Source: an uncultured Roseicyclus sp.
Lineage (GTDB): Bacteria; Pseudomonadota; Alphaproteobacteria; Rhodobacterales; Rhodobacteraceae
Assembly: GCA_947491935.1 (NCBI GenBank)
Contig: CANLLF010000002.1
Location: 434,001-498,000 of the forward strand
DNA length: 64,000 bases
Direction of reading: 5' to 3'
The first letter of the stretch is position 1. Every line of letters begins with the position of its first letter. Made by a program: the position numbers and the translations under genes. The notes below the pieces were generated by a model. It did no database searches and was not told where the DNA came from. It saw only the letters and a list, made by a program, of their open reading frames with translations. Of this stretch, positions 1 to 64,000 are shown one piece after another.

Positions 1-342
1 ATCTACGAGGGCACATTCGCCGCCGGCCAGCGGGAGGGCGAAGGCACGCTCACCATGCCCGACGGGTTCACCTATACCGGCGCTTGGGATGACGGCGAGA
101 TCAACGGCCAGGGCACCGCGACCTATTCCAACGGCGACGTCTATACCGGCACTTTCGTCAATGGTCGCCGCCAGGGGGCGGGCACGATGACCTATGCCAC
201 CGGCGAGGTGCTGGAGGGCGAGTGGGAGAATGGCCTGCCGACCGACGGCTCCGCCGCGCCCGCTCCGGCCGAAGAGCCCGATACGGGCGAAGTGGCTCCG
301 GGCGAGGGCGGAGCCGAGACGCCGACTGATACCGACGAATAG
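1..342 (+). CDS. C-terminal part of a MORN-repeat protein (5' end outside the window)
   Basis: The frame is open from the first base to the TAG at 340-342, giving 113 residues with no start, so the gene begins to the left. It contains MORN repeats of about 23 residues with the Y-x-G-x-[FW] signature: YEGTF at residue 2, YTGAW at 25, YTGTF at 48 and LEGEW at 71. A Pro/Ala/Glu-rich acidic tail follows from about residue 82. MORN repeats form elongated beta-hairpin stacks used for protein or lipid contacts; in bacteria they are often in envelope-associated proteins. Which partner this one binds cannot be told from the fragment. Confidence 0.85.
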   Translation: MYEGTFAAGQREGEGTLTMPDGFTYTGAWDDGEINGQGTATYSNGDVYTGTFVNGRRQGAGTMTYATGEVLEGEWENGLPTDGSAAPAPAEEPDTGEVAPGEGGAETPTDTDE

Positions 343-425
343 CGCCCGGCCGCTTTATCCCGCCGCGCTCCGACACCCCGCGAAACGGGCTCTGGCACCG
401 GCTTGAGACATCCCGCTGAGCCTAT

Positions 426-1331
426 TTAGCGCGACATGCGGCGGCGCCGCGCTAGGGCCAGTCCGGCCACGCCCGATAAAAGGAGAACTGCGCCCGCCGG
501 GAGCGGAACCGGGCTCGGCTCCGGCACATCATATTCCGAGTATTCGTACACAACACTCACGCGATAGCCCACGTTGTATGTAACGCGTCCTGTCGCCTGA
601 CAATTGGTTGCCGGAAAGACGAAGGCTCCGGAGCAATAGGCGTTGATGTCCAAACTTGAGACAAACAGCGGATTGATATCGAACTGCCCCGTCCCGACAA
701 ACTCCGCGGCTTGCCCGCCGACCAGCTCCAGCACGGAAGGTGCGCCCGTTGCATTCAGCCCGGTATCGCCTTCGTACCCGTTGGCCGTTCCGCCCGCCGT
801 CACTTCGGTCGATTGAACCCCAAGTTCGATCGGGCTCTCAAAGCCGGTGGTCGGGGCACCTGTCATGGTCGGAACGTAGGGTTCGATCTCGATGCCATAT
901 CCAACCGATCCGGTGGCTCTGACGCTCGTTCTGTAGGGGTTATCGGCTTCATTTGTCGGACAACTGAAAACGCCGTTCACAAGGCAGATGAAGCTGTCGA
1001 CGGCGACCCGATTATTCCCAAACGCGGTCAACTCGTAGGAAATGCGCACCCGGTCCAATTGGCCCAGGGAGGCGTCGAAATAGTTGAACTGCATCACGTC
1101 AGCCCGCGGGTCGACGAAGTTTGCCGATGCGGAGGCCCGGCGCGACCCGGCAGAACCCGGCTCCAGATCCACAATCACCGACGTCGACGGGTTCGTCACC
1201 AATGTCCGCGACAGGCCATGGCTGCCATTTCGAAATTGCGACACGGTCGAGGCCTGAACATCTGCTGCCAGCAGACAGGCCCCTGCAAGAACCGCGGCGA
1301 ACGCGGCGTAGGACTTTGAATGTGAAACCAT
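426..1331 (-). CDS. Exported protein with VPLPA-CTERM sorting signal
   Basis: A 301-residue exported protein. The N-terminus is a signal peptide (hydrophobic stretch at about residues 8-25, AxA-like end near ADVQAS). The C-terminus has the layout of exosortase/PEP-CTERM-type substrates: a Pro-rich VPLPAG motif, a short hydrophobic helix, then an RRRR cluster and the end. Proteins with this tail are processed by an exosortase and usually displayed or secreted with exopolysaccharide. The middle has no domain I recognise; it contains a few Cys, consistent with a periplasmic or extracellular fold. The start at 1331 is preferred over an in-frame ATG at 1355 because AGGGA lies 10 bases before it. 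It lies on the same strand as, and downstream of, the LuxR-type gene, with an exact 18-bp palindrome between them. Confidence 0.75.
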   Translation of the reverse strand: MVSHSKSYAAFAAVLAGACLLAADVQASTVSQFRNGSHGLSRTLVTNPSTSVIVDLEPGSAGSRRASASANFVDPRADVMQFNYFDASLGQLDRVRISYELTAFGNNRVAVDSFICLVNGVFSCPTNEADNPYRTSVRATGSVGYGIEIEPYVPTMTGAPTTGFESPIELGVQSTEVTAGGTANGYEGDTGLNATGAPSVLELVGGQAAEFVGTGQFDINPLFVSSLDINAYCSGAFVFPATNCQATGRVTYNVGYRVSVVYEYSEYDVPEPSPVPLPAGAVLLLSGVAGLALARRRRMSR

Positions 1332-1414
1332 GAAATGCCGTTCCCTAATACACATGAACTCAATAGCGGCGCGCTAATGCTCCATTCACCAGGCACGGTC
1401 TGCATCACGTTAAC

Positions 1415-1432
1415 CATCGTCATATGACGATG
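1415..1432. promoter_or_regulatory. Exact 18-bp palindrome, candidate operator
   Basis: CATCGTCATATGACGATG reads identically on both strands with no spacer. It lies 83 bases upstream of the CTERM protein start and 31 bases past the stop codon of the LuxR-type regulator, in a gap of 131 bases. Length and symmetry fit a dimeric HTH protein; assignment to the neighbouring LuxR-type protein is inference. Confidence 0.5.
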
Positions 1433-1462
1433 CGGGCTCAAGACTCTTCGAGAGGGGGTGCT

Positions 1463-2482
1463 TTACTCCGGCCCAAGCAGGCGCTGCAAAAGCTGGACCT
1501 GCGAGGTGACGCCCATCTTGCCGAACACGTTCGACAGATAGGTCCGCACACTCCGCTCGCTCAGCCCCAGATCATCGGCCGCCGTGGCGATGGATGCCCC
1601 GCCCAGGATGGCCACCACGACGGAGGCTTCCCGGCCCGTCAGCCGATAGACAGCCTGCAATTCATCCAGGCTCCAGTGCAATCGCTGTGAACGCTCCGAA
1701 TTGACCCAGAGCACCTTGTGCGGGCCAAGCGCCGGACCGGCCGAGATTGTGACGACATAAGGTACGCCCTTCTCATTGGGGCATGTCAATCGGGCTGCCT
1801 GCCCCGTCTCCGCGACATAGGAAACGGTTCTCTGGAAAATTGGGACGATCGCGTTGACCGCCGGGCGCACAGGCCCGCCAATGCTCGAAAGCCGCAAAAC
1901 GCCGTCGGTCAATCGGCTGATGCTGAGGTCGGATTGCCCGACCAAGCAGCCCGCGGGATCAATCAAAAAGGCGCCCTGACCGGGGGCTTGCGTGCCCACA
2001 TATAGGTCGAAGGCACGGGCCACATTGAACGCCATGACCTCGGCACGTTGCAGGCTGTGTTCGGTCATGCCGTCACGTTGCCCCAGCCCGAAGGAGACCA
2101 GCCCATGCCGCCCCGGCAACACGATGGTCGAAATGTACGGGGTGTCGTAGGGCTCGATCATCTCCTGATAGAGTTCACTCGCCAGATACGCATCCATATC
2201 GACGTACCGCTCAACCATCGTCAGCCGCCCCATCGGAAGGCGGTGGCCACTCGCAATCATGGGATTGTCGTCGGCGGTCTGAAAATCGGTCTTTAATCGT
2301 TCGCCCACGACCTCGGGGGTCAGTGCATAGGTCATCTGCTCGCGGGCGCCGCTTGCAGACATGAACGTACAATGCAGGCCCACGCAGCCATCTATGCTGC
2401 GGGCCATCGTTTCCGTCGCCTGATTCAATTGGCCGGTTTCGGCAATATTCAGAAGCGCTTCAACAAGGTCCAGATCTCGCAT
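1463..2482 (-). CDS. LuxR-type HTH transcriptional regulator
   Basis: A 339-residue protein with a C-terminal LuxR/GerE-type helix-turn-helix in about the last 60 residues: LTGREASVV, then ATAADDLGLSERSVRTYLSNV, then KMGVTSQVQLL. The N-terminal 270 residues do not look like an AHL-binding domain (the conserved W/Y/D pattern is not seen); they resemble the PAS-like sensory regions of AlkA-type regulators, so the signal is unknown. There is no receiver-domain phospho-aspartate pattern. It probably acts on the CTERM gene downstream on the same strand and perhaps on itself. Confidence 0.8.
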   Translation of the reverse strand: MRDLDLVEALLNIAETGQLNQATETMARSIDGCVGLHCTFMSASGAREQMTYALTPEVVGERLKTDFQTADDNPMIASGHRLPMGRLTMVERYVDMDAYLASELYQEMIEPYDTPYISTIVLPGRHGLVSFGLGQRDGMTEHSLQRAEVMAFNVARAFDLYVGTQAPGQGAFLIDPAGCLVGQSDLSISRLTDGVLRLSSIGGPVRPAVNAIVPIFQRTVSYVAETGQAARLTCPNEKGVPYVVTISAGPALGPHKVLWVNSERSQRLHWSLDELQAVYRLTGREASVVVAILGGASIATAADDLGLSERSVRTYLSNVFGKMGVTSQVQLLQRLLGPE

Positions 2483-3187
2483 ACTGAACTAACCCGTAGG
2501 TTTTCTCAGCAGCCTATAGTCATTTGTCCATTGTGCATCACAAATTTATTACGTCGGCCTGCAGCTGTCGGGCGACAGGGCGATGCACTCACGGCGCTGC
2601 GCCGAATTGAGCATCGCGCATGATGCAAGGGCGCTGTGTCCATTTGGTTGCGCATCATCCCGGCCTGACACCGCGGTCGGTACGCACCAATCTCGGCGTG
2701 ATCTACGCAATAATCGCGACCAGCGGACGGGCCAACTCCTGTCGCGGCACCTGGGCGGCTGGTCGGCACCGAGGCAACGCCCCTCACATTCCCGCTCGAC
2801 CCAAGACCAGACTTTGCACTGGCAAGCCTTCGGCCGCCCGTCGTCTCTAACCTTCCGCTCGCAATGTTCATCGACCGAGGAGGTTCCTGCATGCGCCTTT
2901 TAGGCCTCCGCCCAGAACGCGCCCGCACAATGCTGGCCAACGCCAATGACAACGATACCTGCCGACGGCATATGGGGGCAATGGGGCCTGCGTCGCCGGG
3001 AAACTGGGGCGTCACAATCTTGATGCCGAGCGCGCCTGGCTTCCGTGTTCGGCTTGGCGCGCCTGACTGTTGCCACTCGGCCCACATGGCGGCACCGACG
3101 AAACCGCCGCCAATTGCAATCGCCCTGCGGGTCGGTCAGGCTGCAGGTGCATCGCCAGCTCCGCGATGCATTGCCAATGGATACGCC
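2483..3187. other. Intergenic region, no supported gene
   Basis: About 700 bases between the LuxR-type gene and the barrel gene. I see no convincing coding region on either strand. It does contain an in-frame open extension of the downstream gene reaching back to about 2864, with GGAGG 7 bases before an ATG at 2891, but that product would bury a normal signal peptide inside a Pro/Arg-rich leader and is not believed. Small inverted repeats lie near 2531 and 2612. Confidence 0.5.
2531..2543. promoter_or_regulatory. Short inverted repeat upstream of the LuxR-type gene
   Basis: TTGTG-CAT-CACAA, nested in a wider ATTTGT/ACAAAT pair at 2522-2545, sits about 50 bases upstream of the start of the minus-strand regulator. 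The position suits an operator, but the arms are short. Confidence 0.25.
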
Positions 3188-3697
3188 ATGCTCAACCGTA
3201 TGCTCCCTCTCGTGACGGTTCTCGCCTTCGCCGCGCCGGCCCATGCTCAGGACAGCGCTAATCGCTATCTCGCCTTCGTTCTGGCCTCGACGCATTTTGG
3301 CGCCGACCTTAACGGGGTGAACCCAGGGTTGCTGTTGGGCAATCGATGGCCCACGGACCGGGACGGCTTGGAATTCCATGTCGAAGGGGGCGTTTTCTAC
3401 AATAGCTATGATGAGGTCTCGCCGATTTTCCTGGCTGGTGCCTCCCATCGGCTTGCGCGCTTTGATAGCTTCGATCTGCGCGCTGGCCTGAGCTTCGGGA
3501 CTGCATATTACGCTACCCTCGCGCCGACGCTTGAGCGGGACTACAACATTCCGAACCTGGACGGGTTCATTCCGCTTGTCGTGGCCAGCCTGTCGCTGCG
3601 ACCCACGCGCAATCCGGGCATGGAATACCGTCTCACGGCGCTCCCCGGCGATGCCGGCATTGGCGCGTTGAACCTGTCGATTGCCGTCGATTTCTAG
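3188..3697 (+). CDS. Small exported, probably outer-membrane beta-barrel protein
   Basis: A 169-residue protein. The start at 3188 puts a classical signal peptide first (hydrophobic core LPLVTVLAFAAPAHA, cleavage after AHA). The mature part alternates hydrophobic and polar residues with many aromatics and glycines (NPGLLLGNRW, EGGVFYNSYDE, RAGLSFGTAYY) and ends in a phenylalanine, typical of proteins assembled by BAM. The NPG...W...GVFxNSY pattern occurs in small uncharacterised barrel proteins of phages and proteobacteria; I cannot name the activity. PagL-like lipid A enzymes are an alternative by size only, since no His/Ser catalytic pattern is evident. Confidence 0.6.
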   Translation: MLNRMLPLVTVLAFAAPAHAQDSANRYLAFVLASTHFGADLNGVNPGLLLGNRWPTDRDGLEFHVEGGVFYNSYDEVSPIFLAGASHRLARFDSFDLRAGLSFGTAYYATLAPTLERDYNIPNLDGFIPLVVASLSLRPTRNPGMEYRLTALPGDAGIGALNLSIAVDF

Positions 3698-3712
3698 GTG
3701 CGGAGGGGCGGC

Positions 3713-4099
3713 TTACCGGCACGCCTCCACGTTTCGGAACAGGATGCGCAACTCCTCCAACGGCGGTTGCCCCGGATGGTCCGCGTTGAATCGGTCAGAC
3801 GAGAACCAGATGTCGTCGTATTCCGTCACACTCTCCTCCGACCACCACAAGAAGAAGACCCCGGAGGCCAGGGTCATAGGCACCCCCTCTGGCGTCGTCT
3901 TCCCTACCCTGAAACAGGCCGTCTCCGATCCCGGCGGCGGGCCCGCCACAAAGGCTGCGGCGTCGTCGCTCCAGTGGCTCTCATACATGACGAACCGCCC
4001 CTCGCTCAGGTCGGCCAATTCTGCAAGAACGGTGGAGGGCAGGGCGGCGAGCATCAAGCCGCCCAACACTGCGCGAAAAGGTTTGCAAAGGGTTAACAT
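3713..4099 (-). CDS. Hypothetical exported protein
   Basis: A 128-residue protein with a signal peptide (hydrophobic run GGLMLAALPSTVLA, cleavage after VLA). The mature part of about 100 residues is acidic and aromatic (FFLWWSEESV) with two Cys that could form a disulfide, one about 60 residues in and one near the C-terminus. No family recognised. It converges on the barrel gene (15 bases between stops). Its upstream region holds a 37-base element that also occurs upstream of the exported protein gene near 18.7 kb, suggesting common control. Confidence 0.6.
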   Translation of the reverse strand: MLTLCKPFRAVLGGLMLAALPSTVLAELADLSEGRFVMYESHWSDDAAAFVAGPPPGSETACFRVGKTTPEGVPMTLASGVFFLWWSEESVTEYDDIWFSSDRFNADHPGQPPLEELRILFRNVEACR

Positions 4100-4120
4100 T
4101 AAATAGAAATTCCCCTTTTA

Positions 4121-4157
4121 TCAGTAGGTTAAGTAGGGTTATCAACCTTGATAACCC
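4121..4157 (-). promoter_or_regulatory. Shared 37-base element, copy A (with palindromic core)
   Basis: On the minus strand it begins GGGTTATCAAGGTTGATA and ends AACCTACTGA, 21 bases before the start of the exported-protein gene at 4099. The core with its flanks is a palindrome at 4135-4158 (11-base arms around two bases). 29 of 37 bases match the copy at 18645-18681, in the same orientation relative to the downstream gene. It could be an operator, or a promoter with TTGATA as -35. Confidence 0.5.
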
Positions 4158-4164
4158 TGCCTTT

Positions 4165-6237
4165 TCACGCCGCGATCAGACCCATACTCTCCAGCTTCAG
4201 CAGCACTTGCTGCGCGCAGTATTCGACATCCATACCCTCGGTATCCACCACCAGCTCGGCCTGCGTCGGTGCCTCATAGGGATCCGAGATTCCGGTGAAT
4301 TCCTTGATCTTGCCCTCCCGCGCCAGCTTGTAGAGGCCCTTGCGGTCGCGGCGTTCACATTCCTCGATAGACGTCGCAACGTGGACTTCCACAAAGGCCC
4401 CGAATTGCTCGATCTCCTCCCGCACTGCGCGACGCGTGGCCGTATAGGGCGCGATCGGTGCACAGATCGCGATGCCCCCGTTCTTGGTGATTTCCGAGGC
4501 GACGTATCCGATCCGGCGGATGTTCAGGTCCCGGTGTTCCTTGGAGAAACCAAGCTCGGATGACAGGTTCTTCCGCACGACATCGCCATCCAGAAGCGTC
4601 GCCGGCCGCCCCCCTTGCTCCATTAGTTTCACCATGATGGCGTTCGCGATGGTCGATTTGCCCGACCCGCTCAGCCCGGTGAAGAATACCGTGAACCCCT
4701 GCTGCGAGCGGGGCGGGGAGGTGCGGCGCAGCTCCGCCACAACTTCAGGGAAGGAGAACCAGTCCGGGATCTCCAGCCCTTCCCGCAGGCGGCGGCGCAA
4801 CTCCGTGCCGGAAATGTTCAGGATCGTGACGGTGTCGCGATCCGCGATCTCGTCATTCGGCTCGTACTGCGCCCGCTCCTGCACATAGACCATGTGTTTG
4901 AAGTCGACCATTTCGATGCCCATTTCGTCCTGATGATCGCGGAACAGATCCTGCGCATCGTAGGGGCCATAGAAATCCTCGCCAGCGGAGTTCTTGCCCG
5001 GCCCGGCATGGTCACGGCCAACGATGAAATGGGTGCAGCCGTGGTTTTTGCGGATCAGACCGTGCCAGACCGCCTCACGCGGGCCAGCCATGCGCATCGC
5101 AAGGTTCAGAAGGCTCATCGTGGTGGTGGCGGCGGGATATTGATCAAGTACCGCCTCGTAACACCGCACGCGGGTGAAGTGATCGACATCGCCCGGCTTC
5201 GTCAGGCCGACCACGGGGTGGATCAACAGGTTGGCCTGCGACTCCTTCGCGGCCCGGAAGGTGAGCTCCTGATGCGCGCGGTGCAGGGGGTTGCGCGTCT
5301 GGAAGGCGACGATCTTGCGCCAGCCAAGTTTGCGGAAGAAGGCGCGCAGCTCATTCGGCGTGTCACGGCGGGCCCGGAAATCATAGTGGACCGGTTGCTG
5401 GATGCCGGTGATCGCCCCGCCTAGATAGATCGGGCCCGCGACATTGTGCAGGTAGTTGACGGCGGGGTGAGCAATGTCATCCGCACCATAGACTTTGGTA
5501 GCTTCATTCGCCTTGTCGGGTGTCCACTTGTCGCTGATCGACAGGATCCCAAGGATCACACCTTCTGCGTCGCGAAGCGCGATGTCCTGGCCTTCTTCGA
5601 TGCCGTCGGCGAAGGTTTCGGACACGTCGAGCGTGATCGGCATCGGCCACAGCGAGCCGTCGGCCAGGCGCATGTTTTCGACGACGGTGTCGTAATCCTC
5701 CTGCCCCATGAACCCCTTGAGGGGGTTGAACCCGCCGTTCATCAACAGCTCAAGATCGCAGACCTGGCGCGCGGTGAGGTCCCACGACGGCAGGTCGGCC
5801 GCTTCCATCTTGAGCTTCTGGGCGCTGTCATAGGAGACGTAGAGTTCCGGTATCGGGGCGTGCAAGGGCGCGGCCATGGAGGTGATCCTTTTCGATGGGA
5901 TGAGGTGTGCGCCCTTGCCGGTCAGTTCGGCATGAAGGGCGTTGTATTCGTCCAGCTTGCGGGCCAGAAATCGGTCGACCAGCTGAGCTTTTCGGGCGGC
6001 CCCGCGCGACGTCAGCGTGTAGGCGAAGCGTTGGCGTTTGTCGGGGCTGTTCCGGTCAGTGACCTGCACCAACCCGGCGGTCGTCGCAGCGCGCAAGAGG
6101 GCGTTGAGCCGCCCAAGGCTGACGCCGAGTGCCTCTGCCGTTGTCCGCTGCGACGCCTCCGGCGCCGTGTCGAGCTGGCGCAACAGACGGAAGAGCGTGT
6201 CGTCTTCCGGTAGGGCAGGGGCGGCGGCAAAAGGCAC
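4165..6237 (-). CDS. sat: Winged-helix domain fused to sulfate adenylyltransferase and APS kinase (PAPS synthesis)
   Basis: 690 residues in one frame from a GTG start at 6237; an in-frame TGA at 6261 excludes a longer start. Residues 11-105 look like the EPS-associated MarR-type winged helix (SQRTTAEALGVSLGRLNALL helix-turn-helix, then RFLARKLDEYNALHAEL). Residues 121-505 are ATP sulfurylase (QTRNPLHRAH at 313-322, GRDHAG at 407-412). Residues 515-690 are APS kinase with P-loop GLSGSGKST at 521-529. The enzyme turns sulfate and ATP into APS and then PAPS in the cytosol. The family's usual length is about 570, which is what the ATG at 5877 (residue 121) would give, and that ATG has AAGGA 8 bases upstream. 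So both a 690-residue regulator-enzyme fusion and a 570-residue enzyme may be made. Twin palindromes lie just upstream. Confidence 0.9.
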   Translation of the reverse strand: MPFAAAPALPEDDTLFRLLRQLDTAPEASQRTTAEALGVSLGRLNALLRAATTAGLVQVTDRNSPDKRQRFAYTLTSRGAARKAQLVDRFLARKLDEYNALHAELTGKGAHLIPSKRITSMAAPLHAPIPELYVSYDSAQKLKMEAADLPSWDLTARQVCDLELLMNGGFNPLKGFMGQEDYDTVVENMRLADGSLWPMPITLDVSETFADGIEEGQDIALRDAEGVILGILSISDKWTPDKANEATKVYGADDIAHPAVNYLHNVAGPIYLGGAITGIQQPVHYDFRARRDTPNELRAFFRKLGWRKIVAFQTRNPLHRAHQELTFRAAKESQANLLIHPVVGLTKPGDVDHFTRVRCYEAVLDQYPAATTTMSLLNLAMRMAGPREAVWHGLIRKNHGCTHFIVGRDHAGPGKNSAGEDFYGPYDAQDLFRDHQDEMGIEMVDFKHMVYVQERAQYEPNDEIADRDTVTILNISGTELRRRLREGLEIPDWFSFPEVVAELRRTSPPRSQQGFTVFFTGLSGSGKSTIANAIMVKLMEQGGRPATLLDGDVVRKNLSSELGFSKEHRDLNIRRIGYVASEITKNGGIAICAPIAPYTATRRAVREEIEQFGAFVEVHVATSIEECERRDRKGLYKLAREGKIKEFTGISDPYEAPTQAELVVDTEGMDVEYCAQQVLLKLESMGLIAA
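5878..5890 (-). promoter_or_regulatory. Internal ribosome binding site before the ATG of the Sat domain
   Basis: On the minus strand AAGGA (5890-5886) stands 8 bases before ATG 5877, the position where stand-alone Sat/APS kinases normally start (MAAPLHAPIPELY). The 11 bases GGATCACCTCC in this spacer equal the 3' end of bacterial 16S rRNA, including the anti-Shine-Dalgarno bases. Confidence 0.55.
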
Positions 6238-6253
6238 GTCGGCACGTCCGATG

Positions 6254-6273
6254 TTTGTTCACGAATGAACAAA
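6254..6273. promoter_or_regulatory. Operator palindrome 1 (TTTGTTCA-N4-TGAACAAA)
   Basis: Perfect 8-base arms with spacer cgaa. It starts 17 bases upstream of the GTG start of the winged-helix/Sat gene. It is identical in its arms to the second site 49 bases further upstream. Confidence 0.7.
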
Positions 6274-6302
6274 TGCCACATGCCGCGACGCTTGAGAACC
6301 CC

Positions 6303-6322
6303 TTTGTTCAAATCTGAACAAA
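6303..6322. promoter_or_regulatory. Operator palindrome 2 (TTTGTTCA-N4-TGAACAAA)
   Basis: Same 8-base arms as the first site, spacer aatc. Centre-to-centre distance is 49 bases, close to five helical turns. Two identical sites before a gene encoding a winged-helix domain suggest autoregulation; this is inference. Confidence 0.7.
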
Positions 6323-6419
6323 CTATTCACGGGCCGGGGTTTGTCCTGCCTGACTGCCGGAGATCACGTGCTTACCCGAAGTTACGTGCAGAAGTTCCGT
6401 GTAAACGCGGTAGGTGGCC

Positions 6420-7415
6420 CTATTCTGCGGCATCAACCGGTGCGGCGTAGGCCCCGGCCTCCACCGTTTCCTCACCTTCCATCTCGGCGAGAAACTTTTC
6501 GGCATCGAGCGCGGCCATGCAGCCCATCCCGGCACTTGTCACCGCCTGACGATAGACATGGTCGGTCAGGTCGCCCGCCGCGAAGACGCCCGGGATCGAG
6601 GTTTTCGTGGTCCCGGCCTGCACCTTCACATAGCCGCCATTGTGCATTTCAAGCTGATCTTTCACCAACTCGGTTGCGGGCGCATGGCCGATGGCGACAA
6701 AAAAGCCCTTGCACGGGATTTCGGTGATGGCGCCGGTTTCCACGTGTTTGGCGCGCACGCCTTCGACGCCGCGGGGCTCCTGCGCGCCGATCACTTCCTC
6801 AATCGTGTGATCCCACAGAACTTCGACCTTCGGGTTCTTGAACAGGCGGTCCTGCATGATCTTCTCGGCCCGCAGGCTGTCGCGGCGATGGATCAACGTT
6901 ACCTTGGACGCGAAGTTCGTCAGGAACAGCGCCTCTTCCACCGCCGTATTGCCGCCGCCGACCACCACGATCTCCTGCCCGCGATAGAAGAACCCGTCGC
7001 AGGTGGCGCAGGCCGACACGCCGAAGCCCTTGAAGTACTCCTCGGACGGTAGACCCAGCCACTTGGCTTGCGCGCCCGTCGCCAGCACAACCGCGTCCGC
7101 GGTGTAGGTGGTGCCGCTGTCACCCCTGGCCATGAACGGACGCTTGGACAGGTCCAGCGACATGATGTGATCGCTGATGATCTCCGTGCCCATTTCCTTG
7201 GCATGGGCCTCCATCCGCACCATCAGATCGGGGCCCATGACGCTTGCATCGCCGGGCCAGTTTTCCACATCCGTCGTGATGGTCAGCTGGCCGCCGGGCT
7301 GGATGCCCTGCACCAGGATCGGCTCCAGCATCGCGCGGCTGGCATAGACGCCTGCAGTGTATCCGGCCGGGCCGGAGCCAATGATCAAAAGGCGGGTATG
7401 GCGGGTCTCTGTCAT
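6420..7415 (-). CDS. trxB: Thioredoxin-disulfide reductase
   Basis: 331 residues. FAD-binding GSGPAG at 13-18, redox pair CATC at 136-139 (followed by DG), and NADPH-binding [11 protein letters not shown] after it, in the order of low-molecular-weight TrxB. It reduces thioredoxin with NADPH in the cytosol. The start at 7415 (MTETRH) is chosen because it gives the normal family N-terminus; an open extension upstream to 7598 is not conserved-looking. It is divergent from the Lrp-type regulator at 7605, a neighbour that may control it. It lies next to the sulfate-activation gene on the same strand, which fits sulfur redox metabolism since PAPS reductases draw electrons from thioredoxin. Confidence 0.95.
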
Positions 7416-7604
7416 GGTAGATCCTGTGGCAGCAGGTGAGCGGTCTACGCGATATATCCCCGCCGCCTGCCCGATGAAACCCCTAGCAAATTTCACGTCA
7501 CCGACATGTGAGCTATTCCATTTCTTGCGCAGCCGTGAAATAAAGTTGCGCGAAGACCGGAAAAAGCGGTTCATCTGAAAACCGCGCTTGGGGAGCACGA
7601 CCTA

Positions 7605-8105
7605 ATGCAACACGCCAAACTCGACCCGATCGACCGGAAGATTCTGGCCGAGCTGCAAGGCGATGGACGAATGACGAATGTGGAACTGGCCAAGCGCGTC
7701 GGCATTTCCGCGCCGCCTTGCCTGCGCCGTGTCAGGACGTTGGAGGAGGCCGGCTACATCAAGGGCTACTTCGCCAAAGTCGATGCCCGCATGCTGGGGT
7801 TCGAGGTGCAGGTTTTCGCGATGGTGGGCCTTGCGTCGCAGGCCGAGGCGGATCTTGTTGCCTTCGAAGAGCTGTGCAGCGGTTGGCCGCTGGTTCGCGA
7901 ATGCCACATGCTCAACGGCGAGATCGACTTCATCCTGAAATGCGTGGCGCCTGATCTATCCTCGTTCCAGAGCTTCCTGACCGGCGAGTTGACGTCGGCG
8001 CCGAACGTGGCCTCGGTGCGCACATCGCTGGTGATCCGTGGCGCCAAAGACACGCCGGGGGTGCCCTTCGACGTGATGGAGGCGCGGCTGGCGGAAACCG
8101 CCTGA
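7605..8105 (+). CDS. Lrp/AsnC family transcriptional regulator
   Basis: 166 residues. N-terminal AsnC-type HTH (LDPIDRKILAELQGDGRM, then ELAKRVGISAPPCLRRVRTLEEAGYI) followed by the alpha/beta RAM (effector-binding, oligomerisation) domain from about residue 70 to 145. The start has GGGGAG 12 bases upstream. Such proteins bind amino acids and form octamers that wrap DNA. The divergent trxB is the obvious candidate target. The gap between them holds a GCGGTT/AACCGC inverted repeat near 7566-7585. Confidence 0.9.
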   Translation: MQHAKLDPIDRKILAELQGDGRMTNVELAKRVGISAPPCLRRVRTLEEAGYIKGYFAKVDARMLGFEVQVFAMVGLASQAEADLVAFEELCSGWPLVRECHMLNGEIDFILKCVAPDLSSFQSFLTGELTSAPNVASVRTSLVIRGAKDTPGVPFDVMEARLAETA

Positions 8106-8109
8106 ACCG

Positions 8110-10125
8110 ATGGCCAAGATCGATCTGACCGCGCTCTACCGGCGAGGGCTGGCCCATCAACAGGCGGGCCGCCTGGACGATGCGCTGACACTTTACAACC
8201 AAATCCTCGCGGCGCAGCCGGGCATCCCCGAGGTGCTGTTCCAGCGGGCGCGGTGTGTTTCGGGGCGGGACCCAAAGGCGGCCGAGGCCGATTTTCGCAA
8301 GGCCCTGAAAGGGAAGCCGAAAGAGCCCGCCATTTGGCAGGGCCTGCACGGCGTGTTGCGCGGGCCGGCCCGCGCGAAACTGGAGAAAGACGCGCAGCGC
8401 GCCGGTATCCCGATGGGATCGGAGGCCGAACTGCGCCCGATCCTGGCGGCGATCGCCCAGGGGCGGGCAGCGCAGGCGGAACAGTCGGCGCTCAAACTGA
8501 CCAGGCAGGCTCCCGCTGCGTTCTGGCCCGCCTATGCGCTTGGGGAGGCGCGCCTGGCGCAATCCAAACCGGCGGTGGCCATACTGGAGGCGGCCCATGC
8601 CCGTGCGCCGGGCCATGCCAAGGCCCGGCTGGCCCTTGCCCGGGCCTATGCCGCCGCGGTCCGACCTGCGAAGGCCGAGGAGGTATTGCGCGCGGGCGGC
8701 GATCTGACGGCGGATGCGGCCCTGATATTGGCCTGGATCTACCGGGATACTGCACGGCCGGAGGCAGCGATGGCGTTGCTGAAAACGTACCGAGGAACCG
8801 ATAAACGCGTGCTGGCCGACCTGGCCGTATCGTTGGCGCAAACCGGGCGCGGTGACCAAGCGCTTGAGATTATCGAAAGGATGTCATCGCCGCCCGCTAC
8901 GGTGTTCCGGTCCTGCGCGATTGCGGCCGAGGAGGCAGGCGATTTCACTGGGGCTGAGGCCCTCATCGACGCGGCTCTGGCGACGCCGCAGGTCGGGCTA
9001 CTGACCCATCGCGCGCAGCTTCGCCAATCCGCTGGAGAATTCGCGCAGGCGGACGCCGATCTTATGGCCGAAATCGAGGCCTCACCCACCTTTGGGGAGG
9101 CCTACCGCGCCTATGCCAATGGCCGCAAGATCAAGGCCGATGACCCGATCCTCCCCCTTTTGGACGCGGGCTTTGAGCTGGCCGATCCGTCCGGATTGGA
9201 CCGGGCTGCACTGCAATTCGCAGCGGCCAAGGCAAAGGCCGATCTGGGGGAGCATGCGCAGGTTTTCCCCCATCTACACACGGCCAATCGCAAAATGGCG
9301 CAGGCGTTTCCCTATGGATTTGAAAGTGACCTTCAGGAGGCGCGCGCGCTAAAGGCCGATTGGCGGATCTTGCGGGATATTCCGGCAGATGGCCCCACCG
9401 ATCGCATCGTGTTCGTGACCGGCCTGCCGCGATCCGGCACGACGCTGGTTGAAACCATCCTTGCAGCTCATCCCCGCGTTAGCGCAGGGGGGGAGATGCC
9501 GTTTCTGTCGCGCGCCTTGTCCCCCGTCATCGAGGCGCTGCGCCATGGTGCGCCGGATGGCGACCTGCTGGCGGAGGCCGGGTCGCGCTATCTCACCGCG
9601 GCGCGGCGGCGGGCGGGTGACGCGCCCGTGATCGTTGACAAGGCGATTTCCACTTTTTCACGGATCGGCCATGCTGCCCGCGCCTTGCCCGGCGCACGCT
9701 TCCTCCTCGTGCGACGTGACCCGCGGGATGTTGGGCTGTCGCTCTATCGCAACATGTTCCCCCATGGCCTGCATCGCTATGCTTATGGCCTTGCAGATAT
9801 GGGCAGATACATCCGGCTTCACGATGCCATAACCGCCTTCTGGCAAGCCACTTTGCCCGACCTGATCCATGTGGTTGATTATGAAGACCTGACCAAGGAT
9901 CCCGAGCCGACCATTCGCGCCATGCTGGACGCCGTGGAACTGCCGTTCGATGAAGCCTGCCTTGCGCCGGAGCGCAGTGGGCGGCGGATTCAGACGCTCA
10001 GCTTTGCACAGGCCCGCCAGCCGATCGGAACCGGTGCCATCGCGGGTTGGCAGCGCTACGAGGGCGATCTCAAGCCGCTGATCGAGGCGCTGGACACCGA
10101 GATTGATCTTGAGGCGGCACCCTAG
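8110..10125 (+). CDS. TPR-repeat sulfotransferase family protein
   Basis: 671 residues. The first 410 are alpha-helical TPR-like repeats rich in Ala (for example YRRGLAHQQAGRLDDALTLY at the start). From about residue 430 there is a sulfotransferase domain with the PAPS 5'-phosphate-binding loop VTGLPRSGTTLVE (G at 438) and the downstream RRDPRDVGLSLYRN motif that holds the 3'-phosphate. It transfers sulfate from PAPS to an unknown acceptor; TPR-sulfotransferases of this kind are common in alphaproteobacteria and are suspected to act on glycans, lipids or peptides. It begins 4 bases after the Lrp-type gene, so they may be cotranscribed. The PAPS-forming enzyme is encoded 2 kb away. Confidence 0.85.
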   Translation: MAKIDLTALYRRGLAHQQAGRLDDALTLYNQILAAQPGIPEVLFQRARCVSGRDPKAAEADFRKALKGKPKEPAIWQGLHGVLRGPARAKLEKDAQRAGIPMGSEAELRPILAAIAQGRAAQAEQSALKLTRQAPAAFWPAYALGEARLAQSKPAVAILEAAHARAPGHAKARLALARAYAAAVRPAKAEEVLRAGGDLTADAALILAWIYRDTARPEAAMALLKTYRGTDKRVLADLAVSLAQTGRGDQALEIIERMSSPPATVFRSCAIAAEEAGDFTGAEALIDAALATPQVGLLTHRAQLRQSAGEFAQADADLMAEIEASPTFGEAYRAYANGRKIKADDPILPLLDAGFELADPSGLDRAALQFAAAKAKADLGEHAQVFPHLHTANRKMAQAFPYGFESDLQEARALKADWRILRDIPADGPTDRIVFVTGLPRSGTTLVETILAAHPRVSAGGEMPFLSRALSPVIEALRHGAPDGDLLAEAGSRYLTAARRRAGDAPVIVDKAISTFSRIGHAARALPGARFLLVRRDPRDVGLSLYRNMFPHGLHRYAYGLADMGRYIRLHDAITAFWQATLPDLIHVVDYEDLTKDPEPTIRAMLDAVELPFDEACLAPERSGRRIQTLSFAQARQPIGTGAIAGWQRYEGDLKPLIEALDTEIDLEAAP

Positions 10126-10161
10126 GGCAAGGTCTGCCTCTTTCGCACTGCGCCGGACACC

Positions 10162-10186
10162 AAAAAGGCGGCCGTTCTGGCCGCCC
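10162..10186 (-). terminator. Rho-independent terminator of the 45-residue gene
   Basis: On the minus strand: stem GGCGGCC / GGCCGCC around a 5-base loop, then TTTTT. It is placed 65 bases past the stop of the small gene at 10251. Confidence 0.75.
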
Positions 10187-10250
10187 TTCGCAAGCGTTCG
10201 CAATGCGTATGGTTTGGGGTCCGCGGGGTCTTCGTCCGGGGTCTTCCGCC

Positions 10251-10388
10251 TTATTCGGCGGCCACAGTTTTCTGCTTTCGCGGCTTCTCCGCGCGCCGTT
10301 CTGCACGCGCCTTGCGTGCCCACGGCATATCCATCTGCTCTTTCTTCGCTTCAGCGAGGATTGTTTTCATCCAGCGACGGGTCTTCAT
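10251..10388 (-). CDS. Conserved small basic protein (45 residues)
   Basis: 45 residues beginning MKTRRWMKTILAEAKKEQM, followed by DMPWARKARAERR and a Lys/Arg/Ala tail. AAGGA stands 8 bases before the ATG, and a clear terminator follows, so this is a complete monocistronic unit. I recall similar short proteins (Trp-Met-Lys start, then a Met-Pro-Trp-Ala-Arg core) in Rhodobacteraceae annotated as hypothetical. Function is unknown. The high charge and the central PWAR motif would suit a nucleic acid or ribosome contact, but that is a guess. Confidence 0.7.
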   Translation of the reverse strand: MKTRRWMKTILAEAKKEQMDMPWARKARAERRAEKPRKQKTVAAE

Positions 10389-10638
10389 TTGCCTGTTCCT
10401 TCTTGCCGGTTGCAGTTGTTTAGGTTGCAGCCAATCTGGCCCGGCTTTCAGGCAGTCTTGAGGCGAAATCTCTAATGCGCAGTAAATCATCGGGGCCATT
10501 TTTGGGCAATTCCCGGATCGCAGACCGCATATTTCACGAGGATTTTCGAAAGACTTGAATCAGATTATGCCCAAGCGAAGGCACATCCCGCCGCGATTGT
10601 GTCTCATTTGGAACCAGTCGGATGTCAGGCGGCGAATG

Positions 10639-11412
10639 CTACAGACGGATCGCCGAAATGAGCCTGCCGTAATCGGCCTCTCCGCGATGGGTGGCGCGCC
10701 GGTAGGAATAGAACCGCTTCGGGTCCGAATAGGTGCAATGGCCGGTCCATTCGGCCTCGGCCACGCCCGCCGCGCGCAGACGGCTCAACCCGTATCCCGT
10801 CAGGTCGAACTGATACTTTCCCTCGGCCTTGCCGTTTACAAAGAACCGCGATGTCATCGGATCCTCATCCATGAAGCGCTCCAGAAACTCCTGGCCGACC
10901 TCATAGGCGCGTTGGCTGATCGATGGGCCGATCACCGCGCGCACGCGACTTCGCTCGGCACCGAGCCCGTCCATAGCGTCCAGCGTCGCTTCCAAAACTC
11001 CGTCCAACGCGCCGCGCCATCCGGCATGGGCCGCGCCGATCACCTGTGCCTCGGGATCGGCGAACAGGATCGGCTGGCAATCGGCGGTCAGGACCGACAG
11101 GGCCACACCGGGCGTTGCCGTGACAAGGGCATCCGCGCGGGGCCGCTCCTGCGTTGGGGCGTCGATCACCGCGACGTCGGCGGAATGCACTTGGTGCACG
11201 CCCACCAGCGCCTTGGTCTCCACACCCATCGCATCGGCCACCTTGCGGCGGTTCAGGGAGACGATTTCCGCCTGATCCGATGACCCGCCACCACAATTCA
11301 ACGCTGTGAAGATCCCCGATGAGGCTCCACCGATCCGGGTGAAGAAGCCATGGGTGACACCGTCGAGCAGGGGTGACGTCACGGGATCCAGGCGTGTGGC
11401 GGTGACCGTCAT
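10639..11412 (-). CDS. pgeF: Peptidoglycan editing factor PgeF (YfiH family)
   Basis: 257 residues, the usual family size. The zinc-site residues of the YfiH/DUF152 family are visible: His in GVHQVHSADV, Cys in LTADCQPILFAD and His in GAAHAGWRG. In E. coli PgeF keeps L-Ala at position 1 of the peptidoglycan stem by removing wrong muropeptide precursors; an older name is multicopper polyphenol oxidoreductase (laccase-like). It overlaps the upstream methyltransferase gene by 4 bases (ATGA) and is the last gene of the lgt-midA-pgeF operon. Confidence 0.92.
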   Translation of the reverse strand: MTVTATRLDPVTSPLLDGVTHGFFTRIGGASSGIFTALNCGGGSSDQAEIVSLNRRKVADAMGVETKALVGVHQVHSADVAVIDAPTQERPRADALVTATPGVALSVLTADCQPILFADPEAQVIGAAHAGWRGALDGVLEATLDAMDGLGAERSRVRAVIGPSISQRAYEVGQEFLERFMDEDPMTSRFFVNGKAEGKYQFDLTGYGLSRLRAAGVAEAEWTGHCTYSDPKRFYSYRRATHRGEADYGRLISAIRL

Positions 11413-12467
11413 CCATAAGGCTCCAGGGCAGGGGGCGGCGGGGCATCCGGCGGCGTGATCGCCAGTATCTTGAACAGGTTTCCCATTTCATCGGGATGCG
11501 TCAACCGTCTGTGTGCCGCGATGTGGTCCTCAAGCGCGGCGCCGCCCAGAGTTTGGGCAAGGGCCTGCGCACGGGCGGTGATGCCAAGACGTTCCAGAAA
11601 AACGCCCTGCGGCGTGAGGGCAGAGGCACGGGCGGGCGTGGCGGCACGCGCCAGCGGTCCAAAGGCCACATGGGCGGTCAGATCCGCCGTCCCGGGCTGC
11701 TTTAACGGGTCGGTAAAGCGGTGATCGGTGATGGCCTGGAACGTATCGCCTTTGCTCTCCCACCCGCCGTAATCGATGATCAATGCGGCGCCGCCAGATC
11801 CGGCGATCCGGCGGCCGATCTCCTGCGCCATGGCCTCGCCGGGCGTGCAGGTTTCAAGGATCATGCCCGGCGCGAACCCGGACGGCGTGGCCAAGGGCGC
11901 CGGGGGCGCGAGGCCCCAGATCAGGGTGTCCCCCGTTGCGCCGATCTGCCGTTCCTGCCAATCCCGCGCGTTGTTCATCTGGAATTGCCGGATGGGCAGC
12001 GCATCGAAGAATTCGTTGGCCAGCAGGAACAGCGGACCGTCCGGAACGTCGGCGAGCGTATCGTGGAAAACCGGGGCGATGCCGTCCAAAATGTTGGCCT
12101 GAATATCCCGTAGAACCGGGGAGGCCTCGACAAGGTGCAGGTCTGCCGCGGCGTGAAACCCCGGCACCTTGCGGGTGGCGCGCAAGACATCGGCCATCAA
12201 GGTTCCGCGACCGGGCCCCAACTCCGCCAAGATGATGCTCTCGGGTGCGCCCTGATCCATCCAGACCTGCGCCAGCCACAGGCCCAGAAGCTCCCCGAAC
12301 ATCTGGCTGACCTCGGGCGCGGTGATGAAATCGCCGCCCCGGCCCAACGGATCCCGCGTGGCGTAGTAGCCCTCGGTCGGATCAAACAGGCACTCGGCCA
12401 TGTAATCGGCGACGGTGAGCGGCCCCAGCCGCCCGATCCGCGCGATCAGACGGTCTTTGAGACTCAT
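11409..12467 (-). CDS. MidA/NDUFAF7-type SAM-dependent methyltransferase
   Basis: 352 residues from the ATG that overlaps the lgt stop (ATGA); the upstream in-frame sequence is part of lgt. Early TVADYMAECLFDPTEGYYATRDPLGRGGDFITAPEVSQMFGE-type family sequence, and a SAM-binding ELGPGRGTLM loop. The mitochondrial homologue NDUFAF7 methylates an arginine of a complex I subunit during assembly; bacterial members are presumed to have a similar protein target. It is the middle gene of three overlapping genes. Confidence 0.88.
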   Translation of the reverse strand: MSLKDRLIARIGRLGPLTVADYMAECLFDPTEGYYATRDPLGRGGDFITAPEVSQMFGELLGLWLAQVWMDQGAPESIILAELGPGRGTLMADVLRATRKVPGFHAAADLHLVEASPVLRDIQANILDGIAPVFHDTLADVPDGPLFLLANEFFDALPIRQFQMNNARDWQERQIGATGDTLIWGLAPPAPLATPSGFAPGMILETCTPGEAMAQEIGRRIAGSGGAALIIDYGGWESKGDTFQAITDHRFTDPLKQPGTADLTAHVAFGPLARAATPARASALTPQGVFLERLGITARAQALAQTLGGAALEDHIAAHRRLTHPDEMGNLFKILAITPPDAPPPPALEPYG

Positions 12468-13381
12468 GCCACCCGCGCCGCCCGGGCTCGCGTGATGAGC
12501 CACAGCCCTGCAAGCACCATCGGGATGGTGAGGATCTGGCCCATCGTCAGCCCGACACTGGGTGACAGCGCCAGCGCAAACCCGACCGGGTTATCGGGGC
12601 CGACAAATTGCGCATCAGGCTGGCGGACGAATTCCACTGCGAAACGGGAGATGCCGTAGATGATGAGGAACATGCCCGTCAGCGCCCCGGGCCTGCGCAA
12701 CCAGCCGCGCCGCCATGCGAGGTACAACAGGAGCGTGCCCATGAAGAGGCCCTCCAACAGCGCCTCGTAGAGCTGCGACGGATGCCGCGCGCAGACGGTG
12801 GCGCCAAGATACTCCACCAGGCCGTCCGGCCCCGGGCAATTCTGCGCGGCCCGACCGGGAAAGATCACAGCCCAGGGCACATCCGTTGCGCGGCCCCACA
12901 GCTCGGCATTGATGAAATTGGCCAGGCGCCCGAAGAACAGCCCGATGCCGATCACCATCGACATCGCATCGGCCACCTGCAGTGGTGGCGCCTTGGCGAT
13001 CCGACAGAAGATGAGCGCGGCAATCGTCACCCCCATCAACCCGCCATGAAACGACATGCCGCCTTCCCAGACGCGGATGATCTGCAACGGATCATCCCAA
13101 TAGGTGCCGGGCTGGTAGAACAGGACATAGCCGATCCGCCCCCCCAGGATCACACCCAGAACAACGGCGCTGAGCAGCCCCTCCACCCGTTCGGGCGCCA
13201 TCGGGGGCACGCCGCCGGGCCAAAGCTCCGGGCGGGCCACGGCCTTCCAGATCACCCACCATCCCAATCCGAGCCCCACCAGATAGGCCAGCGCGTACCA
13301 GCGGAGCGCGAAGGTGAAGCTGCCAAGCTCAATACTGAACAGCTCGGGCGACAAGGGCGGGAAGGGAATGGCGTAAATCAT
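12464..13381 (-). CDS. lgt: Prolipoprotein diacylglyceryl transferase
   Basis: 305 residues with seven or so membrane segments. Lgt signatures are present: the catalytic region MSFHGGLMGV and GRLANFINAELWGRATDVPWAV (family GRxxNFIN...GR). It transfers diacylglycerol from phosphatidylglycerol to the lipobox cysteine of lipoproteins in the inner membrane, the first step of lipoprotein maturation. It heads the operon with midA-type and pgeF genes and is divergent from the UbiK-like gene. Confidence 0.95.
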   Translation of the reverse strand: MIYAIPFPPLSPELFSIELGSFTFALRWYALAYLVGLGLGWWVIWKAVARPELWPGGVPPMAPERVEGLLSAVVLGVILGGRIGYVLFYQPGTYWDDPLQIIRVWEGGMSFHGGLMGVTIAALIFCRIAKAPPLQVADAMSMVIGIGLFFGRLANFINAELWGRATDVPWAVIFPGRAAQNCPGPDGLVEYLGATVCARHPSQLYEALLEGLFMGTLLLYLAWRRGWLRRPGALTGMFLIIYGISRFAVEFVRQPDAQFVGPDNPVGFALALSPSVGLTMGQILTIPMVLAGLWLITRARAARVA

Positions 13382-13496
13382 GGGGCCTCGCGGTCACATT
13401 TTCCCCGTCGATGCGGGGCGGCTGCGACGAAGTCAACCTTGATCCGGGCCCGATGGTCGCCCATATCACAGACGTGATAGACAGGAGCCCAGGCGC

Positions 13497-13745
13497 ATGC
13501 AGACCCGCAACAAGATCATGGACGACTTCAGCCAATTGATGACCAACGCAATGGGCGTGGCCCAGGGCGCGAAGGACGAAGCCGAGACCGCGATGAACTC
13601 CATGATGGATCGCTGGCTGGCCAACCGGAACCTCGTGACGCGCGATGAATTTGACGCTGTCCGGGCGATGGCCCAGAAGGCCCGCGAGGAAAACGAGGCG
13701 CTTAAGGCCCGCATCGCGGCTTTGGAAGGTGGCGCTTCGGACTGA
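13497..13745 (+). CDS. UbiK/BMFP-family accessory factor
   Basis: 82 residues. An amphipathic N-terminal helix (DDFSQLMTNAMG) and a C-terminal coiled coil (VTRDEFDAVRAMAQKAREENEALKARIAALE) match the BMFP/UbiK (formerly DUF526) layout. Family members form trimeric coiled coils and assist the ubiquinone biosynthesis complex; the Brucella homologue has membrane-fusogenic activity. Coupled to a strong terminator 26 bases after the stop. Confidence 0.8.
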   Translation: MQTRNKIMDDFSQLMTNAMGVAQGAKDEAETAMNSMMDRWLANRNLVTRDEFDAVRAMAQKAREENEALKARIAALEGGASD

Positions 13746-14057
13746 CGCCAACGCGCATGAATGTCGTTCGAAAGCCACCGCGTCATGTCGGTGGCTTTTT
13801 TCTTGTGGACAGTTTGTCCACGCTTGTGGCCCGGTTATCCCCACACGCAATATGTTGTGGGTAAAGCCAGAAATCGGGACTCGACCCATTTCCGTTACAA
13901 AAATTCTTCTTTACAGCGAGTCCCCAAAGGATCACCATATTTGGTAGGGATTGAGGCAGAGCAGCCCAGCCCTATTAAAGACACCCAGCCATTTGTGGGA
14001 GTCTTGGGACTAAACCACCAAGGCCCCGCAGGCTGCCAACCTGAAGGGTCTGGGGCT
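13746..14057 (+). other. Intergenic region upstream of the YbjN-like gene
   Basis: After the terminator this 250-base stretch has lower GC than its surroundings, an inverted repeat GTGGACA-GTT-TGTCCAC near 13805-13821, and AT-rich bases around 13895-13925 (tacaaaaattcttctttac) that suit a promoter. No coding sequence is supported here. Confidence 0.4.
13771..13801 (+). terminator. Rho-independent terminator after the UbiK-like gene
   Basis: Stem AAGCCACCG / CGGTGGCTT around an 8-base loop, running into six Ts. Confidence 0.85.
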
Positions 14058-14561
14058 ATGTCACACGCAGAAGAATACCTCGATATTGAGGAACTCCACC
14101 CGATAGATATCGTCGAGACGCTCGCGGCCCACCATGATTGGGATTTCGACCGCATCGCGGATGACCAGATCGCCATGGCGATTGAGGGGCAATGGCGCAC
14201 CTATTCGGTCACCCTGGCCTGGTCATCATATGACGAGACGCTTCGGATGATCTGCACCTTCGATATGGAGCCCCCCGAGGAGACCAAGCACAAGCTCTAT
14301 GAGTCCCTCAACCTGGTGAACGACCGTTGTTGGGCCGGCGCGTTTACCTTTTGGGCGTCGCAAAAGCTGATGGTGTATCGATACGGATTGGTTCTGGCGG
14401 GGGATCAGCTTGCCTCGCCCGATCAAATTGCCTGCATGGTGGAAACCGCCGTCCTGGCATCCGAGCGCTATTACCCGGCCTTTCAACTGGCGCTGTGGTC
14501 CGACCAGACCCCGGAAGAGGCCATGGATGTAGCAATTTCAGAGGCTTACGGGCGCGCTTGA
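14058..14561 (+). CDS. YbjN domain-containing protein
   Basis: 167 residues. The start at 14058 has AAGGG 9 bases upstream. The sequence fits the YbjN fold (related to type III secretion chaperones): an N-terminal LHPIDIVETLAAHHDWDFDRI stretch, W-x-x-Y-x-V strands and a C-terminal ASERYYPAFQLALW helix. E. coli YbjN affects motility and stress responses by an unclear mechanism; the alphaproteobacterial members are uncharacterised. It is followed by proC on the same strand after 138 bases. Confidence 0.75.
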   Translation: MSHAEEYLDIEELHPIDIVETLAAHHDWDFDRIADDQIAMAIEGQWRTYSVTLAWSSYDETLRMICTFDMEPPEETKHKLYESLNLVNDRCWAGAFTFWASQKLMVYRYGLVLAGDQLASPDQIACMVETAVLASERYYPAFQLALWSDQTPEEAMDVAISEAYGRA

Positions 14562-14699
14562 GCCCGGTTTCCCGCCTCTGACACCCCTCCGCCTGTGGCT
14601 TTCTTGCCGCCCTGACAGGCGCTCAGCGCGGTGAACCGGCGATCAAAGGTTTCCCGCCGGGGCTCGCCCCCCTAAATTGCCCCCCATATACCGGGGGCG

Positions 14700-15512
14700 A
14701 TGATGGATATTTCTGCAATCGAAGGCCGTGGGCTTGTTATGCTCGGCTGTGGCAAGATGGGATCGGCCATGTTGCAGGGCTGGCTGGCCGGCGGGCTTTC
14801 GCCCGATGCCGTCCATGTCATTGATCCGATGCCCTCCGAGTGGCTGCAAGGCACCGGCGTGTCGATCAATGGCGAGATGCCCGATGATCCCGCCGTTTTG
14901 ATGATCGCCGTCAAGCCGCAGATGATGGGCGAGGCATTGCCGCAAGTCGAACGCTTCGGAGGCGGCGGAACGCTGATCCTGTCGGTTGCGGCAGGCACAC
15001 CGATCAAGGCGTTTCAGGATGCGTTCGGGCCGGGTACGCGCGTGATCCGGTCGATGCCCAATACACCCGCCGCCGTGGGCAAGGGCATCACGGCGATTGT
15101 CGGCAATGCCGATGCCACCGCTGATGACATGGACCTGGCCGAAGAGATGCTGAGCACGATCGGGCAGGTTGTGCGCCTCAACAACGAGATGCAGATCGAT
15201 GCGGTCACCGGCATCTCGGGTTCGGGCCCGGCCTATGTGTTCTACATGATCGATGCCCTTGCCGCTGCCGCGCGGGCCGAGGGCCTCCCGGATGAGATGG
15301 CGATGCGACTGGCCAAGGCGACCGTCGCAGGGGCCGGCGCACTTGCCGAAGGCTCCGATGAAACGCCGGAGCAGTTGCGCATCAACGTGACCTCACCCAA
15401 TGGCACGACCCAGGCGGGGCTCGAGGTGTTGATGGGCGAAAACGGATTGGCCCCCCTGATGCGGCGCACCGTGGCGGCCGCGACGAACCGCAGCCGGGAA
15501 CTCAGAAAATGA
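14700..15512 (+). CDS. proC: Pyrroline-5-carboxylate reductase
   Basis: 270 residues. NADPH-binding start MLGCGKMGSAMLQGWLAGG and C-terminal signature region with ISGSGPAYVFYMIDAL and NVTSPNGTTQAGLEVL. It makes proline from P5C in the cytosol. It overlaps the next gene by 4 bases (ATGA). Confidence 0.95.
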   Translation: MMDISAIEGRGLVMLGCGKMGSAMLQGWLAGGLSPDAVHVIDPMPSEWLQGTGVSINGEMPDDPAVLMIAVKPQMMGEALPQVERFGGGGTLILSVAAGTPIKAFQDAFGPGTRVIRSMPNTPAAVGKGITAIVGNADATADDMDLAEEMLSTIGQVVRLNNEMQIDAVTGISGSGPAYVFYMIDALAAAARAEGLPDEMAMRLAKATVAGAGALAEGSDETPEQLRINVTSPNGTTQAGLEVLMGENGLAPLMRRTVAAATNRSRELRK

Positions 15513-15847
15513 GCGAGATCACCTTCGATCAATTCATGGATGTCGATATCCGGGTCGGGACCGTGACGCGCGCCGAAGCCTTCCCCGAAGCGCGAAAGCC
15601 CGCGATCAAGCTGTGGGTGGATTTCGGCGCGGAGATCGGCGAGCGCAAGTCCTCCGCCCAGATCACCGCCCATTACACTCCCGAGGGATTGATCGGAAAA
15701 CAGGTCATGGGCGTGGTAAATTTCCCGCCGCGCCAGATTGGCCCCGTGATGTCCGAGGTTCTCGTTCTAGGTCTCCATGATGAGGAGGGGGGGATTGTCC
15801 TGATCTCGCCCGATCTGGATGTGCCGAACGGAGAACGGATGTGCTGA
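15509..15847 (+). CDS. csaA: CsaA-type tRNA-binding domain protein
   Basis: 112 residues forming a single EMAP-II/Trbp111-like OB fold: FDQFMDVDIRVGTV at the start, AQITAHYTPEGLIGKQVMGVVNFPPRQIG in the middle and a C-terminal MSEVLVLG. CsaA proteins are dimers that bind tRNA and have been described as export chaperones. It overlaps proC and the following dehydrogenase gene, so the three form one transcription unit. Confidence 0.85.
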   Translation: MSEITFDQFMDVDIRVGTVTRAEAFPEARKPAIKLWVDFGAEIGERKSSAQITAHYTPEGLIGKQVMGVVNFPPRQIGPVMSEVLVLGLHDEEGGIVLISPDLDVPNGERMC

Positions 15848-16791
15848 AACTCCTGGTGTCCCGGCGTTTGCCGGAGAGTGTGATGGATGTCGCCGAAGCG
15901 CGGTTTGAGGTCACTTGCCGCGATACGACGCTGCCGATGGACCATGCCGAATGTGTGGAGGCGCTGCGCGATCATGATGCGATCCTGCCGACCTTGGGTG
16001 ATGCGTTCAGCGTTGAAGCCTTCGCTGCGGCGGGCAATATTCGCACCAAGCTGCTGGCGAATTTCGGAGTGGGTTACAATCACATCGATGCCGAAGCGGC
16101 GCGGGCAGCGGGTATCGAGGTGACGAACACGCCCGGCGCCGTCACCGATGCCACCGCCGACATCGCAATGACGCTGATCCTGATGACAGCGCGCCGTGCG
16201 GGCGAAGGCGAGCGGGCCGTGCGCAGCGGCGCATGGGCGGGGTGGCACCCGACCCAGATGTTGGGCATGCATTTTTCCGGCAAGACAGTGTGCATCATCG
16301 GGATGGGCCGCATCGGGCAGGCCATCGCGCGGCGCTGCCATTTCGGGTTCGGCTGCCGGATCGTCTATGTGAACCGCTCACCCAAGGACGTTGATTTCCC
16401 GGCGGAGCAATTGCCGATGGAAACGGCGCTGGCCGGGGCGGACGTTGTTGTGCTGGCCACGCCGGGCGGGCCGGCGACGCATCACCTGATCGGGACGGAC
16501 GCGTTCGCGGCGATGAAATCCCAGGCCATCTTCGTGAATATCTCACGCGGCGACGTGGTGGATGAGGCGGCTCTCGTGGCGGCGCTGTCGGTGGGGCGCA
16601 TCGCGGGCGCGGGCCTTGACGTCTACGAACACGAACCGTTGGTCCCCGACGAATTGCGGGCGATGGAAAACGTGACGCTTCTGCCGCATCTGGGCACGGC
16701 GGCGCTGGAAGTGCGCGAAGATATGGGCCGCATGGCACTGGACAACGTGATCGCGTTCTCCGAGGGGCGCCCGGTGCCCAACGCGGTCTGA
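15841..16791 (+). CDS. D-isomer 2-hydroxyacid dehydrogenase (glyoxylate/hydroxypyruvate reductase-like)
   Basis: 316 residues from a GTG start inside the end of csaA (7-base overlap). NAD(P)-binding GMGRIGQAIARR, the catalytic Arg in NISRGDVVDEAAL, Glu in YEHEPLVPDEL and His in LLPHLGTA are in family order. The enzyme reduces a 2-keto acid such as glyoxylate or hydroxypyruvate to the D-hydroxy acid; exact substrate not readable. The protein matches the length of GhrB-type reductases. Confidence 0.85.
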   Translation: MLKLLVSRRLPESVMDVAEARFEVTCRDTTLPMDHAECVEALRDHDAILPTLGDAFSVEAFAAAGNIRTKLLANFGVGYNHIDAEAARAAGIEVTNTPGAVTDATADIAMTLILMTARRAGEGERAVRSGAWAGWHPTQMLGMHFSGKTVCIIGMGRIGQAIARRCHFGFGCRIVYVNRSPKDVDFPAEQLPMETALAGADVVVLATPGGPATHHLIGTDAFAAMKSQAIFVNISRGDVVDEAALVAALSVGRIAGAGLDVYEHEPLVPDELRAMENVTLLPHLGTAALEVREDMGRMALDNVIAFSEGRPVPNAV

Positions 16792-16809
16792 CAGGCCGCA
16801 TTCGGCCTG
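16792..16809. terminator. Hairpin between convergent genes
   Basis: CAGGCCG-CATT-CGGCCTG starts right at the stop of the dehydrogenase gene and ends 3 bases before the stop of the GNAT gene on the other strand. There is no T tract, so it may act only as an mRNA 3'-end stabiliser for both. Confidence 0.4.
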
Positions 16810-16812
16810 CAC

Positions 16813-17430
16813 TCAGGCCAATTGTTGCCGCGGAGCGGGAGCTGTGACCGGTTTCGTCATCCGGGTCGCGCTGGAAAAGCCGAAGAGCCATCGAAACGGG
16901 AACGTTGTCTCCACCGTGCCGGGTTGAAACCCGCGGCGTTCATATAGCGCGCGGGCTCTTGGATTGGTGTCGATCACATCGAGCCGCACCTCGCGGCACC
17001 CCCGTCGGGCTGCCTCGGCCACGATGCCGTCGAGAAGCGCCGTGCCGATACCCAGACCCCGCGCCTGCGGCATCACGGCGATGCCATCCATCAGCAACAC
17101 GCTCTCTTCCACCTGCCGCTCCAGCATCGACAGCAGCGGTGCGCGCCAGAGCGCCCCGACAAGGCCGTAGGTCCGACGCAGGTCGGCGAACGTGCCGCCG
17201 ACAAAGGCACCGCGTTCCGTCTTGAACCCGGCCAGGCCAAGAAGCGCACCGTCCGCCGCGCAGATGCTGAGGCAATGGGTGGGATCAAGAACCGGTTCCA
17301 GAAACGCCAGGGCGCGGGGTGCGGGGCCCAGAAGCAGGCCAAGCTTGCCGCCGAAGGCCTGCCAGAATAGCTGCGCCGCCAGGGTGCGCTGATCGTCGGG
17401 AAAGCCCGGCTGCACACGAAGATTGTCCAT
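16813..17430 (-). CDS. GNAT family N-acetyltransferase
   Basis: 205 residues. The acetyl-CoA-binding motif A is clear (MDGIAVMPQARGLGIGTALLDGIVAEA) and motif B follows (VRLDVIDTNPRARALYERRGF). The start at 17430 lets the conserved core begin normally; GGACA/GATATGG upstream is a weak ribosome site. It lies 38 bases downstream of tdk on the same strand. The substrate is unknown. Confidence 0.85.
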   Translation of the reverse strand: MDNLRVQPGFPDDQRTLAAQLFWQAFGGKLGLLLGPAPRALAFLEPVLDPTHCLSICAADGALLGLAGFKTERGAFVGGTFADLRRTYGLVGALWRAPLLSMLERQVEESVLLMDGIAVMPQARGLGIGTALLDGIVAEAARRGCREVRLDVIDTNPRARALYERRGFQPGTVETTFPFRWLFGFSSATRMTKPVTAPAPRQQLA

Positions 17431-17468
17431 GTGTCCGATATGGGGCGACGGACTGGCTGGTAAAAGAC

Positions 17469-18059
17469 CTAGCGGGGGTTGTCGCCCAGGGCATCGCGGA
17501 AATGCTTGCGGCACAGGCTCACATAGCGGTCGTTGCCGCCCACTTCGATCTGCGCGCCTTCGCGGATCGCCGCGCCATTTTCATCGACGCGGATGACCAT
17601 CGTGGCCTTCTTGCCGCAATGGCAGATCGTGCGGACCTCGCGCATTTCATCGGCCAAAGCCAGAAGGGCGGCGGAACCGGGGAACAACTCACCCCGGAAA
17701 TCGACGCGCAGCCCGTAAGCCATCACCGGCACGCCCAGGTCATCCACCGCGCGTGCCAATTGCCAGACCTGGTCGCGGGTCAGCCAATGGCTGTCATCGA
17801 CCATCACGCAATGGCAGGGCCCCTCGGCCAGCCGCGCCTCGATCTTGGCATAGAGGTCATCGCGATCCGAAAACGGGTCCGCCTCGGCGGTGATCCCGAT
17901 CCGCGACCCGATCAATCCATGCGCCCCGGCACGATCATCGAAATCGGCGATCATCAGATAGGTCTGCATCCCCCGCTCAATGTAATTGTAGGAGGCTTGC
18001 AACAGCAGGGTCGATTTGCCTGCGTTCATGGTGGAGTAGTGGAAATAGAGCTTGGCCAT
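17469..18059 (-). CDS. tdk: Thymidine kinase
   Basis: 196 residues, type II Tdk. P-loop FHYSTMNAGKSTLLLQ near the N-terminus, the lasso-domain GLRVDFRGELFPGS, and zinc ligands CHCGKKA and CRKHF near the C-terminus. It phosphorylates thymidine with ATP for salvage. The start at 18059 gives the standard MAKLYFHYSTMNAG N-terminus; an in-frame extension upstream would overlap the promoter region. Confidence 0.95.
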   Translation of the reverse strand: MAKLYFHYSTMNAGKSTLLLQASYNYIERGMQTYLMIADFDDRAGAHGLIGSRIGITAEADPFSDRDDLYAKIEARLAEGPCHCVMVDDSHWLTRDQVWQLARAVDDLGVPVMAYGLRVDFRGELFPGSAALLALADEMREVRTICHCGKKATMVIRVDENGAAIREGAQIEVGGNDRYVSLCRKHFRDALGDNPR

Positions 18060-18154
18060 GCCCCTTGGTTTGGCCCATGACAGCCGCGCTGGCAAGACGT
18101 TGACGGCATGGGGGAAAGCGGGTTTCCTGCCGCGGACCAATAGGGACACGAGTG

Positions 18155-18640
18155 ATGAACGACACGAGCGGCGAGACGGCCAAAGGTTACCTCAAGCGTC
18201 ATACCGAGCGGTTGATCAAGGATGTGGGGTATGCGGCCGCCTGCGAACTGACGGGACGGTCCAAGGCGACGCTCGGACGATACTTCTCGGAGGCCGACGA
18301 ACATACGGACCGGTTCATGCCCGTCGATGCCGTGGCCGCGCTGGAGGCGGCGTCGTCCTTTCCCCACGTGACCGCCGCGCTGGCCGAGTTGAATGGCGGG
18401 CAGATGTCTTACGGGTCGGACAAGCGCAACGCGATGCGGGGGGACAATTCGGGGTCGGTGAACGCCAATGTCATCGCCCTGTCGCAGCGGTTCGCGATCC
18501 TGATGGCGGAATATCACTTGTCGATCGAGGATGGGGTGATTTCGGTCAACGAAGCCCGGCGGCTTCTGGAAGAGACGCTGGAATTGCAAAAAGTTCTGGT
18601 AGAGATGAAGCTGCGGCTGGAGGCCGATAGCCGGAGCTAA
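18155..18640 (+). CDS. Uncharacterised HTH-like protein
   Basis: 161 residues from the ATG at 18155 (AGGGA 8 bases upstream; a GTG directly before it is the alternative). The N-terminal third reads like a small DNA-binding helix-turn-helix: LIKDVGYAAACELTGRSKATLGRYFSE, similar in spirit to phage CII-type regulators. The middle has VDAVAALEAASSFPHVTAALAEL and the C-terminal 45 residues form a coiled coil (VNEARRLLEETLELQKVLVEMKL). I do not recognise a named family. It is divergent from tdk, and the shared 37-base element lies just past its stop. Confidence 0.55.
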   Translation: MNDTSGETAKGYLKRHTERLIKDVGYAAACELTGRSKATLGRYFSEADEHTDRFMPVDAVAALEAASSFPHVTAALAELNGGQMSYGSDKRNAMRGDNSGSVNANVIALSQRFAILMAEYHLSIEDGVISVNEARRLLEETLELQKVLVEMKLRLEADSRS

Positions 18641-18644
18641 ATGG

Positions 18645-18681
18645 GGGTTATCACGGTTGATAGGCATAGCCAACCTATTGA
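18645..18681 (+). promoter_or_regulatory. Shared 37-base element, copy B
   Basis: Begins GGGTTATCACGGTTGATA and ends AACCTATTGA. It has 29 of 37 bases in common with the copy at 4121-4157 (minus strand) and lies 46 bases upstream of the exported mosaic protein start, same orientation as copy A relative to its gene. Confidence 0.5.
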
Positions 18682-18705
18682 GAGTGCGAAGAAAAGGCAT
18701 TCCTG

Positions 18706-18720
18706 TTAACCTGTGCTTAA
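18706..18720. promoter_or_regulatory. CtrA-type site TTAA-N7-TTAA
   Basis: TTAACCTGTGCTTAA fits the full CtrA consensus TTAA(N7)TTAA and is continued by CC. CtrA is a conserved master response regulator of Rhodobacterales, controlling motility and related traits. The site ends 7 bases before the ATG at 18728, so it would act as a repressor site, or the true start is the ATG at 18758. Confidence 0.45.
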
Positions 18721-18727
18721 CCAAGAA

Positions 18728-20305
18728 ATGCGCAAGCGCCGGCACCGGGGCGGTGTGATGCGCGGCGGGCTTGCCCTTGCGATTGCGACCGCGTGCCTGC
18801 ATGGGGGCACCGACCCCGCCGCCGCGCAGGAGACGTACCCAAGCGACGAGATCTGCGTGCAAAGCATTCTCGCGCTCCATGGGTACGATCCCGGCCCCAT
18901 CGACGGTATCCTGGGCCAGCGAACCCGCGACATGGCCCACAGCTTCGCGGTGGATTGGCGTCTGGATCTGCCGCGCCTGTCCGGTGCCACGGCGGGCGAT
19001 TGGTGCGTGGGCCTGACGGCGGCGCAGCGGGGCGCGGGTCAGCCGCTGGACCCGGCGCTGACCGATGGCCCCGACGCATTGGGCTGTGTCACCGATCCCC
19101 CCGATGGCTATGCGCGTGTCATCACCGGCATGGTCGATGGCGACCCGGTGGAATTGCGCGTCTCGACCCGGTTCGGGGGGGCGGTCGGATCGCTCACGTG
19201 GCGGGGGATGGAATTCCTCAACATCTACGACCATGGCCGGCAGATCAGCTATGCGTGGTTCCTGGACGATCACGGTGAATGCCTGAACCCGACGGAGCCG
19301 GGATCGGCCAGCGATCTGTTCGCGCAGACCTCGACCACGATCGTACATGAAATCTGCTCGGACGCTGCCAACCGGCTGAGCACGCGGATCAGTCCCGCCT
19401 TCTGGACCCAGCCGGGGCAGAGCGCCTTTTGCGACAATGGCACGTTGGAGGCTGTGAACACGGAACTGGTCTCGGACGATATGCTCGAGAAGGTGACCCA
19501 GATCGGTTACGAGAGGATCGAGAACGTGATCGTGTTCGATTCCACGATCACCCTGTACGGGGATCACGACCTACTGCGCGCGGAGGTGCCGACCGCCTAC
19601 CTGACCGGCGCGTTCTCGGCGCGCTACCGCTTCGATCCGCGCGACGGCAGCCTGACGCCCGTGACGGAGAGCATGGACGTGACCGCGCCGTGGTCTTTCG
19701 TGGACAATTCCGGCCTTCCCGCAATCCTGGCGAGCGAGGATGGTGCATTCGCGCTGGGGGCCTACACGGCGCGGCCCGGGGCGCTGTACCAGATCCTCCA
19801 TTACGAAAGCTCCAATCCCCTCGACGAAACCAATAAGTGGAACATCCTGTTTAGCGTGGCGCCTGCACCTGCGGGACGCTACGACTTTCGCACCTTCGGG
19901 GTGATCGGCACGTTGGAGCAGGTGCACGAGGGCATGGTGGCGCTTGCCGCGCTGCATCCCGTCGATCTCACGCCGGAGGAAGGGTTCGTGGACCGGGCCG
20001 ATTGCGACTGGATCGCCGGATGGGCCTGGGACCCGGACGCGCCGGACCGCGCCATGATTGTGGATGTATTCGCGCTCGACGGGGACAGCCGGGCCCTTGT
20101 CGCAAGCGTCGACGCGGGACAGTATCGCCCTGATCTGGAAGCGGCGCTGGGGGATGGCGGGCGGCACGCATTCGAGTTCGAGACTGACCTGATCCTGCCC
20201 GACGGCGGGCAGGGCGCATTCACGATGGAGGTGCGCGCCTCGGCGGACGGGTTGCGGGGCACGCCGCTGGTGCCGAACCGGTTTTCACTGGATTGCCCGG
20301 GATGA
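18728..20305 (+). CDS. Exported mosaic protein with peptidoglycan-binding-like N-terminus and Ig-like C-terminus
   Basis: About 525 residues. A signal peptide (charged start RKRRHR, hydrophobic LALAIATACLHG, AAAQ at the cleavage region) is followed by a peptidoglycan-binding-like motif at about residues 40-75 (ICVQSILALHGYDPGPIDGILGQRTRDM). A 300-residue middle domain is beta-rich and unrecognised. The last 100 residues (ADCDWIAGWAWDPDAPD, then YRPDLEAALGDGGRHAFEF) form an Ig-like module also found attached to bacterial glycosyltransferases and surface proteins. Possible starts are GTG 18713, ATG 18728 and ATG 18758; none has a strong ribosome site. Cys residues in pairs suggest disulfides in the periplasm. 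Probable envelope role, substrate unknown. Confidence 0.6.
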   Translation: MRKRRHRGGVMRGGLALAIATACLHGGTDPAAAQETYPSDEICVQSILALHGYDPGPIDGILGQRTRDMAHSFAVDWRLDLPRLSGATAGDWCVGLTAAQRGAGQPLDPALTDGPDALGCVTDPPDGYARVITGMVDGDPVELRVSTRFGGAVGSLTWRGMEFLNIYDHGRQISYAWFLDDHGECLNPTEPGSASDLFAQTSTTIVHEICSDAANRLSTRISPAFWTQPGQSAFCDNGTLEAVNTELVSDDMLEKVTQIGYERIENVIVFDSTITLYGDHDLLRAEVPTAYLTGAFSARYRFDPRDGSLTPVTESMDVTAPWSFVDNSGLPAILASEDGAFALGAYTARPGALYQILHYESSNPLDETNKWNILFSVAPAPAGRYDFRTFGVIGTLEQVHEGMVALAALHPVDLTPEEGFVDRADCDWIAGWAWDPDAPDRAMIVDVFALDGDSRALVASVDAGQYRPDLEAALGDGGRHAFEFETDLILPDGGQGAFTMEVRASADGLRGTPLVPNRFSLDCPG

Positions 20306-20344
20306 CGGGCTGAGGTGTGGTTGCGCCGGCTGCGCCGTCGCTGA

Positions 20345-20443
20345 AGGGGGGGGCAAGCCCCCCGCACCCCCCGTTTCCGATATGATGAGAGGGGCTGCCT
20401 GCCCCTCACAAACTCTCCCCGGGGATACTTTTGAAACAAGGAA
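20345..20443. repeat. Intergenic G/C-rich element with two hairpins and a TCCCCGGGGATACTTTTGAA tail
   Basis: Two perfect hairpins (GGGGGGC-AA-GCCCCCC at 20348-20363 and GAGGGGC-TGCCT-GCCCCTC at 20389-20407) are followed by CTCCCCGGGGATACTTTTG and AAACAAGGAAG. I recall similar GGGG...ATAYTTTT...AAGAAG stretches dispersed between genes of many Rhodobacteraceae. Only one copy is in this window, so its repetitive nature is from memory, not shown here. It separates two convergent genes. Confidence 0.4.
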
Positions 20444-20475
20444 GTGGACAGGGCCGCGCGGGAGGCCCGGGTGCG

Positions 20476-21600
20476 TCAGGCGGATTTTTCGACGATGACG
20501 GAGCCCACGGAATACCCGGCCCCGAAGGAGCAGATCAGGCCGGTATCGCCCGGGTGCAGATCATCGGAATACTTGGCAAAGGCGATGATGGAGCCTGCCG
20601 AGGACGTGTTGGCGTAATCTTGTAGAATATTGGGCTGCTCCCCATCTTCCGGGATGCGGCCCAGAACCTTCTTGCCGATATAATCGTTCATCGTCTTGTT
20701 GGCCTGGTGCAGCCACAGGCGTTTGAGGTCGCTCGCCTCGACGCCGGTCTCCTCCATATGCTCGGCGATGTGTCTGGAGACCAGCGGCAGGACCTCTTTG
20801 AAGACCTTGCGGCCGTTTTGCATGAAGAGCATATCGCGGCGGTCGTCCATGTGGCCCTCGCGGGTGCGGCGCAGGAAGCCGTTGTTGTTGCGGATATTGT
20901 TGGAGAATTGCGTGGCGCAGCGGGTGGATCTGATCAGGAATTTGTCGCCCCTGGCCAGATCGCTGCGTTCGATCAGGACCGCGGTGGCGACATCGCCGAA
21001 GATGAAATGGCAGTCCCGGTCGCGCCATTCCAGATGGGCCGAGCAAATCTCGGGGTTCACCACTAGCGCGCGTTTGATTGAGCCTGAGCGGATCATGTCC
21101 GCCACGGCCTGGATGCCGAACGTGGCGGACGAACAGGCCACGTTCATGTCGAAGCCGAAACCGCCGGTGCCCAGAAGCTCCTGGATCTCGATGGCGATGG
21201 CGGGGTAGGCGCGTTCGTGGTTCGACGCGGCGCAGATCACGGCATCGACGTCGGCGGCGTCCACGCCCGCCATATCGAGCGCCTGGCGGCAGGCATCCAC
21301 GCCCATTTCGGCCATGAAACCGGGCTGGTCCATGGCGCGGTCGGGCAGCCAGGGATGCATCACGGAGGGGTCGAGAATGCCGCTTTTGTCGAGCACATAG
21401 CGGCTTTCGATGCCGGAGGCGGCGACGATGAACTCGGAGGAGGACTGGGCCATCGCCTCCACCTCACCGGCTTCGATGGCGGCGGCGTTTGCGGCGTTCC
21501 AATTGTCGGCATAGGCGTTGAAGGTGACGACCAGTTCGTCGTTGGAAATGCTCAGCTCCGGCGTGAAGACGCCTGATCCGGTAATCGCTGGTTCAACCAT
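20476..21600 (-). CDS. Beta-ketoacyl-ACP synthase III-like thiolase-fold enzyme
   Basis: 374 residues. The KAS III catalytic triad is visible: Cys156 in VACSSATFG, His298 in LWLHQANK and Asn331 in YANTSSAG. GGAGA lies 5 bases before the ATG. The enzyme condenses an acyl-CoA with malonyl-ACP. It is longer than standard FabH (about 320) and has the 50-residue N-terminal insertion seen in a separate subgroup (residues 28-62), so it may be a secondary KAS III for a special product or a FabH replacement. No fatty-acid gene is adjacent. Confidence 0.8.
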   Translation of the reverse strand: MVEPAITGSGVFTPELSISNDELVVTFNAYADNWNAANAAAIEAGEVEAMAQSSSEFIVAASGIESRYVLDKSGILDPSVMHPWLPDRAMDQPGFMAEMGVDACRQALDMAGVDAADVDAVICAASNHERAYPAIAIEIQELLGTGGFGFDMNVACSSATFGIQAVADMIRSGSIKRALVVNPEICSAHLEWRDRDCHFIFGDVATAVLIERSDLARGDKFLIRSTRCATQFSNNIRNNNGFLRRTREGHMDDRRDMLFMQNGRKVFKEVLPLVSRHIAEHMEETGVEASDLKRLWLHQANKTMNDYIGKKVLGRIPEDGEQPNILQDYANTSSAGSIIAFAKYSDDLHPGDTGLICSFGAGYSVGSVIVEKSA

Positions 21601-21666
21601 ATCTGTCTCCGCGTCACAGGGCCTTCACTTGCGCGCGAAACGGACCCTGCGTCAAGGCGGCTGACG

Positions 21667-22059
21667 TCACGTCTTGTGGGCGGGCGCGTGGCAGACCGCC
21701 TCGATATTGTTGCCGTCGGGGTCGAGCACGAAAGCGCCGTAATAGTGGTCGTGATAGTGCGGGCGGAGGCCGGGCGGGCCGTTATCGGTGCCGCCCGCGT
21801 CAAGGGCTGCGGCGTGGAAGGCATCGACCTGCGCGCGGGTGCGGGCGGTGAAGGCGAAGTGGAGCGGCGGGACGTGGCGCGCGCCCTCGCCGACCCAGAA
21901 TTGCGGGCGGTCCTGACCGTAGCCGACGACCCGCGCACCGCCGGTATGTTCGGGCGGGACGGTGAACAGGTGGCTGGACCCCAGGGGGGCCAGGGCGGCA
22001 TCGTAGAAGGCCTTGGAGCGGGTGAAATCGGCGGTGTTGATGCCGCTATGGTCGATCAT
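21667..22059 (-). CDS. VOC (glyoxalase-fold) family protein
   Basis: 130 residues starting MIDHSGINTADFTRSKAFYDAALAPLG, with the typical betaalphabetabetabeta unit and a C-terminal AFVLDPDGNNIEAVCH. VOC proteins are metal-binding lyases, dioxygenases or resistance proteins; this small single-unit type is uncharacterised. A decayed partial copy of its 5' part lies at 23.1 kb, the other side of the methyltransferase gene. Confidence 0.85.
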   Translation of the reverse strand: MIDHSGINTADFTRSKAFYDAALAPLGSSHLFTVPPEHTGGARVVGYGQDRPQFWVGEGARHVPPLHFAFTARTRAQVDAFHAAALDAGGTDNGPPGLRPHYHDHYYGAFVLDPDGNNIEAVCHAPAHKT

Positions 22060-22379
22060 CGCGGTGCCTGTCGGTTGTGGCTTGGGACCTTTGTAGCCGC
22101 ATCGGGCGGTGTCGGACAATCATGTGGGGTCCGCGAAGACGCCGCCGCGACGTCGTGGGGTTTGAGTTGATTGGGCGTCCTTGGCGGCTCCGCGTTTTGT
22201 TTCATGCGGGACGGTGGATCCGGGTGCGGCACTCTGGCCTCGACAATGCGCAAGAGGCATGGAAATTTGGGGTTACAGGCGACGATCAACGACAATGGGC
22301 TGGACCGTAGCTGGGCTTGGACGCTGCCTGCGTCCACAGGAGCGGTGACAGCCACGGGACATATGGAAGACGAGCGATC
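22060..22379. other. Intergenic region, no supported gene
   Basis: About 320 bases between the divergent VOC and methyltransferase genes. I see no signal beyond possible promoters; frames open here on the plus strand are short and without ribosome sites. Confidence 0.4.
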
Positions 22380-23036
22380 ATGCGAAAGATGCTGCAGCGT
22401 GTATTTGAAGAGAAGGTCTGGCGCGGGTCGGCGCAAGGGCGACGGTCGGGGCCGGGATCGACAATGGAGGCGACCGAACGGTTGCGGGCGGCGCTGCCGG
22501 ATCTGCTGAAGCGCTACGAGGTGAAGACGTTCCTGGACGCGCCGTGCGGGGACTGGCACTGGATGAGCACGGTTGATCTGGGCGATGTGACCTATATCGG
22601 CGGTGATATCGCGGCATCGGTGATCGAGGCGAACATCGAGGAATTCGGCCGCGACGGCGTGAGCTTCCACCATCTGGATATCACCAGTGATCCGCTGCCC
22701 AAGGCCGACATGATGATGTGCCGCGATTGCCTGTTTCACCTGAAGCACAAGTTCCGGTGGCTGTTTCTTGAAAATTTCGTCGCGTCGGAGATTCCGTATC
22801 TGATGATGACGATGCACCATCTGGACCAGAACCGGCCCCTGACGACGAATGGAAACTTCGCGGCGTTCAGCCCGATGGCCGAGCCGTTTAACCTGCCCGC
22901 GCCGATCGAGATGATCCACGAGACGATGGACGCGCTTCCGAAGGATATGAGCAAGGACGAAAAGCCGCTGCAATACCGATCCCTGGGAATTTGGCGGCGC
23001 GAGGATGTGGAGAAAGCGGTGAAGGCGAATGCGTAG
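22380..23036 (+). CDS. Class I SAM-dependent methyltransferase
   Basis: 218 residues. SAM-binding motif I is FLDAPCGDWHWM, followed by YIGGDIAASVIEANI and, after the sheet, MMMCRDCLFHLKHK. The start at 22380 (MRKMLQRVFEEKVW) gives the natural N-terminus. The family resembles small glycan- or metabolite-modifying methyltransferases; the acceptor is unknown. It lies between the VOC gene and the VOC remnant. Confidence 0.8.
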   Translation: MRKMLQRVFEEKVWRGSAQGRRSGPGSTMEATERLRAALPDLLKRYEVKTFLDAPCGDWHWMSTVDLGDVTYIGGDIAASVIEANIEEFGRDGVSFHHLDITSDPLPKADMMMCRDCLFHLKHKFRWLFLENFVASEIPYLMMTMHHLDQNRPLTTNGNFAAFSPMAEPFNLPAPIEMIHETMDALPKDMSKDEKPLQYRSLGIWRREDVEKAVKANA

Positions 23037-23064
23037 GGGCGCGGCCAGGACCATCTGATCGCGG

Positions 23065-23226
23065 ACGGGGCATGGGGCGGGCCCTTGCCGATCCAGAATT
23101 GCGGGCGACCTGCGCGCCGCCCTTATGGTCCTGCGGGACGGTGAGCAGATGGCGGGCGCTGACTGGGGCCAGCGCCGCGTCGCAGTAGACCGGCGCGGCG
23201 TTGCCAAGGCCGGTCTGGTCGATCCT
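23065..23226 (-). pseudogene. Decayed 5' fragment of a VOC gene (copy of the gene at 21667-22059)
   Basis: On the minus strand it translates IDQTGLGNAAPVYCDAALAP, then SARHLLTVPQDHKGGAQV, then after a frame-shifting deletion RPQFWIGKGPPHAP. These align with the intact VOC protein (IDHSGINTADFTRSKAFYDAALAP, SSHLFTVPPEHTGGARV, RPQFWVGEGARHVP). The start ATG has become AGG (23226-23224), about 5 codons are missing around 23100, and the 3' half is absent. It is therefore a dead duplicate, sandwiched between the methyltransferase and the next VOC gene. Confidence 0.8.
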
Positions 23227-23235
23227 CGCGGTGCC

Positions 23236-23604
23236 TTAGCGATGCTGGTCGATCAAGATGATGTTGCCGTCGGGGTCGCGGGTGACGAAGCTGCCAGGGC
23301 CGTCCTCGCCGCCCTGTTCCTGCTCCACATCATAGCCTGCTTTGGCGACGACATCCTTGATCGCGCGGACGTCATCGAAATCATCGAGGTTCTGGGCGCT
23401 CTGGTCCCATCCGGGATTGAACGTCAGCAGATTGCCCTCGAACATGCCATGAAACAGGCCGACCAGCGCGTCGCCATTCTTCATGATCAGGTAGCCGTGG
23501 TCGGGGTCACCGCCCATCGCCGAAAAGCCGAGGGTTTCGTAAAAGGCCCGCGATTTGGCGAGGTCCGCCACGGCCAGAGACATGGAAAACGCGCCGAGTT
23601 TCAT
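23236..23604 (-). CDS. VOC (glyoxalase-fold) family protein
   Basis: 122 residues: MKLGAFSMSLAVADLAKSRAFYETLGF start, C-terminal SFVTRDPDGNIILIDQH. The internal DPDHGYLIMKNGDALVGLFHGMF strand is typical of small VOC proteins annotated as glyoxalase/bleomycin resistance/dioxygenase. The paralogue at 21667 is only distantly similar, so this is a separate family member. Ten bases separate its stop from the VOC remnant. Confidence 0.85.
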   Translation of the reverse strand: MKLGAFSMSLAVADLAKSRAFYETLGFSAMGGDPDHGYLIMKNGDALVGLFHGMFEGNLLTFNPGWDQSAQNLDDFDDVRAIKDVVAKAGYDVEQEQGGEDGPGSFVTRDPDGNIILIDQHR

Positions 23605-23671
23605 GGGGGACCTTTCTGCAAATGGGGTGTGCCCAAGATACGCCTATTCAGGCACATCGCAAGCGTACGTC

Positions 23672-23998
23672 CTAGGCCCCGGCCAAAGCCGCCTGAAGTG
23701 ATTGTTGCAGCCGGGGCGCCGTTTCGTGCACCCAATCCGGTTCGCGGTGCCGAACGATCAGCCAAAACCGCTGCCCCTCCTGCCAATAGGTGGCGTCAAT
23801 CAGACCCGGTTCGGCCTTGTCACGTTTGAAATGCCAATGCACCGAATTGGGGTATTTGACGCGGGAGTAGCCGCCGATATGGGAGATATAGAGGCCGGCG
23901 TCCGCCGCAGCGTGTTCAACGATCTCCATCATCTTCGGTTTCGCAACCACGCTGCCGAGCGCCAGGTCCAGCTCATAGGATTTTCGATCTGCGGGCAT
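23672..23998 (-). CDS. Conserved hypothetical protein, unknown function
   Basis: 108 residues. AGGAGG lies 5 bases before the ATG at 23998, so the start is firm. The sequence has KSYELDLALGSVVAKPKMMEIVEHAAADAG at the start, YISHIGGYSRVKYPNSVHWHFKR in the middle (a striking aromatic/His segment) and a Glu/Gln-rich C-terminal helix. No signal peptide or membrane segment. I do not recognise a family; the WHFKR and WLIVRHREPDWV strands suggest a compact alpha/beta fold. Confidence 0.65.
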   Translation of the reverse strand: MPADRKSYELDLALGSVVAKPKMMEIVEHAAADAGLYISHIGGYSRVKYPNSVHWHFKRDKAEPGLIDATYWQEGQRFWLIVRHREPDWVHETAPRLQQSLQAALAGA

Positions 23999-24085
23999 GT
24001 GCCCCTCCTGTTTCTGCAAGGGGGGCGTAGCCAATGGATACTTTATCGGCGGGTCAAGAGGCGATCCGAGATCCCGGCCAATCGC

Positions 24086-24123
24086 AAAGAAAAACCGGCG
24101 GCAAGGGTGCCCCTGCCGCCGGT
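24086..24123 (-). terminator. Rho-independent terminator of the solute-binding protein gene
   Basis: Minus strand: ACCGGCGGCA / TGCCGCCGGT stem with a 10-base loop, then TTTTTCTTT, 25 bases after the stop at 24148. Confidence 0.85.
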
Positions 24124-24147
24124 TGGATCGGTCAATGACCGCGCGGT

Positions 24148-25776
24148 TTAGGCGGCGAAGCCGAGCTTGTGGACGTGGATCTCGAAGATCGGGTGCGTCT
24201 CCGCGCCCACCACGGTGCCGTTATGGTGCCGATAGATCGAGCGCCAATAGGGTTGGATCACCACCCCTTCGTCGATCATGATCTGCTGGATCTGCGCCAT
24301 GACCTCGGACCGGGCCGCGGCATCGGCGATGGCCGACGCATCGGCGAGAAGCGTATCGAACTCTTCATTGGCGAAGCCGGTCTCGTTCCAGGCGGCGCCG
24401 CTGGTATAGGCCAGCGTCAGGTTCTGGACGCCGAGCGGGCGGTGGCCCCAATCGGTGGACGAGAACGGGTAGTTGTTCCAGTCATTCCAGAAGGTATTGC
24501 CCGGATAGATCGTCCGCGTGACGTTGAAGCCCGCATCGCGCAGCTGCGCGGCGAGGGCATCGGTCGTGGGACGGCGCCAGCTATCGTCAATCGAGATCAG
24601 CTCATGCTCGAAATCGGTCTGGCCGGCCTCTTCCATCAGGGCCTGGGCGGCGGCCACATCATGCACCGCCGGGCCGATATCGGCATATTCCGGGTGGATC
24701 GGGCAGACATGGTGGTTTTCAGCCACGGTGCCGAGGCCGTTCACCCCAAGCTCCATCAACACGGCATTGTCTGTGGCCAGGGCCAGGGCACGCCGCACCC
24801 GGACGTCATCGTAGGGGGCCACCGTCTGATTGGTCCGCAACACGAGGCTGTTGGCGGAGATCGCTTCGGATTTCTCCCACCCGATGGCATCAAAGATATC
24901 GATGAAGTCGCCGAGCGTTTCGTAGAGCATGTCGACCTCGCCCGCTTCGGCGGCGGCGACATGAGCGGCCTGATCCTGACCCAGATCAATGAATTCGATC
25001 CGGTCGAGAAACGCGCCGGTGCCTTCGCCCCACCAGGTATGGTCGGGGTTGCGTTCCACCACGGCGCGCACGCCCACTTCGATCTCGACCAGGCGGTAGG
25101 GGCCGGTGCCGACGGGATTGTCGGACGGGTTGCCCGAGGCGCCGTTTTGCACGATGGCCGAGGCATAATCCGAGATGGTCGGCAGGATGGTGATGTCGGG
25201 GCGCGAGAGGTTCAGGCGCACCGTGTACTCATCGACAATCTCAACGGCGCCGTCGCGAACCGCCTCACCCTCGATCAGGGCGGCCATTCGCGAGGCCATG
25301 GAATTGCCCTCCATCGCGGCATCACACCAGCGGGTGAAGTTATAGGCCACGTCTTCGGCTGTGAACGGTGTGCCGTCGCTCCAAAGCACGCCTTGGCGCA
25401 AGTTCAGCAGATATTCGGTGGCGTCGTCGTTGACCTCCCAGCTTTCCAGCAGGCGCGGCTCGAACACACCGTCGGCGTTGTACTGGACCAGATATTCCAG
25501 CCAGCCGCGCGAGACGTTGGCCATTTGCGGCCAGTCATAGGTGGGCGGATCTTTCAGCGCGCGCACATCCATCTGGATGCGCAGCGTGCCGCCAGCTTCG
25601 ATATGGCCATCGGCCCGGGCCGGGGTGGCCCCGATCAGCGAATAGGCCCCTGCGGCGGTAACCCCCAACGCGGTCGCGCGCGTCAGAAACTCGCGCCGAC
25701 CCATCGTGCCGTCCGCGACTTCCTGGGCATAGGCGCGCGCAGCGGGGTGAATTTTGTGTGCATTGTAAAATGTCAC
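24148..25776 (-). CDS. Family 5 (peptide/opine-type) ABC transporter solute-binding protein, Tat-exported
   Basis: 542 residues. The N-terminus has a twin-arginine signal ([30 protein letters not shown]), so it is exported folded. The mature part follows the SBP family 5 plan: [52 protein letters not shown] and a late [22 protein letters not shown] region. It binds peptides or related cations for an ABC importer. No permease or ATPase genes lie beside it, and a terminator follows, so it is an orphan that must share a transporter encoded elsewhere. Confidence 0.9.
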
Positions 25777-25989
25777 GTTTGAGAACTCCCTATTGGACCG
25801 TTCGCTTTGTCACTTGGGCCGCATGGTCCATTTGCGACGTTGATGATTAAAAACGACATCCCCCCCGGGATCAACGCATAATGCCGTGACACCGGCGACC
25901 AAAGGACGTGACAGGGATGTTATGGGGGGCAGCGGTTGACTTGCAGGCGCAAATACTCACCTTGCCCCTAACAATAAGAGGATCCGAGC

Positions 25990-27294
25990 ATGTCCACGCC
26001 CGCGCCGTTTTCCCGGTACGAATTCATGATCGCTTGGCGATATCTTCGGGCCCGGCGGAGCGATGGCGGCGTGTCCGCGATGACCTGGATCAGCTTCATC
26101 GGCATTGCTCTGGCCGTCATGGCATTGATCGCGACGCTCGCGGTGCGGTCGGGGTTTCGATACGAATTCGTGGGCACGATCCTGGGCGCGAACCCCCATG
26201 TGGCCGTGTACGATCAGGCCGAGATCAACGATGTGGGCCGGGTGGAGCGGACGCTGGAAGACTATGACGCCGTTGCCGAGGCCGTCCGGGGCGTGGCCGG
26301 GGTGGAACATGCGGCGGCGGTGGTGCGGGGGCAGGTGCTGGCCAGCCATGCGGGGCGCAATTCCGCCGTCGAGGTGCTTGGGATGGCGCCGGAGGACCTG
26401 GCGCTGGTGCCGCTGGTGGCGGAGCCGGAACTGGCGCAAGGCGTTTTGGCGGATTTCGGCGTGTCGACGGGCGAGGGGCTGGGGCCGGGCATTGCCGTGG
26501 GCTCCGGCGTGGCGCGCGAATTGGGTGCGGGTGTGGGCGACCGGATCCGGCTGATTTCGCCCGATGGCGCCCGCACGCCCTTCGGAACGTCCCCGCGCGT
26601 CTCAACCTATGAGATTGTTTATATCTTCCAGGTCGGGCGCTGGGATATCGACCGGACGCGCGTTTACCTGCCGTTCGATGAGGCGCAGGTGTACTTCAAC
26701 CGCGATGGCGTGGCCGACGAGGTGCAGGTGAGTGTCGCTAACCCAGAGGACATCGCCCAATACGCTCTGCCGCTGTTGCAGGCGGGCGGGGACGTGCAGA
26801 TCTGGACGTGGGAGGACAGCTCGGGTGCGTTCCTGCGGGCGCTGCAGATGGAGGACAATATCATGTTCATCATCCTGTCGATCCTAGTGCTGATCGCGAC
26901 GATGAACATCGTGTCGGGCCTGATCATGCTGGTGAAGAACAAGTCGCGCGATATCGGGATCCTGCGCACGATTGGGTTGAGCGAGGGCTCGATCCTGCGC
27001 GTGTTCTTCATCTGCGGCTCGGCCATCGGGGTGGCGGGCACGTTGATGGGGGTGGCGCTCGGCTGTGCCTTCGCGATCTGGATCGACCCGATCTTCAGCT
27101 TCGTGAATTTTGTGGCGGGTGGGGGTGTCTGGGACCCGTCGGTGCGGATGATATCGGCCTTGCCCGCCCGGCTGGAGCTTGGCGATGTTTTGAGCGCGGT
27201 GGTGCTGTCCCTTGGATTGTCGTTTGTGGTGACGATCTTCCCAGCGCGCAGAGCCGCGCGGATGAACCCGGTGGAGGCGTTGCGCTATGAGTGA
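25990..27294 (+). CDS. lolC: Lipoprotein-releasing ABC transporter permease (LolC/LolE type)
   Basis: 434 residues. An N-terminal cytoplasmic amphipathic start (FSRYEFMIAWRYLRARR), a membrane helix at about 30-52, a periplasmic domain of about 220 residues, then three membrane helices in the FtsX domain (IMFIILSILVLIATMNIVSGLIML; VFFICGSAIGVAGTLMG; VVLSLGLSFVVTIFPARRAARMNPVEALRYE). AGAGGA stands 7 bases before the ATG. With LolD it extracts lipoproteins from the inner membrane for LolA. Only one permease gene is present; the single subunit probably homodimerises, as in other non-gamma proteobacteria. Confidence 0.9.
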   Translation: MSTPAPFSRYEFMIAWRYLRARRSDGGVSAMTWISFIGIALAVMALIATLAVRSGFRYEFVGTILGANPHVAVYDQAEINDVGRVERTLEDYDAVAEAVRGVAGVEHAAAVVRGQVLASHAGRNSAVEVLGMAPEDLALVPLVAEPELAQGVLADFGVSTGEGLGPGIAVGSGVARELGAGVGDRIRLISPDGARTPFGTSPRVSTYEIVYIFQVGRWDIDRTRVYLPFDEAQVYFNRDGVADEVQVSVANPEDIAQYALPLLQAGGDVQIWTWEDSSGAFLRALQMEDNIMFIILSILVLIATMNIVSGLIMLVKNKSRDIGILRTIGLSEGSILRVFFICGSAIGVAGTLMGVALGCAFAIWIDPIFSFVNFVAGGGVWDPSVRMISALPARLELGDVLSAVVLSLGLSFVVTIFPARRAARMNPVEALRYE

Positions 27295-27967
27295 TGCGCT
27301 GATCCTGGACAATATCGAGAAGGTCTATAATCGCGGCAAGCCAAACGAGATTGCGGTGCTGCGGGGGGCGTCCGCCACCATTTCGGCGGGGGAGATCGTG
27401 GGCCTGATCGCGCCATCGGGGGCGGGCAAATCCACGCTTCTGCACATTGCGGGGCTGCTGGATGTGGCGGATGCCGGGGAGGTCACCATCGGGGGGCAGG
27501 GCGTGAGCGGCGCCTCGGACCGGGTGCGCACGGCGGCGCGGCGCGCGAAGGTCGGGTTTGTCTATCAGTTCCATCACCTGCTGCCGGAGTTTTCGGCGGC
27601 GGAAAACATCATATTGCCGCAGCTGGCCCATGGGATCGCGGCCGGGGACGCAGAAGCGCGGGCGGCGGATCTGTTGGCGCGCGTCGGGCTGGCGGACCGC
27701 GCGTCGCACCGCCCGGCGGAGCTGTCGGGTGGGGAGCAGCAGCGTGCGGCGTTTTGCAGGGCGCTGGCCAATGGCCCGGCCCTGTTGCTGGCCGACGAGC
27801 CGACAGGCAACCTTGATCCGGCGACGTCGAACACCGTGTTCGGCGTTCTGATGGAGCTGGTCCGGGACACCGGATTGTCGGCCCTGATCGCGACCCATAA
27901 CCATGAGCTGGCCGGGCGCATGGACCGGGTCTTGCGGATGGAAAACGGGGTGTTGGTGGCGGCGTAG
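27287..27967 (+). CDS. lolD: Lipoprotein-releasing ABC transporter ATP-binding protein
   Basis: 226 residues. Walker A GLIAPSGAGKSTLLH (Ala replaces the usual Gly in front of PSGAGKS), signature LSGGEQQRAAF, Walker B LLLADEPTGNLD and H-loop ATHNHELA. The gene overlaps the permease gene by 8 bases, so the two are translated together. It powers lipoprotein release. Confidence 0.92.
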   Translation: MSDALILDNIEKVYNRGKPNEIAVLRGASATISAGEIVGLIAPSGAGKSTLLHIAGLLDVADAGEVTIGGQGVSGASDRVRTAARRAKVGFVYQFHHLLPEFSAAENIILPQLAHGIAAGDAEARAADLLARVGLADRASHRPAELSGGEQQRAAFCRALANGPALLLADEPTGNLDPATSNTVFGVLMELVRDTGLSALIATHNHELAGRMDRVLRMENGVLVAA

Positions 27968-27971
27968 CCCG

Positions 27972-28925
27972 TCAGGCGGGATGTTTGGCGAAGAGTCCCA
28001 GGATAGCCTCCAGCGCCTTGCTACGAATGGCGGGCGCCTCCATGAGAACCTCGTGCCGCCCGTTTTCGAGGCTGACGAACTGACCACCGGGCCAGGTCTC
28101 CATCCGGTCGCGGGCCGCCTCGATCGACACCCGCTTTTCGTCTGACCCGACAATCGTGACAACCGGAAGGTCCAGCGGCTGCATCGCCATCAGAACGCGG
28201 GCTTCGGCGATTGCCTGTTTCACCCAGGTGAAGGAGGGCCCGCCAAGCGTAAGCTCGGGGTGCTTCTCGGTCTGATGCTCCATGTAATCGTATTGATCGC
28301 GATCCGTTGTCAGGATGTTGTGTTCAAACGGAATATGGACCCACGGCCCGGTTGTGAGCGCGTAGCTCTTGGCAAGGCCGAGCGGTTTTGCCGCGCCCAG
28401 AAGAAGCGGCGAGAGCGCGCGCAGGACCGGCCCCATCTGGACCCCCCACATCGGCCCGGTGAAGGCAGCAGCGGCCACGGGCAGGCCATCATAGAGTGCC
28501 CGAAGGCCGATGCAGCCGCCCATGGAATGGCCGATCAGATACCAGGGTTTGGGCAGGTCGATGCTCTCCATCACCTTGCGGAAGGCGGTGACGTCCTGCC
28601 GGTATTCATCGAAGCTGACGACATGGCCCATGCCGCGATCATGATCGGGCCGGTCGGCAAGGCCTTGGCCACGCCAATCGAACGCGACCATGCCGTAGCC
28701 GGCCGCCGCCATATCGGTGGCGATCCGGCCGTATTTCTCGACATATTCGGTGCGGCCCGGACACATGATGACGGTGCCCTTGGCCCCGCGCGGCCAGACG
28801 GCCATGCGCAGCCGCGTGTTGTCTTCGGTCGTCACCCACCAGGCCTCGACACCGTCGGGGCCCTCCGCGACGTCGGCGAAGAAGGGCGCGGGCTTCAGCC
28901 CGGTCGGTGCAGGACCCGTCAACAT
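27972..28925 (-). CDS. Alpha/beta hydrolase (lysophospholipase-like)
   Basis: 317 residues. Nucleophile elbow GHSMGG, oxyanion region VIMCPGRTEYVEKYGR, acid near IVGSDEKRVS and His in NGRHEVLMEAP. This is the monoglyceride lipase/lysophospholipase group (PldB-like). Its start codon ATG overlaps the stop of the SCP2-domain gene by one base (TGATG), giving translational coupling, which suggests the two proteins handle a shared lipid. Confidence 0.85.
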   Translation of the reverse strand: MLTGPAPTGLKPAPFFADVAEGPDGVEAWWVTTEDNTRLRMAVWPRGAKGTVIMCPGRTEYVEKYGRIATDMAAAGYGMVAFDWRGQGLADRPDHDRGMGHVVSFDEYRQDVTAFRKVMESIDLPKPWYLIGHSMGGCIGLRALYDGLPVAAAAFTGPMWGVQMGPVLRALSPLLLGAAKPLGLAKSYALTTGPWVHIPFEHNILTTDRDQYDYMEHQTEKHPELTLGGPSFTWVKQAIAEARVLMAMQPLDLPVVTIVGSDEKRVSIEAARDRMETWPGGQFVSLENGRHEVLMEAPAIRSKALEAILGLFAKHPA

Positions 28926-29224
28926 CAGCTCAGCACGCCACCAAGTTTCATCGCCGTGCCCATATCGCCGTCAAGCTGCAGCTTGCCGGACATGAAGGCG
29001 GCGGTCGGGTTCAGATCGCCCGACATGATCTCCTGAAAGGTGTCCGCATCCGCGGTCATCGTCACCTCGGCCTCGTCGGCATCGGTGGCTTCGCGCACGC
29101 CATTACTGTCGACGATCACGGTGCCTTCGCCTTCGATGGCGAATTTGGCGGATCCGTCAAAGCTTGCGCCGCCCAGTTTTTCGGAAATGGCCGCAACTGC
29201 GGCGTCGATTGTAGCGTTGCTCAT
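28925..29224 (-). CDS. SCP-2 sterol-transfer family (lipid-binding) protein
   Basis: 99 residues: small SCP2-like domain with ISEKLGGASFDGSAKFAIEGEGTVIVDSNG and EVTMTADADTFQEIMSGDLNPTAAFMSGKLQLDGD. These proteins bind lipids or fatty acyl-CoA in a hydrophobic tunnel in the cytosol. It is coupled to the hydrolase downstream. Confidence 0.9.
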   Translation of the reverse strand: MSNATIDAAVAAISEKLGGASFDGSAKFAIEGEGTVIVDSNGVREATDADEAEVTMTADADTFQEIMSGDLNPTAAFMSGKLQLDGDMGTAMKLGGVLS

Positions 29225-29310
29225 GTGGTCTTGTCCCTTTTTGCCTTGGTCCCGATATCCTCGCGCAGTCTTGATCTAGTAATGCGCGCATCGGATGCTA
29301 GTTTGGGACC

Positions 29311-29862
29311 ATGACGTTTCCGCGAGCCATCATCAATCTTCTCGTTGCGGCAGTCATCTGCGGGATTCCCGTAGTTGCACCCGCGCAATCCACCGTCGAC
29401 GACTTTCTGGATCGGCTGGCGAATCCCGACCTGCGCAACTGGGAAGTTGTGGAGGAGGAGGTTTATCAACGCTGGACGATCTCGGGGTCCGCCTCGGCTG
29501 ATTACCTGTTGCGGCGCGCCCAGGCGGCGATGGAGGCGCAGGATTACGACGCCGCCTACGACCATCTGACCGCTTTGGTCGATCATGCGCCGGATTTCGC
29601 CGAAGGCTGGAACGCGCGGGCGACGTTGTTCTTCGAGTTGCAGATGTATGGGCCCGCCATTGCCGATATCCAGCGTGCGCTGGCCCTTGAGCCGCGTCAT
29701 TTCGGGGCGCTCACGGGCCTTGGGATCATGCTGGAGGATATGGGGAATGTGGAGGCGGCGCTGGAGGCCTACGAGGCCGCCCATGCTATACATCCCAACC
29801 AACCCGACATAGAGAGATTGCTGAACGGGCTGCGCGTGCAGCTTGAAGGCGAAGCGCTGTAA
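29311..29862 (+). CDS. Exported TPR-repeat protein
   Basis: 183 residues with a signal peptide (INLLVAAVICGIPVVAPAQS) and TPR-like helices from about residue 65 to 170 (for example AEGWNARATLFFELQMYGPAIADIQRALALEP). Periplasmic TPR proteins of this size usually assemble or stabilise envelope complexes; the partner is not evident. It precedes the helicase gene by 23 bases on the same strand, so they may be cotranscribed. Confidence 0.8.
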   Translation: MTFPRAIINLLVAAVICGIPVVAPAQSTVDDFLDRLANPDLRNWEVVEEEVYQRWTISGSASADYLLRRAQAAMEAQDYDAAYDHLTALVDHAPDFAEGWNARATLFFELQMYGPAIADIQRALALEPRHFGALTGLGIMLEDMGNVEAALEAYEAAHAIHPNQPDIERLLNGLRVQLEGEAL

Positions 29863-29885
29863 AGCCACGTCGACAGGGGCGAGAT

Positions 29886-32825
29886 ATGGCGGGCGATCAA
29901 TTCAGCCGCGGCAGGGTGGCTGCGGTTCTTGGGCCTACGAATACCGGCAAAACCCATTACGCGATCGACCGGATGCTGGCGCATCGCACCGGTGTGATCG
30001 GCCTGCCGCTGCGCCTGTTGGCGCGCGAGGTCTATGACAAGATCGTCGCGATCCGGGGGCCGTCGGTGGTGGCGCTGGTCACGGGCGAAGAGCGGATCGT
30101 GCCGGAGCGGACGCAATATTGGGTCTGCACGGTCGAGGCGATGCCGGTGGAAAACGGCGCGGACTTTCTGGCCATCGACGAGATCCAGCTCTGTGCCGAT
30201 CCCGAGCGCGGGCATGTGTTTACCGACCGGCTGCTCTATGCGCGCGGCCTGCAAGAGACGCTGTTTCTGGGCGCGGAAACCATGCGACCGGCCATCGCCG
30301 TGCTGGTCCCCCATGCGGAATTCATGCGGCGGGAACGTTTTTCACAGCTTGTGTATGCGGGTTCGAAAAAGATAAGCCGAATGCCCGGTCGGAGCGCCAT
30401 TGTGGGGTTTTCGGTTGAGAACCTTTATGCCACGGCGGAATTGCTGCGCCGCCAGAAGGGTGGGGCGGCCGTGGTGATGGGGGCGCTGTCGCCGCGGACG
30501 CGCAATGCGCAGGTGGAGCTGTATCAAAACGGCGATGTGGATGTGCTGGTGGCGACAGATGCCATCGGCATGGGCCTGAACCTCGACATCAAACATGTCG
30601 CGTTTTCGGGCCTGCGCAAGTTCGACGGGCGCAAGGTACGCGACCTCTGGCCCAATGAGTTGGCGCAGATTGCGGGCCGGGCTGGGCGGCATACCCAAGA
30701 CGGCTCTTTCGGGGTGACCGGTGAGGCGCCGATGCTGGATGAGCAGGTGGCCGACGCCATCGTGAACCACCGCTTCGCACCCGTGCGCAAGCTGAATTGG
30801 CGGAATTCCGCGCTGGAGTTCGGATCGGCCGAGCGGCTGATCGCCAGCCTGGAGCAGCCCACCGAGGACGAATGGCTGACCCGCGCCCGAGAGGCGGACG
30901 ATGTGCAGGCGCTCAAGGCGCTGATCGCGCGGCCGGAGATTGCGCAGCGTTTGGGGGATGCACGGGCCGTCCGCCTGTTGTGGGACGTGTGCCGCATCCC
31001 GGATTTCCGGGGAATTTCCCACGCGGAACATGCCGATCTGCTGGGGCGGATCTTCGAGTTCCTGCACGAGGCGCGGCGGGTGCCGGATGATTGGCTGGCC
31101 CGGCAGGTCAAGCGCATCGACCGGCCCGAAGGCGACATCGACACCTTGTCGAAACGGCTGGCCTATATCCGCACTTGGACGTATGTGGCGCAGCGCAATG
31201 GATGGGTGGACGATGTTGCCCATTGGCGCGGCGCGACCCGTGCCGTAGAAGACCGACTGTCAGACGCACTACACACTGCGTTGACACAACGATTTGTCGA
31301 CCGGCGGACATCAGTTCTGCTTCGCCGGTTGAAGCAAAGGGAGAGCCTTGTGGCCGACGTGAACGATGCAGGTGAAGTGACGGTGGAGGGCCAGGTCCTC
31401 GGCCGGATTGAAGGATTCCGCTTCCGTCAGGATGACACCGCCTCCGCAGATGAGGCCAAGACGCTGCGTCAGGCGGCGCTCGCGGCCCTGCGCCCGGAAT
31501 TCCACCTGCGGGCCGACCGCATGTACAACGCGCCCGATACCGAGTTTGACCTGACCGAGCAGGGCGGGTTGATGTGGGGCGATCAGGCCCTGGGCAAGCT
31601 GGTGAAGGGGGACGAGCCGCTGAAGCCCGTGGCCGAGGCCTTTGTGGATGAAGATGCCGGCGCCGAGGTGATCCAGAAGGTGCAGCGCCGCCTGCAGCAT
31701 TTCATCGACCGCCGGATTGCCGCGCAATTCGAACCACTTCTGGCGATGAGCCGCGACGAGGCGGTGACAGGTTTGGCGCGCGGTGTGGCGTTCCGGCTGC
31801 TGGAAGGCTTCGGGATCGTGCCGCGCGGCGAAATTGCCGATGATGTGAAGGCGCTCGATCAAGATGCGCGGGGCCTGCTGCGCAAGCACGGCGTGCGGTT
31901 CGGGCAATACACCATTTTCCTGCCGCTCCTGCTGAAACCCGCGCCCACACGGCTGCGGCTGGTTCTGTGGGGGCTGTCCCAGGATCTGGGCGCGTTCCCC
32001 GATAGCCCGCCGCCGGGTCTGGTGACGATCCCGGTCGATCCCGGTGCGCCTGCGGGCCACGACACGATGGCCGGCTACCGCGCCGCGGGCACCCGGGCGA
32101 TCCGCATCGACATGCTGGAGCGCTTGGCCGATCTGTTGCGAAATCAAAACAGCCGGGGCGGGTTCGAGGCCAATCCCGATATGCTGTCGATCTCGGGCCT
32201 GACCCTGGAGCAATTCGCCGATCTGATGGGTGGATTGGGCTACAAGGCCGAAAAGGGCGAGCGGGTGAAGGTGAAGGCCACGCCCGAGCCAGCGGCAGAA
32301 CAAGCCGCCTCCGACACGTCCGATCCGACGCCGGTTGAAGTGCCCGGCGATGCGCCGAGTGAAACGCCTGCTGAGCCGCCCGAGGAGGCGCCGGTTGACG
32401 TGCCGCCGGAAACGCCGAGCGCGCCGCCGGTTGAAATGCCGGAGCAATCCGCATCCGAGACGGAGACCACGGCGGAGAGTGAGACCGCGACCGGGGGCGA
32501 GACCGCGCAGGGGAGCGAGACGGCAACCGAGAGCGAAACGGCGGGCGAGCCGGAGATGGAGGTGTTCTATACCTTCACCTGGGCGCCGCGCGGCCGTGGT
32601 GCGGCGCGCCCGCGCAAGACGGAGGGGGCGCAGGATGGCCCGCGCGGCAAACGTGGGGGTCCACGCCCGCAAGGCGGCAAACCCCACGGCAAAGGTGGCA
32701 AAGGTGGCAAACGTCCGCCGCGTGACGACAAGCCGAAAACCTATTCCTCCACCCCGCGCAAAACCGACAAGGTGGACCCGGACAATCCGTTCGCGGTTCT
32801 GGCCGCGCTGAAAGACAAAAGCTGA
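29886..32825 (+). CDS. Suv3-like DExH RNA helicase with long low-complexity tail
   Basis: 979 residues. Walker A GPTNTGKT at 16-23, DEIQ at 98-101, GALSPRTRNAQVELYQNGDVDVLVATDAIGMG and the motif VI QIAGRAGRH around 261-269 match the Suv3 family (mitochondrial degradosome helicases, which the alphaproteobacterial ancestor donated). Residues from about 800 to 890 are Pro/Glu/Thr/Ser repeats (TPSETPAEPPEEAPVDVPPE type), and the last 80 are Lys/Gly/Arg-rich with KGGKGGKRPP. The tail is much longer than in eukaryotic Suv3 and may bind RNA or partner proteins. RNA decay role is inferred from family. It overlaps the S4 gene (CTGA). Confidence 0.88.
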   Translation: MAGDQFSRGRVAAVLGPTNTGKTHYAIDRMLAHRTGVIGLPLRLLAREVYDKIVAIRGPSVVALVTGEERIVPERTQYWVCTVEAMPVENGADFLAIDEIQLCADPERGHVFTDRLLYARGLQETLFLGAETMRPAIAVLVPHAEFMRRERFSQLVYAGSKKISRMPGRSAIVGFSVENLYATAELLRRQKGGAAVVMGALSPRTRNAQVELYQNGDVDVLVATDAIGMGLNLDIKHVAFSGLRKFDGRKVRDLWPNELAQIAGRAGRHTQDGSFGVTGEAPMLDEQVADAIVNHRFAPVRKLNWRNSALEFGSAERLIASLEQPTEDEWLTRAREADDVQALKALIARPEIAQRLGDARAVRLLWDVCRIPDFRGISHAEHADLLGRIFEFLHEARRVPDDWLARQVKRIDRPEGDIDTLSKRLAYIRTWTYVAQRNGWVDDVAHWRGATRAVEDRLSDALHTALTQRFVDRRTSVLLRRLKQRESLVADVNDAGEVTVEGQVLGRIEGFRFRQDDTASADEAKTLRQAALAALRPEFHLRADRMYNAPDTEFDLTEQGGLMWGDQALGKLVKGDEPLKPVAEAFVDEDAGAEVIQKVQRRLQHFIDRRIAAQFEPLLAMSRDEAVTGLARGVAFRLLEGFGIVPRGEIADDVKALDQDARGLLRKHGVRFGQYTIFLPLLLKPAPTRLRLVLWGLSQDLGAFPDSPPPGLVTIPVDPGAPAGHDTMAGYRAAGTRAIRIDMLERLADLLRNQNSRGGFEANPDMLSISGLTLEQFADLMGGLGYKAEKGERVKVKATPEPAAEQAASDTSDPTPVEVPGDAPSETPAEPPEEAPVDVPPETPSAPPVEMPEQSASETETTAESETATGGETAQGSETATESETAGEPEMEVFYTFTWAPRGRGAARPRKTEGAQDGPRGKRGGPRPQGGKPHGKGGKGGKRPPRDDKPKTYSSTPRKTDKVDPDNPFAVLAALKDKS

Positions 32826-33178
32826 GCGAGGGGCGGACCAAGGATCGGCTCGACCGGTGGCTGTGGCAGGCGCGGTTTTTCAAGACCCGTTCCATGGCCG
32901 CGCGGCTCGTTTCCGATGGGGCGGTTCGGGTGAATGGCGACAAGGTGTCCAAACCGGCCAGCCCCGTGGGCCCCGGCGACGTGCTGACCTTTCCGCAAGG
33001 CCGCCAGATCCGCGTGGTACGGATTGAGGCATTGGCCAAACGCCGCGGCCCGGCGGCCGAAGCGCAGGGGCTTTATGCCGATCTGACGCCGGACACAGAG
33101 CCCGTTCCGCCCCGTGTCGGCCCGCGCCCGACCAAGAAGGATCGCCGCGATTTGGACGCCTTGCGCGACCCGGAGTGA
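32822..33178 (+). CDS. S4-domain RNA-binding protein (heat-shock protein 15-like), probable CTG start
   Basis: 118 residues if initiated at CTG 32822. The frame reads LSEGRTKDRLDRWLWQARFF, KTRSMAARLVSDGAVRVNGD and KVSKPASPVGPGDVLTF, which is a complete S4 fold (alpha1-alpha2-beta) as in HslR. No ATG, GTG or TTG lies in frame before ATG 32894, and starting there would cut off the first RNA-binding helix. CTG 32822 overlaps the helicase stop codon exactly as ATGA overlaps elsewhere in this window do (CTGA). So either CTG is used or the start is a mutated ATG. HslR-type proteins bind stalled 50S particles. Confidence 0.75.
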   Translation: MSEGRTKDRLDRWLWQARFFKTRSMAARLVSDGAVRVNGDKVSKPASPVGPGDVLTFPQGRQIRVVRIEALAKRRGPAAEAQGLYADLTPDTEPVPPRVGPRPTKKDRRDLDALRDPE

Positions 33179-33314
33179 TCGGCCTTGGCAGGGTGTCTAG
33201 TTTGCCTTACACATTTTCGTCAGATCACCCGGTGCGACCCATTGGTCGCGTTGCATCCCCCCGATCCGTGCCGTAGCAGAGCGCTCAAGATTTCGACCAA
33301 CAAGGCCCCGCCCC

Positions 33315-33650
33315 ATGACCTACATCGTCAACGACAGCTGCATCGCCTGCAAATACACCGATTGCGTGGAAGTTTGCCCGGTGGACTGCTTCTATGAGGG
33401 TGAGAACATGTTAGTGATCCACCCCGACGAATGCATCGATTGCGGCGTGTGTGAGCCGGAATGCCCGGCGGACGCGATCCGCCCGGATACCGAGCCGGAC
33501 ATGGAGAAGTGGGTGGAGTTCAACCGCAAGTATTCCGAGCTTTGGCCGGTGATCATCACGAAGAAAGATCCGCTGCCCAATGCCGAAGAGATGGATGGCA
33601 AGGAGGGCAAGATGGACTTGTTCTCCGAAGCGCCGGGCGAGGGCGGCTGA
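33315..33650 (+). CDS. fdxA: Ferredoxin FdxA (7Fe type)
   Basis: 111 residues. Cysteine spacing C9-C12-C17-C21-C25 and C40-C43-C46-C50 provides one 3Fe-4S and one 4Fe-4S cluster, typical of FdxA; the C-terminal 60 residues ([19 protein letters not shown]) form the usual extension. It carries electrons in the cytosol. Adjacent to carD and the S4 protein as in many Rhodobacterales. Confidence 0.92.
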
Positions 33651-33937
33651 CCCCCGATTCGGTGCCGCACTGCCGAAGGGTGAGCCTGTCTGACCTATAA
33701 GAAACCTCAGAATTTTAAGGGTTTGCTTAACGCTGCATAGCAGAAAACTTTAAAACACGTCCGATTCGTGCTATGTATTGGGACAAGAACAGCTCGCACG
33801 TGCCAATGCGCGGGACTGACCATTGCCCGTTTCATCAACGGCTTCATCCTTCACCGCCGGAAAGTTGCGGCTTTCCGCTGGTGTTTTTGTAGCCTGCACC
33901 CCCGCATCCGAGATGGGCCACGAAAGGAAAAAACAAC
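33651..33937 (+). other. Leader/intergenic region before carD
   Basis: 287 bases without a gene. It holds AT-rich promoter-like DNA (33705-33780), and the hairpin CGGAAAG-TTGCGG-CTTTCCG at 33860-33879 in the likely untranslated leader, with TTTTTG after it. It could be an attenuator of carD or a weak terminator of the upstream unit. Confidence 0.35.
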
Positions 33938-34450
33938 ATGACCAAAGCCCGGAAATCGCAGCCCTTCGGCCCCGACGACTACGTTGTTTACCCCGCCCAT
34001 GGCGTGGGCAAGATCGTGTCGATCGAGGAGCAGGAGATTGCAGGGCTTAACCTGGAACTCTTCGTGATCTCGTTCGAGAAGGATAAGATGACGCTGCGTG
34101 TTCCGACCGCCAAGGCAACCGAGGTGGGCATGCGCCCGTTGTCGGATCCGATGGTGGTGTCCAAGGCGCTCGACACCCTTAAGGGCAAGGCCCGCGTGAA
34201 GCGCGCGATGTGGTCGCGCCGGGCGCAGGAATACGAGCAGAAGATCAATTCCGGTGATCTGATCTCCATCGCGGAAGTGGTGCGTGACCTGCACCGCGCC
34301 GACGATCAGCGCGAGCAGAGCTATTCCGAACGTCAGCTTTACGAAGCGGCTTTGGAGCGGCTGACACGTGAATTGGCGGTCGTCAAAGGAATCGACGAAG
34401 CCGGGGCTGCCGCCCATGTGGGTGATGTTCTGACAAAACGCGCCGCCTGA
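33938..34450 (+). CDS. carD: CarD family transcriptional regulator
   Basis: 170 residues. The N-terminal CarD/Mfd RNA-polymerase-interacting Tudor-like domain (FGPDDYVVYPAHGVGKIVSIEEQEIAG) and the C-terminal helical domain (WSRRAQEYEQKINSGDLISIAEVVRDLHR) are both there. CarD binds the beta subunit of RNA polymerase and stabilises open complexes at many promoters. AAAGGAAAAAACAAC precedes the ATG. Confidence 0.92.
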   Translation: MTKARKSQPFGPDDYVVYPAHGVGKIVSIEEQEIAGLNLELFVISFEKDKMTLRVPTAKATEVGMRPLSDPMVVSKALDTLKGKARVKRAMWSRRAQEYEQKINSGDLISIAEVVRDLHRADDQREQSYSERQLYEAALERLTRELAVVKGIDEAGAAAHVGDVLTKRAA

Positions 34451-34518
34451 GGGCGCGCAACATATTGCCGGAGCGCTGGCAACATCCCGCGCTGACGGTT
34501 CTGTTACCGGTTTTCCTG

Positions 34519-34548
34519 ACCTGCCGCGGCCTCGCGGCAGGTTTTTTT
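34519..34548 (+). terminator. Rho-independent terminator after carD
   Basis: ACCTGCCGC / GCGGCAGGT stem around ggcctc, then seven Ts, 68 bases past the carD stop. Confidence 0.85.
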
Positions 34549-34629
34549 ATGTGTTAGATGTGAACTTAAGGGAAACTGGAACGTTATCTTCAGGGCCTGC
34601 GCGCCCGAATCTGGAAAGGAAGACCCCTT

Positions 34630-34917
34630 ATGAAAAAATTTGTAGCTCCCCTGCTGCTGATCGCAGCTGTTGCAACCGCCGCCTGTCAGCCGCTGTCGCC
34701 GCAAGACCGTTCGAACCTCGGCCTCGTGGGTGGTGCCGCCGGTGGCCTTCTGCTGGCCGACGCATTCGGTGCGAACCCGCAATGGACCATCGTATCGGCC
34801 GTCGCCGGTGCCGCGATTGGCACCCAGGTCGCGCGCAACACGCAGACCGGGCAATGCGCCTACCTCGCCGGTTACAACTCGGCTGGCCAGGAAGTTTACA
34901 ACGTGGCGCCCTGCTGA
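34630..34917 (+). CDS. Glycine-zipper lipoprotein
   Basis: 95 residues. Lipoprotein signal ending ATAAC (lipid-modified Cys19), then a glycine-zipper of the YMGG/Rick_17kDa type (GLVGGAAGGLLLADAFGAN and SAVAGAAIGTQVA), and a C-terminal Cys pair (GQCAYL and PC at the end). AAGGAAG lies 7 bases before the start. Probably inserted in or attached to the outer membrane; function unknown. It ends directly against the cobS stop (TGATCA carries both stops). Confidence 0.85.
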   Translation: MKKFVAPLLLIAAVATAACQPLSPQDRSNLGLVGGAAGGLLLADAFGANPQWTIVSAVAGAAIGTQVARNTQTGQCAYLAGYNSAGQEVYNVAPC

Positions 34918-35679
34918 TCACGTAAGGATCGCGGCGCAGGCGATCAGGGCGGATATCTCGCTCAGCACCTGCGCCGCACCCAACACATCCCCCGTTTGCC
35001 CGCCGATCTTGGCGCGGGCAAGCGCAGCCACGGCCACGCATGTGGCGCTGGCCAGAGACGCCGCGACAAGGCCCGCGAGCGCGCCTGCCGCCAGCATAGC
35101 TCCCAACACCGATATCCCGGCTGCCAGAACAATGGCCCATGTCGGGGGATGGCCCACATGGGCCGCCAGACCGGCTTTTCGTGCGAAGGGCAGGCCGGCC
35201 ATGAGGCCCGCCATACCCGCACGGCTCAGCATCGCCGCCGCGACCAGCGCCATGGGCGCGACCGGTAAGAGCACGGCAAGCGCCGCCCATCGCAGACCCA
35301 TGGCGAGGATCATGGCCAGCATCCCATAGCTGCCGATCCGGCTGTCCTTCAGGATCTCCAGCCGCCGTTCGCGGGTCTGCCCGCCCCAGAACCCATCGGC
35401 GCAATCGGCCAGGCCGTCCTCGTGTAGCGCGCCCGTCACGATGATTCCGGCGGCGAGGGCAAGGCCCGCCGCGATGGGTGCGGGCAATATGCTGAGCGCT
35501 GCGAGGCCCACGGCGATCTGAAACAGGGCGATGGCGGCACCGATCACAGGCCACGCCCACGCCGCCGCGGCCCCGCGCGCCCCGTCGCCGCCGGGGATGG
35601 GCAGGCGCGTCAGCAATTGTGCCGCGCGGATCAGGTCGCGTCCTTCCGGGCGTTGGGCCTCGGTGTCGGTTTCGGGCAT
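34918..35679 (-). CDS. cobS: Adenosylcobinamide-GDP ribazoletransferase (cobalamin synthase)
   Basis: 253 residues, six to seven membrane helices and Asp-rich [37 protein letters not shown], the signature of cobalamin synthase (CobV in Paracoccus/Pseudomonas naming). It joins adenosylcobinamide-GDP with alpha-ribazole phosphate at the membrane, the last step of B12 assembly. It is divergent from cobT with 84 bases between. Confidence 0.93.
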
Positions 35680-35763
35680 GAAACGGGCCTTTCTGCCGCA
35701 GGTTCAACACTTTGCATTCCGCTAAACACGATTCCAGAGCCATCACGCAAGGGAGCCCGTGAC

Positions 35764-36780
35764 ATGAGTGATGCCCCGACAACCCCCGCAGCCCTTCGCG
35801 ACCTGCTGACAGGCGCGCCGTCGCCGGACCCGAACGCGCGGGCGGCAGCGGAGGCGCGCAATGCGGTTCTGACCAAACCGCCCGGAGCGCTGGGGCGGCT
35901 GGAGGATCTGGCCATCTGGTATGCGGCGTGGCGGGGCGAGGCCCGGCCACAGCTGCGCGCGCCGCAGGTTCTGGTGTTCGCGGGCAACCACGGGATTGCT
36001 GCGCGTGGCGTCAGCGCCTTTCCGGCGGAGGTCACGGCGCAGATGGTTGCGAATTTCGCCGCCGGAGGGGCGGCAATCAATCAGCTCTGCGATCTGGCGG
36101 GCGCGTCCCTGTCTGTCCACCCGATCGAGCTGGACCGGCCCACGGCGGATTTCACACAAGGCCCGGCCATGTTGGAGGCGGATGTGATGGCGGCGATTGC
36201 TGTCGGGTGGGACGCCGTCAATCCCGGTGCGGATCTGTTGGTTGTTGGCGAGATGGGGATCGGGAATACGACCTCGGCCGCCGCCATCGCCTGTGCGCTT
36301 TTTGGCGGTGCGCCAGCGGATTGGACCGGCCGCGGGACCGGTGTGGACGCGGACGGCATCGCGCTGAAGGCGCAGGTCGTGGCCGAGGGTTTGGCCGCCA
36401 ATCCGAACGCCACGGGTGATCCGCTGGAGGCGCTGCGATGCCTGGGCGGGCGGGAGATTGCGGCGATGGCCGGTGCCATGGCGCGGGCGCGGGTGGGGCA
36501 GATCCCCGTCATCCTGGACGGGTTCATTTGTACCGCAGCCGCTGCCGCGCTGCATGCCGCGTGCCCGGGCGCGCTCGATCACGCTGTGGCGGGGCATGTC
36601 TCCGACGAGCGGGCCCATGGGGCGATGTTGCAGCGGTTGGACAAGACACCGTTGCTGTCTTTGGGCCTGCGATTGGGCGAAGGGTCCGGCGCGGTGCTGG
36701 CGATCCAGATCCTGAAGGGCGCCCTGGCGTGCCATTCGGGCATGGCGAGCTTCGACGAAGCGGGCGTCGCGGAGGGCTGA
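35764..36780 (+). CDS. cobT: Nicotinate-nucleotide-dimethylbenzimidazole phosphoribosyltransferase
   Basis: 338 residues. [22 protein letters not shown] and the later [18 protein letters not shown] and [10 protein letters not shown](V) are CobT motifs (CobU in Pseudomonas naming). It makes alpha-ribazole phosphate from DMB and nicotinate mononucleotide for B12's lower ligand. The start at 35764 ([11 protein letters not shown]) has AGGGAGCCCGTGAC upstream. No adenosylcobalamin riboswitch was seen in the 84-base gap to cobS. Confidence 0.93.
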
Positions 36781-36785
36781 ACCGG

Positions 36786-38750
36786 CTAGCGCTCTCGACG
36801 GCCACCGGGGCGGCGCGGGCCCCGGCTCAACCCGCTCAGGGCCCCGGCATCGCCGCGCGAGTTTTCCACCTGCGACGTCCCTTCGACCTCGTCGGCAATG
36901 GCATCGAGATGGGTCGCCAGCGCACTTTCGAGATTGTCGGTCATCTCGCGCGTGCGTCGCATGTATTCCTTGTTCTCGGTGACGGGAATATCGGGCCGCC
37001 AGACCTCGGCCAGCGCCCGCAGGTTCTGCCGGTCATGGCGGTAGAACGCGGTTTCCAATTCGTGGGCCTCGTAGTCGGTCAGGCCCATATCTTCCAGAAC
37101 GTACCGGCCCGCGCGCAGCGAGCTGTCGAACATCTCGCGCACGATATGATCGGCGCCCGCCTCGTATAGCTCATAGACATGCAGCAGGTCGTGGGCGCGC
37201 GCGACGACGGAGATGTCGGGCCGCTGGCGCTTGGCATATTGGACGAGTTTCACGGCCGCCTGCCGGTTATCGACCGCCACGACAAACACCTTGGCTGTGG
37301 CAAGCCCCGCCGCCTTGAGAAGCTCGGGTCGGGTCGGGTCGCCGAAAAAGCCCTTCATCCCGAAACGGCGCATCATTTGGATCGTCTCAAGGTTCGAATC
37401 CAGCACAACCGTCTTGAAGCCCGATGCCCGGACCATGCGATTGACGATCTGTCCGAACCGCCCCACGCCCGCGATGATGACGGTGGCCTGTTCGTCGATC
37501 TCGTCGTGATCCGGTGCCTCATCCGCGCCATCCGATAGGCGGGCGGAGATCTTTTCGTAGAGGATGAAGCTGAGCGGGGTCAGTAACATCGACAGGGCGA
37601 TCACCAGAAGCAGGATCGCGGCGACACGGTCGGGGAAGACGGCCTGTTGGACACCGAAGGCCACGAGGACGAACCCGAATTCGCCGGCCTGGGCCAGCCC
37701 GAGCGTGAAGAGCCACCGATCCCGGCCGTGCAGGCGAAACACCCGCGCGATGCCGTAAAGTACCGTTCCCTTGAGCAGCATGACCGCAAGGCTCAATCCG
37801 ATGATGAGGAACGGATTTGCGAAGAGCGTCTGGAAATTGATGCCCGCGCCGACGGTGATGAAGAACAGGCCGAGCAGCAAGCCCTTGAAGGGCTCGATGT
37901 CGGCCTCAAGCTCATGGCGGAATTCGGAATTGGCGAGCACAACGCCCGCAACGAACGCGCCAAGGGCGGGCGAGAGGCCGACCAGAAGCATCAGCACCGC
38001 GATGCCGACCACGATGACAAGGGCGGTGACGGTATAAAGCTCGCGCAGCTTGGTGGTGTGGATGACGCGGAAGAGGAGCGGGCTCAGGTAGCGCCCGGCG
38101 AGGATCACGGCGGCCACCGCGCCAAGCGTGACCAGCGTGACCCCCCAGGCGGGCAGCCCCTCCACCAGCGACATCGTGTGGTGATCGTCGGGATCGATCC
38201 GGCTGATCGATCCGTCCTCGTTAAACCGCGCGGCGTTCGCCGTGGCCAAAAGCGGTAGAAGTGCCAGCGCGGGAATCACGGCGATGTCCTGGGTCAGCAG
38301 AACTGAGAACGTGCCGCGCCCGCCCGGCGTGCGCATCAAGCCCTTTTCGTTGAGCGTTGTCAGTACGATAGCCGTGGAGCTGAGCGCCAAGGTGATGCCG
38401 ATGGCCAGGGCCAGCGGAAAGGCCAGACCCAGGAGCATCGCGCCGCCCGCGAGCACCACGATGGACAACAGGATCTGGCTGCCGCCCATCCCCAGCAGCC
38501 GCTGGCGCATATCCCAGAGCGTTCGCGGATCAAGCTCCAACCCGATCAGAAACAGCATCAGGACCACGCCGAATTCGGCGTAGTGCTGGAGATCCTGCGT
38601 TTCCGAGCCGACAAGGCCCAGAACCGGCCCGATGGCGATCCCGGCGAGCAGGTAGCCCAGGACGGAGCCCATGCCGAACCGCACCGAAATCGGCACGGCG
38701 ATCAGCATCGCACCGAGGTAGATGGTGGCCTGAAGAAGGGTCTCTTCCAT
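36786..38750 (-). CDS. CPA2 family monovalent cation:proton antiporter (KefB-type) with TrkA-N domain
   Basis: 654 residues. About 12 membrane helices over residues 1-390, with the CPA2 segment LMLFLIGLELDPRTLWDMRQRLLGMGGSQILL. The soluble part from about residue 405 begins ATVIIAGVGRFGQIVNRMV, a TrkA-N Rossmann domain that binds NAD(H) or nucleotide. KefB/KefC proteins exchange K+ for H+ and are gated by glutathione adducts; this could be such or a Ybal-like antiporter. A short Arg/Gly-rich end follows. Five bases separate its stop from that of cobT (convergent). Confidence 0.88.
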   Translation of the reverse strand: MEETLLQATIYLGAMLIAVPISVRFGMGSVLGYLLAGIAIGPVLGLVGSETQDLQHYAEFGVVLMLFLIGLELDPRTLWDMRQRLLGMGGSQILLSIVVLAGGAMLLGLAFPLALAIGITLALSSTAIVLTTLNEKGLMRTPGGRGTFSVLLTQDIAVIPALALLPLLATANAARFNEDGSISRIDPDDHHTMSLVEGLPAWGVTLVTLGAVAAVILAGRYLSPLLFRVIHTTKLRELYTVTALVIVVGIAVLMLLVGLSPALGAFVAGVVLANSEFRHELEADIEPFKGLLLGLFFITVGAGINFQTLFANPFLIIGLSLAVMLLKGTVLYGIARVFRLHGRDRWLFTLGLAQAGEFGFVLVAFGVQQAVFPDRVAAILLLVIALSMLLTPLSFILYEKISARLSDGADEAPDHDEIDEQATVIIAGVGRFGQIVNRMVRASGFKTVVLDSNLETIQMMRRFGMKGFFGDPTRPELLKAAGLATAKVFVVAVDNRQAAVKLVQYAKRQRPDISVVARAHDLLHVYELYEAGADHIVREMFDSSLRAGRYVLEDMGLTDYEAHELETAFYRHDRQNLRALAEVWRPDIPVTENKEYMRRTREMTDNLESALATHLDAIADEVEGTSQVENSRGDAGALSGLSRGPRRPGGRRER

Positions 38751-38931
38751 GATCGAAACGCACGCCTGTTTCTGTTTGCGTCCAGCTTAGCGATACTTGC
38801 GGCGCGGCACGAGACGCGATTGCGATACGGGGGGGTGTCTTTGGACCGGGCGCGGATGCAACTGCGGAAACGCCCTCCGGCCTTGCCTTGCCGTTCGGCT
38901 TGGGCAATCTGGCACGGACGAGGAGAATTTG

Positions 38932-39618
38932 ATGAAACGTTCCGAGATTAACGAGATCATGGCCGAGGCGGATGCATTCATCCGGTCCTTTGGCTTCGTG
39001 CTGCCGCCGTTTGCCTATTGGTCCCCCGATGAGATGCGCGCCAAGCGCGACGTGGCCCAGGCCGTGATCGACGGGCGTTTGGGATGGGACATCACCGATT
39101 ACGGGCAAGGCAAATACGGCGATCTCGGCCTCTTCCTGTTCACCCTGCGCAACGGGCGACTGAGCGATCTGCAGAAGGGTGGCGGCATGTGCTATGCCGA
39201 GAAGCTGTTGATTTCAAAGAAAGATCAGATCAGCCCGATGCATCGCCATTACCTGAAGGCGGAAGACATCATCAACCGCGGCGGGGCCACGATGGCGATA
39301 GAGCTGTTCGGTTCGGCCGAGGATGGCAGTTTCGATGAAAATGCGGGCGGTGTGGTGATGTGCGACGGGATCGAACGGGCCTTCACGCCGGGCGAGGTGC
39401 TGCTGTTCGCCCCGGGCGAAAGCGTCACCCTGATGCCCGGCGATTGGCATGCCTTCTGGGGTGAAGGCGGCGATGTGCTGATCGGGGAGGTGTCCACCGT
39501 CAACAATGACGAGACCGACAATTGGTTCCGGGAGCCGATTGGACGCTTTGCCACGATAGATGAGGACGTCGCGCCGACCCACCTACTGGCATCGGATTAC
39601 GGGAGATGGCTGAGCTGA
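38932..39618 (+). CDS. D-lyxose/D-mannose isomerase family cupin protein
   Basis: 228 residues, AGGAG 7 bases before ATG 38932. It resembles E. coli-type D-lyxose isomerase: MKRSEINEIMAEADAFIRSFGFVLPPFAYW, cupin metal ligands His104, His106 and Glu111 (MHRHYLKAED), and the last His in DWHAFWGEGG. It interconverts aldose and ketose forms of lyxose, mannose or ribose using a divalent metal. No sugar transporter or kinase is adjacent, so the substrate in vivo is open. Confidence 0.8.
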   Translation: MKRSEINEIMAEADAFIRSFGFVLPPFAYWSPDEMRAKRDVAQAVIDGRLGWDITDYGQGKYGDLGLFLFTLRNGRLSDLQKGGGMCYAEKLLISKKDQISPMHRHYLKAEDIINRGGATMAIELFGSAEDGSFDENAGGVVMCDGIERAFTPGEVLLFAPGESVTLMPGDWHAFWGEGGDVLIGEVSTVNNDETDNWFREPIGRFATIDEDVAPTHLLASDYGRWLS

Positions 39619-39621
39619 GGT

Positions 39622-40884
39622 CTAGAGGGCCCGCCAGCCGATATCCTTGCGGAAGAAGCCTTCGGGCCAGTCGATTTGCCCGGCCATGGCATAGGCTTGA
39701 TCGCGGGCCTCTTTCAAGCTGGCCCCGCGGGCGGTGACGGCCAGCACGCGTCCGCCGGTGGCCGTGATGTGCCCGCCCTTGGCGGTTGTGCCGGCGTGGA
39801 ACACCATCTGCGATGATGTTTCCGGCAGCGTGTCCAAACCGTTGATGACGCTCCCCTTCTCATAAACGCCGGGATAGCCGCGCGTTGCCAGGACCACCGT
39901 CAATGCGTGGTCGTTGGCCCAATTGACCTTCGCCTGATCAAGGCGTCCTTCGGCGCAGGCCAGCATCAGGTCAAGCGCCTGCGCGCCCAACCGCATCATC
40001 AGCGCCTGGCATTCGGGATCGCCGAACCGCACATTGTATTCGACCAGCCGCGCCTGCCCGTCTTCGATCATCAGCCCCGCGAACAACACACCGGCGAAGG
40101 GCGTGCCGCGCCGGGCCATTTCATCCATCGTCGGCTTAATAATCTGATCGAGGGTCTGTTGCTGGATCGCGGGCGTCATCACGGGGGCGGGGGAATAGGC
40201 CCCCATGCCGCCTGTGTTCGGGCCGTCATCGCCGTCAAAGGCCCGTTTGTGGTCCTGCGCGGTGCCTATGGGCAAGACATTCGTGCCGTCACACAGAACA
40301 AAGAACGAGGCCTCTTCGCCGCCCATGAACTCTTCGATCACAACCTCGGCGCCCGCGCTTCCGAAGGCGCCGTCGAACATGTCGTCGATGGCCCGTGTCG
40401 CCGTCTCCTCATCCATCGCAACGACAACACCTTTGCCAGCTGCCAGCCCGTCGGCCTTCACCACGATGGGAGCGCCGTGCTGGCGGATATGGGCCTTGGC
40501 CGGGTCGGCCTCGGTGAAGCGGGTCCATGCGGCGGTCGGTGCCTTTGCGGCGTCGCAGATTTCCTTGGTAAAGCTCTTCGAGGCCTCCAGCTGCGCGGCG
40601 GCCTGCGTGGGGCCGAATACCAGGAAACCCGCATCCTTCAACATATCCACAACCCCGGCGGCCAATGGAGCTTCGGGGCCTACGATGATGAAATCGATCG
40701 AGTTCTCGGAGCAGAATTCGCAAACGGCAGAGGGGTTTTCCACATCCAAGCTTGCACATTCGGCGATCTGGTCGATCCCGGCATTGCCTGGCGCCACGAT
40801 CAGGCGGTCACATTTCGGGTTCTGCAACACCGCCCAGGCCAGCGCATGTTCGCGGCCGCCCGAGCCGAGGATAAGGATGTTCAA
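39622..40884 (-). CDS. purD: Phosphoribosylamine-glycine ligase, TTG start
   Basis: 420 residues, ATP-grasp GAR synthetase: LNILILGSGGREHALAWAV start, FVLCDGTNVLPIGTAQDHKRAFDGDDGPNTGGMGAYSPAP, and C-terminal VLATRGYPGVYEKGS. The ATG normally expected is replaced by TTG at 40884, supported by GGGAGG 8 bases upstream; an ATG further up at 40947 would overlap the divergent gene's start. Second step of de novo purine synthesis. Confidence 0.93.
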   Translation of the reverse strand: MNILILGSGGREHALAWAVLQNPKCDRLIVAPGNAGIDQIAECASLDVENPSAVCEFCSENSIDFIIVGPEAPLAAGVVDMLKDAGFLVFGPTQAAAQLEASKSFTKEICDAAKAPTAAWTRFTEADPAKAHIRQHGAPIVVKADGLAAGKGVVVAMDEETATRAIDDMFDGAFGSAGAEVVIEEFMGGEEASFFVLCDGTNVLPIGTAQDHKRAFDGDDGPNTGGMGAYSPAPVMTPAIQQQTLDQIIKPTMDEMARRGTPFAGVLFAGLMIEDGQARLVEYNVRFGDPECQALMMRLGAQALDLMLACAEGRLDQAKVNWANDHALTVVLATRGYPGVYEKGSVINGLDTLPETSSQMVFHAGTTAKGGHITATGGRVLAVTARGASLKEARDQAYAMAGQIDWPEGFFRKDIGWRAL

Positions 40885-40945
40885 GGGGCGTACCTCCCTG
40901 CTATCGTTGCGGCAGGCATAACGAGCAGATGATAGGGGCACAACC

Positions 40946-41797
40946 ATGCGACATCCCGAACTTTGGGCGCGGCTGTCGGCCTATTCCTTCGATACGGGCA
41001 CCGGCTCCGCGCCCTATTCGGTCAAGCTGGCGCGTGCCGAAGGGTGGAGTGCGACCTTCACCGCGCGGGTGATCGAGGAATACCGGCAGTTCCTTTATCT
41101 CACGCAAGTCTCGGACCGGCAGGTGACGCCGTCGCAGATCGTGGATGCGGCCTGGCATATGCATCTGACCTTCACTCGGGATTACTGGGAGGACCTTTGC
41201 CCGAATGTGATCGGCGCGCCGGTGCATCACCAGCCATGTGCAGGTGACGAAGAGATGCCCCGCTACCGCGACCAATTCGGGGCCACCAAAGCGCTCTACG
41301 AGGCCGAGTTCGGGCACGAGCCGCCGCTTGAGATCTGGGGGCGGGACAAGACCCGGCGGGTGAAGGCCTTGGCGATGTCCGAACTTGGGGCCGGTATGAC
41401 CTCACCGGTCGGGATCGCCTTCATGCCCTTTGTGATCAGTCTGGTGCTGCTGATCCTTGAGCCTACCCCGTTGATTGCGGCCATCACGGTGCTAACAGGG
41501 ATCATGTTCCTGCTCGTTGTGATGAGCGCCAGGGGCCGACGCAGAAAGAAGCGGCGCCGGTCCAGAGCGCGCGATGACGAGGTTTGGATCGATGATGACG
41601 GGCCGTCCGGTGGAAGCCGGGGCGGCGCTGGTCGCAGCGTCGGGAGCAAACGGAGCCGCGACAGCGACGATGACGACAGGACAACCGGCACCGTGGGTGG
41701 CACGGCCGCGGGTGGCGGGTTCCTTGCTGGGTTTTTCAGCGGCGGCGGAGATGATGATGGCGGCGATTCCGGCGGCTGTGGCGGGTGTGGTGACTAG
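40946..41797 (+). CDS. Glycine-rich domain-containing (GRDP-like) membrane-associated protein
   Basis: 283 residues. The N-terminal region resembles the GRDP/DUF1399 domain: FTARVIEEYRQFLYLTQVS, then VDAAWHMHLTFTRDYWEDL with its WHxHL motif, then YRDQFGATKALYEAEFG. Two membrane helices follow (about residues 155-195: FVISLVLLILEP and AAITVLTGIMFLLVV), then a basic stretch, and a Gly/Asp-rich C-terminus ending GGGDDDGGDSGGCGGCGD. Function unknown in bacteria. It is divergent from purD (61 bases) and its TAG touches the xseA ATG. Confidence 0.65.
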   Translation: MRHPELWARLSAYSFDTGTGSAPYSVKLARAEGWSATFTARVIEEYRQFLYLTQVSDRQVTPSQIVDAAWHMHLTFTRDYWEDLCPNVIGAPVHHQPCAGDEEMPRYRDQFGATKALYEAEFGHEPPLEIWGRDKTRRVKALAMSELGAGMTSPVGIAFMPFVISLVLLILEPTPLIAAITVLTGIMFLLVVMSARGRRRKKRRRSRARDDEVWIDDDGPSGGSRGGAGRSVGSKRSRDSDDDDRTTGTVGGTAAGGGFLAGFFSGGGDDDGGDSGGCGGCGD

Positions 41798-43366
41798 ATG
41801 GATGACCTGATCGACGACGAAGGCGCGGTGCCGGGGAACTCCCCGGAATTCACGGTGACGGAACTGTCCGGTGCGGTGAAACGCACGGTGGAGGGTGCGT
41901 TTGCGCATGTCCGCGTGCGGGGTGAGGTGGGGCGGTTGAGCCTGCCGCGCTCCGGCCACATCTACCTGGACCTCAAGGATGATCGCAGCGTGCTGGCCGG
42001 TGTCATCTGGAAGGGCGTGGCCGCGCGGATGACCCATCGGCCGGAGGAAGGGATGGAGGTGATCGCCACGGGGCGGATCACCACGTTCCCGGGCCAATCG
42101 AAATATCAACTGGTGATCGACGATATCCGGCCCGCGGGCGTCGGTGCGCTGATGGCGATGCTGGAAAAACGCCGCAAGGCGCTCGCCGCCGAGGGGCTGT
42201 TTGACGAGGGCCGGAAGAAGGCGCTGCCGTTCCTGCCCGAGGTGATCGGGGTTGTAACCTCGCCCTCCGGCGCGGTGATCCGCGATATTCTGCATCGCTT
42301 GCGCGACAGATTTCCGCGCAAGGTCCTGATCTGGCCGGTCGCGGTGCAGGGCGAGCGCTGCGCGCCCGAAGTGGCGCGAGCAATCCGCGGGTTCAACGAG
42401 TTCGGGCCCGGCGGCGCACTGCCCCCGCCCGATCTGCTGATCGTCGCACGCGGCGGTGGGTCGCTCGAGGATCTGTGGGGCTTCAACGAGGAAGCGGTGG
42501 TGCGGGCCGCGGCCGAAAGCGCCATCCCCCTGATCTCCGCCGTGGGCCACGAGACCGATACGACGCTGATCGACTATGCGAGCGATTATCGCGCCCCCAC
42601 GCCCACGGGAGCGGCAGAGAAAGCGGTGCCCGTCCGGTTGGATCTGCTGAACTGGCTGCGCCAGCAGGACGGCATCCTGACACGCGGGATCACCGGTGGA
42701 TTGACCGCGCGGCGGCAGAGGTTGAGTGATCTGGGTCGGGCCTTGCCGCGGCCTGAAGGGCTGATGGAACCCGCACGGCAGCGGCTCGATATCGCGTCGG
42801 TACGGTTGGGCCCGGCGTTACGACAGCGGACACAGGATGCGCGCGCCCGCTTGGATCGGCTGGCCGGTCGGCTCGATCCGGCCCTGGACCGCGCAGTGGC
42901 GTCGAAACGTCTGACGCTGGGGCAACGGGCCGCGGGCCTATCTCCGGGGCGGCTGCAAGGCATGATCCGGCAGGGTCGGCGTGATGTGGATGGCTTGGCC
43001 GCGCGGCTTGACCCCGCGCGTCTGGCGGCGCGGATCGGCCAGATGGACGAACGGCTGACCTCGGCGCGCGCACGATTTGCGCAGGTCGCGAGCCAGTCCG
43101 TGACGACGCGCCGGGATCGATTATCCGCCCTCGACCGGATGCGGCAGACGCTGGGATACATGGAAACTCTGCGGCGCGGCTATGCGGTGATCCGATCCGG
43201 CGAGACGGTTCTGACAACCAAGGCGGCCGCCGAGGGCCATGCTGCGTTGGAGATCGAATTTGCCGATGGCCGGCTGGGGGTGACCCCCACGGGCGCGGCG
43301 CCACGGCCCGCCACCCGCAAGGCAAAATCCGACAAGGGGCCAAAGGGGCAGGGGCAGCTGTTCTGA
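41798..43366 (+). CDS. xseA: Exodeoxyribonuclease VII large subunit
   Basis: 522 residues. N-terminal OB fold (FTVTELSGAVKRTVEGAFAHVRVRGEVGRL) and the catalytic region with LPFLPEVIGVVTSPSGAVIRDILHRLRDRFP, RGGGSLEDLWGFNEEAVVRA and DYRAPTPTGAAE. A long coiled-coil region with repeated xxRLxxLAxRL follows, as in family members. It degrades single-stranded DNA with XseB. The ATG directly abuts the previous stop, so the two genes are probably coexpressed. It is longer than E. coli XseA (456), mainly by the repeated coiled coil. Confidence 0.95.
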   Translation: MDDLIDDEGAVPGNSPEFTVTELSGAVKRTVEGAFAHVRVRGEVGRLSLPRSGHIYLDLKDDRSVLAGVIWKGVAARMTHRPEEGMEVIATGRITTFPGQSKYQLVIDDIRPAGVGALMAMLEKRRKALAAEGLFDEGRKKALPFLPEVIGVVTSPSGAVIRDILHRLRDRFPRKVLIWPVAVQGERCAPEVARAIRGFNEFGPGGALPPPDLLIVARGGGSLEDLWGFNEEAVVRAAAESAIPLISAVGHETDTTLIDYASDYRAPTPTGAAEKAVPVRLDLLNWLRQQDGILTRGITGGLTARRQRLSDLGRALPRPEGLMEPARQRLDIASVRLGPALRQRTQDARARLDRLAGRLDPALDRAVASKRLTLGQRAAGLSPGRLQGMIRQGRRDVDGLAARLDPARLAARIGQMDERLTSARARFAQVASQSVTTRRDRLSALDRMRQTLGYMETLRRGYAVIRSGETVLTTKAAAEGHAALEIEFADGRLGVTPTGAAPRPATRKAKSDKGPKGQGQLF

Positions 43367-43407
43367 CGCGTTTGACACAAAAGGCCTAAACCGTCAGACC
43401 GTGTGTC

Positions 43408-44022
43408 ATGCCGCAGCCTTCCCTCCTTGATCGTATCCTGAGCCACCAGACGGACCCGAAGGCATCGAAGGTGTTGCTGGCGGGGTACGAGGCGTTCCTG
43501 ACCCATGGTCTGCGCCGCACATCGATGCAGGATATCGCGGATCGGGCCGGGATGAGCCGCGCGGCCCTTTACCTGCATTTCAAGAATAAGGACGACATCT
43601 ATAGCGCCATGATGGGCGCCTATTTTGCCGCGGCGATCGAGGCCGTAGAGGAGGTGCTGGCGGGACAGATGGATGCAGCCCGCACGCTTGACGCCGCCTT
43701 TGCGGCGCAGATCGGGGATGCCGCGGAGGCCTTGATCCGCAGCCCCCATGCCGAGGAATTGCTATCGGACAAACACGCCAAGGCGGGCGTGATCGTGGAA
43801 CAGGGAACCATGGCGCTGGCGCGGGTTTATGCCCGCTGGCTGGCCGAAGGGGCCCAGACCGGACGCATATCGTCGGATATCATCGCCGGTAATTCCGAAC
43901 GCACCGCGCTTGTCATGATGGCGGCCTTGGATGGGCTGAAAGGCCTGGCGGAGGATTGGCCCGCCTACATTGATGCGCGCAAACGGCTGGCCCGCCTATT
44001 CGGCCGGGCGCTGACGCTTTAG
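43408..44022 (+). CDS. TetR/AcrR family transcriptional regulator
   Basis: 204 residues. TetR-type HTH at about residues 20-62: VLLAGYEAFLTHGLRRTSMQDIADRAGMSRAALYLHFKNKDDIYSAM. The ligand-binding C-terminal part is helical. Convergent with the dipeptide-type transporter operon (18 bases between stops); a target cannot be assigned. Confidence 0.9.
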   Translation: MPQPSLLDRILSHQTDPKASKVLLAGYEAFLTHGLRRTSMQDIADRAGMSRAALYLHFKNKDDIYSAMMGAYFAAAIEAVEEVLAGQMDAARTLDAAFAAQIGDAAEALIRSPHAEELLSDKHAKAGVIVEQGTMALARVYARWLAEGAQTGRISSDIIAGNSERTALVMMAALDGLKGLAEDWPAYIDARKRLARLFGRALTL

Positions 44023-44040
44023 CGCGATTTTGTCAGGCTG

Positions 44041-45141
44041 TCACCTACCCCTGATCCGGGGGTCCAGCGCATCCCGCAGCCCGTCGCCGATATAGTTCAC
44101 GGACAACACGGTGAGCGAGATGAAGAGGCCGGGCCAGATCACCCGCTCGGGGTTCTGCGTCAGCCAATCGGTGGCGTCGAACAGGAGCCGCCCCCAGGTC
44201 GGGAAGTCCGATGGAAAGCCAAGGCCCAGGAAGCTGAGCGCGCTTTCGGTGATGATCGCGTTGGCGATGCCGAGGGTGGCCGAGACCATGATCGACGACA
44301 TCACGTTGGGCAGCACGTGGCGCAGGATCAGCCGCCAGGGCGGCGTGCCGATGGAGCGGGCGGCCAACACGAATTCGCGTTCTTTCAGAGCCAGCACATC
44401 GCCGCGCACGACGCGCGCGGTTTGCATCCAGGATGTCAGGCCGATGACCACAACGATCAGCACGAAGATCCCGCCTTCGGGGCCAAAGGCACTGCGCAGG
44501 ACATCGCGGAACAGCATGATGATGACCAGCAGAAGCGGCAGCAGCGGCATGGCAAGGAACAGGTCCGTCAGGCGCATCAGCAGCCCGTCCACCTTGCGGA
44601 AATAACCCGCAAGGACACCCACAAGGGTACCGAAGAACAATGCCAGCAGCATGGCCGTCAGGCCCACGGCGATGGAGGTCTGGCCGCCCACCATCATACG
44701 GGACAGGGTATCGCGGCCAAGTTGATCGGCCCCCAGCGGATGGGCCCAGGACACGCGTAAGCCGTAGATCGGATTGGCGGTGCTGAAGGCCTCGGGGTTG
44801 CCGAGGCAGGCGGGCATATCACGGAACCAGTCCGCCCATCCCTGCGCGCTGAACCATCCGCCGCCGACGCCGAGGCAGGAGAAGATGTGGTTCGTATTGC
44901 GGGCGCGGATATCGATGTATTGGCTGTCGAGCGTCCAGATCAGCGGGCCGAGATAGACGAAGAGCAGGGCGAAGATGAAGAAGCCGAGCCCGAAAAGGGC
45001 GCCCTTGTGGGTCTTGAACTGATCCCAGACATCCCACCATTGATTGCGCGGCGGCCGGTAGGCCTCCAGTTCCATGACGGGGGCTGCCCCCGCGGGGGTG
45101 GCACCGGACGTGGCGAGCGGTTGTTTCGGTGCGTCAGTCAT
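44041..45141 (-). CDS. Dipeptide-type ABC transporter permease 2 (DppC/OppC family)
   Basis: 366 residues. An N-terminal Pro/Ala-rich stretch, one membrane helix, a 90-residue periplasmic insert with Cys residues, then the DppC core with the EAA region VRGDVLALKEREFVLAARSIGTPPWRLILRHVLPNV. It is the last gene of a six-gene unit on the minus strand: ATPase, ATPase, binding protein, small exported protein, permease 1, permease 2. Eight bases separate it from permease 1. Confidence 0.92.
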   Translation of the reverse strand: MTDAPKQPLATSGATPAGAAPVMELEAYRPPRNQWWDVWDQFKTHKGALFGLGFFIFALLFVYLGPLIWTLDSQYIDIRARNTNHIFSCLGVGGGWFSAQGWADWFRDMPACLGNPEAFSTANPIYGLRVSWAHPLGADQLGRDTLSRMMVGGQTSIAVGLTAMLLALFFGTLVGVLAGYFRKVDGLLMRLTDLFLAMPLLPLLLVIIMLFRDVLRSAFGPEGGIFVLIVVVIGLTSWMQTARVVRGDVLALKEREFVLAARSIGTPPWRLILRHVLPNVMSSIMVSATLGIANAIITESALSFLGLGFPSDFPTWGRLLFDATDWLTQNPERVIWPGLFISLTVLSVNYIGDGLRDALDPRIRGR

Positions 45142-45149
45142 TGCGGATC

Positions 45150-46268
45150 TCAGTCATAACGGATGCGGGGATCGAGAACGCCGTAGAGGATGTCGGCCAG
45201 CAGGTTGAACAGCACGATCAGCACCGCGAAGATGAAGCTGACGGTTTGCACCACCGGTACGTCGCCGGCCTGAATGGCGATGATCAGAAGCTGCCCGATG
45301 CCGTTCACCTTGAAGACCTGTTCGGTGATGATGGCCCCGCCGAAGACGGCGGGCACGTTCAGCGCGATCACGGTCACAACCGGGATCATGGAGTTGCGCA
45401 GGACGTGGACGAGGACGACGACACTCTCGCTCAGGCCCTTGGCGCGGGCGGTGCGGACGTAATCCTGATTGAGATTGTCGAGCATCGAGGCGCGCATGTA
45501 GCGGCTGATCTGGGAGGCGTTGAAGAGGCCGAGAACCATGACCGGCATGATCATCTGCCGGAACTGCTGCTTGAACGTCTCCCAATCCGTGACTTCCAGC
45601 GTGGTGTCGTAGACGGATGGGAACCAGCCTAGGTTCACGGCGAAGATCACGATGAACAGAACGCCGGTGAAGAAGGTGGGGACCGAGAAGCCGATCATCG
45701 ACACGAAGGTGCCAAGCTGGTCGAACCACGAATACTGACGGTAGGCCGAGATGATGCCAAGGGGCAGGGCGATAAGGATGCCAACGATATAGGAGGTGCC
45801 GACCACCCAGAGCGTCTGCGGCATCCGCTGCAGAATCAACTCCATCACCGGCGAGCGGGTCTGGTAGGAGATGATGCGCGGGCCGTATTCGTCGAAGATG
45901 CATGAGTTGTAATCACCATCCGGAAAGAGATCTGTCCTTTCAAGTTGGGTCAAATGCGGCGGATGTGGGCAAATCTCCCTTGCATAGAGATAATCCTCGA
46001 AACGGTAGAGCCAGCCGTCTTCAACCCAGATCAGGTGCAGCGGCTCATCCCACATCATCAGCTTGAGCCATTTGAAATACTGCACGAAGACCGGGTCGTT
46101 CACGCCCAGGCTTTCGCGGATCTGTTCGCGCACCTCTGGCGGGATGGTGAGCGGCAGGCCGGCCGTGGGATCGGACGGTGACAGCTTCACGATCAGGAAG
46201 ATGATGAAGCTGATGAAGAGCAGCGTCGGGATCGCGAGGATCAGGCGGCGGATGGTGAAGGTCAGCAT
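45150..46268 (-). CDS. Dipeptide-type ABC transporter permease 1 (DppB/OppB family)
   Basis: 372 residues starting MLTFTIRRLILAIPTLLFISF. The core is DppB-like with the EAA loop SMLDNLNQDYVRTARAKGLSESVVVLVHVLRNSMIPVV. A long hydrophilic insert follows the first helix (from about residue 70 to 135, with ICPHPPHLTQLERTDLFPDGDYNSC), longer than in typical DppB. That insert would face the periplasm and could contact the binding protein. The start is 2 bases from the stop of the small exported gene. Confidence 0.92.
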   Translation of the reverse strand: MLTFTIRRLILAIPTLLFISFIIFLIVKLSPSDPTAGLPLTIPPEVREQIRESLGVNDPVFVQYFKWLKLMMWDEPLHLIWVEDGWLYRFEDYLYAREICPHPPHLTQLERTDLFPDGDYNSCIFDEYGPRIISYQTRSPVMELILQRMPQTLWVVGTSYIVGILIALPLGIISAYRQYSWFDQLGTFVSMIGFSVPTFFTGVLFIVIFAVNLGWFPSVYDTTLEVTDWETFKQQFRQMIMPVMVLGLFNASQISRYMRASMLDNLNQDYVRTARAKGLSESVVVLVHVLRNSMIPVVTVIALNVPAVFGGAIITEQVFKVNGIGQLLIIAIQAGDVPVVQTVSFIFAVLIVLFNLLADILYGVLDPRIRYD

Positions 46269-46269
46269 C

Positions 46270-46653
46270 TCAGGCGGCCTCTTGCGGGGCGCAGGTGGCG
46301 CGGTGAACGGTTGTGCTGCCCTCAATCGTCAGCGTCGCGGCAATCTCGGAGCCGAAGAAGTTCAGGAGGAGCGCGGTGTCTTGAGGGTTTCCAAACGCCA
46401 TTTGCCCCGAAGGGCTCGTGGCAGAGGTATCTTGTCCGACGATGGGCAGCACCATGATCGTGCCGTCGAAGGGGAAGGTCACGGTCTGAGCGTCCCAGTC
46501 GAATATCAGCGGATAGTTGACCAGCGCGCCCATGTCGCTGCGGCGGGTGCCATCACTGCAGGTCTCGGTGCCGATGCAGTCCAGATCGCCAAAGGCCGCC
46601 ACGCCCGAGGGGGCGGCGGCGAGCAGGGTGGCGAGGAACGGTCTGAACAGCAT
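46270..46653 (-). CDS. Small exported protein inside the ABC operon
   Basis: 127 residues with a signal peptide (LFRPFLATLLAAAPSGVAA) and a beta-rich mature part with four Cys (GDLDCIGTETCSDG near the start, TCAPQEAA at the end). No family recognised. It lies between the binding protein and permease 1, separated from the latter by one base, so its translation is probably coupled. It might be an accessory periplasmic factor of the transporter, or an unrelated stowaway. Confidence 0.6.
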   Translation of the reverse strand: MLFRPFLATLLAAAPSGVAAFGDLDCIGTETCSDGTRRSDMGALVNYPLIFDWDAQTVTFPFDGTIMVLPIVGQDTSATSPSGQMAFGNPQDTALLLNFFGSEIAATLTIEGSTTVHRATCAPQEAA

Positions 46654-46704
46654 GGGAAACGAGAACCGGTTTGTGGATAAGCCTGGGGAGTGTTGCGGGA
46701 GAAA

Positions 46705-46733
46705 CCCGGCCCGCGCGAGGCGCGCGGGCCGGG
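46705..46733 (-). other. GC-rich intercistronic hairpin
   Basis: A perfect 13-bp stem (CCCGGCCCGCGCG and its complement) with a 3-base loop sits 17 bases after the stop of the binding-protein gene. There is no T tract, so it is more likely an mRNA stabiliser giving high binding-protein mRNA relative to the downstream genes than a terminator. Confidence 0.6.
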
Positions 46734-46750
46734 ATCGTCAAGTCACATCA

Positions 46751-48469
46751 TCAGGGGATGCGGTGCCATTCGGCGATGTTCCACAGCTCGGTGTCCCAAT
46801 CGGACATCCGAACGCCGCCAAGCGTATTGGCGTGGGCGGAGACGCCGCCACGGTGAACCAGCGGAATGATGGAATACGACTGCATGATCATGTCGTTCAT
46901 CGCCATGGCCAGGCGGCCACGCTCTGCCAGATCGGCGGTCTGCGCCATCTCATCCACGAGCGCATCATACTCCTCGGCGCAGAAGCGCTGGATGTTCGCA
47001 CCCTGCCACTGGGTATCGGGGCCCGGGATGTCCGAACAGCGCCAGTTGGCCATATACGCCTGCGGATCCACACCAGCGAAGTTGTTGGTGTACATTTCCA
47101 CGTCGGCATAGAACTTCTGGAACGTGTCCGGAGAAGCCGGATCACCACCGAAGAAGACCGACGCATCGATGTTGCGAAGCTCGGACCCGATGCCGATTTC
47201 TTCCCACCACTGCTTCACCAGCGCCTGGGTGTCCTGACGGACGGCGTTGGTCGAGGTCTGGTAGAGCACGGTCATCGGCACGCCGTTATATTCGCGGATG
47301 CCGTCCCCATCGGTGTCGACGTGGCCCGCTTCATCCAGCAGCGCATTGGCGCCTGCGATGTCCTGCACGAGGCAGCCATCGTTGGCGGTCGAGGCATAGG
47401 CCTCGGGCGCGGGAAGGACGTTACAGGTGGGTTGACCGCCCGCACCGTAGCCGATTTCCACGATCAGGGCGCGGTCGATGGCCATGGACATGGCCTGTCC
47501 CACGATCGGATCCGTCAGGAACGGATGCGGCCCGCCTTCCACGGTCGAGCGCAGGTCACCCAGCGCCGGATCGGGGTTGGTCTGGTTGAGGTGCAGACGC
47601 TCAACGGACGTCCCGAACGCGGTCACGACCGTGCCGTTGCCCTGGGCTTCCATCTGGCTCAGGATCGTTGGGTCGATCTGCAGGTTCCAGGCATAGTCGA
47701 ACTCGCCGGTCTCCAGAACAGAACGGGCCGCCGCGGTCGCGTCGCCGCCACCTTTGAAGGTCACCGTCGCGAAGTGCGGCTGATCGGGGACGCGGTAGCT
47801 GTCATTCGCGGCGAATTCGATCACGTCGTTCGGACGGAATTCCGTCACCACGAAGGGGCCGGTGCCGATGGGGCCGAAGTTGGCTTCGGTGCATTCAGGC
47901 GCCCGTGCGCCCAGGCAATCGGCAAACTGTGCGGCCTGGATGATCGGGCTCTCGGCGCCGACAAGTGCGGTGTAGGGGAACGGCGTGGGCGCGTTGAAGG
48001 TGATCTCGATCGTCAGATCATCAACGGCCACGATGCTTTCGACACCATCGAAGTAGGACGCCTGCGCGCAGCCGCCTTCCGGATGAGTACAGTATTCCCA
48101 GGTGAACACGGCATCCGCCGCGGTCAGCGGCGTACCGTCAGACCACGTGATGCCCTCCTGAAGCGTCCAGATGATCTGCGTCAGATCCTCGGACACGCCG
48201 CCGTTCTCGACCGTCGGAATGTCGGCCGCGAGCCACGGCACCAGGGTGCCGGTGTCGTCGAAACGGCCGAGGCTTTCGAGGACGAGCGAGGCGGATTCAA
48301 CCTCCTTCGTGCCGCCCGAGAGGTACGGGTTCAGCGTGGATGGGGCTTGCCAATAGATGATGTTGAGGTGGCCGGATCCGCCGCGGGCCAGGTGCCCATC
48401 GGCCCAAGCGGCCAGGGGCGACATCGCCATTGCGGCGGCGGCCCCGAGAAGAATGGATGTGCGTTTCAT
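46751..48469 (-). CDS. Family 5 ABC transporter solute-binding protein (dipeptide/oligopeptide type)
   Basis: 572 residues with a Sec signal peptide (LLGAAAAMAMSPLAAWADG) and a family 5 SBP body (NIIYWQAPSTLNPYLSGGTKEVE; WTLQEGITWSDGTPLTAADAVFTWEY). The protein has cysteines in GGCAQ, CLGARAPEC and CNVLPAPE that are unusual for the family and may form disulfides. It is the third gene of the transporter operon and is followed by the stable hairpin. Confidence 0.92.
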   Translation of the reverse strand: MKRTSILLGAAAAMAMSPLAAWADGHLARGGSGHLNIIYWQAPSTLNPYLSGGTKEVESASLVLESLGRFDDTGTLVPWLAADIPTVENGGVSEDLTQIIWTLQEGITWSDGTPLTAADAVFTWEYCTHPEGGCAQASYFDGVESIVAVDDLTIEITFNAPTPFPYTALVGAESPIIQAAQFADCLGARAPECTEANFGPIGTGPFVVTEFRPNDVIEFAANDSYRVPDQPHFATVTFKGGGDATAAARSVLETGEFDYAWNLQIDPTILSQMEAQGNGTVVTAFGTSVERLHLNQTNPDPALGDLRSTVEGGPHPFLTDPIVGQAMSMAIDRALIVEIGYGAGGQPTCNVLPAPEAYASTANDGCLVQDIAGANALLDEAGHVDTDGDGIREYNGVPMTVLYQTSTNAVRQDTQALVKQWWEEIGIGSELRNIDASVFFGGDPASPDTFQKFYADVEMYTNNFAGVDPQAYMANWRCSDIPGPDTQWQGANIQRFCAEEYDALVDEMAQTADLAERGRLAMAMNDMIMQSYSIIPLVHRGGVSAHANTLGGVRMSDWDTELWNIAEWHRIP

Positions 48470-48556
48470 CGTGGTCTCTCTCTCACTCCTTGTTGGATTT
48501 TGTGTACTCGTAAGGGTCTTGCTTGCGCCGCCTGACGGGCGGTCTTCTTGGTATCT

Positions 48557-49796
48557 CTAACTATGCAGGTGGCAGGCGACGAAGCGGCCCGGGCGCACCT
48601 CCTTCATTTCGGGGTCCTCGGACCGGCAGATATCCATGACTGCCGGGCACCGGGTGCAGAAGTTGCATCCTTGCGGCGGGTTGGACGGGGACGGGACGTC
48701 GCCTTGCAGGATAACACGTTCCGCGGTGTCATGGGTAACGGGATCGGGCTCCGGCACGGCGGACAGAAGCGCCTTGGTGTAGGGGTGCAGCGGATCGTTG
48801 AACAGCTCGTCCCGGGGGGCCAGTTCGGCCACCTTGCCCAGATACATCACGGCCACACGGTCGGCGATGTGGCGCACCATGGACAGGTCGTGGGAGATGA
48901 ACAGATAAGTCAGCCCGAACTTTTCCTGCAGATCTTCCAGAAGGTTCACCACCTGCGCCTGAATCGAGACATCCAGCGCCGCGATAGGTTCATCGCAGAC
49001 GATGAACTTCGGGTTCAGCGCAAGCGCACGCGCAATGCCGATGCGCTGACGCTGGCCGCCGGAAAACTCGTGCGGGTAACGGTTGGCGAAGTCACGGTTC
49101 AGGCCTACCGCATCCATCAGCTCGTAGATGCGGTCATTGCGTTCGGTGGTGGACAACTGCGTGTGTTCGCTCAAGGGCTCGCCGATGATGCCGGCAACCG
49201 TCATGCGCGGGTTGAGCGAGGCCTGAGGGTCCTGGAACACCATCTGCATGGTCGGACGCATGCGGCGCAGATCGTTTTCGGTGGGTGCGAAATCGGCCTC
49301 CGATATGCCCGCGGCGCGGGCCCGCGACTTGCGCAGCATGTTGCGGGTCAGGAAGAAGGTCAGAAGGCCGAGGGCGATCAGCACCGCGGCTTGCAGAAGA
49401 ACGATGGGAAACCGCGCCATCGCCTCGAACTGCACGGCTAGAACGGCGATCAGGACAACGCCAAGGATCATCACCGAATAGGTCGCGTTGCGCGCGATGC
49501 GCCGCGCGGCGGCATCGATCTTGCGCGCGTCATCATTGGCCCAAGCCAGTTCCACCCCGTCGATCTTGATCGAGGCGCTTGTGGGATCGTAGAGCCGCAG
49601 GACCGCCCGGCCGCATGTGGATTTGCCACAGCCGCTTTCGCCGACCAGCCCCAGCGTTTCACCTTCGTAGATATCGAAATTGACGCCATCGACCGCCTTC
49701 ACATCGCCCGTATGCGTGCGCAGAAGCCCGGTATGGATCGGGAAATACATCCGCAGATTGCGGACCTCGACCAGTTTGCGCGGTGCGGTGGACCCG

Positions 49797-49804
<8 letters not shown>
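48557..49804 (-). CDS. Dipeptide-type ABC transporter ATPase 2 (DppF/OppF) with a two-helix membrane insertion in the nucleotide-binding domain
   Basis: 415 residues; ATG 49804 has AGGAGG 6 bases upstream and overlaps the previous gene by 8 bases. Walker A GESGCGKS at 55-62, Q-loop QDPQASLNP at 191, signature SGGQRQR at 248-254, Walker B FIVCDEP at 267-273, H-loop His305 and the OppF C-terminal Cys-rich domain (CNFCTRC) are all present. Between Walker A and the Q-loop a typical OppF has about 20 residues after the DG turn; here residues 85-182 intervene. They include two hydrophobic stretches ([14 protein letters not shown] at about 111-124 and [20 protein letters not shown] at 133-152), flanked by Arg/Lys-rich segments. 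All catalytic motifs are intact, so it should still bind ATP. The insertion would form a membrane hairpin with both ends cytoplasmic. Confidence 0.9.
49259..49552 (-). other. In-frame insertion coding for the two transmembrane segments within the ATPase gene
   Basis: Codes for residues 85-182 of the ATPase at 48557-49804. Frame and GC content run unbroken through it, and there is no target-site duplication or inverted repeat visible at its edges, so it is not a recent mobile insertion. Confidence 0.7.
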
Positions 49805-50837
<1,033 letters not shown>

Positions 50838-51086
50838 ATAGGTTGGTCCCCCTGACCTGTTGGAATCGGTCGCCCTTGTTGTTCCGTTGAGTCTCGGGAT
50901 GGGCAACTCAATCCGTTGGAGGCTACCACGAAATCTAGGCCTCGCAAGGGCGTTTCGGGATTACGTTGCGCAGTCTGTTGGCAATTGCCCGATCTTTGGG
51001 CGCCGCATCGCCCGTTGGGGTTGACCCTCTGACGGGTGCGGCACAGGGTTGGAACATCAAGGAATTTTCCAATCGGAGAGCCATCC

Positions 51087-52241
51087 ATGTCCGAAATCCT
51101 GACCGCGCGCGCGCTTCTGGCGAAGCTGGTGTCGTTTCCGACCGTAAGCCGCGACAGCAATCTGGAATTGGTGGATTGGGTGGCGGAATACCTGGACGGT
51201 CATGGCATCGCGACAGCGCGGGATTATGACGACACCGGCAAGAAGGCATCGCTCTATGCCCATGTCGGCCCTGAAGAGGCAGGCGGCGTGGTCCTGTCGG
51301 GCCATACGGATGTTGTCCCCGTCGACGGGCAGGCCTGGGAGACCGATCCGTTCTGGGTAACAGAGAAAGACGGCAAACTCTTCGGGCGCGGCACCTGTGA
51401 CATGAAGGGGTTCGATGCGCTGGCGATCTGGGCCGCGGTGGAGGCCAAGCGGCGCGGTGTGACACGGCCCCTGCAACTGGCGTTGAGCCGGGATGAGGAG
51501 ATCGGCTGCGCCGGGGCCCCGCCGATGATCGAGCGGATGAAGGGGCAGTTGCCGCAGGCATCGCTTGCCATCATCGGTGAGCCGACGAGTATGGGCATCA
51601 TCAACGGCCATAAAGGTGGCACCGGGTTCGACCTGCATTTCAAGGGCTTTGAAATTCATTCATCCCTTCAGGACCGCGGTGTGTCCGCGATCATGGAGGC
51701 CGCCCGCCTCATCCAGTGGTGCAATGAACAAAACGAACAATCGGCGGCCGAGGCGGACCCGGACTCGCCGTTCGATCCGCCGTTCTCCACCCTCCATGTC
51801 GGCATGATCGAAGGTGGGACGGCCCATAACATCACCGCTAAGGATTGCATGTTCGTCTTGTCGCTCCGCTGCCTGCCCACCGAAGATGTCGGAGAATGGC
51901 GCAAGAAGGTGCTGGCCGAGATCGCCCGGATCGAAGCGGGTATGAAGGCGATCCGCCCCGAGGCCGAAATTCTCGTCGATCCTCGGTGGGACGTGCCGGG
52001 GCTCCGGGAAGAAGTCGACGGAGAGGCCGAGGCGATGGTGCGGCGTTTGACGGGCCTGAATTCAGCCGGAGTGGTCAGCTTTGGAACCGAAGCGGGGCAG
52101 TTTCAGTCCGCCGGATATTCGGCCATCGTCTGCGGGCCGGGTAACATCGCCCAGGCCCATCAACCCAACGAGTTCATCGAAATCGCGCAGTTGGAGCAGG
52201 GCGAGGCCTTCATGGAGAAACTCCTGTCCGAACTCGCATGA
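51087..52241 (+). CDS. argE: Acetylornithine deacetylase / M20 deacylase
   Basis: 384 residues. M20 zinc motifs: LSGHTDVVPVDGQAWETDPF, FGRGTCDMKGF and SRDEEIGCAGAP, with IGEPTSM later. GGAGAG lies 6 bases before ATG 51087. It may hydrolyse N2-acetylornithine or more generally N-acyl amino acids. It heads a plus-strand unit with the FAD oxidase gene (4-base ATGA overlap) and the M20 amidohydrolase, divergent from the dipeptide-type importer; a catabolic role is therefore as likely as arginine biosynthesis. Confidence 0.85.
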   Translation: MSEILTARALLAKLVSFPTVSRDSNLELVDWVAEYLDGHGIATARDYDDTGKKASLYAHVGPEEAGGVVLSGHTDVVPVDGQAWETDPFWVTEKDGKLFGRGTCDMKGFDALAIWAAVEAKRRGVTRPLQLALSRDEEIGCAGAPPMIERMKGQLPQASLAIIGEPTSMGIINGHKGGTGFDLHFKGFEIHSSLQDRGVSAIMEAARLIQWCNEQNEQSAAEADPDSPFDPPFSTLHVGMIEGGTAHNITAKDCMFVLSLRCLPTEDVGEWRKKVLAEIARIEAGMKAIRPEAEILVDPRWDVPGLREEVDGEAEAMVRRLTGLNSAGVVSFGTEAGQFQSAGYSAIVCGPGNIAQAHQPNEFIEIAQLEQGEAFMEKLLSELA

Positions 52242-53590
52242 CCTTCGGCATATCCGCGTTCCGCCCGGACGGGGCGCCCCTACCCAACGCGCCGCTGCCC
52301 GATGCGGTTGATGTGGCCATCATCGGCGGTGGCGTCATCGGCATCGCCACCGCGCTGTTTGCCGCGCGGGCCGGATTGTCGGTTGTCGTGCTGGAGAAGG
52401 GCCGCGTGGCCGGTGAGCAGAGCTCGCGCAACTGGGGCTGGATCCGGGTGCAGGGCCGGGACCGCTCCGAAATCCCGATCGCGCTGGAGGCGCAGGACTT
52501 GTGGAAGGCGCTCGATACCGACACCCATGGCCGGTTGGGACTCAGGCAGATCGGCGTCACGTACCTCGCGCGGACCGATTCCGACATGGAGGGGTATCAG
52601 CGCTGGCTCGACATCGCGGCCCCTTTCAACGTGTCATCGCATCTGCTGGACCGGGCCGCGATGCGGGAGCTGATGGGCGAGCCGAACGCGCCCTGGGTGG
52701 GGGCGCTGCATACGCCGACAGATATGAAGGCGGAGCCCTGGATCGCGGTGCCGGAACTGGCCCGGCTGGCGGAGTCGGACGGCGCCCGGATTATTGAGGG
52801 CTGCGCGGTCCGCACGCTTGACCGCGTGGCGGGCCGCGTGACTGGCGTGGTGACGGAGCTGGGGCGGATCCGGGCCGAGCAGGTGGTTCTGGCCGGTGGC
52901 GCGTGGTCCTCGCTGTTCCTGCGGCGCCACGGTGTCGATATCCCGCAATTGTCGGTGCGCAGCACGGTTCTTGCAACGGGGCCGTTGCCGCAGGTTCTGG
53001 CCACCGGCGCGGTGGATGATCGCATGGCGATGCGGCCCCGCGAAGATGGTGGATATACGCTTGCGCCGTCCGCCTATGGGGAGCTGTTTCTCGGCCCCGA
53101 TGCGCTGCGCCATGTGCGGCGATATCTGCCGCTTGCGATGACGGGGGAGTTCGACGTGCACCTGCGCCGCCCCGCGCCGCGCGGCTACCCCGATGCGATC
53201 TCCACTCCGCGCCGGTGGAGTGCCGGAGAACAGAGCCCGTTCGAGCGGATGCGGGTGCTGAACCCGGCCCCGAATGCCGAAAAGGTGAGCGAGCTGACCC
53301 GCCGGTTTGCACAGCTCTACCCGCAGGTGGGTGCGGTTCCGGTGCAGACGGCCTGGGCCGGGATGATCGATGTTCTGCCCGACGTGGTGCCAGTTGTGGA
53401 CCATGTGGCGGCCCTGCCGGGCCTGATCGTCGCGACCGGGATGTGTGGGCATGGGTTTGGCATTGGCCCGGCCTTCGGGCGCATCCTGTGCGACATGGTG
53501 CGGGGGCAATCCACCGGCCACGATCTGAGCCGGTTCACCATGGCGCGGTTTACGGACGGATCCCGCTTGCGCCCCGGACCCAACCTATAA
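52238..53590 (+). CDS. FAD-dependent amino-acid oxidase/dehydrogenase (DadA/DAO family)
   Basis: 450 residues. DAO-type FAD fold: VDVAIIGGGVIGIATALFAARAGLSVVVLEKG near the N-terminus, then EQSSRNWGWIRVQGRD, and a C-terminal ATGMCGHGFGIGPAFG. Enzymes of this family oxidise D-amino acids, glycine, sarcosine or related secondary amines to imines. Overlap with the argE-like stop (ATGA) means translational coupling. The WGWIRVQGRD motif marks a subgroup common in marine bacteria whose substrate I cannot give. Confidence 0.85.
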   Translation: MTFGISAFRPDGAPLPNAPLPDAVDVAIIGGGVIGIATALFAARAGLSVVVLEKGRVAGEQSSRNWGWIRVQGRDRSEIPIALEAQDLWKALDTDTHGRLGLRQIGVTYLARTDSDMEGYQRWLDIAAPFNVSSHLLDRAAMRELMGEPNAPWVGALHTPTDMKAEPWIAVPELARLAESDGARIIEGCAVRTLDRVAGRVTGVVTELGRIRAEQVVLAGGAWSSLFLRRHGVDIPQLSVRSTVLATGPLPQVLATGAVDDRMAMRPREDGGYTLAPSAYGELFLGPDALRHVRRYLPLAMTGEFDVHLRRPAPRGYPDAISTPRRWSAGEQSPFERMRVLNPAPNAEKVSELTRRFAQLYPQVGAVPVQTAWAGMIDVLPDVVPVVDHVAALPGLIVATGMCGHGFGIGPAFGRILCDMVRGQSTGHDLSRFTMARFTDGSRLRPGPNL

Positions 53591-53656
53591 CCGCTTGAAG
53601 GTGTCGGTGCGCAGTGGCACCTTCGCGCGCGACACGCCAAATCGGGGGAAAGAACC

Positions 53657-54820
53657 ATGCCAGTCAAAAATCGCTTTGCCGAACTGTTGCCGGAAATCAC
53701 GGAATGGCGGCGGGATATTCACGAAAACCCCGAGATCCTGTTTGAAACGCACCGCACCTCGGCCCTGGTGGCCGAGAAGCTCAAGGCGTTCGGTTGCGAC
53801 GATATCGTGACAGGCATCGGCCGCACCGGGGTGGTCGGCATCATCAAGGGCAAGACCGACACATCAGGCAAGACCATCGGCCTGCGGGCCGATATGGACG
53901 CGCTGCCGATCTTCGAGGATACGGGGCTCGACTATGCCTCCAAGACACCCGGCGCGATGCATGCCTGCGGCCATGACGGGCACACGGCGATGCTTCTGGG
54001 GGCCGCGAAATACCTCGCCGAGACACGCAATTTCGACGGCACCGTCGCGGTCATTTTCCAGCCGGCGGAAGAAGGCGGCGGCGGCGGCAAGCAAATGGTC
54101 GATGACGGCATGATGGAGCAATTCGGGATCGACGAGGTCTATGGGATGCATAATTGGCCGGGCCGCCCCGTGGGCAGTTTCGCCATCCGCTCGGGCGCGT
54201 TCTTCGCCGCCACGGACACGTTCGAGGTGACGTTCAAGGGCCTCGGCGGCCACGCGGCCAAACCGCAGGAAACCGTCGATACGACCGTCATGGCGGCCCA
54301 TGCCGTGACCGCGCTGCAGACGATCGCGTCGCGCAATGCCGATCCGGTCAGCCAGATCGTCGTGTCCGTCACGTCGTTCGAGACGGAGTCGAAAGCCTTC
54401 AACGTCATCCCCGAAACGGTCACGATGCGCGGCACCGTGCGGACCATGGCCGAGGAAAACCGCGATCTCGCCGCCAAACGGGTGCCCGAGATCTGCGAGG
54501 GGATTGCCGCCACGTTCGGAGGACGGGCGGAGGTGAACTATATCAAGGGTTATCCCGTGATGGTGAATTCCGAGGAGCAGACGGAGTTCGCCGCCGAGGT
54601 CGCCAAGCAGGTGTCCGGCGATTGCATGGACGCGCCGCTGGTCATGGGGGGTGAGGATTTCGCCTTCATGCTGAACGCGCGGCCGGGGGCGTATATCCTG
54701 GTGGGCAACGGCGACACGGCGATGGTGCACCACCCGAAATACAACTTCAACGACGAGGCGATCCCGGCGGGATGCTCGTGGTGGGCGGAGATCGTGGAGC
54801 GGCGGATGCCGGCGGCGTAA
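53657..54820 (+). CDS. M20 family amidohydrolase (hippurate hydrolase-like)
   Basis: 387 residues. IGLRADMDALPIFEDTGLDY, MHACGHDGHTAMLLGAAKYLAE, VIFQPAEEGGGGGKQMVDDG and MGGEDFAFML are the M20D signatures (AbgA/AbgB-HipO group). It removes acyl groups from N-acyl amino acids or similar amides using two metal ions. It follows the FAD oxidase by 66 bases; a GAAGGTG/CACCTTC hairpin lies in the gap. Confidence 0.9.
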   Translation: MPVKNRFAELLPEITEWRRDIHENPEILFETHRTSALVAEKLKAFGCDDIVTGIGRTGVVGIIKGKTDTSGKTIGLRADMDALPIFEDTGLDYASKTPGAMHACGHDGHTAMLLGAAKYLAETRNFDGTVAVIFQPAEEGGGGGKQMVDDGMMEQFGIDEVYGMHNWPGRPVGSFAIRSGAFFAATDTFEVTFKGLGGHAAKPQETVDTTVMAAHAVTALQTIASRNADPVSQIVVSVTSFETESKAFNVIPETVTMRGTVRTMAEENRDLAAKRVPEICEGIAATFGGRAEVNYIKGYPVMVNSEEQTEFAAEVAKQVSGDCMDAPLVMGGEDFAFMLNARPGAYILVGNGDTAMVHHPKYNFNDEAIPAGCSWWAEIVERRMPAA

Positions 54821-55105
54821 GAGCGGGCCGTGCAAGGTTGCACATAAGGGTTAAGTCCTTGGTTTCATGACAAGAAACGTTCCGTCTTAACCTTTCTCGG
54901 GCGTCTTATTATCTGGGCCGGGTCTAGCGTGCGAGGGCAGGCGCTGCGCCCTGATCCCCCTGTGGCTTGACCGCACGGAACCCACGCGCCGGGTCAGGCG
55001 TTGAGTTGCGAACGCCGTGTGCCGGGGACCCCTCCGGTCGTTTGAGGCTCGGACGCGGATGGTGCACGCCTGCACCGCGTCCCGACATGTCCGGGATGTG
55101 AACCA
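54821..55105 (+). other. Intergenic region with small palindromes
   Basis: 285 bases between the amidohydrolase and the amidotransferase. It contains GTGCAA-GG-TTGCAC at 54830-54843 (short hairpin after the operon) and a GGTTAAG...CTTAACC pair at about 54850-54893 around an A/T-rich centre that may be the promoter of the next unit. No coding sequence supported. Confidence 0.35.
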
Positions 55106-56056
55106 ATGTGCAGAGTCCTTGCCTATATCGGACCGGAAATCCCGGTCGAAAGTCTGCTTCTCGAACCCGAGAACAGTCTTATCAACCAAAGCCTAGACCC
55201 CGAGCTTCATCCGAATCTGCAATTGGCCGGCTGGGGCTTCGGCATCTGGGGCGACCATCTTCGTAAGCCGGACGAGCCGCTGCTCTACCATCGCCCGAAA
55301 GCGGCCTTCTATGACGACAATGCCAGCGGGATCATCCCGAGCCTTGGTGCCAGCACGTTGCTCGCCCATGTCCGGGCGTCGGGCTATGATGCGAGCGTGG
55401 TTCAGGCCGACGAAAACTGCCATCCCTTCGCTTACGAAGGGACACCATGGATCATCGCCCACAATGGCGGCCTGCCGAATTGGCGGCGGTTGCAAAGGGA
55501 GCTGTTGCCCCACTGCAAGGACAAATATCTTAAACAAATGCGCGGCACGACCGATACGGAATTCCTGTATGTCCTGCTGCTCTCGCTTCTGGAAGGGGAC
55601 GGCGACGACGATGTCCAGACCGGGTTCGAGCGGCTGCTGGAAGTGATCCGCGACGCGATGCGCAAGCTGGACCTCGCGGCGCTGACCAAGCTGAAGATCG
55701 CCCTTGTGGCGCCGGACCGGATCGTCGGTGTCAATTACGGTTGCGACAGGGCCGGGGAGACCGATGTCAGCGGCGACTGGAAGGATCTGCGGCCGAACGC
55801 GGAGGGCGAGGGCGATATGTCGCTCTCGATGCTACTTGAGCCGATGTATCTGCTGCTGGGCAAGAATTACGAGGCCCATGCCAAATCCTATCAGGTCGAT
55901 ACCTGCCCCGAGAGTGAGGCGACGTCGGCGATTTTCGCGTCCGAGCCCCTGACGGACGACGGCGAGGATTGGGTCAATATCAATTTCGGTGAGATCGTGT
56001 TCCTGCGAAAGACGGACGGGCGCATCTCCAAAGAGGTGCGCAAGTTGAACGTGTGA
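55106..56056 (+). CDS. Class II glutamine amidotransferase domain protein (EgtC/YafJ-like)
   Basis: 316 residues beginning MCRVLAYIGPEIPVESLLLEP, where Cys2 becomes the N-terminal nucleophile after Met removal. FAYEGTPWIIAHNGGLPNWRRL (Asn and Gly of the oxyanion region) and TDTEFLYVLLLSLLEGDG are family features. Relatives hydrolyse glutamine or gamma-glutamyl bonds (EgtC acts in ergothioneine synthesis). No EgtB/EgtD gene is nearby, so ergothioneine is not implied. It precedes a poly-gamma-glutamate-hydrolase-like gene on the same strand. Confidence 0.85.
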   Translation: MCRVLAYIGPEIPVESLLLEPENSLINQSLDPELHPNLQLAGWGFGIWGDHLRKPDEPLLYHRPKAAFYDDNASGIIPSLGASTLLAHVRASGYDASVVQADENCHPFAYEGTPWIIAHNGGLPNWRRLQRELLPHCKDKYLKQMRGTTDTEFLYVLLLSLLEGDGDDDVQTGFERLLEVIRDAMRKLDLAALTKLKIALVAPDRIVGVNYGCDRAGETDVSGDWKDLRPNAEGEGDMSLSMLLEPMYLLLGKNYEAHAKSYQVDTCPESEATSAIFASEPLTDDGEDWVNINFGEIVFLRKTDGRISKEVRKLNV

Positions 56057-56062
56057 TCGCGC

Positions 56063-56125
56063 GGGGCGGAGGAAACCGCGTGCCTGAGGGGGCGGAGGAA
56101 ACCGCGTGCCTGAGGGGGCGGAGGA
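56063..56125 (+). repeat. Tandem 26-bp repeat containing the ribosome binding site
   Basis: The unit GGGGCGGAGGAAACCGCG plus TGCCTGAG occurs twice with period 26, and a third partial unit (gggggcggagga) provides the GGAGGA just before the ATG at 56129. Each unit carries its own GGAGGA. Confidence 0.75.
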
Positions 56126-56128
56126 CCG

Positions 56129-56716
56129 ATGGTCGACCGATATGGAAGTTTTGCGGAGATGTCCGCCGAGAATGTGGAGGGCGTTGAATACCGCATCCGG
56201 AGCAAGGATCGTGGTGGCCCTGTCGTGATTCTCGCGCCCCATGGCGGCTCGATCGAACCGGAAACGGCGGAGATTGCGGAGGCGATCGCGGGCGACGATC
56301 TGTCCTTCTACGCGTTCGAGGCATTGAGGGCAGGGGCGTTCGGCGATTTTCACATCACATCGCACAGGTTTGACGAGCCGCGTGCATTGGAGATCGTGGG
56401 CCAATCCTCGCTTGCCGTGGCGATCCACGGGCGCCGGGATGACGGGACGGACAGCGTCTGGATCGGCGGCCGCGCGCGCGAGGCGGGCGATGCGATTTCA
56501 GCAGCTTTGCGGAAGGCGGGCTATGGGGCGGAGCGTAACAAGCGTCTGCCGGGCCTGCACGAGACCAACATCTGCAATCGCACGAAGACGGGCGAGGGCG
56601 TACAGCTTGAATTGTCCCGCCACATGCGTCGGCATCTGGCGGCGCATCCGGCCGCCCTGGAGAGCTTCGTCATCGCGGTGCGTACGGGGATTGAGGCGGT
56701 AAGTCCGACTTCGTGA
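56129..56716 (+). CDS. Poly-gamma-glutamate hydrolase-like family protein
   Basis: 195 residues. The layout of the PGA hydrolase/phage-related DUF867 family (zinc peptidase-like) is visible: PVVILAPHGGSIEPETAEIAEAIAGDDL with the His of APHGG, FHITSHRFDEPRALEIVGQSSLAVAIHGR with IHG, and LHETNICNRTKTGEGVQLELSR. Phage PghP breaks gamma-linked polyglutamate. Here the target may be gamma-glutamyl material handled with the upstream class II amidotransferase. GGAGGA stands directly upstream within the tandem repeat. Confidence 0.75.
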   Translation: MVDRYGSFAEMSAENVEGVEYRIRSKDRGGPVVILAPHGGSIEPETAEIAEAIAGDDLSFYAFEALRAGAFGDFHITSHRFDEPRALEIVGQSSLAVAIHGRRDDGTDSVWIGGRAREAGDAISAALRKAGYGAERNKRLPGLHETNICNRTKTGEGVQLELSRHMRRHLAAHPAALESFVIAVRTGIEAVSPTS

Positions 56717-56786
56717 AGTGGCCCATCATCTGGCCTTGGCGATCCACCGGACCTTGTTTCCCAGCATCTCGCCGGGGCCTGCGACA

Positions 56787-57809
56787 TCACCCCCCCGTAT
56801 GGCTCATATGCCGGGACATCTGCCCGTCGACCGCCTGCCGGGAATAGTCGAAATCGTGGCCCTTGGGCTTGAGGGAAATCGCCTTGCGGATCGCGTCTTC
56901 CAGCACGGTGTTGCCCTCGGAGGCGCGCAGCGGGGCGCGGAGGTCGGCCATGTCTTCCTGGCCCAGGCACATGTAGAGTTGGCCGGTGCAGGTCAGCCGC
57001 ACGCGGTTGCAGCTTTCGCAGAAATTGTGGGTGAGCGGCGTGATGAAGCCGATCTTCTGGCCGGTCTCCTCCAACTCGACGTAGCGGGCCGGGCCGCCGG
57101 TGCGCAGCGGCAGGTCGGTCAGCGTGAAGCGGTCGGCCAGCCGGGCGCGGAGATCCTTGAGGGACCAGTATTGGTCAATCCGGTCTTCATTGCCGAGATC
57201 GCCCATCGGCATGACCTCGATGAAGGTGAGGTCCATGTCGCGGCTGGCGCACCAATCCTGCAGCGTGAACAGCTCGTCCTCGTTGAACCCCTTCAGGGCC
57301 ACCGCATTGATCTTGACGCGTAGACCGGCGGCCTGGGCGGCGTCGATGCCGTCCATCACCTGCTTGAGGCGGCCCCAGCGCGTGATCTGGGCGAACTTCG
57401 CCTCATCCAGCGTATCGAGCGAGATGTTGATCCGCCTCACGCCGGCGGCCACCAGGGGCTCGGCAAAGCGCGACAGCTGGCTGCCATTGGTGGTCAGGGT
57501 GAGTTCATCCAGAACACCGGCGTCGAGGTGCCGTTTCATACCCTGGAAGAAGGTCATGATATCGCGGCGCACAAGGGGCTCACCGCCGGTGATGCGCAGC
57601 TTGCGCACGCCCAGGCCGATGAAGGTGGTGCACATCCTGTCGAGCTCTTCGAGTGTCAGAAGCTCCTTCTTGGGAAGGAACTGCATGTTCTCGGACATGC
57701 AATAGACGCAGCGGAAATCGCACCGGTCGGTGACGGAGACCCGGAGATAGGTGATCGCGCGTGCGAAGGGGTCGATAAGGGGGGCGGCCCCGGACGAAAC
57801 GTGTTCCAT
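56787..57809 (-). CDS. moaA: GTP 3',8-cyclase (molybdopterin biosynthesis)
   Basis: 340 residues, radical SAM: cluster Cys30, Cys34, Cys37 (CDFRCVYC) and the second cluster [20 protein letters not shown], ending in the GG pair typical of MoaA (HMSHTGG). It makes the cyclic pyranopterin precursor from GTP. Start at 57809 ([10 protein letters not shown]) chosen; upstream in-frame codons are low-complexity. It is convergent with the PGA hydrolase-like gene. The rest of the moa genes are not here. Confidence 0.95.
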
Positions 57810-57910
57810 GGGCGGAGAGTAGGCGCGGGGCAGGGGGCGCACAAGGGGACGGTTGATCACGCTCTGGTGCGGGCCTAACCTGCCCAGACCACGTGATTTG
57901 AGGAGCGATC

Positions 57911-58399
57911 ATGACGCGGGCAATTGCGGTATTGGCGGTGCTGGCCCTGGCGGGATGCGGCACTGGCGGATTGGGTGGCTTGTTCGCGGGGGACGGCCCC
58001 GGCAGCGGGTTTGGCCGTGACCGGCCGGATGAGGCGGCCGCGACGGTTGTGACCGATGCCGTGGTCGGCGAGGCGGCGGCAGAGGACATTGCACCTGAGG
58101 ATTCAGGTACGCGCGCCGCCGCGGTGGCCGAGGGGAATACCGCCAGCGGCGACAATGTGCGGGGCTTCACGGTGGCGAGCCTCGGGGATGCGACGGTTCC
58201 CGGCCTCTGGATCGAAACGCCCCTTGTGGATCGGGAGCGGGCGGCGACGGTGGTGGCGCCCAACGGCACCACGGTTGAGGTGGTGGCGCGCCCGTCGGGC
58301 GGCGAACGCGGATCGGGATCGCGCCTGTCCTTTGCGGCATTCCAGGCGCTTGGTCTTGATCTCACCTCGCTTCCCACGGTGACCGTGATTGCCGAATGA
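57911..58399 (+). CDS. Hypothetical lipoprotein
   Basis: 162 residues with a lipoprotein signal ending LALAGC (Cys16). The mature part is Gly/Ala/Asp-rich and acidic up to about residue 85, then has a beta-rich 70-residue domain (GFTVASLGDATVPGLWIETPLVD; APNGTTVEVVARPSGG). No family recognised with confidence. It overlaps the following acyl-CoA synthetase gene by 11 bases if that starts at TTG 58389. Confidence 0.65.
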   Translation: MTRAIAVLAVLALAGCGTGGLGGLFAGDGPGSGFGRDRPDEAAATVVTDAVVGEAAAEDIAPEDSGTRAAAVAEGNTASGDNVRGFTVASLGDATVPGLWIETPLVDRERAATVVAPNGTTVEVVARPSGGERGSGSRLSFAAFQALGLDLTSLPTVTVIAE

Positions 58400-59993
58400 T
58401 CGGCTGATCCCCGCGCTTGGGCCCTGGCCCGAGATGCGGGCGGCGTTTGCGTGGGACATTCCGCAGCAATCGAACATCGCCGATGTGTGTTGTGACCGGT
58501 GGGCGCGGTCGGAGCCGGGCCGCGTGGCGGTGCGTCATCTGGGGGAGCGGCGCGAGGACTGGACCTATGGTCAACTCAAATCCGCGTCCGATGCCTTGGC
58601 CTCGACGTTGGCCGCCAATGGCGTGGGGCGGGGCGACCGGGTTGCGATCTTCATGGCGCAGAACCCGCGCGTGCTTGTCGCGCATTTCGCGGCGATGAAG
58701 CTGGGGGCCATTGCGCTGCCGCTCTTCACGCTGTTTGGCGAGGATGCCCTGCGCTACCGGCTGGCCGATTCCGGGGCGCGGGCGATTGTGGCGGATGCGG
58801 CCGTGCTGGATCTTGTCCTGTCGCTCCGGCCCGATCTGCCCGAGTTGCGCATTGTGCTGGCGACAGGATCGCCGCGCACACCGGTCCTGTCGCTGGAGGA
58901 GGCGATGGCGAGCGGGGCGGCCCCCATGGCCGCAACGAAGGCCGACGATCCGGCGGTGATGATCTACACCTCCGGCACGACGGGGCATCCCAAGGGGGTG
59001 TTGCACGCCCATCGGTTCCTTTACGGCCACTTGCCCTGCATGGAGCTGTCGCAGGGTGGGTTTCCGCAAGTCGGCGATGTGGGATGGACGCCCGCGGATT
59101 GGGCCTGGATCGGCGGGCTGATGGATATGGCCATGCCATGCCTGTTCTACGGCGTGCCGCTGGTGTCGCACCGGTTTGCCAAGTTCGAACCAGATGCGGC
59201 TTACGACCTGATGGTGCGGGAGGGGGTGAGCAACGCGTTCCTGCCGCCGACCGCCCTGCGGCTGATGCGACAGGCGGCGGCGCCGACGGGATTGCGCTTG
59301 CGCGCCATCGGGTCGGGCGGCGAAGCGTTGGGCGGCGACCTGCTGGAGTGGAGCCGCGGCGCGCTTGGCTGCCCTATCAATGAATTCTACGGCCAGACGG
59401 AGGCCAATCTGGTGGTCGCGGCCTGTGACGGCGTGATGGCGCGAGTGCCGGGTGCGATGGGCCTTCCGGTGCCGGGCCATGAGGTGGCTGTTTTGGGGGC
59501 GGAGGACCGCCCGGTTGCCGCCGGGGAGGTGGGGGAGATCTGCGTGGCCTCGCCCGATCCGGTCATGATGCTGCGGTACTGGAACAAGCCCGAAGCCACA
59601 GAAAAGAAGGTTGTGAACGGGTGGCTCAGAACCGGCGATCTGGCGATGATGCGTGGGGACGGGCAACTGGTGTTCCACGCCCGCGACGACGATGTCATTA
59701 CCTCCGCCGGGTATCGCATCGGCCCGGTGGAAATCGAACAGGCGCTGGCCAGCCACCCCGATGTCGTGATGGCGGCGGTGGTGGGAGAACCGGACCCGGT
59801 TCGCACGGAGATTGTCGTGGCCCATGTGGTGGTGCGCGCGGGGATCGGGACGGAGGGATTGGAGACGGCGTTGAAGGCGCTGGTCCGCGACAAGGTCTCC
59901 GCCCATGTGGTGCCGCGCAAGATCGTCTACGCCGAAACCCTTCCGATGACGGCGACGGGCAAGATCCTGCGCCGCGCGCTGGGGGCGGGCTGA
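58389..59993 (+). CDS. AMP-dependent acyl-CoA synthetase/ligase
   Basis: 534 residues from TTG 58389 (overlapping the lipoprotein gene by 11 bases); ATG 58434 is an alternative. The AMP-binding motif is MIYTSGTTGHPKGVLHAHRFL, followed by INEFYGQTEANLV, the hinge GWLRTGDLAMMRGDGQLVFHARDDDVITSAGYRIGPVEIE and the catalytic Lys in LPMTATGKILRRAL. It activates a carboxylic acid to its CoA thioester; resembles the medium-chain/acetoacetyl type. Substrate unknown. Confidence 0.9.
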   Translation: MPNDRLIPALGPWPEMRAAFAWDIPQQSNIADVCCDRWARSEPGRVAVRHLGERREDWTYGQLKSASDALASTLAANGVGRGDRVAIFMAQNPRVLVAHFAAMKLGAIALPLFTLFGEDALRYRLADSGARAIVADAAVLDLVLSLRPDLPELRIVLATGSPRTPVLSLEEAMASGAAPMAATKADDPAVMIYTSGTTGHPKGVLHAHRFLYGHLPCMELSQGGFPQVGDVGWTPADWAWIGGLMDMAMPCLFYGVPLVSHRFAKFEPDAAYDLMVREGVSNAFLPPTALRLMRQAAAPTGLRLRAIGSGGEALGGDLLEWSRGALGCPINEFYGQTEANLVVAACDGVMARVPGAMGLPVPGHEVAVLGAEDRPVAAGEVGEICVASPDPVMMLRYWNKPEATEKKVVNGWLRTGDLAMMRGDGQLVFHARDDDVITSAGYRIGPVEIEQALASHPDVVMAAVVGEPDPVRTEIVVAHVVVRAGIGTEGLETALKALVRDKVSAHVVPRKIVYAETLPMTATGKILRRALGAG

Positions 59994-60001
59994 GGCCGGG
60001 C

Positions 60002-61285
60002 CTATTTCTCGATGGAGCGGCGGATGGAGCGCACGATCATCCAGACCACCACCACCGTCGGCAGGACCGCGAGAGCCGTCAGCAGCGTCTGATCCATGCC
60101 GAGCGGCTGGCTTAACGGGCGGATCAGGTAGACCACGAGGTTCACGGCGTAATAGCTGATCGCGACAATCGACAAGCCCTCGACCGTTTTTTGCAGGCGA
60201 AGCTGCAGGTCCGAACGCTTGTCCATCGATTCCAGCAATTGCTGGTTCTGTGCCGACCGGTCGACATCCACCCGCGTCCGCAAAAGGTCCCCGGCGCGGA
60301 TCGCCCTGTCCGTCATCGAGACGAGCCGCCGTTCGGTGGCCTTGATCGTGCGCATCGCGGGATCGAAGCGGCGCATCATGAACTCCGCGAAGGTCTGGCG
60401 GCCCAGAAACCGCTCCTCGCGCAACACCTCGATGCGCTGGTTCACCAGCGCCTCATAGGCGCCGGTCGCGCCGAAGCGGAAGGCGCTGTCGGCTTGCAGC
60501 TTCTCCAATTCGGCGGCGGCCGTCAGAAGGTCTTTCAACGTCTCGTCGGGTTTGCGCAGATCGCCCGTCAGGTCCTTCACCAGCCCCGACAGGCTTTCGT
60601 CGATCACACCCATATGGGCCGAGATCTCCCGCGCCCGGGGCAGACCCAGCATCGACATGGCCTTGTATGTCTCGATCTCGCAAATCCGCTGCACGATCCG
60701 GCCAATGCGCCTGTCGCCCGTATCGGGCTTGGTGAACACGGCAAAGCGCATGTGGCCCTGGCTGTCGATGCGGAAATCGCCCGCGATGATCGCGGTGCCG
60801 TCGAGCACGCGCGACACGGCGAGGCTTTCGGGCACGAACCAATCGGAGAGTTGCTCGGTGATCGTGGCGTCCTTGGCGGGTTCGGGCGCGTATCGGATAT
60901 GGGCGGAGGTGATGCGGACGCCCGGCGCGGCCTCCAACCAATCGTCGGGAAACACATCCCAGGCGGAGGGATCAAAGGGCCGATCGGCGCTGTTTTCCTG
61001 AAACGCCGTGTAGGTCACGAATTCCGTGTGGCTTTCCCATTTCAGGTGAAACCGCCCAAGCTGCGCGAAGTAATGGGTGGCATCGGGGCCGGGATGCTGC
61101 GCGCCGAACCGATCCAGCAGCGCCAGAAGATGCGCCCGGTCCAGCCCCCGATCCCGCTTGGCGGCCTCTTTGGGTTGCTTGATGGCCAGATAGACCGCCT
61201 GGCCCGGGCATGCGAGCGACGGGAAGGGCCGCGCGTGAAGCTCATTGGCCAGCTGGTAGCGGAGCGGATGATCTTGCAAGGGCAT
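60002..61285 (-). CDS. DUF3422 family protein
   Basis: 427 residues: conserved N-terminal HPLRYQLANELHARPFPSL, a central domain with SAHIRYAPEPAKDATITEQLSDWFVPESLAVSRV, and two C-terminal membrane helices (VAISYYAVNLVVYLIRPL and ALAVLPTVVVVWMIV). The family (formerly uncharacterised) is widespread in proteobacteria, often beside acyl-CoA or transport genes; activity unknown. The start at 61285 (MPLQDHPLRY) fits the family. Confidence 0.8.
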   Translation of the reverse strand: MPLQDHPLRYQLANELHARPFPSLACPGQAVYLAIKQPKEAAKRDRGLDRAHLLALLDRFGAQHPGPDATHYFAQLGRFHLKWESHTEFVTYTAFQENSADRPFDPSAWDVFPDDWLEAAPGVRITSAHIRYAPEPAKDATITEQLSDWFVPESLAVSRVLDGTAIIAGDFRIDSQGHMRFAVFTKPDTGDRRIGRIVQRICEIETYKAMSMLGLPRAREISAHMGVIDESLSGLVKDLTGDLRKPDETLKDLLTAAAELEKLQADSAFRFGATGAYEALVNQRIEVLREERFLGRQTFAEFMMRRFDPAMRTIKATERRLVSMTDRAIRAGDLLRTRVDVDRSAQNQQLLESMDKRSDLQLRLQKTVEGLSIVAISYYAVNLVVYLIRPLSQPLGMDQTLLTALAVLPTVVVVWMIVRSIRRSIEK

Positions 61286-61446
61286 GGAGTGGAGCGGTCC
61301 GAAAGGGCGTTTGGGTGATAGATAGCGTGGATTTCTGTCATGTAAACAGAAAAATCCAATGATTTTAATGGGTTGCCAGAGTGCAATTGTATACCGAACC
61401 GGCCTGCCCCGGATCACCGCCCGGTTTTGCACGCAAATTCAAGGCG

Positions 61447-62208
61447 TCAGGTTACATGGCCGCCGGCGATCTGGATGGCCTGGCCATTCACGCTGCGCGC
61501 CGCATCGCTGCACAGCCACAGCGCGGTGGCGGTGATTTCCCCGGTGTCGAGCAGGCGTTTGTGGCGGTTGCCGCGGGCGAGGTAGCCGCGCGCCTCGTCC
61601 ACCGACACGCCTTGATGGGCGGCGATGGCGGCGGCGTTGCGATCCACGATCGGCGTGTCGACATAGCCCGGGCAGATTGCGTTGAACGTCATCGCGCCGC
61701 CCAGATATTCCTCGGAGAGTCCGCGGATCAGGCCGATCACCCCGTGTTTGGAGGCGGTATAGGCGATCGCGCCTTTCAGGCCGCGCAGCCCGGCGATGGA
61801 GGATATCGCGATCATGCGGCCCCAATCCTCGCGCTCCAGCGTGGCCATGGCGGCCTGGAAGGTGAGGAACACACCGTCGAGATTGGTGGCCATCGTGGCG
61901 CGCCAATGCTCGGGCGTTTCCTTGCGGAACGCGGCGGGCTCGGCGATGCCCGCATTTGCGACGCAGATCGCGATGGGTCCGTGGGCCCGGACGGCCTTGG
62001 CGATGCCGCCCTGCACGCTGTCGGCATCGGTCACGTCCATCGCCAGCGGATGCAGGCGCGGATGCGTGCCCGCCACCTCCTCCAGCCGGGCCAGGGTGCG
62101 GCCGGTGATCGTCACCTCGGCCCCGGCCTCGGCCAATCCCATCGCGATGCCCAAGCCAATGCCCGTTCCGCCGCCGGTGACCAACGCGTGGCGCCCTTGA
62201 TGCTCCAT
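61447..62208 (-). CDS. Short-chain dehydrogenase/reductase (3-hydroxybutyrate dehydrogenase-like)
   Basis: 253 residues. Cofactor motif TGGGTGIGLGIAMGLAEAG, NAG in CVANAGIAEPA, catalytic Ser in ISSIAGLRG, and Tyr-x-x-x-Lys in YTASKHGVIGL. The CPGYVDTPIVDRN pattern resembles 3-hydroxybutyrate dehydrogenase (PhbDH), but several SDRs share it. It is divergent from pntA. Confidence 0.85.
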   Translation of the reverse strand: MEHQGRHALVTGGGTGIGLGIAMGLAEAGAEVTITGRTLARLEEVAGTHPRLHPLAMDVTDADSVQGGIAKAVRAHGPIAICVANAGIAEPAAFRKETPEHWRATMATNLDGVFLTFQAAMATLEREDWGRMIAISSIAGLRGLKGAIAYTASKHGVIGLIRGLSEEYLGGAMTFNAICPGYVDTPIVDRNAAAIAAHQGVSVDEARGYLARGNRHKRLLDTGEITATALWLCSDAARSVNGQAIQIAGGHVT

Positions 62209-62384
62209 GGTGCTCTCCCTTGCCGATGCTGCAGCCTATCGCGCCCACCGCGCGCTGCAACCGCGCAAGAAACTGCGCCGCTATGCCGCCGCGCACGAAA
62301 CAATAATACGCGCAATCCCGTTGTGGCCCGGTGTCGTGCTTGCTAAGGGGCATTGATGCGACCTTGGACAATGGGGGACACGCG

Positions 62385-63959
62385 GTGAAAATCGGAGCTC
62401 CAAAGGAACTAGAGGCGGGTGAAGCGCGGGTGGCGATGACGCCGGATTCCGCGACGCAGCTGCAAAAACTCGGATATGACTGCCTGATCGAGACCGGTGC
62501 GGGCGCGGCGGCGGGCTTTACCGATGCGGCCTACAAGGCGGCGGGCGTCGAGGTTGTGAAGACCGCGGCGGCCCTGTGGAAGGCGGCCGATATCGTGGCC
62601 AAGGTCAGGCCACCCACCAGTGCGGAAACCAAGAAGCTGCGCCAGGGCCAGTTGCTGATCTCGTTCTTCTATCCCGGCCAGAACGAGAAGCTGATGGAAG
62701 CGGCGCGCGCCAAGGGCGCGAATGTGATCGCGATGGATATGGTACCGCGCATTTCACGGGCGCAGAAGATGGATGCGCTCAGCTCCATGGCCAATATCGC
62801 GGGCTACCGCGCGGTGATCGAGGCGGGCAATAATTTCGGCCGCTTCTTCACCGGCCAGGTGACGGCGGCGGGCAAGGTGCCGCCTGCCAAGGTTCTTGTG
62901 GTCGGTGCCGGTGTGGCGGGCCTTGCCGCGATCGGCACGTCGACGTCGCTCGGCGCGATCACCTACGCCTTCGACGTGCGGCCCGAAGTGGCCGAGCAGG
63001 TCGAGAGCATGGGGGCGGAATTCGTGTTCCTCGATTTCGAGGAGGAGCAGCAGGACGGGTCGGCCACGGGCGGCTATGCCTCCGTCTCCAGCCCCGAATT
63101 CGCCGCCGCGCAGCTTGCCAAGTTCCGCGAGCTTGCGCCGGAGATGGACATCGTGATCACCACGGCGCTGATCCCGGGCCGCGACGCGCCGGAATTGTGG
63201 ACCGAGGACATGGTTGCCTCGATGAAGCCCGGTTCGGTGATCGTGGACCTCGCCGCCGAGCGGGGCGGGAATTGCAAACTGACCGTCAAGGACGAGAAGA
63301 TCGTGACCGACAATGGTGTCACGATCATCGGCTACACGGATTTCCCCAGCCGGATGGCGGCCCAAAGCTCGGCGCTATATGGCAATAATATCCGCCACAT
63401 GATGACCGACCTGACGCCCGAGAAGGACGGCACCGTCAACCATAATATGGACGACGACGTGATCCGGGGTGCGACGGCAGTCTATGCCGAGGAAATCACC
63501 TTCCCGCCGCCGCCGCCCAAGGTGGCCGCCATCGCGGCCGCGCCCAAGAAGGAGAAGCCGCGCGAGTTGACGGCCGAGGAAAAGCGCGCCAACGAAGTGG
63601 CGGCCTTCAAGCAGCAAACCAAGAACCAGGTCACGCTGATTGGTATCGGCGCCGTCCTGGTTCTGGCGGTGGGGCTGATCGCGCCGGCAAGCTTCATGCA
63701 GCATTTCATCGTGTTCATCCTGTCGGTCTTCATCGGCTTCCAGGTGATCTGGAACGTGGCGCATTCGCTCCACACCCCGCTGATGGCGGTGACCAATGCG
63801 ATCTCCTCGATCATTATCCTGGGTGCTCTGATCCAGATCGGGTCAAGCTCGGTGATCATCACGATCCTTGCCGCGCTTGGCATCTTCATGGCCTCCGTCA
63901 ATATCTTCGGCGGCTTCCTTGTGACACGGCGGATGCTCGCCATGTTCCAGAAATCGTAA
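62385..63959 (+). CDS. pntA: NAD(P) transhydrogenase subunit alpha
   Basis: 524 residues from GTG 62385 (GGGGGA 6 bases upstream). Domain I motifs KIGAPKELEAGEARVAMTPD and KVLVVGAGVAGLAAIGTSTSLGA, then after an Ala/Lys linker three to four membrane helices. It is the single-polypeptide alpha form as in E. coli, coupling proton entry to NADPH formation in the inner membrane. It is followed after 15 bases by pntB. Confidence 0.95.
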   Translation: MKIGAPKELEAGEARVAMTPDSATQLQKLGYDCLIETGAGAAAGFTDAAYKAAGVEVVKTAAALWKAADIVAKVRPPTSAETKKLRQGQLLISFFYPGQNEKLMEAARAKGANVIAMDMVPRISRAQKMDALSSMANIAGYRAVIEAGNNFGRFFTGQVTAAGKVPPAKVLVVGAGVAGLAAIGTSTSLGAITYAFDVRPEVAEQVESMGAEFVFLDFEEEQQDGSATGGYASVSSPEFAAAQLAKFRELAPEMDIVITTALIPGRDAPELWTEDMVASMKPGSVIVDLAAERGGNCKLTVKDEKIVTDNGVTIIGYTDFPSRMAAQSSALYGNNIRHMMTDLTPEKDGTVNHNMDDDVIRGATAVYAEEITFPPPPPKVAAIAAAPKKEKPRELTAEEKRANEVAAFKQQTKNQVTLIGIGAVLVLAVGLIAPASFMQHFIVFILSVFIGFQVIWNVAHSLHTPLMAVTNAISSIIILGALIQIGSSSVIITILAALGIFMASVNIFGGFLVTRRMLAMFQKS

Positions 63960-63974
63960 GGGGAGGCTGGGATA

Positions 63975-64000
63975 ATGGATTTCGGATTCACCATTGCAGC
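63975..64000 (+). CDS. pntB: NAD(P) transhydrogenase subunit beta, start only
   Basis: The window ends 26 bases into this gene. The visible codons read MDFGFTIA, the usual PntB beginning, with GGGAGG 8 bases before the ATG. The rest lies outside. Confidence 0.8.

Follow-up and report, generated by a model that had tools for sequence, protein, structure and literature searches.

A predicted membrane hairpin within the catalytic domain of a DppF/OppF-type peptide-importer ATPase

Introduction

ABC importers are taught as modular machines, in which soluble ATPases clip onto separate permeases via coupling helices. In E. coli, the chains of DppF in DppBCDF (8z1v-8z1z) and of OppF (8z21) comprise 325-334 residues, leaving no room for an insert of the kind described here. 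Such an insert was found in an ATPase of 415 residues encoded in a 64,000-nucleotide stretch of DNA from an uncultured Roseicyclus sp. (contig CANLLF010000002.1, positions 434,001 to 498,000; hereafter the window). The DppF/OppF-type gene itself is known; the new part is the insert, a predicted membrane hairpin. A limited search of the open PMC literature revealed no earlier importer ATPase that contains a membrane hairpin; the preliminary description of this DNA had held that a self-anchored ATPase would be a new arrangement.

The ATPase gene and its operon

The ATPase occupies an open frame on the minus strand (48557-49804), as do the other importer features given below. It scores above the curated cut-offs of PF00005 (ABC_tran; 103.9 bits against 25) and PF08352 (oligo_HPY; 70.4 against 27.1). 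Its scores for two NCBIfam models, the DppF equivalog NF043071 (337.9 bits against a curated cut-off of 660), under which it is not filed, and the PRK11308 subfamily NF008453 (393.6 against 408), fall below the cut-offs, to which interruption of the match by the insert probably contributes; the best NF008453 stretch begins at residue 175, past the insert. As previously described, the catalytic motifs are complete and in normal order: Walker A (49616-49642), Q-loop QMVFQDP (49226-49246), ABC signature FSGGQ (49052-49066), Walker B FIVCDE (48989-49006), and the H-loop His305 (48890-48892). A further stretch (48572-48667) contains Cys380, Cys386, Cys393, and Cys411, which are invariant across 50 alignment rows. 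Their counterparts in E. coli DppF, C293, C299, C306, and C323, are reported as [4Fe-4S] ligands in PMC12136057; with spacings of 6, 7, and 18, against 6, 7, and 17 in E. coli, the four cysteines are predicted Fe-S ligands. By its domain scores, motifs, Fe-S cysteines, and operon, the protein is classed as a DppF/OppF-type peptide-importer ABC ATPase.

In the operon, dppD (49797-50837) comes directly ahead of the ATPase, its end overlapping the ATPase frame (49804-48557) by 8 bases. After the insert-bearing ATPase come a family-5 substrate-binding protein (46751-48469; PF00496) and two permeases, one of DppB type (45150-46325; PF00528, PF19300), with a likelier start codon at 46268, 57 bases inside the frame, and one of DppC type (44041-45141; PF00528, PF12911). 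The partner ATPase DppD lacks the insert, in agreement with the preliminary description, its best Kyte-Doolittle window in the matching region being 0.93.

Several features of the neighboring genes were also recorded. DppC carries approximately 45 extra residues, including two cysteines, in its periplasmic TM1-TM2 loop; these residues occur in the window, L025, and four other loci of the genus (L078-L081), are mostly missing in G527, and are not found in G602, G478, or G580. Of ten loci compared, the window and L025 alone have a DppB with approximately 37 further periplasmic residues, likewise including two cysteines. A small ORF (46270-46653, minus strand), located between the genes for the binding protein and DppB, encodes 127 residues with a signal-like start; relatives were found in L025 (93% identical), L079 (39%), and L080 (35%), with a partial match of 37 residues in L026, and the remaining six of the ten context loci gave no match (E≤1e-3). 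Divergent to the importer, on the plus strand (51036-54820), two frames that we take to be M20-type peptidases flank one that is presumably FAD-dependent oxidoreductase-like. In most of the ten loci whose context was read, this block stays beside the importer, hinting that acylated or peptide-bound amino acids are taken up and cleaved. Two insert-less genomes have tandem copies of the second M20-type gene (L077, 12668-16999; L083, 13219-16751): four in G478, where the fourth is truncated at the edge of the stretch, and three in G580. A single copy is present in the available stretches of insert-less G527 and of the seven insert-bearing loci.

The insert and its hydropathy

Walker A and the Q-loop are separated by 124 residues in the window ATPase, against 39 in all 83 insert-less orthologues read. 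The preliminary description had reported about 80 extra residues between these motifs, within residues 85-182 (49259-49552), and an insert there is confirmed: the variable stretch, residues 89-178 (49271-49540), falls inside that range and adds 85 residues to the normal spacing. It comprises a first stalk (residues 89-107; 49484-49540), predicted transmembrane (TM) helix 1 (108-130; 49415-49483), a short loop predicted to be periplasmic (131-133; 49406-49414), predicted TM helix 2 (134-155; 49340-49405), and a second stalk with linker (156-176; 49277-49339). The top two Kyte-Doolittle windows of 19 residues, 2.42 in TM helix 1 and 2.65 in TM helix 2, are 4 residues apart, and the flanks are net positive (+2, and +5 over the first 15 residues), so that the two hydrophobic stretches, the short loop, and the Arg/Lys-rich brackets noted earlier are all present. 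In the insert from G602, a genome of another genus, the first flank has a net charge of 0.

Across the 83 insert-less orthologues, 19-residue windows score 1.31 at most. Judged by hydropathy with soluble and permease controls, the insert contains two TM-grade helices whose hydrophobicity equals that of the importer's own permease helices; hydropathy alone is nevertheless an imperfect indicator of TM segments, as two windows of the DppB permease, its sixth (1.32) and seventh (1.07), lie within the range of the soluble controls. The Hessa hydrophobicity scale was run beside Kyte-Doolittle, using what we take to be its values. An alternative would place the hairpin outside the bilayer, as a helical arm packing on DppC, DppD, or itself. 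AlphaFold2 (AF2), which gives long helices only and no membrane, is compatible with such an arm; however, a soluble arm would not be expected to match permease helices in hydrophobicity as both of these helices do, and we regard this arrangement as very improbable.

Across the same genome, a regular expression recovered 21 distinct Walker A-Q-loop stretches among 38 loci, and therefore surveyed only part of the genome's ATPases. Within these 21, four other spacings exceed 60, three of which hold a normal FQ motif overrun by the expression and the fourth PQ, and windows in these four stay at or below 0.95; the best window of a stretch with a spacing of 48 is 1.32.

Distribution and origin

Within the genus, the insert is present in eight of 13 genomes, the remaining five having no orthologue at E≤1e-85; outside it, the insert was found in one other genus, represented by G602 (spacing 123). 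Because homologous inserts occur in frame in these nine genomes, other assemblies among them, a misassembly, which the preliminary description had named as a possible undoing, is ruled out, as is a frameshift, and the probability that the insert is an artefact of assembly or annotation is negligible.

When 295 genomes were drawn across the family, one for each genus, 85 had an orthologue (E≤1e-95), giving 86 rows, of which 85 were read, the one omitted (G042) being cut by a contig end. The insert appeared in two of the rows read, those of the window and G602, and the spacing was exactly 39 in the other 83. The latter are the same gene by search, 62-89% identical to the window ATPase after the insert, although one of them, a more distant second copy in G026 (62%), may be a paralogue. 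The three insert-less orthologues whose contexts were read (G478, G527, and G580) lie in the same operon. A second draw (394 genomes, 393 genera) gave 13 matches at E≤1e-134, with the insert spanned in the window and G602 only; four newly seen orthologues had a spacing of 39. A profile built from nine insert rows, including those of the window and G602, matched these same two among the 394 family genomes at E≤0.001. Conservation among homologues, which had been proposed as a check, thus extends to eight genomes of the genus and to one other genus but is not general in the family. Two matching loci on viral contigs both showed a spacing of 39, and 1261 plasmid records matched at E≤1e-60, none with at least 80% query coverage.

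In an orthologue tree of 92 rows, drawn with a midpoint root and with bootstrap support not fully settled, the insert-bearing genes fall within one 11-row clade (100/92), in which a pair consisting of G602 (with the insert) and G580 (without) joins a group consisting of G478 (without) and eight members of the genus (with). A tree of the operon partner (10 rows) gave the same grouping. The clade contains insert-less sister lineages; on this grouping, at least two gains or losses are needed. The end motifs shared by the inserts argue for one origin, and hence for one gain followed by two clean losses, or for transfer by recombination. The segment identity of G602 and G478 to their neighbors showed no clear block around the insert, and in an insert-only tree, G602 joined G004/G011 at 90/95, with no starred branches. 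G478 and G580 are close relatives in which the same operon is kept but the insert is missing; thus, the insert is dispensable in these two genomes.

No donor of the insert was found in Pfam, in 16 genomes searched with DUF6232, in its own genome, or in 385 genomes of the class. A database search of the insert had also been suggested, and a Pfam scan of four inserts (E≤10) produced hits that were all under the family cut-offs, the best being DUF6232 (PF19744; 8.6e-6), which scored 26.6 bits on the G602 insert and 27.0 in the genome search, below its cut-off of 27.4. As a source, DUF6232 was rejected: one of the 16 genomes matched, and the match was the G602 insert itself. An insert-only query gave one match in its own genome and, in the 385 class genomes, 17 besides its own (E 0.002-0.008; 17-20 bits), which were taken as hydrophobic background.

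Drift and maintenance of the insert

Among the nine genomes, pairwise identity ranges from 0.26 to 0.98 in the insert, against 0.83-1.00 in the rest of the protein. In 13 of the 36 pairs the inserts are at least 0.5 identical, and dN/dS for these pairs lies at 0.07-0.44 in the insert, compared with 0-0.09 outside it; values for the remaining 23 pairs are saturated (0.20-1.09), with one pair undefined. Invariant positions make up 4 of the 19 residues of the first stalk, 1 of the 23 in TM1, none of the 25 in the loop plus TM2, and 4 of the 23 in the second stalk, and mean pairwise identity is 0.37 in TM1 and 0.27 in the loop plus TM2. The conserved residues are W88, just ahead of the insert, and A93, R94, I96, A100, G166, and F172-P174 (FAP) within it. 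Judging from the sequences, this is the pattern of an anchor in which hydrophobicity counts more than letters; because the TM sequence drifts while its length and hydrophobicity stay, membrane anchoring is the likely requirement, rather than one specific contact.

The main rival to this reading is a tolerated passenger, a membrane hairpin acquired by a permissive loop, harmless in its insertion, and filtered only for compatibility, in that it must not disturb the ATPase. This reading is favored by the much faster evolution of the insert than of the rest of the protein, by the insert-less sister lineages, and by the position of eight of the nine invariant insert residues outside the TM parts. 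On the other hand, the conserved residues around and within the insert speak against it, as does the presence of the hydrophobic hairpin in all nine insert-bearing genomes. When neutral drift of the window's insert was simulated (64% GC, transition bias 2, and a threshold of 1.8 chosen after the real values were known), two TM-grade windows were retained in 300 of 1000 runs at 60% identity, in 16 of 1000 at 33%, and in 8 of 1000 at 28% (4 of 500 with stops rejected), a contrast tempered by the fact that a passenger needing membrane compatibility would be filtered too. The real inserts of G602, G004, and G011, at 27-29% identity to that of the window, all have two TM-grade windows, although G004 and G011 are sisters and the three are therefore not independent cases. 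Taken together, the insert has apparently been retained by selection, and a mere passenger seems rather unlikely.

Predicted structure and a membrane brace

AF2 predicted two long helices in the insert of two divergent members, at residues 91-126, beginning in the first stalk, and 132-165 in the window ATPase; the program is blind to membranes, and 9 and 8 alignment rows span the insert in the two models. Helix 1 extends approximately 17 residues (approximately 25 A by helix rise) ahead of the hydrophobic part, which by this geometry would allow a stalk to reach from the ATPase to the bilayer. The insert is placed in the loop that connects the beta subdomain to the helix preceding the Q-loop. 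Counted back from the Q-loop glutamine, with the P-gp sequence from L443 to Q475 as we take it to read, R180 and R183 correspond to R464 and R467 of P-gp, so that the insert, ending at D178, stops two residues ahead of these positions; ahead of the insert, L71-Y72 align with P-gp L443-Y444. This mapping is based on P-gp, an exporter of another type than the window's importer. According to simulations of P-gp variants (PMC7300024), coupling helix 4 contacts R467, and R464 in one deletion variant only, and L443-Y444 appears as a tested coupling-helix contact in PMC4505440. Because the insert borders the equivalents of these contacts, the hairpin probably exits on the permease-facing side of the ATPase, and an exit there, next to the coupling-helix contact, would set it beside DppC.

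This proximity, two residues from the contact equivalents, and the conserved stalk ends could also suit a regulatory or recruiting element, in which the hairpin would contact another membrane protein or sense the bilayer and gate the ATPase, beyond anchoring. The helices that would bear a specific contact, however, are poorly conserved (0.37 for TM1, 0.27 for the loop plus TM2), and the length changes in DppB and DppC are not common to the genus and G602, making such a role improbable.

We favor an integral-membrane brace or tether that holds the ATPase beside its permease, with a probability of roughly 0.6. Here, a helical hairpin would interrupt the catalytic domain of the DppF-type ATPase, partner of DppB, DppC, and DppD, and enter the inner membrane; it would span the bilayer with both ends cytosolic, sit next to DppC, and act as a permanent tether or brace, keeping the ATPase docked or aiding assembly during the ATP cycle. 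Sequence and models supply the following parts of this reading: the insert and its hydrophobicity, the conservation of its ends, its maintenance under drift, and the intact motifs. The preliminary description had proposed a self-anchored ATPase whose membrane hairpin begins and ends in the cytosol. Hydropathy with controls, the homologous but divergent inserts of nine genomes, and two AF2 models give good support for a two-helix hairpin whose ends both lie on the ATPase side, and the site fits anchoring; membrane insertion and anchoring themselves remain predicted.

Comparison with known systems

In exporters, MacB, and ABCG, the pathway is formed by a TM domain fused to one end or the other of the ATPase. 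The window's ATPase would resemble these fused ABC proteins in being covalently tied to membrane helices, but its hairpin interrupts the ATPase and its permease is separate. The regulatory insertion of CFTR is soluble and lies ahead of Walker A. It is likewise an extra segment inside an ABC ATPase domain, PMC3776845 naming it in NBD1. Residues 94-324 of the window's DppD align to positions 296-525 of NF043079, an OppD model of 561 positions, and these profile coordinates alone suggest approximately 200 extra positions before the Q-loop region. The model presumably represents Mycoplasma OppD, to judge from its MMSYN1 name.

A hairpin in the middle of a catalytic domain that keeps all its catalytic residues suggests that the ATPase-permease interface tolerates a covalent membrane tether. 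It offers a natural test of how far importer function depends on docking and undocking, or on free rotation, of the ATPase, for which insert-bearing and insert-less orthologues in the same operon provide a ready comparison. It also raises a question of folding, because the two ATPase halves must meet across a membrane segment. A more tentative possibility, which we consider doubtful, is that of a split ABC ATPase whose halves are joined via the bilayer, with the hairpin as a second coupling element beside the coupling helix; movements of the ATPase would then be guided by, or passed to, membrane helices of its own chain. If true, motor and membrane would be connected here in a third mode, in addition to docking and end-to-end fusion.
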